From NCBI GenBank assembly GCA_019787685.1, contig JAHNUO010000050.1, forward strand, positions 1 to 64,000: a stretch of 64,000 nt of DNA, given 5' to 3'. The notes beneath the pieces are model-generated. The model had not been told where the DNA came from, did no database searches, and worked only from the letters and a program-made list of their open reading frames with translations. This DNA is from Chiua virens (taxonomy: Eukaryota; Basidiomycota; Agaricomycetes; Boletales; Boletaceae). The translations under genes were made by a program, and so were the position numbers. Within the stretch, counting starts at the first letter, position 1, and each line of letters begins with the position of its first letter. Below, in pieces: positions 1 through 64,000 of this stretch.

Positions 1-1619
1 TGAACTCGGCGCCATATCTGTACGTTCTTAGATTGTTGGATCAGCTGCTCTTGACTAAAATGCATGGACAGCTGCTGCGCCACTATCTCTTGCTGGTTGA
101 CGGACCCTCTAAATCAATGGCTTGGCCGCAAGAAAGTCATCTTCATCACTTGCTTGATATCCTTCCTTACTTGCATCTGGTCCGGTCTCACGAATTCGTG
201 GTGGCATCTATTTATCGCACGGTTTTTCCTTGGATTTGGCATCGGTCCTAAATCGGCTACTGTGCCGGTGTACGCTGCTGAGTGTTCCCCGGCTCCAATC
301 CGTGGAGCACTTGTCATGATGTGGCAAATGTGGACTGCATTTGGTATCTGCATTGGTGATCTCATCGACCTGGCATTCTTTTTCATCCCCGACTCGTCTG
401 GCGTCAAAGGGCTGAATTGGCGATTGATGCTTGGATCAGCAGGTATCCCAGGCCTGATCGTTTGCCTGCAAGTTTTCTTCGCCCCCGAGTCTCCCCGTTG
501 GTTGATCAGCAAGGGTCGCTATGAAGACGCCTTCAACGAACTATGCCGCCTTCGCTTCTCTCAGGTTCAGGCTGCAAGAGATCTCTACTATATTCACGTC
601 TTGCTAGAGGCTGAGAACGAGATGAGGAAGGGAAGAAACCGCGTTGTTGAGATGTTTACCATACCCCGGAATCGGAATGCAGCACTGGCAGCTTGGATCG
701 TCATGTTCGGTCAACAATTCTGTGGTGTCAATGTCATTGGTAAGTCTCTTTGTTTCTGCAGGTGTTTCGCGTTTAAACAGTGAGAATAGCCTACTATTCT
801 TCCAATATCTTCCTCGCTTCAGGTTTCAGCCAAGTGTCTGCCCTGGCTTCATCCCTTGGTTTCGGGGTATTGAATTGGCTGTTCGCGCTTCCCGCCGTGT
901 TTACCGTGAGTAACGATATCTTCTCTTGGTTCATGTCCGTTGATGCATCGTGATGGTAGATTGATACCTTCGGTCGTCGCAATCTCTTACTGTTTACTTT
1001 CCCGTGCATGGCGATTTGCCTGCTCATCACCGGTTTCTCTTTCTGGGATGGGTTTGAGCAGGGTCGTATTGCCGGAGTCTCTATTGGGATATGTAAGTGT
1101 CTCGTTCGGCGGTGTTTGTTCCGTCTAACACTTCCATCATGATCAGACCTCTTCGCGATATTTTACTCGCCGGGAGAAGGCCCTGTGCCGTTTACCTACT
1201 CTGCCGAGGCATTCCCACTCTATATCCGTGATATCGGCATGTCGTTTGCCACTGCCACTACGTGGTTCTGGAATTTTGTGCTCTCCATTACGTGGCCATC
1301 GCTCGTCATCGCCTTCAAACCACAAGGTGCCTTTGGGTGGTACGCCGCTTGGTGCTGTATCCTCTGGTTCCTCATTCTCTTGTTCGTTCGGGAAACCAAG
1401 GGCAAGACACTCGAAGAACTGGATCAAGTCTTTGCAGTACCTGTGGGCGTCCATGCTGCATACGGACTTCGTCAGATTCCATACGGGATCAAGAAGTTTA
1501 TCCTGTTCCAAAACCCTGTTCCGGAGGAGTTGTACCTCCCCGAGTCGGACAGCGAAGGTAGCAGTGGAGTTGATGAACAAGGCAGGAAAGAGGTTCGAGA
1601 TGACGTCGAAAAACCCTGA
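1..1619 (+). CDS. MFS sugar transporter, 3' part (partial)
   Basis: Plasma-membrane sugar transporter of the major facilitator superfamily, cut at its 5' side by the window edge. Coding exons read 1-19, 72-739, 790-905, 960-1092 and 1147-1619; the introns (20-71, 740-789, 906-959, 1093-1146) are 50-54 bases with GT/AG ends and keep one frame. Family motifs seen in order: the PESPRWLISKGR loop after the first transmembrane half, QFCGVNVIAYYSSN, DTFGRRNL, and ETKGKTLEELDQVF close to the C-terminus. These match fungal hexose or disaccharide permeases. The tail after the last helix is acidic and serine-rich (LPESDSEGSSG), as in many fungal family members. Substrate cannot be read from the sequence. 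Nothing suggests the gene is broken. Confidence 0.93.
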
Positions 1620-3965
1620 ATATCCTTGGATTCTGGCACCCCTCCTACCCTTTGATGTGCTTTTTGCGTGTACGGTCGTCCTCAAGCTTCTAGCACGTTT
1701 TTTTTGTACCCATGTTTTATTGACAGATCATCTGTTGTAATGAGACTATTTCAGCTTTCGCTGTTGCTTCGTTGTATCCCTAAGATGAAAACTACATCCA
1801 TCTGTGTCGGGCTTGTGCCACATAGCAGCTGATGCTTGAAATATGCGTCTGACTCGATCAATTGTAGCTATGGCTTGCTCGACACAGGCCACCTGTGATT
1901 GAGGCTAAACGGTGATTTATTTCAAGAATCAAGGTGGTTCGGGTGAAAAAGGAAATCTGATAGCCAGCGTCGCTTGCTCGCCCAACTTGTTATGTAATCC
2001 CGAATCGCGACCGTCACTGCACCGCTGTGTTCGCGTGTAGACAACTTGATCTCCGATTTCGCACATGAATACACACTCACTGTTCGATTTGTTGGTGGCC
2101 CCTCCCAGTTAGGATGACGAGCTTTGGAATGACACCTGTAGGCAGCACCGACGTGTCGTGGGTGCCCGGGGGAGTATTTGGGCGGTCATGTGCACATGAT
2201 AGACGTGGCGGCAGGAGCCTGAGTCAAACGTCGTAGGTTCCCTCGCTCGTATGTGCGGTACTGTTTCCTTACCCGCTGATCCTTTTTGCACATCACCCTC
2301 AAATTTTAATGATTGGAATCATCGGGTCACTAGAGCACCACCGCGAATTGCACGACCTTAGCTTATGTACGTCTTTGAACACTCGCCGGTGCAATTCCCA
2401 AGCTCGGGTGCTTGTGACAGCAAGCATGCTATGTATCTCATCTCCTCTACGGGCCACAGGGCCGGCCACTGCAGAGCTCGACGTCTTCTTGAGATACCGA
2501 GGATCCGCTCACCAAATTCGAATGCAGATGCGGCCGCCGACGTTACGTGTCGCGGCAATGATGGCGCGTGTCAAAGCTCAGTACGGTGATTCTGATGGAA
2601 GATTTGTCTTGATCGGAACTGACGGCCATGCCGCCCCACTGGCATTGCCAATTGTCTCCAAACGTCTTTTCATCAGCCGAACTCTACTGACGGGATGCCC
2701 AGGCAGGCGGAACAGTTTTCAAGATCGATATCCGAGTTGGACGCGAGACTCTTAGGGCCCTCATTAATCATTGCGGATATGAATTATGTTCCTTTTAAGT
2801 TACTCCTTCCGATCCCGTCTCGTTACTCACGCCGCTGTAATTTCCGATTTCAGGTCGTGACATTCCAACTACGTGGTAAGTAGAATACTTTGAAGGTTGA
2901 TTGCCTAAGGAGTCAAGAAGGCAGGAATACGTGAATCGCGTCCATTCGCCAGACGATGGTAGATGGGCCGCGGATGTACGTAAAATTGGCCGAACAGGTG
3001 CTTCAAGTCGTGACGGATTCCGAGGTCCGAGCTCAGTACATGTGGTCGACTCGAGTCCCTTCGACAGTCTAGCGCTGTCATGTTCGTGTCATGATGGCTA
3101 GAACGAGCCCGACACTCGTACTGTTACCATCGGTTGGTTTCTTTTCCACTTTAACACTGAATGAAGCCATCGATTTCACTTTAAGCCACAGTATTAAAGC
3201 TTTGCTCCTGCGCACTCCGGAGGTCTGATCTAGATCTAAGCCATACATGGCTTCGACCCCACTATCGTGCCAGTGGATCGAAATGATGAATCAATAATGG
3301 CGCGCGGGTGAAGACGCGCCAGGGAAAGCTCACCATCATACTGAGCACGTTGAAGTATTAAGATCGTAGCTGCGGCACAGTGTCATCAATACTATCATCT
3401 CAAGACTCGGAAACAATGTGTACATGCAAGTGACAAATGACCAATAAATTGGCGATAATCTCAGCTGCACGACTCGGGACGATAGCACTTCACAAGGGAT
3501 TTGGCAAGAGTTCATTGCTCGGAATACACGAGACCATCCACCACTGACAGATATTTGATTCAATCTTGATTTCAATGATTTGATGATTCGACCTCAGTAT
3601 GTCGCCGGTCTCAGGCTGTCTCTGTCGTGACGGTAAGAATTATCAATCTGCCCAGAGGAGTATTAACCCGGGATACCGATGTAATACTAGACTGGAACAA
3701 AGTTGCCATTTCAGCCCTGTCGTGCGCTGTAGTGCACATTATATTCCTTTTATCCAAACTCGACAGCGTCGTGATTGGGATGCAATCCAGAGGGCATATT
3801 TCTCCGTACGTAACCGAAGTCCGGCAAGTCGAGTTTTATCCAGACTGGAACAAGTAAACTTCATAGACCATTTCTTCGCACGTTTACGTGCATGTTAGTA
3901 ATACACAGTCTGTTCACCCGGCGTACACAACGCATATTCACCGTGACCTGAGCATGATATGACAA
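1620..3965. other. Intergenic stretch, no gene supported
   Basis: About 2.3 kb between the transporter and the next gene. Open frames at 2309-2755 and 2901-3101 were read and match no family I know; neighbouring frames are equally open and no exon chain with good splice sites emerged. It may hold an old gene remnant. Confidence 0.4.
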
Positions 3966-4744
3966 TTAGGAACCTTTGGTCAAATTGACACGGTAAAGGT
4001 TGTCCTCATCGGCGAGCGAGTACAACTGCTGGAGCGCGGCGGCCACTTCTGGCTTCGAAGCAGTCTGCTTCTGAGCCTATGCACAGTTCATGGAATGAGC
4101 CCGTCCCGAAGTGACTTTCAATCCGGGATCCACATACCTCTACCGTAGGCCACCCACATACGATGATATACTTGTTCTCGTCCTCGCGAGTTTGTCCAAA
4201 CACGACCTTGTTTCCGCTCGCCCCTGAACGCTTGGACAAGATATCGACGACTGCCCTATGGTTTGCGGGGTCCTTGAGGGCGATGACGACCACTTCGGTG
4301 ACGGGTTGGTCGAACGCAACGGCCGGACCCGAAAACTGGACATGGTATATTTTATGCTCGGGAGTCGAGTTCGGGCCTGATAAGACTGGCCCCAGACCTT
4401 TGGCTACTTCCGTATAAGACGGGCTTTCAACGACTTTCTGGTGCTGCTCATAATTGTCCCACTTTACGAAACACGAGGATTTAAACATCGGTGGCAATAG
4501 GGGGGACGGAGGACTCACGGACGACGATGAAGCTGATCCTGGGGTTCTCAGCCTCCACGCCCGTATAAAATGACCTGTCGGATGTCGGGCTTTGTTGGAT
4601 GTGTAGCCAGATGAGTGTCACTCATGGGTTCACTCCCAATGTTTTAATCTGCTTAAAAGTGGGCAGCAGAGGTTCAGGCCCAAGAGTGGGATGGAACGAG
4701 TCGTTGGTTTTGATTATGACAATTTCGGTCGTTGGCACGGACAT
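3966..4744 (-). CDS. Dimeric alpha/beta-barrel (ABM-like) small protein, exon joins uncertain
   Basis: Small fungal protein with two ferredoxin-like halves of the dimeric alpha/beta-barrel type. The N-terminal exon starts at 4744 (MSVPTTEIVIIK) and reads to about 4625. A second block near 4517-4580 has GVEAENPRISFIVV, and the main block (4138-4490) contains KWDNYEQHQKVVESPSY, the usual WDS.E.H helix, then HKIYHVQF and PVTEVVVIAL. The last exon (3966-4076) encodes LQQLYSLADEDNLYRV and follows a clean intron at 4077-4137 (gtatgt...tag). The two upstream joins do not keep frame with ordinary splice sites: a weak donor (gtccgt) would link ISFIV to WDN, and the first join needs an indel. Either unusual splicing or a recent frameshift. 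Biochemical role unknown; relatives are annotated as stress-response or monooxygenase-like barrels. Confidence 0.6.
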
Positions 4745-6564
4745 TTTGTTGAGTGGGTTAATGAGAAAACCTGAGGATACATCTCTGCGTTTGCGGGCTG
4801 CCTTTATACGCGTTCAATGAGGTGCTTGAAGGCGCTTCGAGTCCCACGTCAGCTGCGATTGAAAAGTTCTGGGAGAGATATGAGAGCACTCCTTGATGGA
4901 GATAGTTCAGACTTGTCTGAAATTGTCGATCCGAGTCGAGAGGAGAGACAACGCTCGGCTGATTCGTTTGTATTGGAGGAATGTAATCGCTTGCCGGGTA
5001 TATGCCGCAGTGGGTACCTCGCGAATGAACTCACTGCACTAATAGTACTGTATACCTCTTACCAGAGAATATATTATACGTCCATCGAGTCGTGTCTTGG
5101 CTAGCAGTGAATCTTTTGTGGAAGTCATGTCCTGGGGTCTAAACTGTTCACCTTTTCTCATCCACCAACCAGGAAGTGACAATTGTCCACGCACGCCTGC
5201 CCTAAATTCCGAAAATGGGCTCATGAGTTGCCGGCTCAAGCGCTCGCACTTGGTTGAATCAGAACCTTCAAACAACCCGGCCAGGTAAGACTTCAATTAG
5301 AATTCTTTTTGATTCTCTCTGGACGCCGAATCCAAGGATGAGACTTCATTTTGTTCAGTTATCCCTGTCTTAACGCTCATGTCGAGACGCATGTTGTTCA
5401 ACTCTGACCCTTATTTTATTGTCTCTTGGTCAACGTGACTCGTGTGCTTACATTTCGTGCCATCCCTTGCAGGAACTCCGTTCGAGGGTAGGACTCGTCT
5501 CAACTACGAGCAATCTCTTTGTCATGTCAGAACTTTTTTCAACTCTGTGTGATCTAGCTGAATCTTTGACACATTCCTTGCATCAAGCCCAAATTTGGTA
5601 GTCAGACTGTTGATGTCCTCGTGATGACAGCACCTCAAAGGGGTGGTTGGCCTATCCTTCGTGCGCGTGTTGTGCCAGATCGGCGACTCACAATCTGTTC
5701 AAGCTATTCACCATGATGGCGTCGAAATATCCGAAGCGGATGAACGGGATCCCGTTGAACCTATGTGTCAGGCTGAACCTTTTGGCCGTCGCTATTTGAG
5801 GATGGATTCGTGCATTCCGAGGCTCCCTCGAATGCCAATGGGCAGTCGTTAAGGTTGTGGTTGGTAAGTCCATTTGATCCGACCCGCGAAGTGATACTGA
5901 CGACTGAATTGCAGGTCGCCAAAGACGAGGGAGGCTACCCAGTAGCAGGGGACTGGGAGGCACGGGTTTCAAGTAGTCCTCACCCGTTAGTATATGATTT
6001 GTCCCTTGGCGCAACTTGAATGTCATGATGACGGGTGGAACTTTGGGACGATCAGACACGGTGCGGGAGGCGGTGTGCGCTAGCGAACTTGTGAGTACTT
6101 GCATTTTCCGTGTGGAAACGAGTGCAGCCCCCACAACCAACGCCGCCGCCGCGACGGCAAGTTACTCCCACTGTGGGCATGAGTCCAAATATTGGGACGA
6201 GTGAGTTGGAGTTCGTGGGGTAGGTGAAAGTGTGTTCATGGTCAAGAACGTTGTTTGGGGACATCAATGTCATGACTTGGAAATTTGACACTGTTTCTTG
6301 AACACCGATCTCGCAATTCATTTCAGTCTAGAATTGGCAGGGAAAGCATGCCAAAGATGCCATGCTGGCAAAACCTCGTTGTAAACATGACTTGGATGGT
6401 TTCTGCAGCCACGTTGGCTATGGCTGGGAGTAACAGAAAGGATCTGTGGTGACCCGTATGCTTCAGGTTAGGACGCGTATCATTCCTACGTTGTTGAACA
6501 CCTTCGAATATCCTACCCTCTGTGCAAATTTTTTTTCGTGGTGTCATTTAGGTTACTTTAAACG
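4745..6564. other. Intergenic stretch, no gene supported
   Basis: About 1.8 kb with only short overlapping open frames on both strands, the longest at 5688-6140 on the minus strand. None shows a recognisable domain or an exon chain with consistent splice sites. A gene remnant is possible around 5640-6020. Confidence 0.35.
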
Positions 6565-8571
6565 CTATACATCCACCACAAATGCCACAGAACCCACAGG
6601 ACCCAACGTGAACCCGCCCGTCACTGGTTCCGCCATGCCGCTCGTATAGACTGTCATCGCACCGGTCCCCTCAAGACCAATATCCTTCCAATTTACATTC
6701 CCGTTAATGTAATTTGTGTTCGCCGCTAGCACCAGCGTTTGCGTCGCTGTCTTCCAAGTCGCCACTGAAATGCCCTCAACGACGTACGCCGTGCGTACCG
6801 ACGTATGGTCGAACAAATACGGCGTGATCTTGGGTAGACTCAACGCCAACACAGACGCAGACGTCTTGATGTCGGGCGTCGTCGGGTCGTTCCATGGAAC
6901 GATGCCCAACGCGCCCTGGTTGATGCCCAAGATACTTTGCACGACCCACTCTTCGCCCGTCGGCGTCGACACCCAATACCTAATCAGAGGAATATGCCGG
7001 TCAGCTTCACTCGTCGGAAAAGAGGACAGAAAGGCACGCCGACGTGGTTACGAATGGATGGGCGCCCTACTCACTGTGCTCCGCCGAACGCTTGAGGAAC
7101 GGTCCATACTGCCTTGGTGCGCTCCCAACCCATTACTTCCAGCCGATTCATGAAGCTCGCGACGCGATCACTGATGTCAAAGTAAGTTCCAATACCGCTG
7201 TTCGCAGGAACGTCTTCAGCGCCGTAGTATGTCGTGTTGGGTGGTACGGCTGCTGTATCCCCAGCAGGAATACTTATGCAATTATCGCAACCGCAGTCGC
7301 CGTAGTCGGGCGTGCAGGATGTGTTCCATTCGTTGGACCAGGTGACATTGTTTGAGATCATGTACGCGTCCTGCATGACAATGTCTGTGCCGGCTGTGTA
7401 CGAGGACCAGTAGTAATCCTGGCAGTTGAGGACAAGACTGACGGGATGATAACCATCGAGACTGTATATCAGATCATAGGCAATCGAGGTCGCGTTCAGA
7501 GGGTCCGAAGTACCATCAGGTTCATCCCCGGTATACCAAAGAAGAACATTGGGACGGTTCTTAATCATGTTGACTTGTTCAGTGACCGCAGTGGAGTTCA
7601 TGTAGGTGTAGCGCATGTCGTACATGAGGTAGAGCCCGACTTCTTGCATTCGGTCGATGACCATGTTCAAGGCAGTCAGGTTGTCAAACGGGGCAACTGG
7701 GTGTATCTGTGTCCAGTGTTAACACCTTATGAGGTCGAGGCAGAGGTGGACGCACAATAGTGAACCTGTACGTATGTATGAACATCAACCTGTACATGAG
7801 GACGCGATAAATAGAGACTGACCCTTGTTCCTTTAGCTCGTTGATCACAGACAGGTTCGATGTCAGATATGGTTCAAACGAGGTGTAAAACCCGATGGGA
7901 AACACCGGTTCATGCGTTCCTCCGAGCCCAGCAGCAGGTTTCGCCAATAACGCGCCAGTGCGAAGGTCCATCTTGGTCACAGAACTGTTCGTCGGGTCTG
8001 GTAATACGGAGAGTGCAGTCATCGCAGAGAATGTTTGCGATGTAGGTGCGTAGGTTGCTTCGCAGGAGAGGTTGTACGCAGCCATCTGGGGCGTGATGCC
8101 CTCGAGGCTAAACGGCAGCTCGTATGCAGTCGCATTCAGTGGTACGAACCCGGTGGTAAGCATCCGTCCATTGAGGCTGACTGTCACGTCGAGCATGTTG
8201 TCATCGGTGAGTTGGATGGGTTCTGTGTTCGCGATCTCGTAATATACGACTGGGGCATCGATGAGGATGCCTGCGAGGGATGAGACGTCCTCCGCGAGGT
8301 AGGGCCGAATGGCAGGTGCGCACCGAAAGGCGAGGAGGGGATCCTTGGATGGGGTGGGAAGTGGGAAGTTACCTCCAGGCGGAACGATGCTCTGCGTGGA
8401 CATGTAGTTCTTCCCGCACCTGATGTGATCCGACGGCGTCAAGGCAACAGCGGGTCGATCGACACGTCAGCGTTGGCGACATTCATAGTCGGGGACGACG
8501 TACCATGTTTGAGCAAGGGCTCCAGTGAGGAGGTAGGGACCAAGGAAACCTGCGAGAGCGACTCGACGCAT
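6565..8571 (-). CDS. Secreted glycoside-hydrolase-like TIM-barrel protein
   Basis: Predicted secreted enzyme of 573 residues. Five coding exons fit one frame exactly: 8571-8504, 8419-7823, 7765-7756, 7706-7075 and 6979-6565 (1722 bases with stop). The first exon is a signal peptide (MRRVALAGFLGPYLLTGALA). The body shows an N-terminal beta-rich part with many N-x-S/T sites, then PIGFYTSFEPYL, IIHPVAPFDNLTALN, YLMYDMRYTYMN and VLLWYTGDEPDG, the last resembling the acid-bearing strand ends of (beta/alpha)8 glycosidases; a C-terminal beta domain follows. This fits the group annotated in mushrooms as glycoside hydrolase subgroup catalytic core (GH2/GH5-like). Substrate unknown. Exon 3 is only 10 bases long and is needed to keep the frame. 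Paired cysteines (DYGDCGCDNC) agree with secretion. Confidence 0.82.
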
Positions 8572-9243
8572 GAGAACGACGAACCGGGGACATTCACTGT
8601 GCTTTTAAGAGTGTGGGCAGGACGGGTACGCGGAAATAAATAGTCCAACGAGGCCTGAGGCCCGAGGGGAAGGCCCGGATCCACTATATCCAGGGCCATG
8701 TGATGGGCGCACATTCGGCACGCGAGAATGGTGTGCTTCGATTGCTTGACAGGTCTTACAGTGTGAGCTCCATCATACATATGTATGAAACAGGGAACTG
8801 AGCAAACTGCAACAGTTGGCAAGTGGACCGTCGACGATGTTTGAACCCGAACTCGGTCAAGTCCTATGTAAGTCAGTAGTTGATGTATGAGATATCTTGC
8901 ACAATACTAATGTTGGAACTTGGCCATGGAAGCATTTTAGAAACTCACACGCAACTGTTAGATTATCCGAAGAATTGAATGGGACACATGACACCATACA
9001 GTGTTCCGAGTTGCGACACAGACTCAATTACAAGTTCGATCGATGTCAATGTTTCAACTTTTCTAATTCCGCTGGCACTAAATGTACTACTCGACACTTC
9101 GTTGATGTACGTGAGGCTTTCAAAGAAGTGTCAGGAGGTACATCGTATCTCGTACATCAAAGAATCCTGCGTTCTACTCGGAAATACATAGTGCAGTGAT
9201 ATACAAGAATCGCGGCAAACCGATAACGGTTTAGTATTCGAAT
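8572..9243. other. Intergenic stretch
   Basis: Separates the tail of dioxygenase A from the 5' end of the glycosidase-like gene; it would hold the promoter of the latter. No gene, repeat or clear TATA box was made out. Confidence 0.4.
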
Positions 9244-9982
9244 TTACTGCACTTCGATACTCTTCAGGTACTCGATGCGGTATGAATTTCCGTCAGTCTC
9301 CTGTCCACGGTTGTGAGCAATCCACTTGGGCTCGTCCTGCTCGCATGATTGCGTTATTAGTCCCGGACTCCCGGACAGGAGGTAAGTAGAGCAAGAGAGG
9401 ACACCGACCTTGAACAATCTCATGGTTCGTACATGATTGTTTGTGTCAAGGCTGAACCGATGGTAGATGCCAGCAGGGAGGACTAGGAGGTCACCAGCGC
9501 CCATATGGCAACGAATCCAAGACTCGGTGGCGTGTTCTTGGAGGACCATCAACATCACTCGTTGCAACGTCACTGGCAGGAGGAAGACATACCGCGCACA
9601 TCAAAGTAGCCAGATCCTTCGAGGATGTACCTGATTTCCTCATCCTCGTGCATATGTCTAGTATGGCATCACGAGTTAGATCCAACGAAGCTTGGAGGTG
9701 CGTATTATGGTATGAATGTACTCACTCGTGATAAAAGTTCTTGATCTTGGTCTCAAATTCGTCTCCAAGGACTTCTTTGTTGATGGCGATAATGTCATGG
9801 TTTTTGTAGTTTCTTTCCTTGGCGACCCGGGAGACTTCGTCCTTGTAAGTCCCCGATTCGTCGATGGGGATATGCCAGTACAAGACTCCAATGGATTTGA
9901 GCATGGCGTCAGATGCTCCTCTCCCAGAGTCGTGGGGGAGACGCTGGTCTCCAGGAAGATCGTCCATAAAATAAGCGCGCAT
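9244..9982 (-). CDS. ADI1: Acireductone dioxygenase, copy A
   Basis: Metal-dependent cupin enzyme of the methionine salvage pathway, converting acireductone to the keto-acid precursor of methionine. Exons 9982-9726, 9657-9593, 9536-9409 and 9336-9244 give 180 residues, the usual family length. Visible motifs: [20 protein letters not shown] at the start, [22 protein letters not shown], the metal site [20 protein letters not shown] (His-x-His-x3-Glu arrangement plus acidic run), [12 protein letters not shown] with the fourth ligand His, and [10 protein letters not shown] near the end. An in-frame ATG lies at 10045, but a TATAAAAG box at 10065-10058 puts transcription start near 10030, so the ATG at 9982 is preferred. 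Paralogue of copy B at 13153-13872, with introns at the same places. Confidence 0.94.
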
Positions 9983-10057
9983 GATGTTGGGTAGTGAGCC
10001 GAAGGATTTAGAACGCTGATGAGGGTCTAAGACGACAAAGTTCAACCCGGTCTCCTC

Positions 10058-10065
10058 CTTTTATA
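10058..10065 (-). promoter_or_regulatory. TATA box of acireductone dioxygenase A
   Basis: TATAAAAG on the minus strand, 76 bases before the chosen ATG (9982). It is too close to the upstream in-frame ATG at 10045 for that codon to be in the transcript's normal leader, which supports the shorter start. Confidence 0.6.
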
Positions 10066-10689
10066 CTCGAACAATGCGTCTGGCAAGGATGATCACAGAT
10101 CGGCCGTCCACCTGAACACCGTGGCCCAGTGAGAAGCGTCATATGTACTGTAACTCGGTACTCTATTATTAATGTTCTTAGATAAATCTGGAGAGAGGAG
10201 TAATCTATTGCTAGTAGCAGCTTCGTGACTGGTCAGCGAATTCAAATCATGGGGGCTGATCGGTCGCAGTAGCCGACTGGACCGTGTCCAAAGACGTTTT
10301 TGGAGCATGGGACATTGTGTCATTGAATGAGATAACGGCGCAAGATGCTCATCACATGGCAGCACCTGATGCTATTAACGATCAAGTTGATAGGACGGCA
10401 CAGACAACCATTCGTGAAGGGTGTTTGAAGTAGCGAGACGGGTTGTCCGGTGTTAGTCCATCATGAAGGATGCACAATTGCAGTCCAACTCAATCCATCT
10501 GGTTGAGAATGAGATGACAGGATTGAAGTAAGTCGATACGAATAACCGGACCTCCAATGGGCCGAGACGGAACTCCGACCAGATCGACTACTCACAAGGT
10601 TTCTGGGGTACAAGTCACGTTACAAAAGTCAGTGCACGTGACTCGCGTGTTGTTGTCGCGACGCATGTGGTTGTTCCTTCCCTTTCACC

Positions 10690-12928
10690 ATGACATCGAT
10701 CTCGAAGCGGCCACTCAAGCCAACTTCCACCAACAACAAAAAGCGCAAGTCCAGCGGCACGGGCGACCACGACGGAGTTTCCAGTCACCCACCAAAACAA
10801 CCCAAGATCAATGCCTTTTTCTCGCCGCGCGTCTCCCTCAGTATCACTTGTGGCACTGACAAGACAACCTTCGTTGACAAATTAAGCGAAGAGCAAATAA
10901 ATGCGTTAAATCTTGTCGTAGAAGAAGGGAAGAATGTGTTCTTTACTGGATCTGCAGGTGCGTTGTTGCAGATAGTTCGTGCAATACCGCGACGGCACTG
11001 AATGATTGTTCGCAATGTGTTGATGACTAATGCGCATATAGGGACGGGAAAGTCTTTGCTTTTGAGAGCAATCATATCGGCGCTGAGACGCAGGCACGCC
11101 AATAAACCTGACCACATCGCTGTCACTGCGAGCACCGGCATGGCAGCATCCAATATCGGAGGTGAGCATTGTGGCATGGTCCGAGTTGTTTGCGTAATTA
11201 GATTGGCCATTATTGAATACGCAGGAATGACAATTCATTCTTGGGGTGCTGTAACGCCCGGGAAAACCGACATTGACTTTCAAATAAAATGTATACGGAC
11301 ATGTAAACCTGCGCTTACGCGATGGAAGAATGTCAAGGTGATGATCATAGACGAAGGTGATTAACGTATGCATGCATTGGCTGTCCCTATGATGTTGATG
11401 GCCGTCGCACCAGTGTCCATGATTGATGGCCACTTGTTCAATACGCTTGCTGCCCTGGCGGAACGCCTTCGGAAGAAGACTAGCAAACCCTTTGGAGGAA
11501 TTCAGGTATGTATATGCGTATCCGTGGTGTGCGAATGTTAACTCATCGCTGATAGCTGGTAGTCACCGGGGATTTTTTCCAATTACCACCTGTGTGCAAG
11601 GGAGTGGTCTTCTTTGCGTTCGAAAGCGAGGCTTGGAAATCATGCATAGAACATACCATCACGCTGAATAAAGTGTTCCGTCAAAAGGACAGCCGTGAGT
11701 AGCGATCTACGTCAAATGCGTGTCCTAGTCTGATGACATGTTGAGATTTCGTGTCCCTTCTCAACGAGATGCGACATGGAACGCTCTCTCCGGAAGCATG
11801 CGCAACATTCAGGTCCCTCTCGCGATCGCTTCCGCCACCGCCGTTATCAATGCCAAATATTCAGCCGACAGAGCTGTTCCCCATGAGGCATGAAGTATCG
11901 AACTCAAATTCCAACCGCCTCAGGGCCCTGCCGCATGCTCTTCACACCTTCCACTCACATGATACATTTCCAGGATTGACGTTGAACCCCGCGTCCACGT
12001 CTGCGAAGCCTGGAGCTGATCCAAGTCATGCACCATACAAACCTACGAATACACCGTCATGCAACGACAAGCGTGAAGGTCTCTTCTCTGGTATTCTCGC
12101 GGAAAAGACCCTTGAGCTCAAGAAAGGCGCCCAAGTGATGCTCGTCAAGAATATGGACGACATGCTTGCGAATGGATGTGTAGGGCAGGTTGTTGGTTTC
12201 TTTAGGTACCGGGAAGTTATGAATATGGCTCAAGCACAAGTAGAGGACAACAAGCGGCCTGTGGCTGTTAAAACAACGGGGTGTGTTCGCAATGTCAAGG
12301 TTTGCCCCGAGAGCACTTTCTTCAGTGCCAATGCAGAAAAGGAAAACGTCAAGAGTACAGAACTGGAGGCCAAGAGGAGACCTGTGTCACCGAAAGAAGA
12401 GGAAGTGTTCCCGGTCGTGGAATTTCCGACACCTGAGGGAGGCAAAGAGGCAGTGTTGGTGATGAGGGAGGAGTTCAGAGTGGAGGATTCTGAAGGGAAA
12501 GTGCTCGCACGACGGATGCAGGTGAGTCGCTGGCATTAACTTGCCGCCCTCTAGATTCAGCTACTCTGCGCTACCCCCCTTTCAGGTTCCCCTTATTCTC
12601 GCCTGGGCCATGTCAATCCACAAGAGCCAGGGTCAGACCATCCAACGTGTGAGGGTCGACCTCGGGAAGGTGTTTGAAAAAGGTAGGGTAGGGGTATGAT
12701 GCTTCAAGCCCTGACGCTGAAACCGGTGTAGGTCAAAGTTATGTCGCTCTGTCTCGGGCTGCAACTTTGGATGGGTTACAAGTCCTGCGGTTTGACCCGA
12801 AGAAGGTGGGTCTGCTTTACTTTATGTAAGTTAGTCTTTGATCTGAGAACGTACAGGTCATGGCACATCCGAAAGTTATCGAATGGAACAAATCGCTTCA
12901 GGCGTCTGGGACGAATTCGATGGGATAG
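10690..12928 (+). CDS. PIF1: PIF1-family 5'-3' DNA helicase
   Basis: Superfamily 1B helicase that unwinds DNA ahead of replication obstacles such as G-quadruplexes, in nucleus or mitochondrion. Nine exons join in frame: 10690-10957, 11042-11161, 11225-11356, 11414-11505, 11556-11694, 11746-12521, 12586-12682, 12732-12805, 12857-12928, giving 589 residues. Walker A is GSAGTGKS at residues 87-94, split by intron 1. Then [20 protein letters not shown] (motif Ia region), VMIIDEVSMID (Walker B), [12 protein letters not shown] (motif III), [19 protein letters not shown] (the PIF1 signature region), [20 protein letters not shown] (motif V) and [16 protein letters not shown] (motif VI). The N-terminus has a basic stretch NNKKRKS (residues 15-21) and QPKINAFF (37-44), a canonical PCNA-interacting peptide. 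No break seen. It lies between the two acireductone dioxygenase genes, on the opposite strand. Confidence 0.94.
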
Positions 12929-13152
12929 TTGGACGTTCCTATTGACTCACTTCGTAGACTGCATAGGCCACTATATTATTATTTGCTATGTATTCCGAGT
13001 ATTGGTGTTCACAGTACAAGACTCCACCGTTTACGATCAACGATCATTGGCTGGCGTGTTGACTTGAGAATCTTTGAAGGATCCCAAGCCCTGGATATGT
13101 ATATCTACATCTACATTTATCGTACAGGATAATTTGCTCTGACCTCACGGGT

Positions 13153-13872
13153 TCAGTTTACAGGAATGCTCTTCAAATATCCGACTCTGAATGGATTGGT
13201 GTCTGTGAACTCACCCCTGTTGTAAGGTATCCATTTAGGTTCATCCTGGAGGAAAAGTGAACTACGAGTGAATACGAGATACTTATGGTAATGGAGATCA
13301 TACCTTGAATAGCCTCATCGCCTTGATCAGGTTCCTTTCGTCGAGAGTGAAGCGGTGGTAGATGCCAGCGGGAAGGACCATCAAGTCACCCGGGGCGACT
13401 GCGCATCGAATCCACTTATCGGCGGGATCCTCTGTTCCATCAAACTAAGACAAGTGCAGAAACTTGCAATCGGAAACAGGGCTCACCGCGAACATCAAAG
13501 AAACCACTTCCTTCGAGGATGTACCTGATCTCCTCGTCTTCGTGCATATGCCTGTAGATCCGCCATGTGTGATAAGCGCGGGTCCTTACAGTGCTCGGCA
13601 AGAGAAGAGAAACCGTACTCTTCGTAGAAGCTTTTGAGCTTCGCCTCATACAGATCTCCGAGACCTTCTTTGGTGATGGTGATGACGTCCCTGTTCTTGT
13701 AATCGCGCTCGCGGGCGACGGCGTCTATTTCGGGATGTTCGCCCGTCGCAGAAACGGGGATATGCCAGTGAAGAACGCCGATGGAGGTGAGTACTTTGTC
13801 ATCAACTGATACACTAGAATCGTGTGGGATGCGTTGGTCACCGGGGAGATTGTCAAAATAGTAGGCGCGCAT
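13153..13872 (-). CDS. ADI1: Acireductone dioxygenase, copy B
   Basis: Second copy of the methionine-salvage dioxygenase, 179 residues. Exons 13872-13619, 13551-13487, 13431-13304 and 13245-13153; exons 2, 3 and 4 have the same lengths (65, 128, 93 bases) as those of copy A, so the two genes share intron positions. Motifs: [58 protein letters not shown] (metal ligands), [15 protein letters not shown] and [10 protein letters not shown]. The start at MRAYYF matches copy A. An upstream in-frame ATG at 13950 has a proline/serine-rich leader and is less likely. Compared with copy A the sequences have drifted clearly, so the duplication is not recent. All metal-binding residues are present in both. 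Confidence 0.94.
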
Positions 13873-14701
13873 GTTGGATAGTGAACTGGTGGAAGATTGT
13901 GTAAATGGCAAGTCACTGGGAGACTTGGGAAAGGCGTTGGGAACGATCACACAGATTCTAGGGTGAGAGATTTCTGAGGTGCCATTTTTGTCATCTTATC
14001 GAGAATCGGATTGGTTTGAACATTGTCATTTGAGCGGATCAGAATTAGTTCAGTGTCCGACTCAGATGAGTGGTGGCAGCCGTCATGCCGAGGACTTCCG
14101 ATTCAATGTCCGAATGTCTTGTTGCTGGGGGAACCCATCATTTGAATCACTACGTTTGCGTCAAGCCTTAGTCGTCTTGTAATCAGTAATCACTGGCAAT
14201 GTTGGAGTTGGTCAGTGTACGTCACAATCACGACCGGTGGGGTCCTGGACTACTGTACGATTCACATGGAAGTGTCGCAACTTTTTTGCGCGGCTGGGAA
14301 TGACTTACCATAAAAAACCATGTGATCATATCTCATTATAATATTCAAAAGAGGATTAGCAGACCTTATAAGGCAGTCGTAAGGGGGCGGTAAGCCGGCG
14401 GGCATTATCATGGCCGAAAAAAGTTGCGACAAGTCCTACTAGTCGGCACGAAACCAACACATGGCATCCGCATTGCAAGGTGGCCAGCGCTCATTCATTC
14501 ACAACTCTAGCCAGCGCCCGGATCGTTCCGTTGCCCCACATCCACTCAGCGTGGCACGCTGCGTTCAGGCGCTGCATCGCGTGGTCTCCTCCGTGCATCC
14601 ATGCGGCGCATTGCCTGGTCCACCCTCTGACGTTTCACCCAATCTTGATATTTGAAGAACATCAGCTCACATCGGGCAGCTTTCCTAAATTTTCGTTTGC
14701 A
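13873..14701. other. Divergent intergenic region
   Basis: Shared upstream region of dioxygenase B (leftward) and the DUF2235 gene (rightward), so it should hold both promoters. An open frame runs in from 14480 to the DUF2235 start, but its predicted residues are low-complexity and unlike the family N-terminus; I treat it as leader. No TATA box was clear. Confidence 0.45.
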
Positions 14702-17700
14702 ATGGCGACGCAGGAGTGTTCGACTCGGACCCCTCGAATATGGAAGTGTCCGGAACCTGTAACTCCGAGCTCCAGAAACCTCGTGGTGTGCATTGACGGC
14801 ACGTCGAACCAGTTTGGTATCAAGGTAACAGACCTTGTATGGCCTCGACATTGCTCGACTCATGTTACGGACGTTCGTTGGCAGAATACGAACATTGTCG
14901 AACTCTACAGTCACATCAAGAAGGATGATAGACAACTAACATACTATAGCAGCGGGCTTGGCACGATCGCCAAGGCTGCTGGTGCGTCCTTTGGCCATCG
15001 TGCGTCGAATGGCTTGGATATGCTCTTTGGCCGGTATGCCGTCAGACAAATAACCCAGTGGCAGATGATTCACCTTCAGAACAGGAAACTACAGCAGGTC
15101 ATCATGGCCTCTTACCGCTGGCTGTCTGACAACTACCAAGACGGGGATAGGATCTTTTTGTTCGGTAAGATATTTGCTAGCAGTATAGTACGGGCACTGA
15201 CGCTTAGTGTATGTATCAGGTTACTCACGTGGTGCTTACCAAGTTCGAGCACTGGCAGGTATGATTTCTCGAGTAAGCCTTCTCCCCACAAGTACCGTCT
15301 GCGGCAACGATTGACACATGATAGGTTGGATTACTTCGCCCCGGCAATGATGAACAGATACCGTTGTAAGACCTCTCATTACTCAGGTCTTGACGCCTCT
15401 GATATGATTGCAGTGCTTTCGATCTGTACTCGAAAACGGGCGATGAGGATTCTATCTTGCCACGACCTGCCAGCGTCATCAGCCAGCCTGTGACGAGAGA
15501 GTCCACGAAAAAAGCCGATTACGGTGTCCTGGCTGAGACCTTCCAGGAAACGTTCTGTCGAAAGGACGTTCATGTCCATTTCGTTGGGGTATGGTGAGTT
15601 TTTTTCGTGTTTCATTGCCTGACTGCATATTTAGCACGCTCGTGTCATGACTATTTCAGGGACACTGTATCAGCTGTTGGTCTCGGGAGGAACAAGACAT
15701 TACCTTGCACGACGAGTTCCTGCGACCATATCTGCTATTTCCGACATGCACTGGCCTTGGACGAAAGACGTGTCAAGTTTTTGCCCGAGTACGTATATGG
15801 CGGACGATCCAATATTTGTGGCGACGGGCGTATCAAGGAGGTTTGGTTTGCGGGATGTCATTCAGACGTGTGGGTCGACCGTCGGCTGAGCGTGGTTGCC
15901 ATTCTAACCTATGGCTCATTAGCGGTGGCGGAAATCGACGTAACGAGAAGCTACAATCAGGGGACGTACCTTTGTTGTGGATGCGGAGTCAAGCTATTGC
16001 TGCGGGACTCGAGATGAAGCCCGCCGACGTGATGTGGAAGATCGACGATTTGAATAAGCTAATCACGCCTTCCTTGACGGTGTGGTGGTGGCCGCTAGAA
16101 GTGTTGCCTCTCAAACGCCTGCTATACTACAATTCAAATCGGCATACTAGCAGGTAAAGTAGATCGATGTCATTTAAACGTTATCTCACTGTCCTACAGG
16201 CCTCACCTTGGGGAACCCCGAAAGATCCTGCCAGGGCAAAAAGTGCACGTGTCTGCGCTATTCAAGAACAATTACAAGCCTTCTGCACAATTCTTCAACA
16301 ACCCCGTAGGATGGCCAGAGCCTATGTTTTGGAATGATCCGGCTAGCCATCAGCGACTTAGGGAACTGACAGACGTGTGGGAGAAGGACATTTTCGACGA
16401 AACCTCCATTCGAACGTTACTCGACGATCTCAAAGAAGGCAAGTCGAACCCGGACGCTGCGCTGGACCAGCTGGCGTTCATGGCGAATTTCGGTGGCTTC
16501 CTATATCTCATCTCTCTCGAATTCTACTGACAATGCTTGTTCAGATGTCGGCAAACATGCCATTCTCGCCCGTCCGAATGCAAAAGAAATTTTGGCCGAC
16601 TTTTTGGAGAACAGAGACAGAGTGATACGCCTCAGTACTGCAGCCATATATTGTGAATTGAACTGGCCTCTGGAGGCGAGCCACGGCAACCTGGTTCAGC
16701 AAGTTAGCGACGACGTTTCTGAGCTTCTGAAAAACGAGCAACATCGGCGTCGGGCTTGCATGTACCTGCCGTCCCTTTGCAAGCGGGAGGACTGGAAGGC
16801 AGGATTGATCAGTGAAGACAACCTAAAGATGCTTGTCCAATTCTGCGACAACACACGCATCGTCAGAAATGAAGAAGGAACTTCGACCATTGCTTTCAAT
16901 GGCGCACAAGCCTTGGCTATGTTGATGAAGTGTACGTGGACGACTTTCACCCTTTTGTGAAGTACATCTTGAGGATGTTTCCGCACTATTGACAGTGGAC
17001 CCCGACGTCGCCGAGAGGCTCATCAAAATAGATAGGGTGACTGATATTACTCAGGCGTTGCATTCAAATTGTAAGTGATGTGGTTCGAGTGATGATGCAC
17101 TGGGCTTATGTCGATCTGGCCAGGCAAACCAGTGCTAGTTGCCGTATTGAACATCGTGGATGGATTGGCACAACACAGTGAGTAGATTCCTGCGGCTCCG
17201 TGATGACTCGTTGACATGTCCCAGAAAATGGCAGGACGACCATGAAAGCAGGGCCCATTGTCGCTACGCTTTTGAAACTGGTCAAACAATTCGATGATTT
17301 TGTGGCACCAGCAGCCATTCGCGTTCTTTGTTCCCTCCTTTCGGAAGGTTCGTCCATGTTGATGGTCAAGACAAGGATCGTGCCGTTGATCTTAATTTGC
17401 AGACGAGCTGCGAACGGCAATGCTTCAATTTGGAGTGCTTTCCATATTCCTCGACATGCTTGATTCGTGCTCTGAGGAAACCAAGCAAGTAGTGCGTGAT
17501 GCATTGGTCACATTTGTGAAATACGGTATGATTGTTCCCCGCCTTGTGATCGATTTTCTTGTGACAAATTTCGACGAAAGGTGATGTCCAAGCCACGTTG
17601 TCTGAGGATGGGTACCTGCAGAAGCTCGCGAAACAGGCACATAGTCATGTTCCAAGCAAACGCGACGGTGCTATTATTGCCTTGGTGACCCTCGGAAATG

Positions 17701-19073
17701 CTGAAGGTGTGCAGTTTGGTGTTTCTTTCTGATCAGAAATTTAATGTCTCACTTGGTATGTAGTGAAGTCTGATGTGATGAATGCCATCAATGGAGCGAA
17801 AACGATACAAGTCCTCGTTGGTCAGCTTAAGCAGAAAGCGACTGCATTGTCAGCCGCTTCGGCACTGGCGCGCCTCGTGGAACTCGGTAGGTCTAATAAC
17901 TCGGTGAACGGCAATGAGGAAGTTTTCTCATACCGCCCGGGCAGATGATGTTGCTGTGATATTGTCTAGTGAAGAGTCCGGTGCGAACGTCTGTATCGTA
18001 GGCATGCTTCGGGAGCAATGGTTTGACGGCCTGCGGGGAGAAGATGGCCTTCAGGTCCTATCTGAATTACTTGAATGCGGTCAGTTGTATCTGCAACGTT
18101 TGTCCAGCTCTTTGAATCGATTGCGTTCACAGAGCAGTTGCGGTCTGCCGTCCTGAAAGCGGATGCTATCGATGTGCTGCGTGGCATGATCGACCCTACA
18201 CGCTACGGAAGGACTTATGCAGCTCTGCATTATCTTCGAGTCATTGCAAGCTTTGGCGGGCCCCCTTTCTTGCCGCTTTCAGTATCCTCGAAAGATGAGG
18301 ATGGGGCCGAACGTGTACATCCAAGTAGCGACATGGAGGAATTGGTTCGGCGCGTGGTGAACGCGTTGCGAGTTCCGCGTAGGAGAGTCCAGAGGATCGC
18401 CGTGGAATTATTGCGGCTCCTCTCTGCACGGGGTTCGTCACCTTACGTTTGACGCGAAACTTGATATTCATGCTTCCACACACAGCGGATCTTCGCGCTG
18501 TGATGGTGACCAGTCTGTTGAATGTGCTCAACAATGATCGACAAGCGGGTGTGGTTGACGCTGTGAGCACGGTGTTGGGATTCCTCGCTACCGATAGTAC
18601 GTGTTTCGTGTTTCTTTGCTTTTTGGCGTCGGGCACGAGCAGCGGTCTCATGCACGTGTTGGTTCGTTGCACAGAAACAATTCGTGAAAAGGTCCTGACG
18701 GAGGACGCGTTCTGGAACCTGAGTCATGATTATTATGATGGGCTGTCGAGGCTGGAATACGACAACAAGGGCAGGGGCCCACACAAGGGTGCGTCTCTCC
18801 CCCCTATTCTCGTGCCTTGGACTGACGCCTTGGACAGCTGAGGTATACGCGTCCGTCGGGCGCATGATTAGGCTGATGCAGGCACATGAGGGCGACGAGC
18901 CCACGGGCGCGCAAAGCGAGCGGGCAGGTACCTATGCTGAGGACAGGTGGCTTGAACCCGTATCGTATGAGCTCACGCAGAACAGATGGCAAGGCATGTA
19001 TTGGGTCGCGGCGGCGATTCGCTCCCCGTCGTTGTTGCAGCGGGTGTACAGGGATCTGTGGCAAGAGGGGTGA
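14702..19073 (+). CDS. DUF2235 alpha/beta-hydrolase-like protein with armadillo-like tail
   Basis: Large two-part protein. The N-terminal DUF2235 domain (Tle1-like predicted phospholipase/hydrolase fold) is assembled from exons 14702-14824, 14885-15033, 15085-15164, 15220-15272, 15325-15365, 15414-15593, 15660-15869, 15923-16153 and 16200-16492, all in frame. Visible motifs: VVCIDGTSNQFGIKNTNIV, YYSSGLGT, the nucleophile elbow GYSRGAYQVRALAGMI (G-x-S-x-G), FVGVWDTVSAVG (Asp) and EVWFAGCHSDVGGGN (His). From 16545 to the stop at 19071-19073 the gene is cut into many short exons with ~50-base introns, each exon holding roughly one helical, leucine/alanine-rich unit (VATLLKLVKQFDDF..AIRVLCSLL; VLSIFLDML; VLVGQLKQKATALSAASAL), as in armadillo/HEAT repeats. 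Later exon edges were only partly worked out. Biological role unknown. Confidence 0.8.
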
Positions 19074-19379
19074 TGATAGCCATGGCAGAAGCGCGTATTC
19101 CCTCCGTATGCACGCGTGTGGCCGAGGATCCGAGTCCGATCCGAGTCCCTAGGGTTGCGGCGCCGTAGTGTAGCACGGATCGGAGTGTAACTTTTTGCCC
19201 TTGTTCTCGTGATTGAGGACTCTTCTTGTTGCCGATGAGCGCTTGAGCGTTAAACTGTGTGCGCGACATACAGTTGACTATCTTGTAGCACATAGCATAG
19301 TGGTGCATAAGACATACTGATGCATACAAACTTTAGGGAACCGAGTCGGTCCCTGCTAAATTATGCACAAATGTCTTAT

Positions 19380-19657
19380 TGGATAATGCATACCCAAAGG
19401 CAGGCTCCTACACAGCTGTCAGGGTAAGTGCAAGGCTTCATCCTAGGGATATTGTTAGTGTCACATGACGTTGTACCATATTTTACACTCCGCAACTTTA
19501 GCATTCCTTGCACTTACCACGACGGCTGCAACAAAACATTGGTAAATATTGGTGGCCACAGCTGTGCTGCCATTCGTAATCACTCGGACTTGTAAAAATA
19601 ATAGATCGTGTACACTCAACTTAGGGTTTACAATATTTTAATTGATAGTGAAGGGTC
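19380..19657 (+). repeat. Left terminal inverted repeat of the DUF6589/RecQ element
   Basis: Matches the reverse complement of 29784-30052 over its length. The inner ~130 bases, from the second GGCTGC motif to GAAGGGTC, are nearly identical; the middle ~80 bases differ. Within it, CAGGGTAAGTGCAAGG (about 19420) reappears inverted as CCTTGCACTTACC (about 19505), giving a palindromic sub-structure that is also present in the right copy. Confidence 0.85.
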
Positions 19658-20001
19658 GTTGCAGCAGAGTAGCCCATGTGGATGCCGCATGTTCTGGGCC
19701 TTGTCATCCATAGTAGATACTGCACAGAATAAACCCTACAACCCCCCATGTCTACATTCCTCCCTGTTGTCAGTGTGCTAGAAGACTGTCACATGAGCGC
19801 TACAGATTTCATTTTGGCATTACTCACTGAACCGGCATACAAGAACATGATGGTCAACGATCTTGTTATGAACGTCAACAAAATATTCAAAGCACTCATG
19901 CAACATCCTGCAGCTGATCGTAAGATAAAGGAGCAAATCTTTGGTGTGGCTGAAGAAACATACCTTCAGGAAGTGCAAAATCTTGCTTTGGGACATAGCG
20001 G

Positions 20002-20613
20002 TGAAGGTAATATATCCCGGCTGTAGTGCAATACTCAGGGGGATTGAAAGAATAGAAAGAGGGTGAAGGAATGCGATTCCATTTGACCCAGGGACAACAC
20101 TGAGTTGGTGAATGACGAATAATGGTTTTTGAGTAGTCCGAGATGAATCCGGGGTGAATCCGGATTAAAATGGATAGAAAAGCGGACATGGCAGTCCGAT
20201 CCGGATCGAGAAAATACAAGGAGAGCGAGAGAAAATGAACGTCGACTGAAAACGATGTGAGACAGATGCACACAGGCAAAAGCTACTGTATTTTGTCAAT
20301 ACAGTGAATTTATAGTCCTCGGGAATACCCTCAGACTTGTCCTAAGTAAGGATAATAATAAAAAGAAGGTTTTTGTACGGTATAAAGTTCGAGAGGCACC
20401 CGAATGTCCCTGCAAGGGCTGCATGACATGGTCTAGCCAATGCTAAGTACGAATAAGGAGCATCAAAAATAAAATAAAAGAGTCTGAGGCAAAACGGGCG
20501 CGGATACAGCAATCCGGATGAGTTCGCACAAGCAGACAGATCAGGATCGGGATCGGGTGACGACGGGGTGCGGAAACGTGCTATGCAAGCACAGGGAATA
20601 CCTATTCCCTACA
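20002..20613 (-). repeat. 3' LTR of the gag-only element (family A)
   Basis: 612 bases, TG...CA ends. Same family as 23742-25062, 34492-35106, 47171-47787 and 62597-63212. Confidence 0.9.
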
Positions 20614-20734
20614 CCCGACGGGGACTTTAGATGCTGACTGTCCCCAGTCAGCCTGATGTGTATGGGGATGTGATTGGTGGTTCAACGTGACAGTTGCAGA
20701 TGGCAGCAGATGGGTCTGGATACGAAAGGGTGAC

Positions 20735-20825
20735 AGATATGACGACAGAGATGGTGATGGCAATGAGAGTGATGAGAGTGATGACAGAGACGATGACAGA
20801 GATGACAAGAGTGATGATGGCTGCA
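20735..20825. repeat. GAT/GAC-rich low-complexity tract
   Basis: Purine-rich run of GATGAC/GAGAGTGATGA units in the non-coding 3' part of the gag-only element; the related tract in the second copy is 63340-63445. The long minus-strand frame over it (His/Ser-rich) is likely not coding. Confidence 0.6.
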
Positions 20826-21760
20826 CAGTGACGATGACCCAAAAACGACAGGATCGGATAGTAATCGCGACGGTGTGATTCGTGGCTTTTCTGTGTGTCT
20901 GTTGTCTATGGTCTCACGCATGAAGGCACGATGGATGAAGGATGGCCGTAATCTGCGATGTGAAGTGTGTGTGATGGTTTCGTGTTCATCGCAGTGATAG
21001 CATCTCTGGTATGTGTCGATCGTCCTGCGTGAATTCTGCTTGTCCACATGTGTCCGGTGTGATCCAATGTGATCCGGTCGGCCGAGTTTGCTATCCGCTG
21101 CTCGCTGTGTGATCCGAATACGAAGAAAAGAACTGCATGGTTGAATGTGAAAGAGATGATAAGAAAGAGAAAAATAAAATGAAACCAATTGACGAGTGTC
21201 CGACTCGGCTTGTCTTCGTCGTGCGTCTTTTGCGTCTATACCTGCAACGGATGCCCTTTTGTGATACCTAAAAATGTCCGGAAACGATCCGGATACGACC
21301 GGATAAAGTGCGTTGTGCCTATGCACGTTCGAAGAGCAGAAGTGGTACGTAGCGGATGAGGGCACAAATTCTAGATGGTTGCAATAACGAAGTGGTGAAT
21401 TGAGTGGTAGAAGAAATGAAAGGACTATACGATTGTGTGTTGGTTTTTCTATATGGTATTCTTTTCTTTTCTGCGATGGTTTCTTGTTCAATGAGTAATG
21501 ATCGATCACCGGACTAAACCCGGGGTGAGATAGAGATCTGCCGGACGAATACCGGGGACAAAACAGAGATGAAACGGATATCAAAAGAATAATTTCAATG
21601 ACTGAAATTGTGAAAACGCGAAAAGTTGCGTGTAGAAACCGAGGTGGTCTTGTAGACCCCTCCCCCCTGGGTAGGTCATATCTGATGACCTCCCGGTCAT
21701 CCGGATAATGCTGTGGAGAAAGGGTGAGGGAATCTCGATGATAGTAAAACAAAGAAATGG

Positions 21761-23503
21761 TCAGATTCCCGGATCGAAGGGAAAACGTGACCGAACAGTG
21801 TCGGCCGGGTCATCAAATAAACCCGATGTGAGCAGAGATGGCTGAAGCATAAACTGAAATGAAAAGACACATGCATTAGTGTAAAATTGAGAGAGAGGGA
21901 AACGGATTGGGAGAGCAGTGAAGGGCATGCGTAGTTTCGATAACCGGTTCAGAACCGATTGAACTGGTGAGGTATGGGTCCTTGGATACGGCCGTAAACG
22001 TAGAGGTGGCGGCTCGGATGAGATGGGTGGTGGCATGGTTGCGGAAATGAGGGGCGAGGTTGATAGCAGCGAGGGTGGTTTGTTGAAAAAGAACGAGGGT
22101 GATGGGTGTGGCTGCAATGCGTGCACTTCATGGTGCATAGGAACTGCGCGGAAGAGTGTGTTTAGCTTCAATCCATGGCCGGAAACCGATCGAACCGGTG
22201 AGGTATGGGTCCTCAGATACGGTCGTAAATGCAGAGATGGCGGTTTGTTGAAGAAGGATGAGGGCAATGAGAGTGGCTGCAATATGCGCACTTCATGGGG
22301 CATAGGAACTGCGCAGAAGAGTGCATGTAGCTTTGATACCCGGCCAGAAACTGATTGACCCAGCAAGGTACTACAAATCCTCGGATACGGCTGTAAATGC
22401 AGCAACAGCGGTTTGGACATGATAGGTGATGGGACAGCTTTAGGGATGAGAGACTGACTGAGCAATGCGGGTGGTGATGGATCCAACATGATCCGAGCTA
22501 TCCAGATAGATGTTTTTGGTGACGCAGCCGGCGTGCTGCTATCGCAAACGGATGGCGATGATGGTGGATCCGGTGGTGATAAAACAGTTGTGTCTTCTGG
22601 AGGCAAGTGAGGTGGTCGTGCTAAGCCAGGTAGGTGAGAGGGAAGTGAGTGGGATGAGAGTATGCGCCCGGTTGGCCGTTTTGTCATAGCCGAAAACGTT
22701 GATCTGCTGAGCTGCAATCCGGTACTATGTGACAGATGGGTAAGTGGTGGTGCAAGGTTCATCAGTGGCAACTTCATAGTCATCCGAGGTGACAGAGGTG
22801 GCAAGGCTGGCATGGTTGATGGTGAGAGCGATGGGGTAGACGAGTCGGGTTGTGGCATATCCGAAGAGGGTGAAGGTGGTTGGATCGGTCGTGGTGATGG
22901 ATCCAAGAATGTCCGGATTGATGTATGCATGAGTACATCCAGTGGCAGAGAGATTGTGGCTGAGGAGGGTACCGCAAATTCGACAGCTGTGAGAGGCGGA
23001 TCAGCACAGACAGGTTCAATTGAGACGTTACCGGATTGCTCAGGATCGCATTCTACTATCCTTGAATAGACCTGGATGGAATCACTTTGCGGCATGTGAT
23101 CTGCTAGATTCGATGAGGTAGATGCTGAGGCAAGGATGGGGTTGGTGGTGATGTCGATGGATGGTTCTGGAACGTAAAGTGGGTAGTCATCGTCGTATGA
23201 TGAGTACCAGTGCTGGACATCCGCTACGAACATTGACCAATCCGGCTGCACTGCGAGTACTTGCTGCGATGTCTGCCATAGCTCAGCGTCTTCTGGGTAG
23301 GCATACCAGATGGCTGTATTAATCTTCTGTGCGTCCGTGAGTCCAATGCTCGTAGCTAACTGATCGATGTATTTCAAAAAGGCAGGTAACTGTGACGGAA
23401 TGGTTGCATCGAAACGTGGGGTGCTAGAGGCAGTCCGGAAGGGCAGCTGTAGGAGATATCCGGGTGATGGCATAGTAACGACTCGGATGGTGGCACAGGT
23501 CAC
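21761..23503 (-). CDS. gag: Gag-like protein of the gag-only retrotransposon
   Basis: Single open frame of up to 580 residues; the ATG at 23473 (MPSPGYLLQLPF) is a plausible alternative to 23503. The N-terminal ~110 residues resemble retrotransposon capsid: RFDATIPSQLPAFLKYIDQLA, a helix-rich part with LTDAQKINTAIWYAYPEDAELWQ and WSMFVADVQHWY. The following ~400 residues are proline/serine-rich and end in three degenerate tandem units (HLRPYLRTHTSPV...LNTLFRAVPMHHEVHALQP). No zinc knuckle and no pol gene. It probably forms the particle that packages the element's RNA, with enzymes supplied in trans. The frame is uninterrupted, unlike most repeats here, which suggests recent activity. Confidence 0.75.
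   Translation of the reverse strand: MTCATIRVVTMPSPGYLLQLPFRTASSTPRFDATIPSQLPAFLKYIDQLATSIGLTDAQKINTAIWYAYPEDAELWQTSQQVLAVQPDWSMFVADVQHWYSSYDDDYPLYVPEPSIDITTNPILASASTSSNLADHMPQSDSIQVYSRIVECDPEQSGNVSIEPVCADPPLTAVEFAVPSSATISLPLDVLMHTSIRTFLDPSPRPIQPPSPSSDMPQPDSSTPSLSPSTMPALPPLSPRMTMKLPLMNLAPPLTHLSHSTGLQLSRSTFSAMTKRPTGRILSSHSLPSHLPGLARPPHLPPEDTTVLSPPDPPSSPSVCDSSTPAASPKTSIWIARIMLDPSPPALLSQSLIPKAVPSPIMSKPLLLHLQPYPRICSTLLGQSVSGRVSKLHALFCAVPMPHEVRILQPLSLPSSFFNKPPSLHLRPYLRTHTSPVRSVSGHGLKLNTLFRAVPMHHEVHALQPHPSPSFFFNKPPSLLSTSPLISATMPPPISSEPPPLRLRPYPRTHTSPVQSVLNRLSKLRMPFTALPIRFPLSQFYTNACVFSFQFMLQPSLLTSGLFDDPADTVRSRFPFDPGI
21938..22440 (-). repeat. Tandem repeats in the gag 3' end
   Basis: Three degenerate direct repeats, each opening with a CCGGxxxAGAAACCGATTGA-like stretch and containing GGATACGGxxGTAAA, at about 21938, 22172 and 22333. 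They encode the repeated proline-rich C-terminal units of the gag-like protein. Confidence 0.65.
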
Positions 23504-23722
23504 CGTGTGCCGTGACAGGTGTGTCGTCTGACTTGTCTGACGTCACTTAGAGTTCTGCGGCGGTGTAAGGGTAGTGGTGCAGGGTTCGATAGGGGTGATG
23601 ATGCTATGCAAGGAGGTGTTAACCGAGGTGAAAATTTTCTGAGAGTGAAGCGAAGGTGTGTCGTGAGTGAGGTGAATAATGAGTGGATGGGTTGTTGTCG
23701 TCTGTACCAACTTCTGGAAGTC

Positions 23723-23739
23723 CCTCGCGGTGGGCTCCA
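23723..23739 (-). promoter_or_regulatory. Putative tRNA primer-binding site of the gag-only element
   Basis: On the minus strand TGGAGCCCACCGCGAGG begins two bases after the 5' LTR; TGG is the complement of a tRNA CCA end. The matching tRNA was not identified. Confidence 0.55.
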
Positions 23740-23741
23740 GT

Positions 23742-25062
23742 TGAAGGTAATATATCCCGGCTGTAGTGCAATACTCAGGGGGATTGAAAGAATAGAAAGA
23801 GGGTGAAGGAATGTGATTCCGTTTGACCCAGGGACAACACTGAGTTGGTGAATGACGAATAATGGTTTTTGAGTAGTCCAAGATGAATCCGGGGTGAATC
23901 CGGTGTAGGAGTTAGATACTCCCTACGGTTGTAGGATACATTTTCCTCGCTCTTCATCATGTCATATCATCTCCCGTCTCATCCGCCATCGACTTCGTGC
24001 CAGCCCGGTTTCATTCCTAGCGTTTACAGATCATCCGAATCCAATCCGAGTCCAATCCGAGTCAACGCAATCCAATCCGGTTCTTTCATACATATTCCGC
24101 TTCATCCGATTTGACTTGTTCTACTCGATTTGGCCTTATTAAGGTCATTACTATCCTAACACCTTTCCTTTCTTTGTCATCTACAAGGTTTGACACCCCT
24201 TCTTTCCATACTCACCCTACGTCAATCCTGTACACTTACTTAGGGTCGGATTACCTTTAACAGTCCTGGGTTATGCCCAGGACTATAAAACCATGTTTCT
24301 AACACAAAAATATTGTCTTTCTGTGTTCAGGAGATCTCCTGTTTACTCTCCCATGCGTGAGTGAGCTGGATAGTTTCTCTTTTACCTCGTCCTATCGTTC
24401 CTCGGCGTCTCATCTACTCGAATCAATACTCTCATCGCCTCGCCTCCACCCAGATACTTTTACATCGACCGCTTTTCATTCCGGATTGTCCAGCAGCCTC
24501 TAGGACTCTTAGACAAACCTGAATCCATCATCCCTTCAAACATAACCCCCCTTGGGACGAACCTATCGCCCCACCTTTCTTCTTATCACCTATTATTACT
24601 TTTCTTCACCGGATTAAAATGGATAGAAAAGCGGACACGGCAGTCCGATCCGGATCGAGAAAATACAAGGAGAGCGAGAGAAAATGAACGTCGACCGAAA
24701 ACGATGTGAGACAGATGCACACAGGCAAAAGCTACTGTATTTTGTCAATACAGTGAATTTATAGTCCTCGGGAATACCCTCAGACTTGTCCTAAGCAAGG
24801 ATAATAATAAAAAGAAGGTTTTTGTACGGTATAAAGTTCGAGAGGCACCCGAATGTCCCTGCAAGGGCTGCATGACATGGTCTAGCCAATGCTAAGTACG
24901 AATAAGGAGCATCAAAAATAAAATAAAAGAGTCCGAGGCAAAACGGGCGCGGATACAGCAATCCGGATGAGTTCGCACAAGCAGACAGATCAGGATCGGG
25001 ATCGGGTGACGACGGGGTGCGGAAACGTGCTATGCGAGCACAGGGAATACCTATTCCCTACA
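23742..25062 (-). repeat. 5' LTR of the gag-only element, interrupted by a solo LTR
   Basis: Family A LTR split at a CCGG site by the family B solo LTR at 23904-24608. Without the insert it is 612 bases and nearly identical to the 20002-20613 copy. Confidence 0.9.
23904..24608 (+). repeat. Solo LTR, family B (copy 1)
   Basis: 705 bases, begins TGTAGGAGTTAGATACTCCC, ends TTCTTCA, flanked by CCGG at 23900-23903 and 24609-24612. Inserted in a family A LTR. Confidence 0.92.
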
Positions 25063-27549
25063 GCGGCTCACATTTCGGGGCTGCAAGTACCATGCTGCAG
25101 CAGCTGGAAGAATTCTGTGTCGAGGAGATGGCACAGGCAATGCAAATGAATGCACCTTGGCTTTGGAGCCTACTTGAGACACTGCTACAAGAGAAGCATC
25201 AGTGGAGGGGACAGGTGAACTCCCAAAGCACGGAAAATGAAGCACAGAACAACCAACTGGATGATCTAGCATCTGATGCGTTCTGGGACGAGGTTGATGA
25301 AATCGATCTTGAAGGATTCATTGGTCATATAACGGGTGATGGCAAGCAATCCTTGCTGGCTGAAGAGAGGCATACAAAACGTCGATCTGCCATCAAAGCA
25401 ATGGTTCATTATGATCAGTAAATATATATAAAATGCTAAAGAGAAACAGAAAAAAACTGTGATCTGCAGCATCTTGATGCAGGGCCTCAATCAAAAGGCC
25501 AACGCTTTGCAGAGCATTGTTGGCTTCTTTCTGCAATCAGTCCATGCCCCGCATAGCGCAATTAACATGCTTGCTCACCTTGGCATCTCAATTTCCGTCA
25601 ATGCAATCAATTTGGCCATGTGCTCACTGTCTTTGGAATCAGAGCGCTCATTGCAGACGCTTGGACGTTCACTTACTGTGGCATATGCATACAATAACTT
25701 TGATGTTGACCTCAAAAGTTATGTTCCAACAGCTGAGAAAACCAATGACTCACTAAAGCATCTTACGTCAGGGTTACTTTTTCCCCTGGCTCATGGGGTT
25801 GAGATGGAAGACCTGTGGTGCTCAGAAGTACTGTGGAAAAAGTCGGTATTCAACTTGAGCCCAGAAGTCAGAAGTGGCCCTTCACGCACCTGGTGGGATC
25901 TAATCAACCTGCACGAACCAGAGGTGCAGACAACAAATGCAAAACCGCCACAGTTCCACAGCTTCAATGTGTGGATGTTCTTGAACAACCTCTGTACCTA
26001 TGGGCCAAAGTATTTTCATCAGTTCAAGCCTCAGATTACACCCCTGAGTCCAATAGAACCGATGCCGCTTGTCAAAACACCTATTTTTGTGGCACAAGCA
26101 ATGAATATCAACAACTCAACGGTTAGCAGCAACATCCGTGCCATTATTGAACTCCTTAAGCAGGGTGGGATCTACAAGTCTGCCCAGTCATCAGCAGGAG
26201 ATGATGACGATGATGACACCATGGATGGATGGGACTCACCAGACATATCCGAATATGTTATCCTCATACATGGAGACCTTGGCACAGGCGAATGACTCTA
26301 TGTCGCTCAATTGCGCCGTTCCATTGAGGCCACCCCCTGGCATCGTTTCCAGCATGTGGTATTCATCCCTGGGCTCTTTCACTTGAAGATGGCATGTGTG
26401 GATGTGTTATGGCACTGTTTCATCCTTCCGCAGGCCGCATGTGAGGATGAAATGTGTCTAATGAATGATTTAGCAATACTCCGGCCGAGAGAAACATTCA
26501 CCTTTATTTCAAAACCTGGGTTTCATCGGATGCATCAGCTCATTGGCCATGCAGGCATATGCTGGCGCCTCAATTGCTGGTGGGCATACATTCACAGCAG
26601 GATGCCTGAACTCACAAGCCTCGATGAGTTCGCATCCACAAAGCCCACACTGGACAACCTAAGGGTGATGGCAGATGAAATCATGAGACAATTTGTGGGC
26701 ACTCACGAAATACAAATGGAGCGCATGAAGCCAGAGGAATCATGAGACATTCAATTTGAGAACACAATCCTGCTAAACAAGTACTTTCTACTATATGAAG
26801 AACTCTCATTCGCAATGAATTCGGGTGATGTTGGCCGCGTGGAGATTTGCATTGTCAACTGGATTCCCATCCTGAAGGCCGTTGGAAAGCATAAGTATGC
26901 ACTTCATATGCAGAACTTCCTACTCAACATACACTTTGTTTACCCACCGGGCCTGAGGCAAGCAGTCCGCTACCATTTGCTCATGAATCCCACTGGACAG
27001 CCAATGAAGTGGCGGGCTGTGGATTGGTGTGTCGAACTCAATAACCTGTTTATGAAGGTGCGTGACAGTATGTCCACCTTTAAACTACTCTTGTCGGATT
27101 GATATCTTGCATTCCAGGTGAAAAACAGCAGCCAATATTCCAATCGAACGGTTGATCGGATTATCCTCGAATCTCCATTAGTTCAAGTGTATCGGAATAT
27201 CCAAAAAATCATTCAGACAGATATTGATCAGACCCATCTAACTGCCAGCCATGCCGCCCCAGATATGACAAAGACATTCAAGAAACTCCAAGAATGACTC
27301 ATGTTGAGCTTGCCTCATATTGTACGTAAGGGTAGAAAAAGCCAACACGTCGTTGAAGACCTTAGTGACAAGGGTGTAACAATGATGGAGAGAGCAAATT
27401 GCGGCGAAGAAAATATGATCGAGACCAGAACAGAGCAGGAGCAGTCAGAAGTGGATAGGGCTGAGCTAGAGGACGTATTGGTCGAACTACTGTGAGAGGT
27501 GCTGTGTAACATGGCCAAGAGTCAATAATTATCGCATGTAATGCTCTGC

Positions 27550-29761
27550 TACTTACGTTTTCCTTTCCCGTGGTGGCAGCGTTGGACTGCTGCTTCAGGC
27601 AGATCTTGTTCCTAGCTTTGGTAGATACGAAGTGAGCTTCAAGTTAGTCACCTTGAGAGCCTGAACACTTACCATTGTGGCCCTCCTGGCCACACACCCC
27701 ACACTTGAAGCAATGCTTGACAACAGGAGAAGGAGATGGGGCTCGTACACCAACGGCGTGAGTGCTATTGAGAGCCGTGGTACTAGGCTGGAGAGGAGTG
27801 GAAACAAAGGGTGACGGACAGGGAGGGCGATAGGCTTGAATGAGCCCAATGATTTTGTCCGCAAACTGCTCGCTTCTCGTCCACCCCGTCTCTCACTTGA
27901 GATCCTGGATGTTCTGGATTTTATCGTAGTGGGCATAGTTAACGATGGAATCAAGTACTGCATTGGTCATAATGAGGCAGGGCCCGTGGCAGTTGAGCGC
28001 TGTCCATCCGAATAGTACCGTTGTCTTGGCCTCACGCCACTTGTGAAGGGCGTGCACTAAATCGTGGTCACATTGTTCCTTGGTATACTTGGAGATGCGC
28101 GAACGTTGCATCGCATGGGGTGGCTTAGAGACGGTGGATGTAAAGGCCAGGAATTCGGTGGGGTTGTGAATGTTGCAGCAGATGGTGGGTTTCTGGACGT
28201 GACAACGGTCACAGCCTTGTTTGGCGTCCGTATCACACTGGAGGTGGTCATTGTCTGAGAAGCATTAACATTGAGTATGTATACACCAGTCATGCCGTTA
28301 TCAAAAACTCCCACCAGCTACTTTGTTATCAAAACAGCCATCAAAGGCCACCCTATGGCACTCCACACCTGGACGGCTTCCTGCGTTTATAAGAAGCTCA
28401 ATCCCGGGATCAAGCTCCCGTTTCCTGCGCTTCGTGGGACGCGACGGCTCAGGTATGTTCACATCCTTGGCCTTTCGTTTGTGTGTCTCCGCTTCTGACT
28501 GTTGGGCTTTCTTGGCTGCCTTCACAGCTTTTTCATCATCAAAGTGTTCTCAGCAAGTAGTAGTGCTGTGCCAGTGAGTTCTCTGCTACACGCTGCACAC
28601 CCAAACTGCTGCCATAGTGCTGAAAGGTTACAGGTTACTCTCCACTGAACTACCAAAGCAATGTCTGGCACATCCATACCCTTCGAGCCTGGTCAACAAA
28701 CCGTGTGCACTGATGGAAAGAGACCCACCATCCCAAACGAGGTTGTGGTACAAAGGCCCCAGGTTTGCCCCGTTGTCAAGTTATCAAATTCCGCTTCTTT
28801 GAAGGTATCAGACATGTCCGAGTTGAACCACTTGATTCTGTCTTCTAGGCCTTGCGGTAGACGCTTTCGCAGGTAATTGGCAGCTGCTATTGAGTCTGAA
28901 ATGTCATTGAAGAATACAAGGAATTTTGGCAAAGGAGCGTTGCTCAGCTGATACCCCACTGGTACCAAGAAAGCGAGGTCAGCGAAACTATTGAGTGCGT
29001 ACTGTATTTTCTTGACTCCAATTTTGATGTTAGGGCGGTCGCTAGAGTGTCGCAATATGGTGGTTCGGTCCGCATGCATCTGAAGTAGCCACATGACGTT
29101 GTTTGTCATGCTCTTTGGAAGGGTGGCGGATGTAACAAGCAGTGCTACTGATGGAAGCACGTAACAGATATGTCCAAGCTCCCTATACTCTGGGTGGAAT
29201 TCGCCCCAATCTTGAAGGCAGTGGGCCTTGTCAATGACGATGCTGATGATGTGGGATGCAAAGTGTGTGTCCTTCATAATCTTTTCGAATTCCCCATCAG
29301 GTTTCATCATTTGCTCTGGGCTGATCACTATAGCTCTATATTTTCAAGTGCAGATGGCCTAGCATGTTAAGGGTAACTTCTACTTCAGTCACCTGTTTGC
29401 TGAAAAATATTCGACTTACATGAAAATTTGCAGGGGTTGCTGTTTCTGAGCTGATTGCTATGGCCAGAATGCGAGCCTTTGTAAGCGCTGCAACATTTTG
29501 TTTCCCTAGCAAATTTAAAGGGGTGACGATGATTTGGATACCATCTGGACGGAACAGGAGTGGTAGCCAGAAGGTGAGCGTTTTCCCCATACCAGTGCCA
29601 GCTATACACAGGACATCTTTGCCTCCCTCCAGAAGTGTCTTTGCTACCTCAATCTGCCAGAGACATGGCCGCACATGGAATACTTCCTGTGCATGCACTC
29701 AGATTGCGGAGATTGTGGGTATCAGTGTGGGAGTTGACTGATCAGGAGGTGTCGCCATCAT
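27550..29761 (-). pseudogene. RecQ-like DNA helicase, decayed
   Basis: RecQ-family ATP-dependent 3'-5' helicase remnant, coded toward the DUF6589 gene. From 29761 (MMATPPDQSTPT): VFHVRPCLWQIEVAKTLLEGG, Walker A AGTGMGKTLTF, IVTPLNLLGKQ, then VISPEQMMKPDGEFEKIM, VIDKAHCLQDWGEFHPEY, LLVTSATLP, TILRHSSDRPNI, FLVFFNDISDS, WFNSDMSDTFKEAEF and GMDVPDIALVVQW. The DEAH box has become DKAH and motif VI, normally Q-R-x-G-R, reads QQFGCAACS, so the ATPase is dead. Stops appear after SAI and before KYRAIVISPE, both TGA. The C-terminal extension (LDPGIELLINAGSRP; HALHKWREA; MTNAVLDSIVNYAHYDKI) and a terminal zinc knuckle (CFKCGVCGQEGHN) match the long mushroom RecQ-like proteins. The exact 3' end is not fixed. 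Confidence 0.82.
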
Positions 29762-29783
29762 GAACAGCCTATATGTGTTTGAA

Positions 29784-30052
29784 GACCCTTCACTATCAAT
29801 TAAAATATTGTAAACCCTAAGTTGAGTGTACACGATCTATTATTTTTACAAGTCTGAGTGATTACAAATGGCAGCACAGCTGTGGCAACCAATTTTTACC
29901 AATGTTTTGTTGCAGCCATCATGATAAGTGCAAGGTATCTTAAGGTTGGCGGTGTTTCAAATTCCAATATGCTTACTAATACCCCCTAAACCTCGCACTT
30001 ACCCTGATGGCTGTGTAGGAGCCTGACCCAAAGGGGGGTTATGCATCATCCA
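29784..30052 (-). repeat. Right terminal inverted repeat of the DUF6589/RecQ element
   Basis: Inverted partner of 19380-19657. Shares GGCTCCTACACAGC at the outer side, the ACACTCAACTTAGGGTTTAC block and the inner edge GACCCTTCACTATC. The RecQ-like start codon lies 23 bases inside it. Confidence 0.85.
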
Positions 30053-30269
30053 TCATATTAGGTTAGACTGAGGGGTTGATGTAATGTTTCACAGAGTTGC
30101 ACACTCGGGTTGGTAGATTTCTGCCAATTACCTCTCTCCATGCCTCTTGAACCTCCCCAAAAGGTGCAGAGGCCTCATGAGCATCACAAACCATACAACT
30201 GACAGCCAAAACCACCTGGGAATGATCAACCAATGCCCAGGAGTGCTGCTATAATCCCCACTTTGCACC

Positions 30270-32320
30270 AGCATCTCACACTCTATGATTGGCTCTGGGT
30301 TGTTGCTTATTTCAACCAATATCAACCAATCTCCCAGGAAGAAGTTGTTAAGCATTTTGCTGACAAGAAGGATGGTGCCTTGATTTTCATGTAGTCAAGC
30401 TTATCCTGTCATTTGTCCAAAGCTGGACGTGAGGCAGACAAAAAGTGGCTTGAATCTAATCCAACAGCATTGTCCTCAAAGTGGATGAGAGTGGTCACAT
30501 GGCCAGATGTTGAGGAAGCCTTGTTCAAATGGGTCAAACATATGGAGGAAAAGGGAGAACATGTCTCTGGTCCCATGTTAGTCACCAAATGTGAAAAGTT
30601 TGAGAGGGCCTTTGATGTGCTGGAGAATGAGAGATTGAAGAGCAGTGGATGGATTACAAACTTTTGTCAGATGTGAGTAAACTTGAGAAAATCAAAGATT
30701 GAAAGTAAAGTTCTTGCAGATATGGCTTGAAAGAATTCCACTGACATGGAGAAGCTGGATCTGTTGATTATAGAGTTGTTGAGAGAGAACAAGAGTGGAT
30801 ACAGAAGATCTATGCCAAATAACTACCAGAGGACAATTTGAATTTTGATGAGACAGGCTTATTTGGATTATAAGAAATTAGCTTTGCTGTGACTTGTGAT
30901 TTTCATAAGCTGAACTTGGCAAAGTGCTCCACCAGATCATGGATTGGCCACAAAACAAATGTCAGGCAAGAAAGCAAACAAGTTTCACATCACCATTGGA
31001 TTCATGTGCAATGCTATTGGCACAGAGAAATGGCCACTCTTCTACATTGGAAAGTCTAAGTGTCCTTGTTGCTGTAGAAAGAAATCACCTGTTGATTATG
31101 ACTTTTTGTACCATAACAACAAAATGGCATGGATGACTGTACCAATCTTCAAAGAATGAGCTTTTTGAGTCATTTTTCTACACTTGTTAATGAAATCCTA
31201 GGTGGATTAAACACTATGATAAGGTGTTTTGTGATCAGAACTGGAAAGTCTGTCTATGGTTAGACAACTTTTCAGGTCATTCTATCAGTTACAAGCCTAC
31301 AAACATTTGGATGGAGATGTTCCAACCCAACATGACATCTTTCATCCAGCCACTTGATGCTGGCATAATCCATTGCTTCAAAGCTCACTACTGACACAAG
31401 TTTTGTACTTGGGCGATTGAACAGGATGAAGCCAGCAATGACAATGTTTATGAGATTAATTTGCTCAAGGTTCTGAACATGGCAAAGGAGGTATGGACAA
31501 GTGTCAAACTGGAGACAATACGAAACTGTTGGCAGCATGCATTTAGACCTCCAAGGGCTGCTCAGGCTCTCAATCAAATACTGGCCATCTGTGATGAAGG
31601 TGCATGGTTAGTTGTGTGCAAATTCAACTGTGTGCTGGGGAGTGTACCTTGCCTCAGCTTCAAGGCCAACTCCATGAGCACCTTCATGAGCACTACAACT
31701 TCATGGACTAGAAGCCTGCAGTTAATGCTGTGTTTTGTGCTGAAGATGATATGGCCCAAGCAAAAGCAGCCATTCAAGAACTTCAAAGCAAGGTTCAAGC
31801 TGATTTCCCACCCAACATCACTAGCAGACAGTCCTTTACCAAAACACCAAGTCAACCAACATGCCCACCACCAGTTACCCTACTCACAACCACCCACTTC
31901 TGAAACCAGCACTTCCCAAACTCAGGCATGCTGAATCTGACCTTCTTGAGGCTGTTGATGAGCTTGTTGAGCAGAAATGTGTGCATGGAACATGACCTAC
32001 ACTTGAAGACCTGCTCAATCCAGTTGAGGAGAAGGAGATTGGCCATTCACCATACCAGTATCCAGGAGGGGACAAAGAGATCATTGCTGAGGTGAAAGTG
32101 AACAAGTCTTGAGCTAATGGAGAAGACTCAGAGTATGAGAGTGGGAGCAGTGGAGATGAAGATGCCAAGGAGCATAGGATCATGCTGTGTGAGAGATTTC
32201 ACATGTGCAAGAAGATCAAGAAGTTGTGCTTGGTCTACTTGGATGGCAAGGATGGGGCGAGTAATTTGCAGCACTAGCTTCAGTGTCTTTGGGCTTGCTT
32301 GAGGAAGGCTTAGTCTGACT
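30270..32320 (+). pseudogene. CENP-B/pogo-type (DDE_1) transposase, degenerate
   Basis: Remnant of a pogo-superfamily DNA transposon. Read across several frames and stops it shows the CENP-B-type helix-turn-helix (PISQEEVVKHFADKKDGALI, NPTALSSKWMRVV), the HTH_CenpB half (VEEALFKWVKHMEEKGEHV, GPMLVTKCEKFERAF), HGEAGSVDY, then the DDE core: LNFDETGLF (first Asp), a ...SGxKANKFHITIGF block, WMTVPIF, the LDNFSGH-like block (second Asp) and MTSFIQPLDAGIIHCFKAHY (third acid region). Many TGA/TAA/TAG stops and frame changes; clearly inactive. Its terminal repeats were not found. It begins about 220 bases right of the DUF6589/RecQ element. Confidence 0.78.
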
Positions 32321-32484
32321 CTCTGGTTCAGAGGACCATTCTAGACTATCTTTAGCTATAGTAGTTCTGTTGTGTTGTGAACTGTGAGTCACTTGCAACA
32401 CAGCTGTCACATTTTGTCACATGGTGTGACACTTTTCATTGTGCATACAACATAACCATACATACAAGAATGAGGAGACCAATG

Positions 32485-32622
32485 TTATGCACTACAAGAT
32501 AGTCAACTGTAGTATAAGTATTGAACAAATCAATAGAATCTAGATGCAAAGTTATGCACTATGAGATAGTCAACTATAGTATACATAAGTATTGAACAAA
32601 TCAATAGAATCTGGACACAAAG
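32485..32622 (+). repeat. Two-unit tandem repeat
   Basis: Unit 1 32485-32551 and unit 2 32552-32622 both read TTATGCACTA...GATAGTCAACT...GAACAAATCAATAGAATCT and end CAAAG; unit 2 has a 4-base expansion (CATA). Sits just beyond the pogo remnant. Confidence 0.75.
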
Positions 32623-34491
32623 TTAATCATGATATTATGCACTGTGTTCATGGAGACAGCTGTGAGTTCACTTTAAATCAATGTGTGCAGCAACAGCTCA
32701 AAGCATATTGGCTGTAGCCGAGCCAATCTTCCATTTACCACTGATCACCTTCTGGTTGTGCACCAGAGGACTGAACCAAGACACCTGAGTGTGATTTGCC
32801 ACATTTTGACAAGTATGTGAAAATGCAGTAAATCATTTGTCAAGAAATGGGAAATCAAAACACTCACCTCTGTCAATGCCTTAGGTGCACATCTCAATTG
32901 CAGAGACAAGATTTCCACACTGATGCTGACATAAATGGCAAATACAATTGCATGACCACCATATATTTGATGTTCAGCAGCAAGTGTGCCTTCGAGGCAC
33001 ATGACTCCCATGCCCTTACTATCACCTCATCTGCATTGATCAGATGTCCTTTGTCCTTCATTGCCTCATATTCTACCTCCATTGCATCAACAACATTATT
33101 TGTATAATCATGGTATATTGCTTTCCACTCCTTCATGTCCATTTCAAAGTGTTGCCACAGATGGCCTTTTCCCAACATGCTGTGATACATCAAGTCAATA
33201 TCCTTTCTCAAGTTATTGTTAATGATTGTAAACATTGATGTCTCTTCCATCAATACCTTCAACTTCAGGTTCAAGAAATGATCTGCTGTGTTGCATTCTT
33301 TGACTGTCAACATGCAATCTTCAAGCACCATCAACTGCCTTTTGACTTCATTACCATTCTAATCTTTATAGTTGTTGAAGCAAACACCCAAATGCTATTC
33401 AAGCGACATCACAAGCATTGTAAGCATCTGTCCATACAAAAATGTACAATCATCCATCTGAATTCATTAAACAGAACAACACTTGATCATACTTACCCTG
33501 CCTTGTTCTGAAAGCAGATCACTCATCAATTGTGTGATCTTAAAGATGTCTGAGTGAGTGTAATGCTCATTCAATTGTTTTATGATCATGTTTAATAGTT
33601 TCCACATGTAATCCTGTTGAAGCAAGATGCAGGTCTTGTATCTAGCTTTCTGGGATCTGAGTCCCAGTTCAATCTGTATGTCTGTCCATTTTTTCCCTTG
33701 AGATTGCATCATTTTGAACATTTGAATGATGCCTTCTTTAGCAGTTTCAGCATAACTGCTGGTTTGTCAACAAGTGTAACACAATTGCAGCATCTGTTAC
33801 AATTTCTTTCTTTTGTCTCACTTGCACGTCTTCACCTTACTCGATACCTAGGTATCCTCGTACGTTCATCCGTACTCGTGCTCTTTTTCCTTTGTAACTC
33901 CGCACCGGCTTCACCCGAGTGCTTACATTCTTCTTTTCTCGTCATCATCCGATGGCACCGCACTTACTCATTTGATTCTCGTCATCATCCGATGGCTTCG
34001 CATTGGTCATTTCATCTTCGTCATCGTCCGCTGCCGTCGCATCGTACGATTCCCTTTTTTAATTACTGCGCACTCCTTTTGGCCCTTTGGCCCTTCCGCT
34101 CTTCTGGCCTTCCCCTTTTAGTTACTTGGTCCGTGCGCAGTTCTAGTAGTATAAATACCTTGCAGTGATACTCATGTACACTAGTCTTGATCTCCGCAAT
34201 CTAGCTGAGTATCACTGCTCCACTCGACCAGGGACTTCTCTCGTCGTCCCTTGACCCAACACTCGGACTCTTCGTAGTCAACCCTCGACCCTTGACTGTC
34301 CCTAGGGTATAGATTCCCAACCGGACAATTCTCAGCAACGCCTGAGTCTTCACTTGTCTCCCTGGTAGCAACCCGCTGACCAGAACTCCTTGTTCGACTC
34401 TTCAGCGCACCACGTATCAAGTGGTGGTTGTTTGAGTTATCGCAGCCACTTGGTACTTGGCGCTTTTGCGGCTACGTTAGGTCCTACCCGG

Positions 34492-35106
34492 TGTAGGGAA
34501 TAGGTATTCCCTGTGCTCGCATAGCACGTTTCCGCACCCTGTTGTCACCCGATCCCGATCCTGATCTATCTGCTTGTGCGAACTCATCCGGATTGCTGTA
34601 TCCGCGCCCGTTTTGCCTTGGACTCTTTTATTTTATTTTTATGCTCCTTATTCATACTTAGCATTGGCTAGACCACGTCACGCAGCCCTTGCAGGGACGT
34701 TCGGGTGCCTCTCGAACTTTATACCGTATGAAAACCTTCTTCTTTTATCATTATCCTTACTTAGGACAAGTCTGAGGGTATTCCCGAGGACTATAAATTC
34801 ACTGTATTGACAAAATACAGTAGCTTTTGCCCGTGTGCATCTGTCTCACATCGTTTTCGGTCGACGTTCGTTTTCTCTCGCTCTCCTCGTGTTTTATCGA
34901 TCCGGATTCGGACTGCCGTGTCCGCCTTTCTATCCGTTTTAATCCGGATTCGCCCCGGATTCATCTCGGACTACTCAAAAACCATTATTCGTCGTTCACC
35001 AACTCAGTGTTGTCCCTGGGTCGAACGGAATCGCATTCCTTCACCCTCTTTCTATTTCTTTCAATCCCCCTGAGTATTGCACTACAGCCGGGATATATTA
35101 CCTTCA
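34492..35106 (+). repeat. Solo LTR, family A, inside a family E LTR
   Basis: 615 bases, TGTAGGG...CCTTCA, flanked by CCGG (34488-34491 and 35107-35110). The family E copy at 60067 shows the same site without the insert. Confidence 0.93.
34791..34821 (+). promoter_or_regulatory. TATA box and hairpin at the predicted transcript start of family A LTRs
   Basis: CTATAAATTC is followed by ACTGTATT-GACAA-AATACAGT, an 8-bp perfect stem. The same arrangement is present in all family A copies seen (for example 20280-20320 and 62880-62910, opposite strand). Confidence 0.6.
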
Positions 35107-35454
35107 CCGGAACTATCGTAACAGCATCAAACTTTCCCTGTTCATGGTGTGTACTTTCAATCAGTCTTCTATACTCTCCACCACTCATTTCATCTTCACT
35201 CACCCTTGTCATAAATGGCAATGATCCACTTTCCTTCCATCTCAATCTCTCCATGCAACACCATCACTTCATGACACACTTTCACCAGATTCACGTCTTC
35301 TTGCAATATCTCTTGTTTGTCTGCAGCTGTCTGCAGCTCCTTTTCTTGTGAATCTTGTGTTTTCAATGCCACATTCTTGTCATTGACCCAATGCATCAAC
35401 ACATGGCATTAATGCCTTCCTCCAGCTGCAATGATAGCAGGCCCATACACCTTT

Positions 35455-35897
35455 TGAAACAACCTTGAAGAGTCAGACTGTTAAGTGGAAAGTACTGAGA
35501 GAGGATGAATGTCTCAAATGAAGAGAAAACTCCAAGAGAACTTTGTTAGAGTTCCTTGGTCTCAATTCATGGGGTTTATATACTACATGGATGTCAGAGT
35601 TCTAAGCTGAGTATGAACTATGGTAGATAAGAGATATAATCACTATTGGATGATAAGGTATGAGTCATAGATAAGGAACATGAGGTGCACAGGTATATGT
35701 GGCAAAATGGAAGAAAAGCATAGCAGTAATTGAATAAAAGTTGATGGTATAAATACATATGTTAGATAGAAGCATGATTGTGGCAGCCAATCAGATGTGT
35801 TCCTTTGGACAGCCATGGTATGAGGCATGGATGATAATTGTTTTTAGAATGAATTGAAAGTTAAGTCTGAAAGCAGGTTAAAGGTTGAAATCATAAC
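35455..35897 (-). repeat. Solo LTR, family D (gypsy type)
   Basis: 443 bases related to the LTRs of the gypsy element at 43049. Flanked by CCTTT at 35450-35454 and 35898-35902. Carries the shared TATATA and CAAAGTTCTCTTGGAG (as reverse complement) regions. Confidence 0.88.
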
Positions 35898-36871
35898 ACC
35901 TTTCATGTTGTCTTCTTCTCATCCTGTATCTCCATTACCTTGTGATCATCTTTTAGCTTCAAATCAGGTAATCCTTCTCCCCTCCTTCCTGTATCCCCTA
36001 CATTCATTATCTCCATCAACAGCTCCTCTTCAAGCTGATCCTTGTCAATGATCAAATTGATTGCATGTGTGTATTCAAAGCATTAAAGTTCATTGCAAAC
36101 AAATAAATCCATCAGGCTATTCAACTTCCCTTTGTTTAACATGTGACTTTTCTATTCCCCAAATACCAAATTTCACTGCACAATATCTATCTTCACATAT
36201 CTGAGCAATGCCTCCCATGATTGATCTTCAAGATTGCAGAATTCATCCATCTGCTTGTTGAGTCCAGTTGTTTGTTGCATGCCACTTGCAAGTGCTTGAC
36301 CTGATTCTTGATTGTCCATAGGAATGTCTGCATTGCTTGCACAGTGAGCAACAAAACTGATACAATATTTGTAGCATTTTGATTGAAGCATGAATATTAA
36401 GAGCCCTATTGATGCTAGACCCTCTAACCTGGGTACCATTGGAAAGCCCTGATCAAGGGCTTTCAAATGGTATATGAATTTATTATGTAATTCTTACTAT
36501 ATTGGGAAATATTTCGAAATTGGTGTGAGGTACTCATTGTATTAGTTTTGTTGCTGACACTCTAAAGTATTCAAAATGCATATTGCAAGTGGTTATTACA
36601 TAAGCAATGGATCATGTGACATGTAATAAGTTCGACATGATACAAACAAATACACACTATCACTTTGTTCACAACCACCATCGTGAAATCACTCTCAGTT
36701 GACCAAACTTACTACATCATCTCTCTCTTGGAATTAGAACAATCAACCCATCAAATTGCTCAATCTACTGGTCTCAACCAATTTACTATTAGTAGACTCA
36801 GGTCCAAACATCTTCCCAAGCTACCCAAAGCCTCTGGTGGTTGACCTTCCATCATTTCTCCTACTAATATA

Positions 36872-37253
36872 TGTCATGATATCAACTTTCCATCCCTTAA
36901 CAGATTATACTTTCAATCTTTTCTAAGAACAATACCTCATGTCAAGGCTGTCCAAAGGAACACATCTGATTGACTGCCACAATATCACACACATACACTT
37001 CTATCTATTCATTTCCCTTATCACTGACTTATATCTATTCACACCTTATCATCCAATAGGATACAGTATGCTTATCTATGTAGTTTGTACTCAGATTAGA
37101 AGTCCAACATCCATGTAGTATATAAACCCCATGAATCTAAGCCAGAGAGCTCCAACAAAGTTCTCTTGGAGTTTTCGCCTCTTCACTGGACTGAACCCCC
37201 TCTTCACATAACCACTATCACTTTAACAGTCTAGGTTGTTCTAGGTTGTTTCA
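36872..37253 (+). repeat. Solo LTR, family D, short variant
   Basis: 382 bases, TGTCATGATATCAAC...GGTTGTTTCA, flanked by ATATA at 36867-36871 and 37254-37258. Confidence 0.88.
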
Positions 37254-37599
37254 ATATATGTCATGCTATTCATCTTATTGGATCTGGGAAGGCCAAGAAT
37301 GCAGTTCAGGTGACCAAAACACTTCAAGAAGTGAAGAACCATTCCATCTCCCCCCAGACCATCTACCACCACTGGAAGAAAGCTAGTATGAAGGCTGTAG
37401 TGAAGCAAAAATGCCCTCTTCTTGCCTAGCATTGTAGGAGTTGAGAACTCCTTATGGTTGCAGTCTACCTTTTTCCCACTCCCCATCATGCCCTATCACA
37501 TCACATCTCATCCACTATTGACTTTGTGCCAGTCCGGTTTTATTTCTAGCATTTACAGATCATCTGAACTCAATCCAAGTGCAATCCAAGTCAACACAA

Positions 37600-38307
37600 C
37601 GTAGAAAACAAATAATAGGTGATGAGAAGAAAGGTGGGGTGATAGGTTCATCCCAAGGGGGGTTATACTCAAAAGGATTGAAGGATTTGGGTTTATCTAT
37701 GAGTTCTAGAGGTTGCTGAACAATCCGGAATGAAAAGCAGTCCATGTAAAAGTATCTGGGTTGAGTCAATGCGATGAGAGGATTGACTTAAGGAGATGAG
37801 ACACAAAGGAACAATAGGACGAGGTAGAAGGAACAATATCCTGCCCACTCACACACGGGAGAGTAGGTAGGTGATCTCCTGAATGCAGAAAGATGGTATT
37901 TTATGTTAGAAAACATGGGTTTATAGTTCTGGGCACAACCCAGGACTGTTAAAGGCAATCCGACCCTAGGTAAGTATACAGGATTGATGTAGGGTAAGTA
38001 TTTAAGAAAAGGAATGTCAAACCTTATAGATAATGAAAGAAGAAAAGGATATTATGATAGGAATAATCTTAATAAAGCCAAATTGAATAGAACAAGTTGA
38101 ACCAGATGAAGTGGAATACATACGATGAAACTGGATTGGATTGTGTTGACTTGGATTGGACTCAGATTGGGTTTGGGTGATCTGTAAATGCTAGAAATAA
38201 GACCAGATTGGTACAAAGTCAATGGTGGATGGGAAGAGACATGATAGGATGTGATAGAGAGTGGGAAAAAGGTATCCTGCAACTGTAAGGAGTATTCAAC
38301 TCCTACA
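37600..38307 (-). repeat. Solo LTR, family B (copy 3), inverted inside copy 2
   Basis: 708 bases; target duplication ACAA (left) / GCAA (right), one transition apart. Confidence 0.85.
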
Positions 38308-38640
38308 GCAATCCAATCTGGTTCCATTGTACATGTTCCGCTTTATCTACTTTAACTTGTCCTATCCAATTTGGCCTTATTGAGGTCGTTTCTATCATAT
38401 TATCCTTTTCTTTCATTATCTACAAGGTTTGACATTCCTTTTCTTAAATACTCATCCTATATCAATCCTGTATGACTACTTAGGGTCAGATTGCCTTTAA
38501 CAGTCTTGGGTTGTGCCCAGGATTATAAAACCATGTTTTCTGACATAAAATACCATCTTTCTGCATTCAGGAGATTATCTGTCTACTCTCCTGTGTGTGA
38601 GTGGGCTGGATATCATTCCTTTCACCTCCTTTCACCTCAT

Positions 38641-39348
38641 TGTAGGAGCTGAATACTCCTTACGGTTGCAGGATACCTTTTTCCCACTCTCTATCACATC
38701 CTATCATGTCTCTTCCCATCCACCATTGACTTTATACCAATCTGGTCTTATTTCTAGCATTTACAGATCACCTAAACCCAATCTGAGTCCAATCCGAGTC
38801 AATGCAATGCAATCTGGTTTCATCATACATATTCCACTTCATCTGGTTCAACTTGTCCTATTTGATTTGGCCTTATTGAGGTCGTTCCTATCATAATATC
38901 CTTCTCTTCTTTTGTTATCTATAAGGTTTAACATTCCTTTTCTTAAATACTTACCATACATCAATCCTGTATACTTACCTAGGGTCGGATTGCCTTTAAC
39001 AGTCCTGGGTTGTGCCCAGGACTATAAAACCATGTTTTCTAACATAAAATACCATCTTTCTGCATTCAGGAGATCACCTACCTACTCTCCTGTGTGTGAG
39101 TGGGCAGAATATCATTCCTTTTACCTTGTCCTATTGTTCCTTCATGTCTCATCTCCTTAAGTCAATCCTCTCATCACCTTGACTTGACCCAGATACTTTT
39201 ACATTGACTGCTTTTCATTCTGGATTGTTCAGCAACCTCTAGGACTCATAGACAAACCCAAATCCTTCAATTCCTTCAAATATAACCCTCCTTGGGACGA
39301 ACCTATTACCCCACCTTTCTTCTCATCACCTATTATTTGTTGTCTTTA
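38641..39348 (+). repeat. Solo LTR, family B (copy 4), inside copy 2
   Basis: 708 bases, same orientation as its host LTR; flanked by TCAT at 38637-38640 and 39349-39352. Confidence 0.87.
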
Positions 39349-39954
39349 TCATCCTATCATTCTCTTGTGTCTCATTTCCTTAAATCAATCCTCTCATCAT
39401 CTCAACTCCTTCTGGATATTATTACATTGACCACTTTTCATTCCAGATCACTCAGTAACCTCTAGGACACATCAACAAACCCTAATCCATCAATCCAACC
39501 CCCCTTGGGATGAACCTATCACCCCACCTTTCTCACATCACCCATTTTTAGTTGTTTTCAGCATCATAGGAGAGCAAGGATGGACTTTGCTCTAAGCCAT
39601 TAGCATTGGACTGTTGAGAACTGGAAGTGAGTTATATGGTCAGATAAGACCAAAATTAATTGTATTAGGTCAGATGGCAGGAAATGAGCATGGAAAAGAG
39701 CAAGAGAGGGTCTTAGTGACAAGATTGTGGAGGGAACAGTTAAGTTTTGGGAAGGATCAATGATGCTATGGGGCTATATGACCTGGGAAGGTGTTGAAAT
39801 GGCTTGCAAGATTGATGATAAGATGGATGCTGATCTCTATGTGCAGATTTTGGAGAATGAACTCCAGCAAACTCTGGTGAATTATGGATTTTCCCCAGAA
39901 GACATTATTTTCCAGCAGGATAATGACCCCAAGCACACCAGTAGGAAGGCTAGG

Positions 39955-42900
39955 TATCTATATTTAATTGAGTCAATCTGATCTAGATCCCTCCCTCTTC
40001 TCCCCCATAAACCCAATATTATGATCAATTAAATCAATACAGTCCACCACCTGTCCAAAAAGTATTTCCCCAATGCCTATGACATCCTTAGACTGTAACA
40101 GAACTATTAGAAAGGCATCTACACTTTGTTTGGTCTACTTATCACACCCTTCCCTCAAAATTCTTAAATCATTTATAACTCATTATTCTGACTGCCGTTT
40201 TCTCTAAAATTTGAACTGGGACATCACAATGGGTCCATCCACATGCACCAACAGTTATTTGGTTCAAAAACATATTGGTCATTTATAATTACAATTACTC
40301 CATCCTCTACATATATAGTTGTATAAGGCTTCTAAAGCACTGTTAAAGCTTCATTCAGCTTAAAACTTGAAACAAACCTTTGCATGCTGCCTGTGCTTTC
40401 CAAGCAAGCAGGGAAAATGCTCACCCTATATCACATCTGCATACTTCCTTTGTGTTGCTTTAGACTTGAGCTTGTTATCTGCAAGCTTGTGAAGCTCCAG
40501 AACAATTTGGTCAATTGCTCTCAAAGCCCAGCTTGAAACAAAGCTGCAAACAACAAGCAGGTGCCTTTTCTCATCAAAAACAAAAACAGGCTGAGAACTG
40601 AAGCACTTGAAATCAGCCAGAGAAAGGTCCATAAAATAGAGCAACACTTGCTCACAATAAGGGACCTTTGTAATATATAGGTATTGAAACAGAAACCAAG
40701 TAGTTGTAACCATCATGAACCACTTACTAGCTTCATCATATTTTCTTCATCATAGATTATATCTGAAAATTAAGTAGTTAAATGGCATCTGAACATCTCT
40801 TTGACAGTATTTCTCAAACACTTTCTCACACACTGCTGCATGTCATCTGAAGTCACCTACCCACATACATTGATGAGCTCAATGATACAGTAAGCAGGTC
40901 ACTTGCAGAGTCAAGGACAATTCTCTTATTGGTGTTAAGGTTAATTTTTTGCCCTGTTTGACTTGGTGTTTGGGAGAGACTAGATAACTCATCTGTCTGG
41001 GAATCACATGGACTTTAAGGGGCAAAATTCCAATAACTGATGTCGAAGTTGCTGGTTGCCATAGGACTGCCAGTAAGGCTGCCAATGGGCCCAGTTGTGG
41101 GAGAAGAGAGCATGTCACTGCTGCCAGTGGCAGCCTCAGACAAGTGACTTACCATGTAGAGGCCCCAAGCTTTGGAAGGACCTTGATAGTAGCTAGTAAC
41201 CCCAGTATTAATTTCTTCATGCTGGGAGGGCTCTGGCTCTGGTGGGAATACATATAGATTATTTTACTTCATTGACTAGGTTATTCCAGTGGCTATCAAG
41301 TGATATGGGTATGGGGAAAAGATTACGAGAAATGACATTGAGAGTTCACATGTACAACAGATACTAGATTGATATGTGTGGAAACAAAAATTGAACCCAG
41401 GTGACATTGTCAAGAACATAGTGCCACCCATGCAACCTTGCTTGTTATACTTTACAAGTTCAGACTGCAGCTGTCCAGAAAAGATATGGCATTATATGTA
41501 GCATGACATTCACCTCTTATTTTGACCCCAGTGTCTATCTCTCTCATACATTTACCTACTGACTTCATCTTGCAGCTGGTAGATATGGCATATTGTATGA
41601 CAAACTGTCATTTGTCCTCCATTCACCTAGTATGCTCCTCCCAGCCCACTTGCACCACCTTTAGCATTGGAATATCTTCACTGACATTGATAGTATCTCA
41701 CATCTCCTTCAAAATGTCAATGAATTTCCAGTGGGTAATCTTCTCATCATAAGAAGTGTCCTGGTGCTTGAAGAATTGATAAAGCTCCTGGATTCCCCTC
41801 CTGAATGCCATACCACCTGCGTCTTGCAAGAAGTACAGACTAATGAGTTTCAAGATATGGTCTTCATTTGCTGAAGTCTTCTGCAGGTAGACCTCATCAA
41901 TGGTACAGGGACAATTGGTATCTGTCAGCCATGCAGAAACAGGATAGTCATTCAGATCCTTGGCATGGCATGTATACCCTGCAAATGCCTCTGTTTCAGG
42001 TAAATTTGTTATAGTAGTATTATGGTGGGATATAATTGTAACTTACTGCAAAACCTTGCATGATTTCATGATCATTTTGCATGATTTTTGCACATCGATT
42101 CATACAAATTATGCACCTATTGAAGTGTGTGGATTGGGTTATCTGTCCAGTACAAACAATATATATATATAATTATATTCTGCACATATCACACATACCC
42201 TGAAGTGTGCCATACATATGTTCATTTCCTTACCCAAAGCATAGTCTTACCTTAATCTATTTGTAAAAATGTACTAGAAATGTCAAAGTGAAGAAATTTA
42301 ACCAAGCACAGGTAAACAGCAGGAGTAACTATGACTCTCTTAAGATAGCCAAATTCCTTGTCATCTAATTAGTGACACACATGGATGGATTAATGAGATT
42401 CTCACTGTCCCTATCTACTATCTAGCAAAACCACAGCCAAGGGAATGGGCTTGGCAGAATCAGCAGGGAAGGAAGAATAAGTTAGAGAACTACCTTGTAG
42501 CATGCTTTTTTTACTTTTTCAGATGTGTCTTTACAGTAACTAACTAGCTTCTTCACTAATGGTTCTATTGCCCATTGTCACAGTATTTGCTTGGGGTTGG
42601 GTTGCATGTGGTTGCATCACCAGTGGCTCACTCCTGAATTTCCTTTTCTGGAATGCATGAAAAAAATCTCATGATTCTCATTAGTTTTGCAAACCACTGT
42701 AATCTATGCTTAGTTGACAAAAAAAGCATGAATAACTGCAACTAAGGAGAACTTAAATTTCCTGATGCGGCCTGGCTGAGCTCGAACCCATCTCTGAGAT
42801 ATATATGCAATCTGACAAGGTGGCACATGTTGATGCCTGGATCTGGAAACCTCATTGACATGCTTGGCAGGTGGACTGATCTATGATGAACTCTCTGTCT

Positions 42901-43048
42901 TTTGATGACTCCACAAGGTAGAAAAGTGTAGCCCGTGCAGCACATTTACCAAGTTGATCCATGAGTGGGGGTCCTTCCTGTGGCCCATCCAGGTCAATCA
43001 TGCTTCTTGGGATACCCATGTTTACTGAGCTTGCTGGGTGCAGATTGT
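39955..43048. other. AT-rich stretch, nothing recognised
   Basis: About 3.1 kb with short open frames only (for example 40426-40716 and the reverse of 41500-41900, which reads like degraded coding sequence with IDEVYLQKTSANEDHILKL). Probably decayed transposon or gene DNA; no domain could be named. Confidence 0.4.
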
Positions 43049-43480
43049 TGTTATGATACCAACTTTTCCTCACTTAACAAACCCAACATTTGATCTATTC
43101 TAAAAATACACGCCTCATGTCAAGGCTGTCCAAAGGATCATATCTGATTGGTTGCCACAATAAACACAGCATCAACCACCTCATGTCCTTATCTATTCAT
43201 TTCCCTTATCACTGACTCATCATCGGCAGTGCAAGGCTATGCTCTTATCTATGACTCATATCTATTCACACCTTATCATCCAATAGGATACATTATGCTT
43301 ATCTATGTAGTTCATACTCAGATTAGAACTCCGACATCCATGTAGTATATAAACCCCATGAATTTCAGCCAGAGAGCTCTAACAAAGTTCTCTTGGAGTT
43401 TTCGCCTCTTCACTGGACTGAACCCCCTCTTCACTCAACCACTACACTTTAACAGTCTAGTCTTGTTCTAGGTTGTTTCA
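43049..43480 (+). repeat. 5' LTR of gypsy element 1 (family D)
   Basis: 432 bases, TGTTATGATACC...GGTTGTTTCA. TATATAA at about 43346, about 35 bases before AACAAAGTTCT, the likely transcript 5' end. Nearly identical to the inverted LTR at 52507-52939. Confidence 0.92.
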
Positions 43481-43482
43481 TT

Positions 43483-43493
43483 AGAACTTTGTT
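43483..43493 (+). promoter_or_regulatory. Predicted self-priming primer-binding site
   Basis: AGAACTTTGTT, two bases past the 5' LTR, is the exact reverse complement of AACAAAGTTCT at 43381-43391 in the LTR, at the expected transcript start. There is no TGG tRNA-type site here. This is the layout used by Tf1/sushi retrotransposons, in which the RNA 5' end primes reverse transcription. Confidence 0.65.
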
Positions 43494-43714
43494 GCTTTCT
43501 TCGCCGTCGACACTACTGTCAAGTCCCTCAACCTCGTCGTAGCTGTCTTACCACTAAACAAGGAACAAGCACCAGAAGTAAGTCGCAACCTTTGAACGGA
43601 AGATTTTTGTTAGCTTCAAATAAGCCGCTCGAGACTCAAGGTCCACATAGTGCACCAGCTGACAAGCACACCCATCGTTGATATTGTCCTCTTTACTGAG
43701 ACCACAAAAAAATA

Positions 43715-44257
43715 GTGACTTCCCTCCCTCTCTCCATTGTCGCTGCCGCTCAAGAAGCGTTCCTGGGTCTAGAAGACTCACCATACGTACTTGACGCTGC
43801 CTACCTCGCAGAAGTAGTTGCCTTAGAGGATCTTGATCCTGAAGACAGGACAAACACAGAGATATTCCATGTCTTACTAGGCCATTTCATAGGAGACGAC
43901 GCGTCCCTATCAGACTACGAGTCAACCCAGTCTGACAGCCCGGAGCTTAGGTATCCAACCGAGGAAGTAGAGGTTAAGTGCGAATACTTTCCCACACCCC
44001 TTCCCGAAAGAGAACCATCACCACTCCCTATAAGGGAACCCTCTGAGGAAAGTTTAGGAGACCCTAACGATTGGCTCCCACCTCGAGAGATTGAAAGGAG
44101 AAACGCCAGGACTGAGTTAGAGAGGAAAAGAATACTCAGGCGCTACAAAGCAAACCGAGTTCCCTCTCGTATCCGTCCTTATTCACAATACGATAACTTC
44201 AAATTTCCCTCCTTACGTCCTAGAAATACTCTTAGGATTCCTTCCAGATATCTCTAA
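43715..44257 (+). CDS. Gypsy element 1 leader ORF a, unknown function
   Basis: 180 residues between the 5' LTR and gag. The N-terminal part is hydrophobic-acidic (VAAAQEAFLGLEDSPYVLD), the middle acidic and proline-rich (PLPEREPSPLPIREPSEESL), and the C-terminal part strongly basic (RTELERKRILRRYKANRVPS). No domain recognised. The frame is open although other parts of the element carry stops, which suggests it was under selection in the active element. It is followed after 13 bases by ORF b. It could be a 5' part of a longer gag precursor, a regulator, or translated only at low level. Confidence 0.6.
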   Translation: MTSLPLSIVAAAQEAFLGLEDSPYVLDAAYLAEVVALEDLDPEDRTNTEIFHVLLGHFIGDDASLSDYESTQSDSPELRYPTEEVEVKCEYFPTPLPEREPSPLPIREPSEESLGDPNDWLPPREIERRNARTELERKRILRRYKANRVPSRIRPYSQYDNFKFPSLRPRNTLRIPSRYL

Positions 44258-44270
44258 ATAGAAATCTTAT

Positions 44271-44516
44271 ATGTCTTGGGAACTCGTTGCAATCGCACTC
44301 ATAATCTCCTGCACTCTCACCACATACTTTTTCGGCTACATCGCATTCTACCTTACAAACAAGGTACAAGAATCCCAAAGGCCAATTTACATCTCTATCA
44401 AACGACGAGACTACCCTTTCGCAGTCACCTTCGGTCTCTTCTCACCCTACGAAGAATACAGAACAGCCACCACTAATGCTTGGGGAGCACCAGAACCAGA
44501 AGCTGACGCTTGGTAA
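44271..44516 (+). CDS. Gypsy element 1 leader ORF b, small membrane-type protein
   Basis: 81 residues, starting MSWELVAIALIISCTL and containing one strong membrane segment (about residues 4-28, LVAIALIISCTLTTYFFGYI), then a polar tail rich in tyrosine and acidic residues (PYEEYRTATTNAWGAPEPEA). It ends with TAA six bases before the gag ATG and in the same frame as gag, so stop read-through would yield a membrane-anchored Gag. No homologue recognised. A membrane protein in this position is unusual for a gypsy element. Confidence 0.6.
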   Translation: MSWELVAIALIISCTLTTYFFGYIAFYLTNKVQESQRPIYISIKRRDYPFAVTFGLFSPYEEYRTATTNAWGAPEPEADAW

Positions 44517-44522
44517 ATACAT

Positions 44523-45527
44523 ATGTCTACACAAGATATTGCTGATGCGACCGTGATCATGAATGACCCAAAAGAAAAAGACTCTGATCGGCTGCAAGCA
44601 GCCATATTTATTATCACACAAATGTCTGGAGCTGTTGCTGCTCTACAAAATAAACCCCATTCCACAGGAAAGGTCGAAATCTTCACCGACCCTGGATCCT
44701 ATGATGGAGAACCAGCTCGATTCAAAGAATGGTGGGCTAAAATTAAAGGATGGATAGATGTAAACCAAAACACTATCACACCTGGCTCATACACTGCCAT
44801 ACTTGCCATGTTATCTCGCCTAAAAGGAAAACGCGCTTCGCAGTTTGCCGAAACTCGCTTAGCACAAGGGACCAACCTCACATGGGGACAATTGGTCATT
44901 GACGTTGAAGGGATGTTCCGCCAGAACAACAAGGTTGACTGGGCTCACACAGAGCTAGAACATCTCGAACAAGGAAACATGAGGGTCGAAGACTTCCTTA
45001 TCCAATGGGAAGCATTATGGCACCAAGCCAAAATCAACCCCTCCCATGCCATAAGACTCCTCGAGGCAAATACAGCACGAGGATTAATACATCAAATCTT
45101 CAGGGATAGAACAAGAATCACCCTGCAAGAACCAATGTGGAACGACCCTCTCGCACCTAAATACGAGAGTGACCGCAACAAGGCCATGACAGCATACCTC
45201 GCTTTGATAAGACAAGCAGGAAATTCATTGGAGCAACTCCAATATGTCCGCAGGGAACAAACTAAGAAAAAGGACCCCAATGCAATGGACATTGGCTCCA
45301 CGTCACGATACAAAGTTGATGAAGACAGCTGGTTTACCGGCAAAGAAGTCAGAGCAGTTGGCCAAAAGAAGGTCAAACCCAATAATAAATGCTACAATTG
45401 TGGGAACATAGGACACGTTCCAAAGGAATGTCCCAAACCCAAAGTGCAGTGCCCCGACTGCAAATATTACGCCGGCAACCACAAAGCCACATGTGGGAAA
45501 ACTCGAAAAGCGAGATCCACCACATAA
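44523..45527 (+). CDS. gag: Gag polyprotein of gypsy element 1
   Basis: 334-residue capsid/nucleocapsid protein. The capsid core reads FTDPGSYDGEPARFKEWW, KIKGWIDVNQN, ILAMLSRLKGKRASQFAE and WAHTELEHLEQGNMRVEDF, typical of Ty3/gypsy Gag (retrotrans_gag). The C-terminal nucleocapsid has a zinc knuckle CYNCGNIGHVPKEC and a second Cys/His cluster CPDCKYYAGNHKATC. It ends in TAA, and coding sequence continues in the same frame after the stop (EAPKASTSSVLEKDPFMAIRG), so pol may be made by read-through. The frame is intact. Confidence 0.9.
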   Translation: MSTQDIADATVIMNDPKEKDSDRLQAAIFIITQMSGAVAALQNKPHSTGKVEIFTDPGSYDGEPARFKEWWAKIKGWIDVNQNTITPGSYTAILAMLSRLKGKRASQFAETRLAQGTNLTWGQLVIDVEGMFRQNNKVDWAHTELEHLEQGNMRVEDFLIQWEALWHQAKINPSHAIRLLEANTARGLIHQIFRDRTRITLQEPMWNDPLAPKYESDRNKAMTAYLALIRQAGNSLEQLQYVRREQTKKKDPNAMDIGSTSRYKVDEDSWFTGKEVRAVGQKKVKPNNKCYNCGNIGHVPKECPKPKVQCPDCKYYAGNHKATCGKTRKARSTT

Positions 45528-48070
45528 CAAAAAGAAGCCCCTAAAGCTTCAACTTCTTCAGTCCTGGAAAAGGACCCCTTCATGGCCATCCGAGGAATGA
45601 ACCCTGAAGAAGTACAAGCATATTATTATGACAAATATGAAACCGAAAAGAAGGGAAAAGGCAAGGCGAACCGAGTAAACTGGGATCTCATGTTCACACT
45701 ACCCTTCCAAAGCACTATGAAAACTCTGTTTCTTTAAAGTTTGATTTCCAATACTCTGAAACACCTCCCCAGCAAGAGGATAAACTACCTAAATCACCAA
45801 AAACAACAGAAAACGAAAGCATTGACAGCGTCTCTGTGGAGCGCGGCAGACACGATAGTTCCATGCTTAATTCTGTCCCAAAACAAATACCCGATGGGTC
45901 TTTCATTAGATCTACATCGGTAGAAAAAGAAATAGTATTACCAATTTTGGTATCCCCAGTAAACCAAATTGGTTATGTTGGAGCAAAAGCGCTTTTAGAT
46001 AGTGGAGCAAATGCGATCTTCATACACGAGGATTACATCGCAAAACATAAGCTTCCCACACACACGCTACCCCATGCCATTCAAGTCTTCAATGTCGATG
46101 GAACCAAGAATCAAGCAGGTTCTATTACTCATGCCACACAAATCCTGATCAATTACAAAGGTCACAGGGAAATAGTGGATGCCAAAATTACCAACCTTGG
46201 AAAGAATGATCTTATCCTCAGATATACATGGTTAAAGCACCACAACCCCCATATAAACTGGACTACAGGATCAGTTGTAATGCAGAGATGCCCGGAATCA
46301 TGCCACACACAAGATGAAGATAACTTCTTGGATTCCATAATCGCAGAAGAACTTAAATATGCAAACTCTATCGCAGAAGAACTTAAATATGCAAACTCTA
46401 TCGCGGAATCTCGTATTTTTACCGCAAACATGGAAACTCCACCTTCTCCTCCTAAGGAATGCACTCTTGAAGAGATGGTCCCACAAGAATATTTAAAATA
46501 TGCTAAAGTATTTGGAAAAACGGAGTCTGAAAGGATACCATTATGCAAACCATGGGATCACAGCATTGACCTAAAAGAATCTTTCGTTCCAAAAAAGGGT
46601 CACTTAATACCTCTCTCTGTCACAGAACAAGAGGAGGTCTCTGCATTCATTGATGACCAATTAAAGAAAGGTTACATCAGACCCTCTAAATCCGAACAGA
46701 CATCTCCGGTCTTCTTTGTTCCAAAGGAAGATGGAAAGAAGCGTATGGTCCAGGACTACCAATACCTAAACAAACATACAAGCAAAAACAATTATCCCTT
46801 GCCGCTAATTTCGCAGCTTGTGGACAAATTAAAAGACGCTAAGCTATTTACAAAAATGGATCTCCGATGGGGATACAATAATGTACGCATCAAAGAAGGC
46901 AACAAATGGAAAGCAGCTTTTGTCTGCCACCGAGGGTTGTTTGAACCCATCATCATGTACTTCGGATTATGCAACTCCCTGGCCACGTTTCAAACTATGA
47001 TGAACGAAATATTTGCCAATATGAACAGTGTCATTGTCGTTTACATTGATGACCTTATGATATTCACAAATACCGACGATTATGAAACTCATGACAAAAT
47101 CGTACTTGAAGTGCTTAAATGCCTTGAAGAAAATGACCTTTACGTAAAACCAGAAAAATGCTTCTTTCACTGAAGGTAATATATCCCAGCTGTAGTGCAA
47201 TACTCAGGGGGATTGAAAGAAATAGAAAGAGGGTGAATGAATGTGATTCCGTTCGACCCAGGGACAACACTGAGTTGGTGAACGACAAATAATGGTTTTT
47301 GAGTAGTCCGAGATGAATCCGGGGCGAATCCGGATTAAAACGGATAGAAAAGCGGACACGGCAGTCCGAATCCGGATCGATAAAACACGAGGAGAGCGGG
47401 AGAAAACGAACGTTGACCGAAAACAATGTGAGACAGATGCGCACGGGCAAAAGCTACTGTATTTTTGTCAATACAGTGAATTTATAGTCCTCGGGAATAC
47501 CCTCAGACTTGTCCTAAGTAAGGATAATGATAAAAGAAGAAGGTTTTCGTACGGTATAAAGTTTGAAAGGCACCCGAATGTCCCTGCAAGGGCTGCGTGA
47601 CATGGTCTAGCCAATGCTAAGTACGAATAAGGAGCATCAAAAATAAAATAAAAGAGTCCGAGGCAAAACGGGCGCAGATACAGCAATCCGGATGAGTTCG
47701 CACAAGCAGACAGATTAGGATCGGGATCAGGTGATGACAGGGTGCGGAAACGTGCTATGCAAGCACAGGGAATACCTATTCCCTACATCGCGTAAAAGAA
47801 GTGGACTTCCTTGGAATGATTGTGGGAACTGATGGGATTAAAATGGATAACGAAAAGACCAAAGCAGTAGCCAAATGGCCAATTCCCATATCAGTCAAAC
47901 ACATCAGAAGTTTCCTCGGACTTGCCAACTTCTATCGAAGATTCATTAAAGATTATGGAAAAATAGCACGACCTTTACATGACCTTACTAAAAAGGATCA
48001 GAAATTCGAATGGACCTTCACTTGTGACGAAGCATTCACTATGCTCAAAAAGGCATTTACAACAGCCCCT
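45528..48070 (+). pseudogene. pol: Pol of gypsy element 1, N-terminal half (protease, reverse transcriptase)
   Basis: Continues gag's frame to about 45710, where a one-base deletion (after LPFQ) shifts the frame; from 45711 the other frame carries the rest. Aspartic protease: KALLDSGANAIFIHEDYIAKH. Reverse transcriptase: LKKGYIRPSKSEQTSPVFFV, RMVQDYQYLNKHT, TKMDLRWGYNNVRI, and the catalytic box VVYIDDLMIF with both aspartates. After CFFH at 47170 a 617-base family A LTR interrupts the frame; coding resumes at 47792 with VKEVDFLGMIVG, then FLGLANFYRRFIKDYGKIA. It ends at the TTAP codons, where the Tc1-like element is inserted. Apart from the insertions and the single deletion the sequence is well preserved, so the element was recently active. 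Confidence 0.88.
47171..47787 (-). repeat. Solo LTR, family A, in gypsy pol
   Basis: 617 bases, flanked by TCAC (47167-47170) and TCGC (47788-47791), one CpG transition apart. Excising it with one duplication restores the reverse transcriptase reading frame. Confidence 0.9.
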
Positions 48071-49663
48071 ACAGTGAGCAACAAAACTGATGCAATGTTT
48101 GTAGCATTTTGATTGAAGCATGAATATTGAGAGCCCTGTTAATGCTAGACCCCCTAACCTAGGTACCATTGGAAAGCCCTGATCAAGGGCTTTCCAATAG
48201 TATATGGGTTTATTATGTAATTCTTACTAGATTGGGAAATATTTCGAAATTGGTATAAGGTACTCATTGCATCAGTTTTGTTGCTGACACTCTAAAGTAT
48301 TCAAAATGCATATTGCAAGTGGTTATTACATAAGCAATGGATCATGTGACATGCAATAAGTTCAACATGATACAAACAAACACACACACTATCACTTTGT
48401 CCACAACCATCATCATGAAATCTCTCTCAGTTGATCAAACTCATCATATCATCTCTTTCTTGGAATTGGGACAATCAACCCATCAAATTGCTCAATCTAC
48501 TGGTCTCAACCAATCTACTATTAGTAGACTCAGGTCCAAACATCTTCCCAACCTACCCAAAGCCTTTGGTGGTTGTCCTTCCATCATTTCTCCTACCAAT
48601 ATATGTCATGCTATTCATCTTATTGGATCTGGGAAGGCTAAGAATGCAGTTCAGGTGACCAAAACACTTCAAGAAGTGAAGAACCATTCTATCTCCCCCC
48701 AGACCATCTGCTGCCACTTGAAGAAAGCTGGTATGAAGGCTATAGTGAAGCAAAAACGCCCTCTTCTTGCCCAGCATCATAGAAGAGCAAGGATGGACTT
48801 TGCTCTAAGCCATCAGCATTGGACTGTTGAGGACTGGAAGTGAGTTATATCGTCAGATGAGACCAAAATTAATCACATTGGGTCAGATGGCAGGAAATGG
48901 GCATGGAAAAGGGCAGGAGAGGGTCTTAGTGACAGGATTGTGGAGGGAATAGTTAAGTTTGGGGGAGGATCAGTGATGCTATGGGGCTGTATGACCTGGG
49001 AAGGTGTTGGAATGGCTTGCAAGATTGATGGTAAGATAGATGCTGATCTCTATGTGCAGATTTTGGAGGATGAACTCCAACAAACTCTGGTAGATTATGG
49101 ATTTTCCCCAGAAGACATTATTTTCCAGCAGGATAATAACCCCAAGCACACCAGTAGGAAGGCTAGAGAGTGGCTTGATGACCATGAATTTGAGGTCATG
49201 GTATAGCCTGCTCAGTCTCCAGACCTTAATCCCATAGAACATCTATGGTTTCTTCTCAAAAGAAGACTTGCAGAGTATCCTGAGCCAGCTAAGGGGATAT
49301 TGGAACTTTGAGAGAGGATTAAGGTGGAATGGTATAAGATTGGGGTGGAGGAGTGTCAGAGATTGATTGAGAGCATGCCTAGAAGAGTTCAGGAGGTCAT
49401 CAAGGCCAAAGGAGGATACACTTCATACTAATCTGTGATACCCTTATACCAGCAACAAAACTGATGCAATAAGTACCTCATACCAATTTCGAAATATTTC
49501 CCAATCTAGTAAGAATTACATAATAAACCCATATACTATTGGAAAGCCCTGATCAAGGGCTTTCCAATGGTACCTAGGGTAGGGGGTCTAGCATCAACAG
49601 GGCTCTCAATATTCATGCTTCAATCAAAATGCTACAAACATTGCATCAGTTTTGTACTCACTG
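48071..49663 (+). mobile_element. Tc1-like (DD34E) transposon copy 2
   Basis: 1593 bases between TA dinucleotides (48069-48070 and 49664-49665). The terminal inverted repeats are long, about 215 bases, starting CAGTGAGCAACAAAACTGA on the left and CAGTGAGTACAAAACTGA on the right. Each repeat contains a 31-base palindrome (ATTGGAAAGCCCTGATCAA...) and, at its inner end, an inverted copy of the outer ~20 bases. Confidence 0.92.
48415..49431 (+). pseudogene. Tc1-like transposase, copy 2, three premature stops
   Basis: 339 codons including the stop, colinear with copy 3. N-terminal paired helix-turn-helix (SVDQTHHIISFLELGQSTHQ; GLNQSTISRLRSKH) then the DDE core: SDETKIN (D1), FGGGSVMLWGCMTWEGVG, QDNNPKHTSRKAREW (D2) and SPDLNPIEHLW (E); 34 residues separate D2 and E. 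In-frame stops at 48841 (TGA after VEDWK), 49204 (TAG before PAQSPD) and 49309 (TGA in place of Trp). Confidence 0.88.
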
Positions 49664-50025
49664 TAGGTGTCATTATACTCAATGAAATCTGGCAGTGCAT
49701 TTTTCAAGCTCCTGGATACAAACCTGACTGTTAGATGGCCAATTTGGCCAAGAATGGTGTTCCTGATGATAAACTTGGCCCTTTGCTTCAGATTATGACG
49801 GTGGCAAGCAAGGATCAACAAAAGACATGGTGGTAAGCAAATATATAAGTCCTGAGATCTAATGAGCTGACTATGCGAGCAAGGTAAGGGTAGATCATGC
49901 CAGTGCCATCAGGTGAAATGTTTTTAGTTTGCATGCTTGTATTTTCGGTTCCATCCCCCTCTGGGCCTCCACTGTGTATAAATTGATGTGAATGTGTTCC
50001 TTTGTCTTTGTTCAAACTCCTGTCT

Positions 50026-50571
50026 ATGGCGCGTGCCAGAGTCATCAGTAAGTGTGTTCATGCCAAGCTGACCAAGTCTCAGAGGGATGAACATCACAAA
50101 TGGCGCATTGAGCTTGCAACAGACATTACAGTGACATGCCAATCCTTTCAAGAGGAAGCAGACAACATCACAAAGAAACATGGGCAGTATGTCCTTCTTT
50201 TCATCTGTTAAACAAATTTATTGATGTAGTTTGCTAGTATGTCAAAATGGACATGCACACAGCTCTGGCTCAACCCCTCGTTCCGTGAACATCAATATGT
50301 GAACTCATGGAATGCCTTCTTGAAAGAAAAGCTTAAGGAGGCTAATACTGGTCGGGAGAGGGGAGATCGCTTCATACTTCCTCAGTACATTACAATTCAC
50401 AAACAAGTGCTACTGGCCAAGTACCGGCGACTCTCTCCAACTGAGAAGCATGGCCTGATAGCAAAGGTACAAGCAGCCCGTGGTCTGAAGACTGTGCCAG
50501 TGTGTGCAAATCCCAAGACTGTTAACCAAGCCATCATGGCTACGTTTTCAAAGATGGATCAGGATATATGT
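50026..50571 (+). pseudogene. Fragment of a repeated mushroom protein, unknown function
   Basis: Two exon-like pieces: about 50026-50187 (LTKSQRDEHHKWRIELATDI, CQSFQEEADNITKKHG) and about 50240-50571 (WTCTQLWLNPSF, VNSWNAFLKEKLKEANTGRE, RRLSPTEKHGLIAKVQAARG, KTVNQAIMATFSKMDQD). The pattern is familiar from high-copy mushroom proteins of unknown role that often sit with transposons. It ends where a family B LTR (50590) is inserted. The stretch to its left (49666-50000) has a further minus-strand coding-like piece (LGQIGHLTVRFVSRSLKNALPDF). Confidence 0.5.
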
Positions 50572-50589
50572 ATGTTTTGTTTATGGCAC

Positions 50590-51294
50590 TGTAGAAATGT
50601 AAAAATAGGTGATAAGAAGAAAGGTGGGGCGATAGGTTCGTCCCAAGGGGGGTTATGTTTGAAGGGATGATGGATTTAGGTTTGTCTAAGAGTCCTAGAG
50701 GCTGCTGGACAATCCAGAATGAAAAGCGGTCGATGTAAAAGTATCCGGGTGGAGGCGAGGCGATGAGAGTATTGATTCGAGTAGATGAGATGCCGAGGAA
50801 CGATAGGACGAGGTAAAAGAGAAACTATCCAGCTCACTCACGCACAGGAGAGTAAACAGGAGATCTCCTGAACGCAGAAAAACCATATTTTTGTGTTAGA
50901 AACATGGTTTTATAGTCCTGGGCATAACCCAGGACTGTTAAAGGTAATCCGACCCTAAGTAAGTGTACAGGATTGACGTAGGGTGAGTATGGAAAGAAGG
51001 GGTGTCAAACCTTGTAGATGACAAAGAAAGGAAAGGTGTTAGGATAGTAATGACCTTAATAAGGCCAAATTGAGTAGAACAAGTCAAATCAAATGAAGCG
51101 GAATATGTACGAAGGAACCGGATTGGATCACGTTGACTCAGATTGGACTCGGATTGGATTCGGATGATCTGTAAACGCTAGGAATGAAACTGGGCTGGCA
51201 CGAAGTCGATGGCGGATGAGATGGGAGATAATATGACATGATGAAGAGCAAGGAAAATGTATCCTACAACCGTAGGGAGTATCTAACTCCTACA
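50590..51294 (-). repeat. Solo LTR, family B (copy 5)
   Basis: 705 bases, the same length as copy 1. Target duplication GCAC / GCGC, one CpG transition apart. Confidence 0.85.
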
Positions 51295-51339
51295 GCGCAT
51301 ATGCTCATACATATATATTTTAGTGGATGGTGATTTGTA

Positions 51340-51688
51340 GGGTTCTGCGTGGGTACACCCATGGATATCAGAGCTCATACCCATACCCATACCCACCAAA
51401 AACCTATACCCATGGGTTTAGTAGTACCAAGCCTAAACTATAGACTAAACCTTGTTCTAAACATCATATCTATACTCATTCTGCTATCTTATACCTTCTC
51501 CTAACTTAGCTAAACCTCACTCACTCATGGTAAGCCATCATCATCATCACCCTCACCTTGCTATGGACCCACTGTACCCATGGTGTGGGTATGGGTATGG
51601 GTATGGGTATCCAAAGTCCAACCCATACCTATACCCATGGGTATAAAACCCACAACCCACATGGGTTACCCATACCCACACAGATCCC
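51340..51688. mobile_element. MITE-like element with TA target duplication
   Basis: 349 bases between TA dinucleotides (51338-51339, 51689-51690). Inverted ends GGGTTCTGCGTGGGTA / TACCCACACAGATCCC. Inside each end are short arrays of the hexamer GGGTAT (about 51585-51612) or its complement (about 51382-51402), so the element can fold on itself. No coding capacity. Confidence 0.72.
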
Positions 51689-51697
51689 TATGCACGA

Positions 51698-52392
51698 TGT
51701 AGGAGTTAGATACTCCCTATGGTTATAGGATACATTTTCCTTGCTCTTCATCATGTCATATCACCTCTCGTCTCATCCGCCATCGACTTCGTGCCAGCCC
51801 GGTTTCATTCCTAGCGTTTACAAATCATCTGAATCCAATCCGAGTCCAATCCGAGTCAACGCAATCCAATCCGGTTCCTTCGTACGTATTCCACTTCATC
51901 CGATTTGACTTGTTCTACTCGATTTGGCCTTATTAAGGTCATTACTATCCTAACACCTTTCCTTTCTTTGTCATCTACAAGGTTTGACACTCCTTCTTAG
52001 CATACTCACCCTACGTCAATCCTGTACACTTACTTAGGGTCAGATTACCTTTAACAGTCCTGGGTTATGCCCAGGACTATAAAACCATGTTTCTAACACA
52101 AAAAATATGGTCTTTCTGCGTTCAGGAGATCTCCTGTTTACTCTCCCGTGCATGAGTGAGCTGGATAGTTTCTCTTTTACCTCGTCCTATCATTCCTTTG
52201 CGTCTCATCTACTCGAATCAATACTCTCATCGCCTCGCCTTCACCCGGATACTTTTACATCGACCGCTTTCATTCTGGATTGTCCAGCAGCCTCTAGGAC
52301 TCTTAGACAAACCTGAATCCATCATTCCTTCAAACATAACCCCCCTTGGGACGAACCTATCGCCCCACCTTTCTTCTTATCACCTATTTGTT
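51698..52392 (+). repeat. Solo LTR, family B (copy 6)
   Basis: 695 bases, opposite in orientation to copy 5; target duplication ACGA / ATGA, one CpG transition apart. Confidence 0.82.
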
Positions 52393-52506
52393 CTTTGCTA
52401 CAATGATAAGGAACACTTTTGCTGCATGGTACAATGGTGTCAATGTCATCATCTTGTGTCTGTTTCATGCATGCTTGTAGAAGAACAATTTCACCTTGTC
52501 CACAAT

Positions 52507-52939
52507 TGAAACAACCTAGAACAAGACTAGACTGTTAAAGTGTAGTGGTTGAGTGAAGAGGGGGTTCAGTCCAGTGAAGAGGCGAAAACTCCAAGAGAAC
52601 TTTGTTAGAGCTCTCTGGCTGAAATTCATGGGGTTTATATACTACATGGATGTCGGAGTTCTAATCTGAGTATGAACTACATAGATAAGCATAATGTATC
52701 CTATTGGATGATAAGGTGTGAATAGATATGAGTCATAGATAAGAGCATAGCCTTGCACTGCCGATGATGAGTCAGTGATAAGGGAAATGAATAGATAAGG
52801 GCATGAGGTGGTTGATGCTGTGTTTATTGTGGCAGCCAATCGGATATGATCCTTTGGACAGCCTTGACATGAGGCGTGTATTTTTAGAATAGATTGAATG
52901 TTGGGGTTGTTAAGTGAGGAAAAGTTGGTATTGTAACAC
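52507..52939 (-). repeat. 3' LTR of gypsy element 1, inverted
   Basis: 433 bases, nearly identical to 43049-43480, including the shared insert with ATCGGCAGTGCAAGG. Flanked by ACAAT (52502-52506), the complement of ATTGT. Confidence 0.92.
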
Positions 52940-54978
52940 TATTCCCCTTCTGTTGATCAGGCTCCAAATGATCTGTTTCATAATTGAGACGATGGAGACC
53001 ATCCTCATGTATGTTTTCTGTTTTATCATCATAGGTGCAAAACATAGAGTTAAATTCAGTTTGTGTGACTTTTAATTTTCTTGGGGCATCTGGATGTGCT
53101 TCGTGGAAATTAGATATGAGATCTGGAGCATTCTTCAGATTCTTTAGTGGTTCCCAGGTTCTTTCATCATTATCATAACCTTTCCAGTGTATGAGATATT
53201 CTAAGTGGCATCCCTTCATTTGGGAATCAATGATATAGTTTGCTTCAAATTCTTCTTCTCGGTCATCTCCGATTACGACGGGTCGTGGTTTATAAACCGG
53301 TTGTTCTGGGAGGTGTTGTTTGTAAGGTTTGACCTGAGAAATATTTACGACTGGGTGTATTCGCATAGTGCGTGGGAGTCGAAGTTTTAAAGCATTCGGA
53401 CCGTGCATGGATATTATGTCATAGGGTCCAATCCACTTGTCTGTGAATTTGGGGTGTTGTTTTATTTTTAGATTTGTTGTAGAGAGCCAGACTTTATCCC
53501 CAATGGAGTAAGAGGGTGGTTCTGATCTCGATTTATCTGCAAATTTCTTCATATGTTCCACGGCTTTATCTATATTAGATTTGGTTTGTTCTAGAACTTC
53601 GGAGAAATCCGTGATGTAGTTCTGAGCAGCCAGGTTTTTCATAGATTGTGGCATAATTCCCATCCTAGGGACATAAGAACGTGTGATTTCAAATGGGAAG
53701 AATTTAGTGGCAGTGTGTTTCTTGCTGTTATAGGAGAATTGTGCGAGAGGGAGCCAATCGGCCCAAGTGTTATCTTTCTTGGCACAGAACATGTGAAGGT
53801 ACTGCTGCACTTCTCGATTCATCTGTTCTGTTTGTCTGTCCATTTGTGGGTGATGTGTGGTGCTTAGTTTGGGTATTATTTTTAACCCTGAGCATATATC
53901 TTTCATAAGTTGGGAAGCGAATTGTGGTCCTCTATCTGATATAATGGTTTTAGGGAGGCCATGATGTTTCCATATGTGTGAGAGATATAATTTTGCGAGA
54001 TCCATGGATGAACACGTTTTGTGACATGGAATAAATTTGACTTCTTTAGAGAAGCGGTCCACGACTGTGAGAATGGAATCATAGGAGTGTGAAAGTGGGA
54101 GATCTGTTATGAAATCTGCTGAGATATCTTCCCATGGTAATGTTGGTGTTTCTAAGGGTTACAGGAGTCCTGCTGTTTTCTGGTTGGAACCTTTGAAACA
54201 AGCGCATCTTTCACAATGTAAGACATAATTTTTGACTTCTGCGTTCATTCGAGGCCAAATGTAAGTTTGAGATAGAAGTTTTAGAGTTTTGTCGTAACTG
54301 GGATGTTCGGCTTCGGGTGTGTCATGAAACATAGTCATGGATTTAGTGCGTAAAGCATCAGGAATGAAGATCCTATCCCCCTTTCTAAGGAAGGTGTCCT
54401 CAACTTTATATCCGATAGATAGTAAGTGTTTCATGGCATTAGGTGATAGTTTCATAGTTTCATGTTGTATATCTGATAGAAATTGATCACCATTATAGAG
54501 GAGAGTGATGGCTGATCTGATTTTAGATGGATCCATGAGAAGGATTCCTTTGTTATCGTCATCAATTCCGATCATGTGGTCCTCTCTCCTACTTAAAGCA
54601 TTAGCTTTCCCATAGTGACTCCAGCCTTGTGGTGCCAAGTGAAGTTAAAGCGTGAGAGATATTGTGCCCATCTCACTTGTCTTCGATTAAGATCTTGGCG
54701 TGTCATAAACCACGTAAGGTTCTGGTGGTCATTCCATATTTCAAATTCATGTTTTGCTCCTTCAAGGTAGTGGCGCCATAGTTCTAGGGAATGGATAACC
54801 GAGAGCATTTCTTTATCAGCTATAGGGTAATTCCATTCTTCTGGGATCATAGAGTGACTATTATAGGCAATGGGGTGCCAAAGTCCTTCCTTTTCTAAAG
54901 ACAGAACTGCTCCTGTTGCAAAATCCGATGAGTCGCATTCTAAGCGATATTTGGCATCCTGATCTGGATAAGCAAGTA
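52884..54978 (-). pseudogene. pol: Pol of gypsy element 1, C-terminal half (RNase H, integrase, chromodomain)
   Basis: RNase H: LECDSSDFATGAVLSLEKEG, ADKEMLSVIHSLELWRHYLE. A frameshift near 54610 separates it from the integrase: the zinc-binding part (HDTPEAEHPSYDKTL, HCERCACFKG), then, after a TAA where relatives have Gln, the catalytic core (VVDRFSKEVKFIPCH, IISDRGPQFASQLMKDI, MNREVQQYLHMF: the D-D-E acids), the GDKVWLSTTNLK region, and a C-terminal chromodomain LEYLIHWKGYDNDERTWEP. The chromodomain places the element in the chromoviruses, whose integrase reads histone marks. The coding region runs 56 bases into the 3' LTR. Confidence 0.88.
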
Positions 54979-55323
54979 TACAGTGAGCAACAAAACTGAT
55001 GCAATATTTATAGCATTTTGATTGAAGCATGAATATTGAGAGCCCTGTTAATGCTAGACCCCCTAACCTAGGTACCATTGGAAAGCCCTTGATCAGGGCT
55101 TTCCAATGGTATATGGGTTTATTATGTAATTCTTACTATATCGGGAAATATTTCGAAATTGATGTGAGGTACTCATTGCATCAGTTTTGTTGCTGACACT
55201 CTAAAGTATTCAAAATGCATATTGCAAGTGGTTATTACATAAGCAATGGATCATGTGACATGTAATAAGTTCAACATGATACAAACAAACACACACACTA
55301 TCACTTTGTCCACAACCACCATC

Positions 55324-56985
55324 ATGAAATCTCTTTCAGTTCACCAAACTCATCATATTATCTCTCTCTTGGAATTGGGACAATCAACCCATCAAATTGC
55401 TCAATCTACTGGTCTCAACCAATCTACTATTAGTAGACTCAGGTCCAAACATCTTCCCAACCTACCCAAAGCCTCTGGTGGTTGTCCTTCCATCATTTCT
55501 CCTACCAATATATGTCATGCTATTCGTCTTATTGGATCTGGGAAGGCTAAGAATGCAGTTCAGGTGACCAAAACACTTCAAGAAGTGAAGAACCATTCTA
55601 TCTCCCCCCAGACCATCTGCTGCCACTTGAAGAAAGCTGGTATAAAGGCTGTAGTGAAGCAAAAACGCCCTCTTCTTGCCCAGCGTCATAGGAGAGCAAG
55701 GATGGACTTTGCTCTAAGCCATCAGCATTGGACTGTTGAGGACTGGAAGCAAGTTATTGTTACAATCACATTTCACATTATTCTTTCGCCTTCCTACTCA
55801 ACGCTCTCATCCACTATACAAAAGACAGAATATCTATTACGGCATATATTGCCTCATGCCAAGGCTATACTCAGGATCATATCCTATTGGCCAATCCTTT
55901 ATGACTCACTATGATTCATTATTAGACACGTGTTATCACACGATGTCATAACCTATGCACAACACACGTGTATTCACACGTTATCTCTTATCTATGATTC
56001 CCTATGACTCATATCTATTATTAAAGCAGTGCTTATCTCATAACATGCTTATACCGCATTGTTACAGCATTGTTTCCTCATGTCTTTATCTATGACTCAC
56101 ATACATACTGATACCTCATGTTATCACACCTTATCTACCAATCAGGACACTCATACTTATCTATGTATTCATACTCCGATTGTAGCTCCGATTGTACTTT
56201 TAGTATATAAAGACTTGAATGCAGCACCAGGGAACTCTAACAAAGTTCACCTCTGGTTTTCCTCCATTGTCTCTCATAGACGGATCTCCTCTGTAGTTCT
56301 CGCCTCACTCGTCAGACTCACTTGCATTCAACCTTACACTGACCACTACAACCACTCGTAAGTAACTCATAGTCTACGTTTGTTCTAGGTTGTTACAGTT
56401 ATATGGTCAGATGAGACCAAAATTAATCACATTGGGTCAGATAGCAGGAAATGGGCATGGAAAAGGGCAGGAGAGGGTCTTAGTGACAGGATTGTGGAGG
56501 GAATAGTTAAGTTTGGGGGAGGATCAGTGATGCTATGGGGCTGTATGACCTGGGAAGGTGTTGGAATGGCTTGCAAGATTGATGGTAAGATGGATGCTGA
56601 TCTCTATGTGCAGATTTTGGAAGATGAACTCCAACAAACTCTGGTGGATTATAGATTTTTCCCAGAAGACATTATCTTCCAGCAAGATAATGATCCCAAG
56701 CACACCAGTAGGAAGGCTAGGGAGTGGCTTGATGACCATGGATTTGAGGTCATGGTATGGCCTGCTCAGTCTCCAGACCTTAATCCCATAGAACATCTAT
56801 GGTTTCTCCTCAAAAGAAGACTTGCAGAGTATCCTGAGCCAGCTAAGGGGATATTGGAACTTTGGGAGAGGATTAAAGTGGAATGGTATAAGATTGGGGT
56901 GGAGGAGTGTCAGAGATTGATTGAGAGCATGCCTAGAAGAGTTCAGGAGGTCATCAAGGCCAAAGGAGGATACACTTCATACTAA
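55324..56985 (+). pseudogene. Tc1-like transposase, copy 3, intact but for an LTR insertion
   Basis: Coding parts 55324-55757 and 56403-56985 join in frame to 338 residues with no stop, the family's normal length (about 340). HTH: SVHQTHHIISLLELGQSTHQ; DDE residues in SDETKIN, QDNDPKHTS and DLNPIEHLW. The LTR (55758-56397) is inserted just before the first catalytic Asp. One CGA-derived codon reads CAA here and TGA in copy 2. Confidence 0.9.
55758..56397 (+). repeat. Solo LTR, family F
   Basis: 640 bases, TGTTACAATCACATTTC...TAGGTTGTTACA, flanked by GTTAT at 55753-55757 and 56398-56402. Its 3' end resembles the gypsy family D LTRs. Confidence 0.92.
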
Positions 56986-57220
56986 TTTGTGATACCCTTA
57001 TACCAGCAATAAAACTGATGCAATGAGTACCTCACATCAATTTCGAAATATTTCCCGATATAGTAAGAGTTACATAATAAACCCATATACCATTGGAAAG
57101 CCCTGATCAAGGGCTTTCCAATGGTACCTAGGTTAGGGGGTCTAGCATCAACAGGGCTCTCAATATTCATGCTTCAATCAAAATGCTACAAACATTGCAT
57201 CAGTTTTGTTGCTCACTGTA

Positions 57221-59769
57221 TAATGAACGAAATCTTTGCCAACATGAATTGTGTTGTGGTTGTTTACATCAATGATCTCATGATATTCACCGATACTGAC
57301 GATTATGAAACACATGACAAAATCATTCTTGAGGTGCTCAAACGCCTTGAAGAAAACGACTTATTCATAAAACCAGAAAAATGTCATTTCCACATAAAAG
57401 AAGTAGACTTCCTCAGAATGATCGTGGGAAATAATGGAATCAGAATGGATGACAAGAAAACATCAGCAGTAGCCAAATGGCCTGTTCCTTCCTCTGTCAA
57501 ACATGTTCGCTCCTTCCTTGGTCTAGCTAACTTCTATCACAGATTCATCAAAGATTATGGAAAAATTGCATGTTCTTTACATGACTTAACTAAGAAAGAC
57601 TAGAAATTCAAATGGACCTTCACTTGTGACAAAGCCTTCCATATGCTCAAACAGGCATTTACAACAGCCCCTATCCTTGCTTATCCAGATCAGAGTTCCA
57701 AATATCGCTTAGAATGCAATTCTTCGGATTTTGCCACAGGAGCGGTTCTCTCTCTAGAGAAGGACGGTGCTTGGCACCCTGTCGCTTATAACAGCCACTC
57801 TATGACCCCAGAAGAACAAAACTACCCTATTGCTAACAAAGAAATGCTATCAGTCATTCATTCACTGGAATTATGGTGTCACTATCTAGAAGGCGCAAAA
57901 CATGAATTTGAAATATGGAATAACCACCAGAACCTTACGTGGTTTATGACCCATCAAGATTTGAATTGTAGACAAGCATGATGGGCACAATACCTATCCC
58001 GATTCAACTTTACTTGGCACCACAAGGCTGGAGTCACTATGGGAAAAGCAGACACTTTAAGCAGGAGAGAGGACCACATGATTGGTATCGAAGATGACAA
58101 CAAGGGAATCCTGCTCATGAACCCTGAACAAATCAGATCAGCCATCACTCTCCTATATAACAGAGATGAATTCCTCTCATCCATCCAACATGAAACTGTG
58201 AAACTGTCACCAAATGCCATGAAACATCTCACAGCTATTGGATATGCAGTCAAGGACGCCTTCCTTAGAAAGGGGGGCAAGATCTTCATTCCAGATAACT
58301 TAAGAACCAAAGCCATTACGACATTCCATGACACTCCAGAAGCCGGACATCCCAGTTACGATAAAACACTTGAACTATTATCACGAAACTACATATGGCC
58401 TCAAATGAAGGAACATGTAAAAACATATGTACAACATTGCGAAAGATGCACTCGGTTCAAGGGATCAAACCAAAAAACAGCAGGACTTCTGCAACCTCTG
58501 GAAACCCCTAATGCACCATGGAAAGATATCTCAGCAGATTTCATCACAGATCTTCCACTCTCACACTCATATGACTCAATTCTCACAGTAGTGGATTAAT
58601 TTTCCAAAGAAGTCAAATTCATCCCATGTCACAAAACATGTATATCTATGAATCTCACTAAACTCTACCTATCCCATATATGGAAACATCATGGCCTCCC
58701 TACATCCATCATATTGGATAGAGGACCACAATTCGCTTCACAACTTATGAAAGACATATGCTTAGGGTTGAAAATCACACCCAAACTAAGTACTGCCCAC
58801 CACCCTCAAACCGACGGACAATCAGAGCAAATGAATCGAGAAGTACAACAATACCTTCGAATGTTCTGTGCTGAGAAGGACTCCACATGGTCTGATTGGC
58901 TTCCACTAGCCCAATTCTCATACAATAGCAAAAAGAACACTACTACGAAACATTCTCCTTTCGAAATCACATGCTCTTACGTTCCTAGGATGGGAATTAT
59001 GCCTCATGACATGAAAAACTCAGCAGCTCAGAACTTCATCACAGACTTCTCTGATATTCTAGAGCAAACCAAATCTAATATAGACAAAGCCGCGGAACAT
59101 ATGAAACAACAAGCAGATAAATCGAGATCAAAACCACCTTCCTACACTGTTGGTGATAAAGTCTGGCTCTCAACTGCTAATCTAAAAATAAAACAACATC
59201 CAAAATTCACAGACAAGTGGATTGGACCCTATGACATAATCTCCATGCACAGGCTGAATGCTCTAAAGCTTTGATTACCATGCACTATGTGAATTCACCC
59301 AGTTGTAAACATCTCTCAGGTCAAACCATATAAAGAACATCTACCCAATCAGCTGGTTTATAAACCACACCCTATTGTTGTTGGAGATGACCAAGAAGAA
59401 GAATATGAAGCGGAATACATTGTTGACTCACGAATGAAGGGTCACCACTTGGAATATCTCATCCACTGGAAAGGCTATGAAGATGAACGTACATGGGAAC
59501 CCCTAAAGAATCTCACTAACGCTCAAGAACTCATCAGTGACTTCCATGAAGCATATCCTGAAGCCCCACATTGTCTCAAAGTAACCTATACAGAATTTAA
59601 CTCCATCTTCCGAAATTATGAAGATAAAACTCAATCCGCAGATGAGAATAGTCTCCATCGTCTCAATTATGAAATAACAGATCATCCGGAGTCTGATCAT
59701 CAGACGGGGGGTAGTGTTATGATCTCAACATTCCATCCTCACACGGATCATACTTTTAATCTTTTCTAA
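57221..59769 (+). pseudogene. pol: Pol of gypsy element 2 (partial RT, RNase H, integrase, chromodomain)
   Basis: Reverse transcriptase from MNEIFANMNCVVVVYINDLM: the YIDD box has become YIND, losing a catalytic Asp. Then FLGLANFYHRFIKDYGKIA, RNase H (LECNSSDFATGAVLSLEKDG), the integrase zinc region (HDTPEAGHPSYDKTLELL, CERCTRFKGSNQK), the catalytic core (IILDRGPQFASQLMKDI, HHPQTDGQSEQMNREVQQYL) and chromodomain LEYLIHWKGYEDERTWEP. Stops at 57601 (TAG), 57979 (TGA), 58597 (TAA) and 59272 (TGA). The same domains as element 1 but clearly diverged, so it is a sister family or an older copy. The frame ends 55 bases inside the 3' LTR. Confidence 0.86.
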
Positions 59770-60872
59770 AAACGATCACTCCTCATGACAAGGCTGTCAA
59801 CAGGATCATATCCTATTGGCTGCCACAATAACACAGCATCAAACATGACTCACTCTCTTATCTTTCATTTCCGACTTATCATGACTCATACCCGCCAGAT
59901 ACCTGTGCAAGGCTATGCATCTTATATATGACTCATATGATTCACACCTTATCATCCAATCATGTCTCTCTGTCTTATCTACATACATAGTTCATACTCA
60001 GATTAGAACTCCGACATCCATGTACTATATAAACCCCATGAATTGAAGCCAGAGAACTCTAACAAATGTTACAATTTCTTTCTTTTCTCTCACTTGTACT
60101 ACTTCTCTTCACTCGATACCTAAGTATCCTCGTACGTTCATCCGTACTCGTTCATTTCCACCTTTACATAACCAGCAGCAGCATTACCCGCATGATTACT
60201 CTTTTCCTTTCACATCATCTTCCGATGGCATTGCACTTACTCATTTCATTCTCGTCATTATCCAATGGCTTTGCATTTGTCATTTCAACTTTGTCATCGT
60301 CTGTTGCCCTCGCATCATACAATTCCTCCTTTTGGCCTTTATCCCTTCCGCTCTTCTTGGCCATCCCTTTTAGTCTCTTGGTCCGTGCACAATTCTCATA
60401 GTATAAATACCTTGCAGCGATACTCTTGTACCCTAGTCTTGATCTCCACAATCTAGCTGAGTATCTCTGCTCCACTCGCCACAGCGCCTGTGACCACTCG
60501 ACCGGACTACTCCAAATCCATACTTGAACACTCGGACTCATCGTAGTCAACCCTCAACCCTCAACCATCCCTCAGGTATAGATTCCCAAAAGGACAACTC
60601 TCAGCAATGCCTGAGTTTTCACTCGTCTCTCTGGTAGCAACTCGCTAACCAGAAACCCTCGTTCAACTCTTCAGCGCACCATGTATCAAGTGGTGGTTGT
60701 TTGAGTTATCACAGCCACTTGGTACTTGGTGCTTTTGCGGCTACACTAGGTCCTACCCAGAACTATCGTAACAACAAAGTTCTCTTGGAGTTTTTGCCTC
60801 TTTGATTGGACTTCCACATCCTCTCTCATCTTCACTAGACATCTAGTTCAATCTTTGTTCTAGGTTGTTTCA
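59715..60872 (+). repeat. 3' LTR of gypsy element 2, interrupted by a solo LTR
   Basis: TGTTATGATCTCAAC...GGTTGTTTCA; 446 bases without the insert. Preceded by a purine tract (GACGGGGGGTAG). Confidence 0.88.
60067..60773 (+). repeat. Solo LTR, family E (copy 2)
   Basis: 707 bases, TGTTACAATTTCTTTC...CTATCGTAACA, flanked by ACAAA at 60062-60066 and 60774-60778. Confidence 0.92.
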
Positions 60873-62592
60873 CAAGTGGCAAGACGTTGGACCTCCACAT
60901 TCAGGCGACAGATCTCTTCCTTCAATTGTAAGAATTTGAAATATTTCATCACCATCTCACGGTTGGCAGGCTAAGCCCAGGGTTTTTCAAGCACATCAGC
61001 ATGGGAAACCTTGAGAAGTGAAAATTCACCAAGAGCAGTGTAAGCAACAACATCAGAATACTCGACTTTAGGGCAAGGTGGCTTTTGGCGGGGTGCGAGC
61101 TTGTTATAGCGATTGAGAGCTGTGCGGATCGCTGCCAAACAGCATGCCAACGCCTTGGAAATATGTTTTTGCATCTTGTATCCTGAAATTTGTCAATAAT
61201 CATGATAAAGAGAATGCAAGGCACTAACCTGTACCAGCTAGGTTGGCCTTGGATAGCTCAAAGAGGCGCTGCACAACCAAACCTTCGAGTTCCTCAATGG
61301 CACAAATGAATACATGATGTTTCACATAATCTTGGACAGCGAGATACTCTGGGTCATTAGATGACCAGTGCATTTGGATGCCATGTTGCCACTCAAAGTG
61401 TTCAACAGCATTCAGCTGGAGCTCATATTTACATTGGGCTGAGGAATATTCGGCACTAACTGAGTTTGAGCATTGCCAAGTAACGTAGTTCAGGCCAGAC
61501 TCAGGTGTGAAATTGGATGCAGTGTACATGAGGTATGGCAACTGTGTGACACTGGTGTACATTTTCCTAGAAACACATAAGCAATTAGGTACAGAAAGGT
61601 TGAGTGGCTTACTTGGTACATTGGAGCTTCCCAAGCTCAGTAACGTACATCACAGAGAGCGAGGTAGCTGCTGGCTCAGACGTGCAGTCCTTCAGATATG
61701 TTAATTCTTCTCAATGCCAAGTCTCAATGTCCTCCTCATCGAAATTAGTGAGTACCTTGAATTTCGCAAGCTCAATGGTGTATGTTTTGATGATATCAAG
61801 TGCTTGTCTGTAGTTGTTGTAAAGGAACCGACCTGTATATATGTGAGTATGGTAACCTTAACGTACACAGTACGTACCAAGCTTGAGGTACTTGTCAGCA
61901 TCCCATTGGTCGAAGTGTAAATCCAGGAATTGTTTCCAATGGAAATAGGAAGCATGTCAGATGAGTGGTGCCGTGGCATTGGAACTGGAAAAGATGCACT
62001 CACACGTCTCTAGATCCTCATTCCCAAATCCAGGCAAATAGAGTGGATGGTTTTGCAGCTGGCAGAGGCAATTGTGAGCAAAACCATGGAATGCATTGAC
62101 AACAACCCTGAGGCTGGCTTCCTTGGCTTGCTTACCAAGTACACTGTTCACAACAGTAACCTTTGAAGCGCACCCTATGTCGTGACCAATGGCATGATCA
62201 TTTCCACAACAATGAAGAATCTGATCAATCGTGGCCAAACCATATTTTGCACTGCCAGACACATTAGATGCAGAATGAAAGCCAAAATACATTACATACT
62301 GCTCACCACTGTGCTTCATTTCAGCAATACACTCTATAAAGCTGTGTCAACACACTAGCACAAAGATACCTGTCTGTTCAAAGACACGAATCTTGTCTTC
62401 TTTGGCTGCCTTTGCAGCGCTCCAATTCAACAAGCATGTAGTGGCCACAGTGTTAGGACTCCTGTGAGCATTGTTTCTGAATTGCTCAACATCAGCTACA
62501 GGAATAAAATAATCACTCTGGAAAGTCTGGGGATCAGCTGACCCAGAGCCATCAAGCCACTTTGCAGAAAAATTGCCGTCCATATTGTGCAA
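60873..62592 (-). pseudogene. KDZ transposase, C-terminal two thirds
   Basis: Kyakuja-Dileera-Zisupton type transposase common in mushrooms. Exons read leftward from 62592: HNMDGNFSAKWLDGSG, YFIPVADVEQFRN, then GHDIGCASKVTVVNSVLG (catalytic-core Asp region), AFHGFAHNCLCQLQNHPLYL, GNEDLETCECIFSSSN (Glu region), HWKQFLDLHFDQWDADKYLKLG, later WQHGIQMHWSSNDPEYLAVQDY, GYKMQKHISKALACCLAAIR and VYTALGEFSLLKVSHADVLEKPWA-type sequence; introns of 45-60 bases separate them. A TAG replaces Gln after KPWA, and several arginines have become cysteine. It is cut at 60872 by gypsy element 2 and at 62597 by the second gag-only element; the N-terminal part lies outside the window. Confidence 0.8.
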
Positions 62593-62596
62593 CCGT

Positions 62597-63212
62597 TGAA
62601 GGTAATATATCCCGGCTGTAGTGCAATACTCAGGGGGATTGAAAGAAATAGAAAGAGGGTGAAGGAATGCGATTCCGTTCGACCCAGGGACAACACTGAG
62701 TTGGTGAACGACAAATAGTGGTTTTTGAGTAGTCCGAGATGAATCCGGGGCGAATCCGGATTAAAACGGATAGAAAAGCGGACACGGCAGTCCGAATCCG
62801 GATCGATAAAACACGAGGAGAGCGGGAGAAAACGAACGTTGACCGAAAACGATGTGAGACAGATGCGCATGGGCAAAAGCTACTGTATTTTTGTCAATAC
62901 AGTGAATTTATAGTCCTCGGGAATACCCTCAGACTTGTCCTAAGTAAGGATAATGATAAAAGAAGAAGGTTTTCGTACGGTATAAAGTTCGAGAGGCACC
63001 CGAATGTCCCTGCAAGGGCTGCATGACATGGTCTAGCCAATGCTAAGTACGAATAAGGAGCATCAAAAATAAAATAAAAAGTCCAAGGCAAAACGGGCGC
63101 GGATACAGCAATCCGGATGAGTTCGCACATGCAGACAGATCAGGATCGGGATCGGGTGACGACAGGGTGCGGAAACGTGCTATGCGAGCACAGGGAATAC
63201 CTATTCCCTACA
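62597..63212 (-). repeat. 3' LTR of gag-only copy 2 (family A)
   Basis: 616 bases, TGAAGGTAATAT...TTCCCTACA on the plus strand. Confidence 0.9.
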
Positions 63213-63339
63213 CCCGACGGGGACTTTAGATGCTGACTGTCCCCAGTCAGCCCGATGTGTATGGGGATGTGATCGGTGGTTCAACATGACAGTTGCAGAT
63301 GGCAGCGGATGGGTCCGGATACGCAAGGGTGACGGATAC

Positions 63340-63445
63340 GTCAACAGAGATGGTGATGGCAATGAGAGTGATGAGGGTGATGACAGAGACGACGACAGAG
63401 ATGATGACAGAGATGATGATGATGACAATGAGAGTGCTGGTGGCT
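63340..63445. repeat. GAT/GAC-rich low-complexity tract
   Basis: Longer counterpart of 20735-20825, with extra GACGACAGAGATGAT units. Confidence 0.6.
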
Positions 63446-64000
63446 GCACAGTGATGATGACCCGAAAACGACAGGAATGACAATGATGACTGGTGATAGC
63501 GGTACAGTGACAATGATCCGCAAATGACAGGATCGGATAGTGATCGCGACGGTGTGATGCGTGGCTTTTCTGTGTGTCTGTTGTCCATAGTCTCGCGCAT
63601 GAAGGCACGATGGATGAAGGATGGCCGTAATCTGCAATGTGAAGTGTGTCTGATGGTTTCGTGTTTATCGCAGTGATAGCATCTCTGGTATGCGTCGATC
63701 GTCCTGCGTGAATTCTGCTTGTCCGCATGTGTCCGGTGTGATCCAATGTGATCCGGTCGGCCGAGTTTGCTATCCACTGCTCGCTGCATGATCCGAACAT
63801 GAAGAAAAGAACTGTATGGTTGAACGTGAAAGAGATGATAAGAAAGAGAAAAACAAAATGAAACCAATTGGCGAGTGTCCGACTTGGCTTGTCTTCGTCA
63901 TGCGTCTTTTGCATCTATACCTGCAATGGATGCCTTTTTGTGATACCTAAAAACGTCCGGAAACGATCCGGATACGACCGGATAAAGTGCATTGTGCCTA

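What the first reader, a model, noticed from the sequence alone, without database searches (positions are those of the whole stretch)
19380..30052. A TIR-bounded element carrying DUF6589 and a RecQ-like helicase
Two ~270-bp inverted repeats enclose exactly two convergent genes, a mushroom-specific DUF6589 protein and a RecQ-like helicase with a zinc-knuckle tail. After removing the nested retrotransposon the unit is 5.6 kb. Seen: the inverted repeats and both genes. Known: RecQ enzymes unwind DNA; DUF6589 has no assigned role that I recall. Inferred: the pair is a mobile system in which DUF6589 may be an unrecognised transposase or recombinase and the helicase an accessory, perhaps for a replicative route.
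Basis: partly seen in the sequence, partly recalled or inferred. Interest (0 to 1): 0.88.

Follow-up and report, generated by a model that had tools for sequence, protein, structure and literature searches.

The report
Mushroom AcademH-type DNA transposon, decayed copy
This is a worn-out copy of a cut-and-paste jumping gene in a bolete mushroom; the protein family of unknown function that it carries looks like the jumping enzyme, and the DNA-unwinding helicase beside it matches a kind of transposon already described, called AcademH.

Summary
The element is 19401-30025, with 83%-alike terminal inverted repeats (TIRs) between perfect 9-bp target duplications. It carries convergent DUF6589 and RecQ-family genes; a 5.06-kb LTR retrotransposon splits DUF6589. 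The host is Chiua virens (Boletaceae). Ten elements in its genome have CAGGCT...AGCCTG ends and exact 9-bp duplications: five carry both genes (in C32 as pieces), one a weak DUF6589 piece, one a RecQ piece, and three are short, with only TIRs or TIR plus a little adjoining sequence. An uninterrupted paralogue of the window's target (98% over 168 bp) has one ACCCAAAGG. The predicted DUF6589 fold matches DDE transposases (Hermes, P element, Tn5, RAG1), with a conserved D-D-E candidate triad. So DUF6589 is very probably the transposase and RecQ an accessory. Helicase plus 9-10 bp duplications is how AcademH is described in passages I read; the defining paper and its sequences were not held, so homology to Academ transposases was not tested. 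KolobokH was tested and not met. The window copy is dead: catalytic-position Asp reads Asn, in-frame stops, split gene, altered DEAH box, CpG decay. New member of a known kind; the new part is reading DUF6589 as a DDE transposase.

The parts
19392..19400 (.). left copy of the 9-bp target-site duplication ACCCAAAGG
   Evidence: exact match to 30026-30034; a 10-bp comparison fails
19401..19657 (+). left terminal inverted repeat, begins CAGGCTCCTACACAGC
   Evidence: 83% to the right TIR; 98% to one TIR of the C10 copy
19730..20001 (+). 5' coding part of the DUF6589 gene, start approximate
   Evidence: collinear with the 207-aa ORF of the C10 copy; that part of C10 matches residues 6-200 of Lanmaoa P0001
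20002..25062 (.). nested LTR retrotransposon inside the DUF6589 gene (described only), flanked by GCGG
   Evidence: direct repeats D1 and D2; absent from the C10 copy, which is continuous here; junctions
23904..24608 (.). second-level 705-bp insertion in the downstream LTR; relatives in the C10 and C3 copies; TGT...TCA ends suggest a solo LTR
25063..27490 (+). rest of the DUF6589 gene (profile match 25930-27252), with in-frame stops and catalytic-position Asp read as Asn; 3' limit approximate
27665..27712 (-). zinc-knuckle-like motif in the helicase tail
   Evidence: translation; motif label recalled
28548..29698 (-). RecQ-family helicase core (Walker A GTGMGKT; DEAH box reads DKAH), in at least two frames, so introns or frameshifts
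   Evidence: same region of the C10 copy hits TIGR00614 at 3e-20
29784..30025 (-). right terminal inverted repeat
30026..30034 (.). right copy of the 9-bp target-site duplication ACCCAAAGG

Best explanation
A degenerate copy of a two-gene, TIR-bounded DNA transposon of the AcademH type in Chiua virens. DUF6589 is the DDE (RNase H-fold) transposase: it would bind the TIRs, cut at CAGGCT/AGCCTG and join the ends to target DNA with a 9-bp stagger, so that repair leaves a 9-bp duplication. The RecQ-family helicase is encoded convergently and acts as an accessory (inferred: unwinding ends or target, or helping repair of the donor or gapped product). Short derivatives with the same ends were moved in trans (inferred). 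The window copy is inactive (inferred from its lesions). Shown: ends, duplications, gene pair, recurrence, paralogous empty sites, fold match, decay. Inferred: catalytic roles, helicase role, cut-and-paste rather than copy-out, Academ affiliation of the transposase.
Against: No Academ transposase sequence was available, so affiliation rests on architecture and duplication length. Foldseek alone gave no PDB match at E <= 0.001 (best 0.021, Hermes), and no PDB sequence matched the profile below E 0.2. E726 is a gap in 10 of 16 second-group rows; D657 and E662 (16 of 16) and E648 (14 of 16) are also conserved there, so the third catalytic residue is not certain. The model of the second group is poor and its fold matches weak. 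The three copies I read closely (window, C10, C3) are each damaged. Repeats also occur without the genes (C7, C8). No activity was tested.
Confidence: 0.87

Rival explanations
1. KolobokH: another fungal DNA transposon lineage with a RecQ helicase.
For: [quoted passage not shown]
Against: Kolobok makes TTAA 4-bp duplications, has 5'-RR...YY-3' ends and shares a C/DxxH motif between the second D and E (PMC9587614, passages). Here duplications are 9 bp of varied sequence in 10 of 10 listed elements, ends are CA...TG, and C/DxxH appears in at most 9 of 57 rows at any column between D473 and E726.
Confidence: 0.03
2. DUF6589 is a DDE transposase of its own superfamily, not Academ, that independently acquired a RecQ helicase and a 9-bp stagger.
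For: No sequence link to any PDB transposase; DUF6589 occurs in 0 papers of the library, so nobody there ties it to Academ; fold matches are spread over hAT, P, Tn5, ISCth4, RAG and Mos1.
Against: Two features (RecQ-type helicase, 9-10 bp duplications) coincide with those printed for AcademH, which is reported from Basidiomycota (PMC10799480 passage).
Confidence: 0.08
3. Host genes caught between unrelated inverted repeats, or an assembly or segmental-duplication artefact.
For: TIRs also occur without the genes (C7, C8; C18 has only a sliver).
Against: Exact 9-bp duplications, the empty site, the same pair in five bounded elements and spread over several contigs.
Confidence: 0.01
4. Helicase-driven rolling-circle or copy-out replicative element (Helitron-like) with the helicase as main engine.
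For: A helicase is present.
Against: Long TIRs and 9-bp duplications; DUF6589 matches a DDE fold. Copy-out routes that use a DDE enzyme are not excluded by anything here.
Confidence: 0.04

Closest known systems
AcademH lineage of the Academ superfamily (Kojima 2020, Mob DNA 11:15; paper not held, known here through passages of PMC10045372, PMC10799480 and PMC3627910, and recall)
   Same: DNA transposon in fungi including Basidiomycota, RecQ-type helicase, 9 or 10 bp duplications (9 here).
   Different: The transposase could not be compared with Academ sequences; no passage I read links DUF6589 to Academ. Convergent layout and CAGGCT ends were not compared with Repbase.
KolobokH
   Same: RecQ helicase in a fungal DDE transposon.
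   Different: TTAA 4-bp duplications, RR...YY ends and a C/DxxH motif in Kolobok (PMC9587614 passages); these three were tested here and not met.
hAT (Hermes) and P element transposases
   Same: Fold: best structural matches; RNase H-like core with a helical insertion (recalled for Hermes).
   Different: About 10% identity, 8-bp duplications usual for hAT (PMC12730594 passage; 9 here), no conserved C/DxxH, helicase partner.
KDZ and Plavaka elements of mushrooms
   Same: Common DNA transposons of basidiomycetes (PMC8290104 passage).
   Different: Zisupton 8-bp and Plavaka 2-3 bp duplications (PMC12730594 passages); the ten window ORFs scanned against Pfam gave DUF6589 and DEAD, plus one sub-threshold ribosomal hit.

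Membership tests
AcademH | encodes a RecQ-type helicase | tested here: met
   TIGR00614 E 3e-20 on the C10 copy, DEAD in the window
AcademH | 9 or 10 bp target-site duplications | tested here: met
   exactly 9 bp in the 10 elements; of 7 other loci examined, two differ by one base, one by two, four gave no pair of ends
AcademH | DDD/E transposase | tested here: met
   by prediction only: fold match and conserved D282/D473/E726; chemistry not tested
AcademH | transposase homologous to Academ transposases | not testable with these tools
   Kojima 2020 and the Muszewska 2017 paper were not held; no Repbase
AcademH | terminal inverted repeats | tested here: met
AcademX | XPG-type nuclease (recalled) and 3 or 4 bp duplications | tested here: not met
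   14 XPG_I matches in the genome, none within 10 kb of a listed DUF6589 match; duplications 9 bp
KolobokH | TTAA 4-bp duplication | tested here: not met
   9-bp varied duplications
KolobokH | 5'-RR...YY-3' ends | tested here: not met
   ends CA...TG
KolobokH | C/DxxH between second D and E | tested here: not met
   at most 9 of 57 rows at any column
hAT | 8-bp duplication (usual; 5-7 also reported) | tested here: not met
   9 bp
Helitron | no TIRs and no target duplication (recalled) | tested here: not met
   TIRs and 9-bp duplication present

The most novel reading that the evidence does not exclude
DUF6589, a family of hundreds of mushroom proteins annotated as unknown, is a distinct DDE transposase superfamily (or an unrecognised deep branch of Academ) in which transposase and RecQ helicase have stayed together even in branches only about 20% identical (so far seen weakly, at the C40 locus), which would make the helicase an obligate partner in the reaction, for instance in opening the target with a 9-bp stagger.
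Probability: 0.12. Interest if true: 0.6.

Novelty: new member of a known kind. Interest (0 to 1): 0.36.

Why it matters
It gives DUF6589 a concrete role: many 'unknown' mushroom genes (658 and 324 protein clusters in two searches that may overlap, part of them unnamed metagenome sequences) are probably transposases and should be masked in gene counts. It also supplies a well-bounded family, with empty sites and short derivatives, for asking why a DDE transposon needs a RecQ helicase. As a kind of element it is already in print.

Tried and rejected
KolobokH, Helitron, hAT and host-gene readings: see the rivals and membership table.

E634 was first taken as the third catalytic residue because it is invariant in 57 of 57 rows. 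It was dropped because the second group has Q, R, N or Y there. E726 was taken instead, also because the alignment range to Hermes runs to model residue 764 and Hermes residue 609; that Hermes' catalytic Glu lies about 37 residues before 609 is recalled. Residue-by-residue structure alignment was not available.

XPG search for an AcademX partner: 14 matches, none near a listed DUF6589 match. One XPG locus (L063) was read and showed no DUF6589-like ORF by eye.

Complete ends were not found for C3:~296-306 kb, C40 (L058), C14:325-332 kb (L056) and C14:670-679 kb (L021). C40 has a 48-bp imperfect inverted repeat and no CAGGCT pair; its RecQ-like ORF is weak (recQ_fam E 0.008, DEAD E 0.003, below cut-off). 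The interior of the C4 element was read only as search loci, and that of C1:1248084-1278311 not at all beyond its DUF6589 match; the interiors of C7 and C8 gave no match to the window element and were not searched otherwise.

Not in print: DUF6589 in 0 papers; PF20231 in 4 papers on unrelated subjects, judged by titles. Searches for AcademH, Academ with RecQ and other terms are. The library lacks most subscription papers and the AcademH paper itself, so a link made there would be missed.

Mends made on re-reading the calls, none of which changes the odds: E726 is 51 of 53 (not 52); the base-change counts leave out the nested insertion; C18 carries a little adjoining sequence beside its TIRs; C32 carries the genes as pieces; a middle DUF6589 segment of C3 is inverted.

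Full report
Observation. Inverted repeats at 19401-19657 and 29784-30025 are 83% alike over 259 columns. The 16-base end CAGGCTCCTACACAGC occurs exactly at both ends and nowhere else exactly in the window; with up to three mismatches there are 3 hits, a number reached by 0 of 100 shuffles. The element is bracketed by ACCCAAAGG on both sides. Inside are DUF6589 on + (Pfam, three ORFs in one frame broken by stops) and a DEAD/RecQ helicase on -. The LTR element 20002-25062 lies in the DUF6589 gene: the C10 copy is continuous there and has one 207-aa ORF across the point.

Host. The window is bases 1-64000 of contig 50 in a 48.3-Mb, 136-contig assembly. A protein identical to part of a C14 ORF (100% over 76% of the query) is filed under Chiua virens on a contig of 1,210,310 bases, exactly the length of C14; Chiua virens is in Boletaceae.

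Recurrence. The left TIR finds 18 places in the genome. I examined 17 loci for ends. Ten elements have CAGGCT...AGCCTG ends with a perfect 9-bp duplication that does not extend to 10: window; C10:591564-597838; C3:2235957-2251914; C4:564158-570203; C32:235246-268669; C1:1248084-1278311; C1:3334675-3336252; C7:1934151-1935399; C8:1376673-1377879; C18:519958-520735. Two more have one mismatch (C1:1598200, C24:7429) and one has two (C10:60259). The other four (C3:~296-306 kb, L021, L056, L058) gave no matching pair of ends. In the 13 loci scanned by script, 7 of 111 end pairs carry the 9-bp match against 0 of 111 with flanks shifted by 20 bp.

Gene content of the ten. Both genes: window, C10, C3, C4 and C32. 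In C32 they are pieces (DUF6589 residues 1-506 and a 207-bp helicase match) in an element swollen to 33 kb, and C3 is 16 kb with nested sequence. Strand and order are convergent in window, C10, C4 and C32; in C3 the outer DUF6589 pieces are convergent with the helicase too, but a middle segment (residues 418-752) is inverted. A DUF6589 piece below the family cut-off lies in C1:1248084-1278311 (25.0 bits against 27). A RecQ piece lies in C1:3334675-3336252. C7 and C8 (1.2 kb) matched the window element only at the TIRs; C18 (0.78 kb) also over about 210 bp inside its left TIR, which takes in the approximate start of the DUF6589 frame. C18's TIRs are 100% identical over 249 bp and C7's 97.6%, which suggests later movement or conversion (inference). 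In the C4 element, of the two terminal stretches of about 250 bp the left gives no match to the window element and the right 74% over 85 bp, while its DUF6589 protein is up to 58.5% identical to P0001, so the gene pair persists in a distant family.

Empty sites. The window's flanks, joined with a single ACCCAAAGG, match C9:22617-22784 at 98% straight across the junction; C14 has two further copies at 89%, the one aligned differing at the target bases. C10's joined flanks match C9:1014677-1014839 across the junction at 89%. C1's have two 75% matches spanning it. These are paralogous sites, because the elements landed in repeats; flanks of the other elements were not searched, and orthologous sites in sister strains were not available.

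Helicase. The C10 pieces hit recQ_fam at 3e-20 and 3e-6. A joined query finds 96 proteins (7994 candidates scored); by recall, every named organism among the first 77 rows is a basidiomycete, and the weakest 19 are bacterial or unnamed. The DUF6589 listings are truncated, so 12 is a lower bound; the other 84 rows gave no such match.

State of the window copy. Over 5,560 aligned bases against C10 (nested insertions not included) there are 191 transitions and 24 transversions. C-to-T or G-to-A in the window affects 131 of 562 CpG bases of C10 against 26 of 2169 other C/G bases, while the reverse loss in C10 is 18 of 332 and 16 of 2273. The first candidate catalytic Asp reads Asn and there are in-frame stops; the DEAH box reads DKAH. 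The C10 copy is damaged elsewhere: an insertion in the helicase, an altered Walker A and one stop in the DUF6589 match. So the window copy is a relic, probably decayed under CpG methylation (inference).

Comparison with what is known. PMC10045372 (passage) states that AcademH makes 9 or 10 bp duplications and AcademX 3 or 4, and ties this to helicase against nuclease. PMC3627910 (passage) mentions 'RecQ Helicase in Academ'. PMC10799480 (passages) places AcademH in Basidiomycota, Ascomycota and Mucoromycota. PMC8290104 (passages) noticed putative non-autonomous Academ elements in a mushroom genome. PMC9587614 (passages) gives the Kolobok features that fail here. Kojima 2020 itself was not readable. 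I therefore file the element as a probable AcademH member with one defining test left open, homology of the transposase.

Verdict.

Noticed in passing
window 20002-25062: LTR retrotransposon nested in the transposon; LTR-like ends 20002-20613 and 23742-25062, the latter split by a 705-bp insertion whose relatives also sit in the C10 helicase gene and the C3 element.
   Followed up: partly
window 21953-22370: Direct repeats of 140 and 83 nt (78-79% alike, spacing 165 and 231) inside the LTR element, over a 593-aa stop-free frame on the minus strand with no Pfam match.
   Followed up: no
C40 (L058), C21, C51, C36, C9, C14 of G000: A second DUF6589 group about 20% identical to the window's; the C40 locus also has a convergent, weakly RecQ-like ORF but no CAGGCT pair.
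   Followed up: partly
L056:997-2399: Helitron-Rep-like ORFs (recognised by eye) next to a divergent DUF6589 ORF on C14.
   Followed up: no
G000 C32:102798, C32:110855, C26:286709, C10:1607590 (L063), C17:641413: Repeated XPG_I matches with near-identical extents; the one read has a further 298-aa ORF downstream and might belong to another mobile element.
   Followed up: partly
C10:60259-60816 and C24:7429-7982: Two short TIR derivatives share the same left flank CTCTTTCCT, perhaps a target preference or a shared repeat.
   Followed up: no
C32:261256-268657: A further insertion of about 7.4 kb appears to lie inside the right TIR of the C32 element, about 15 bases from its end.
   Followed up: partly
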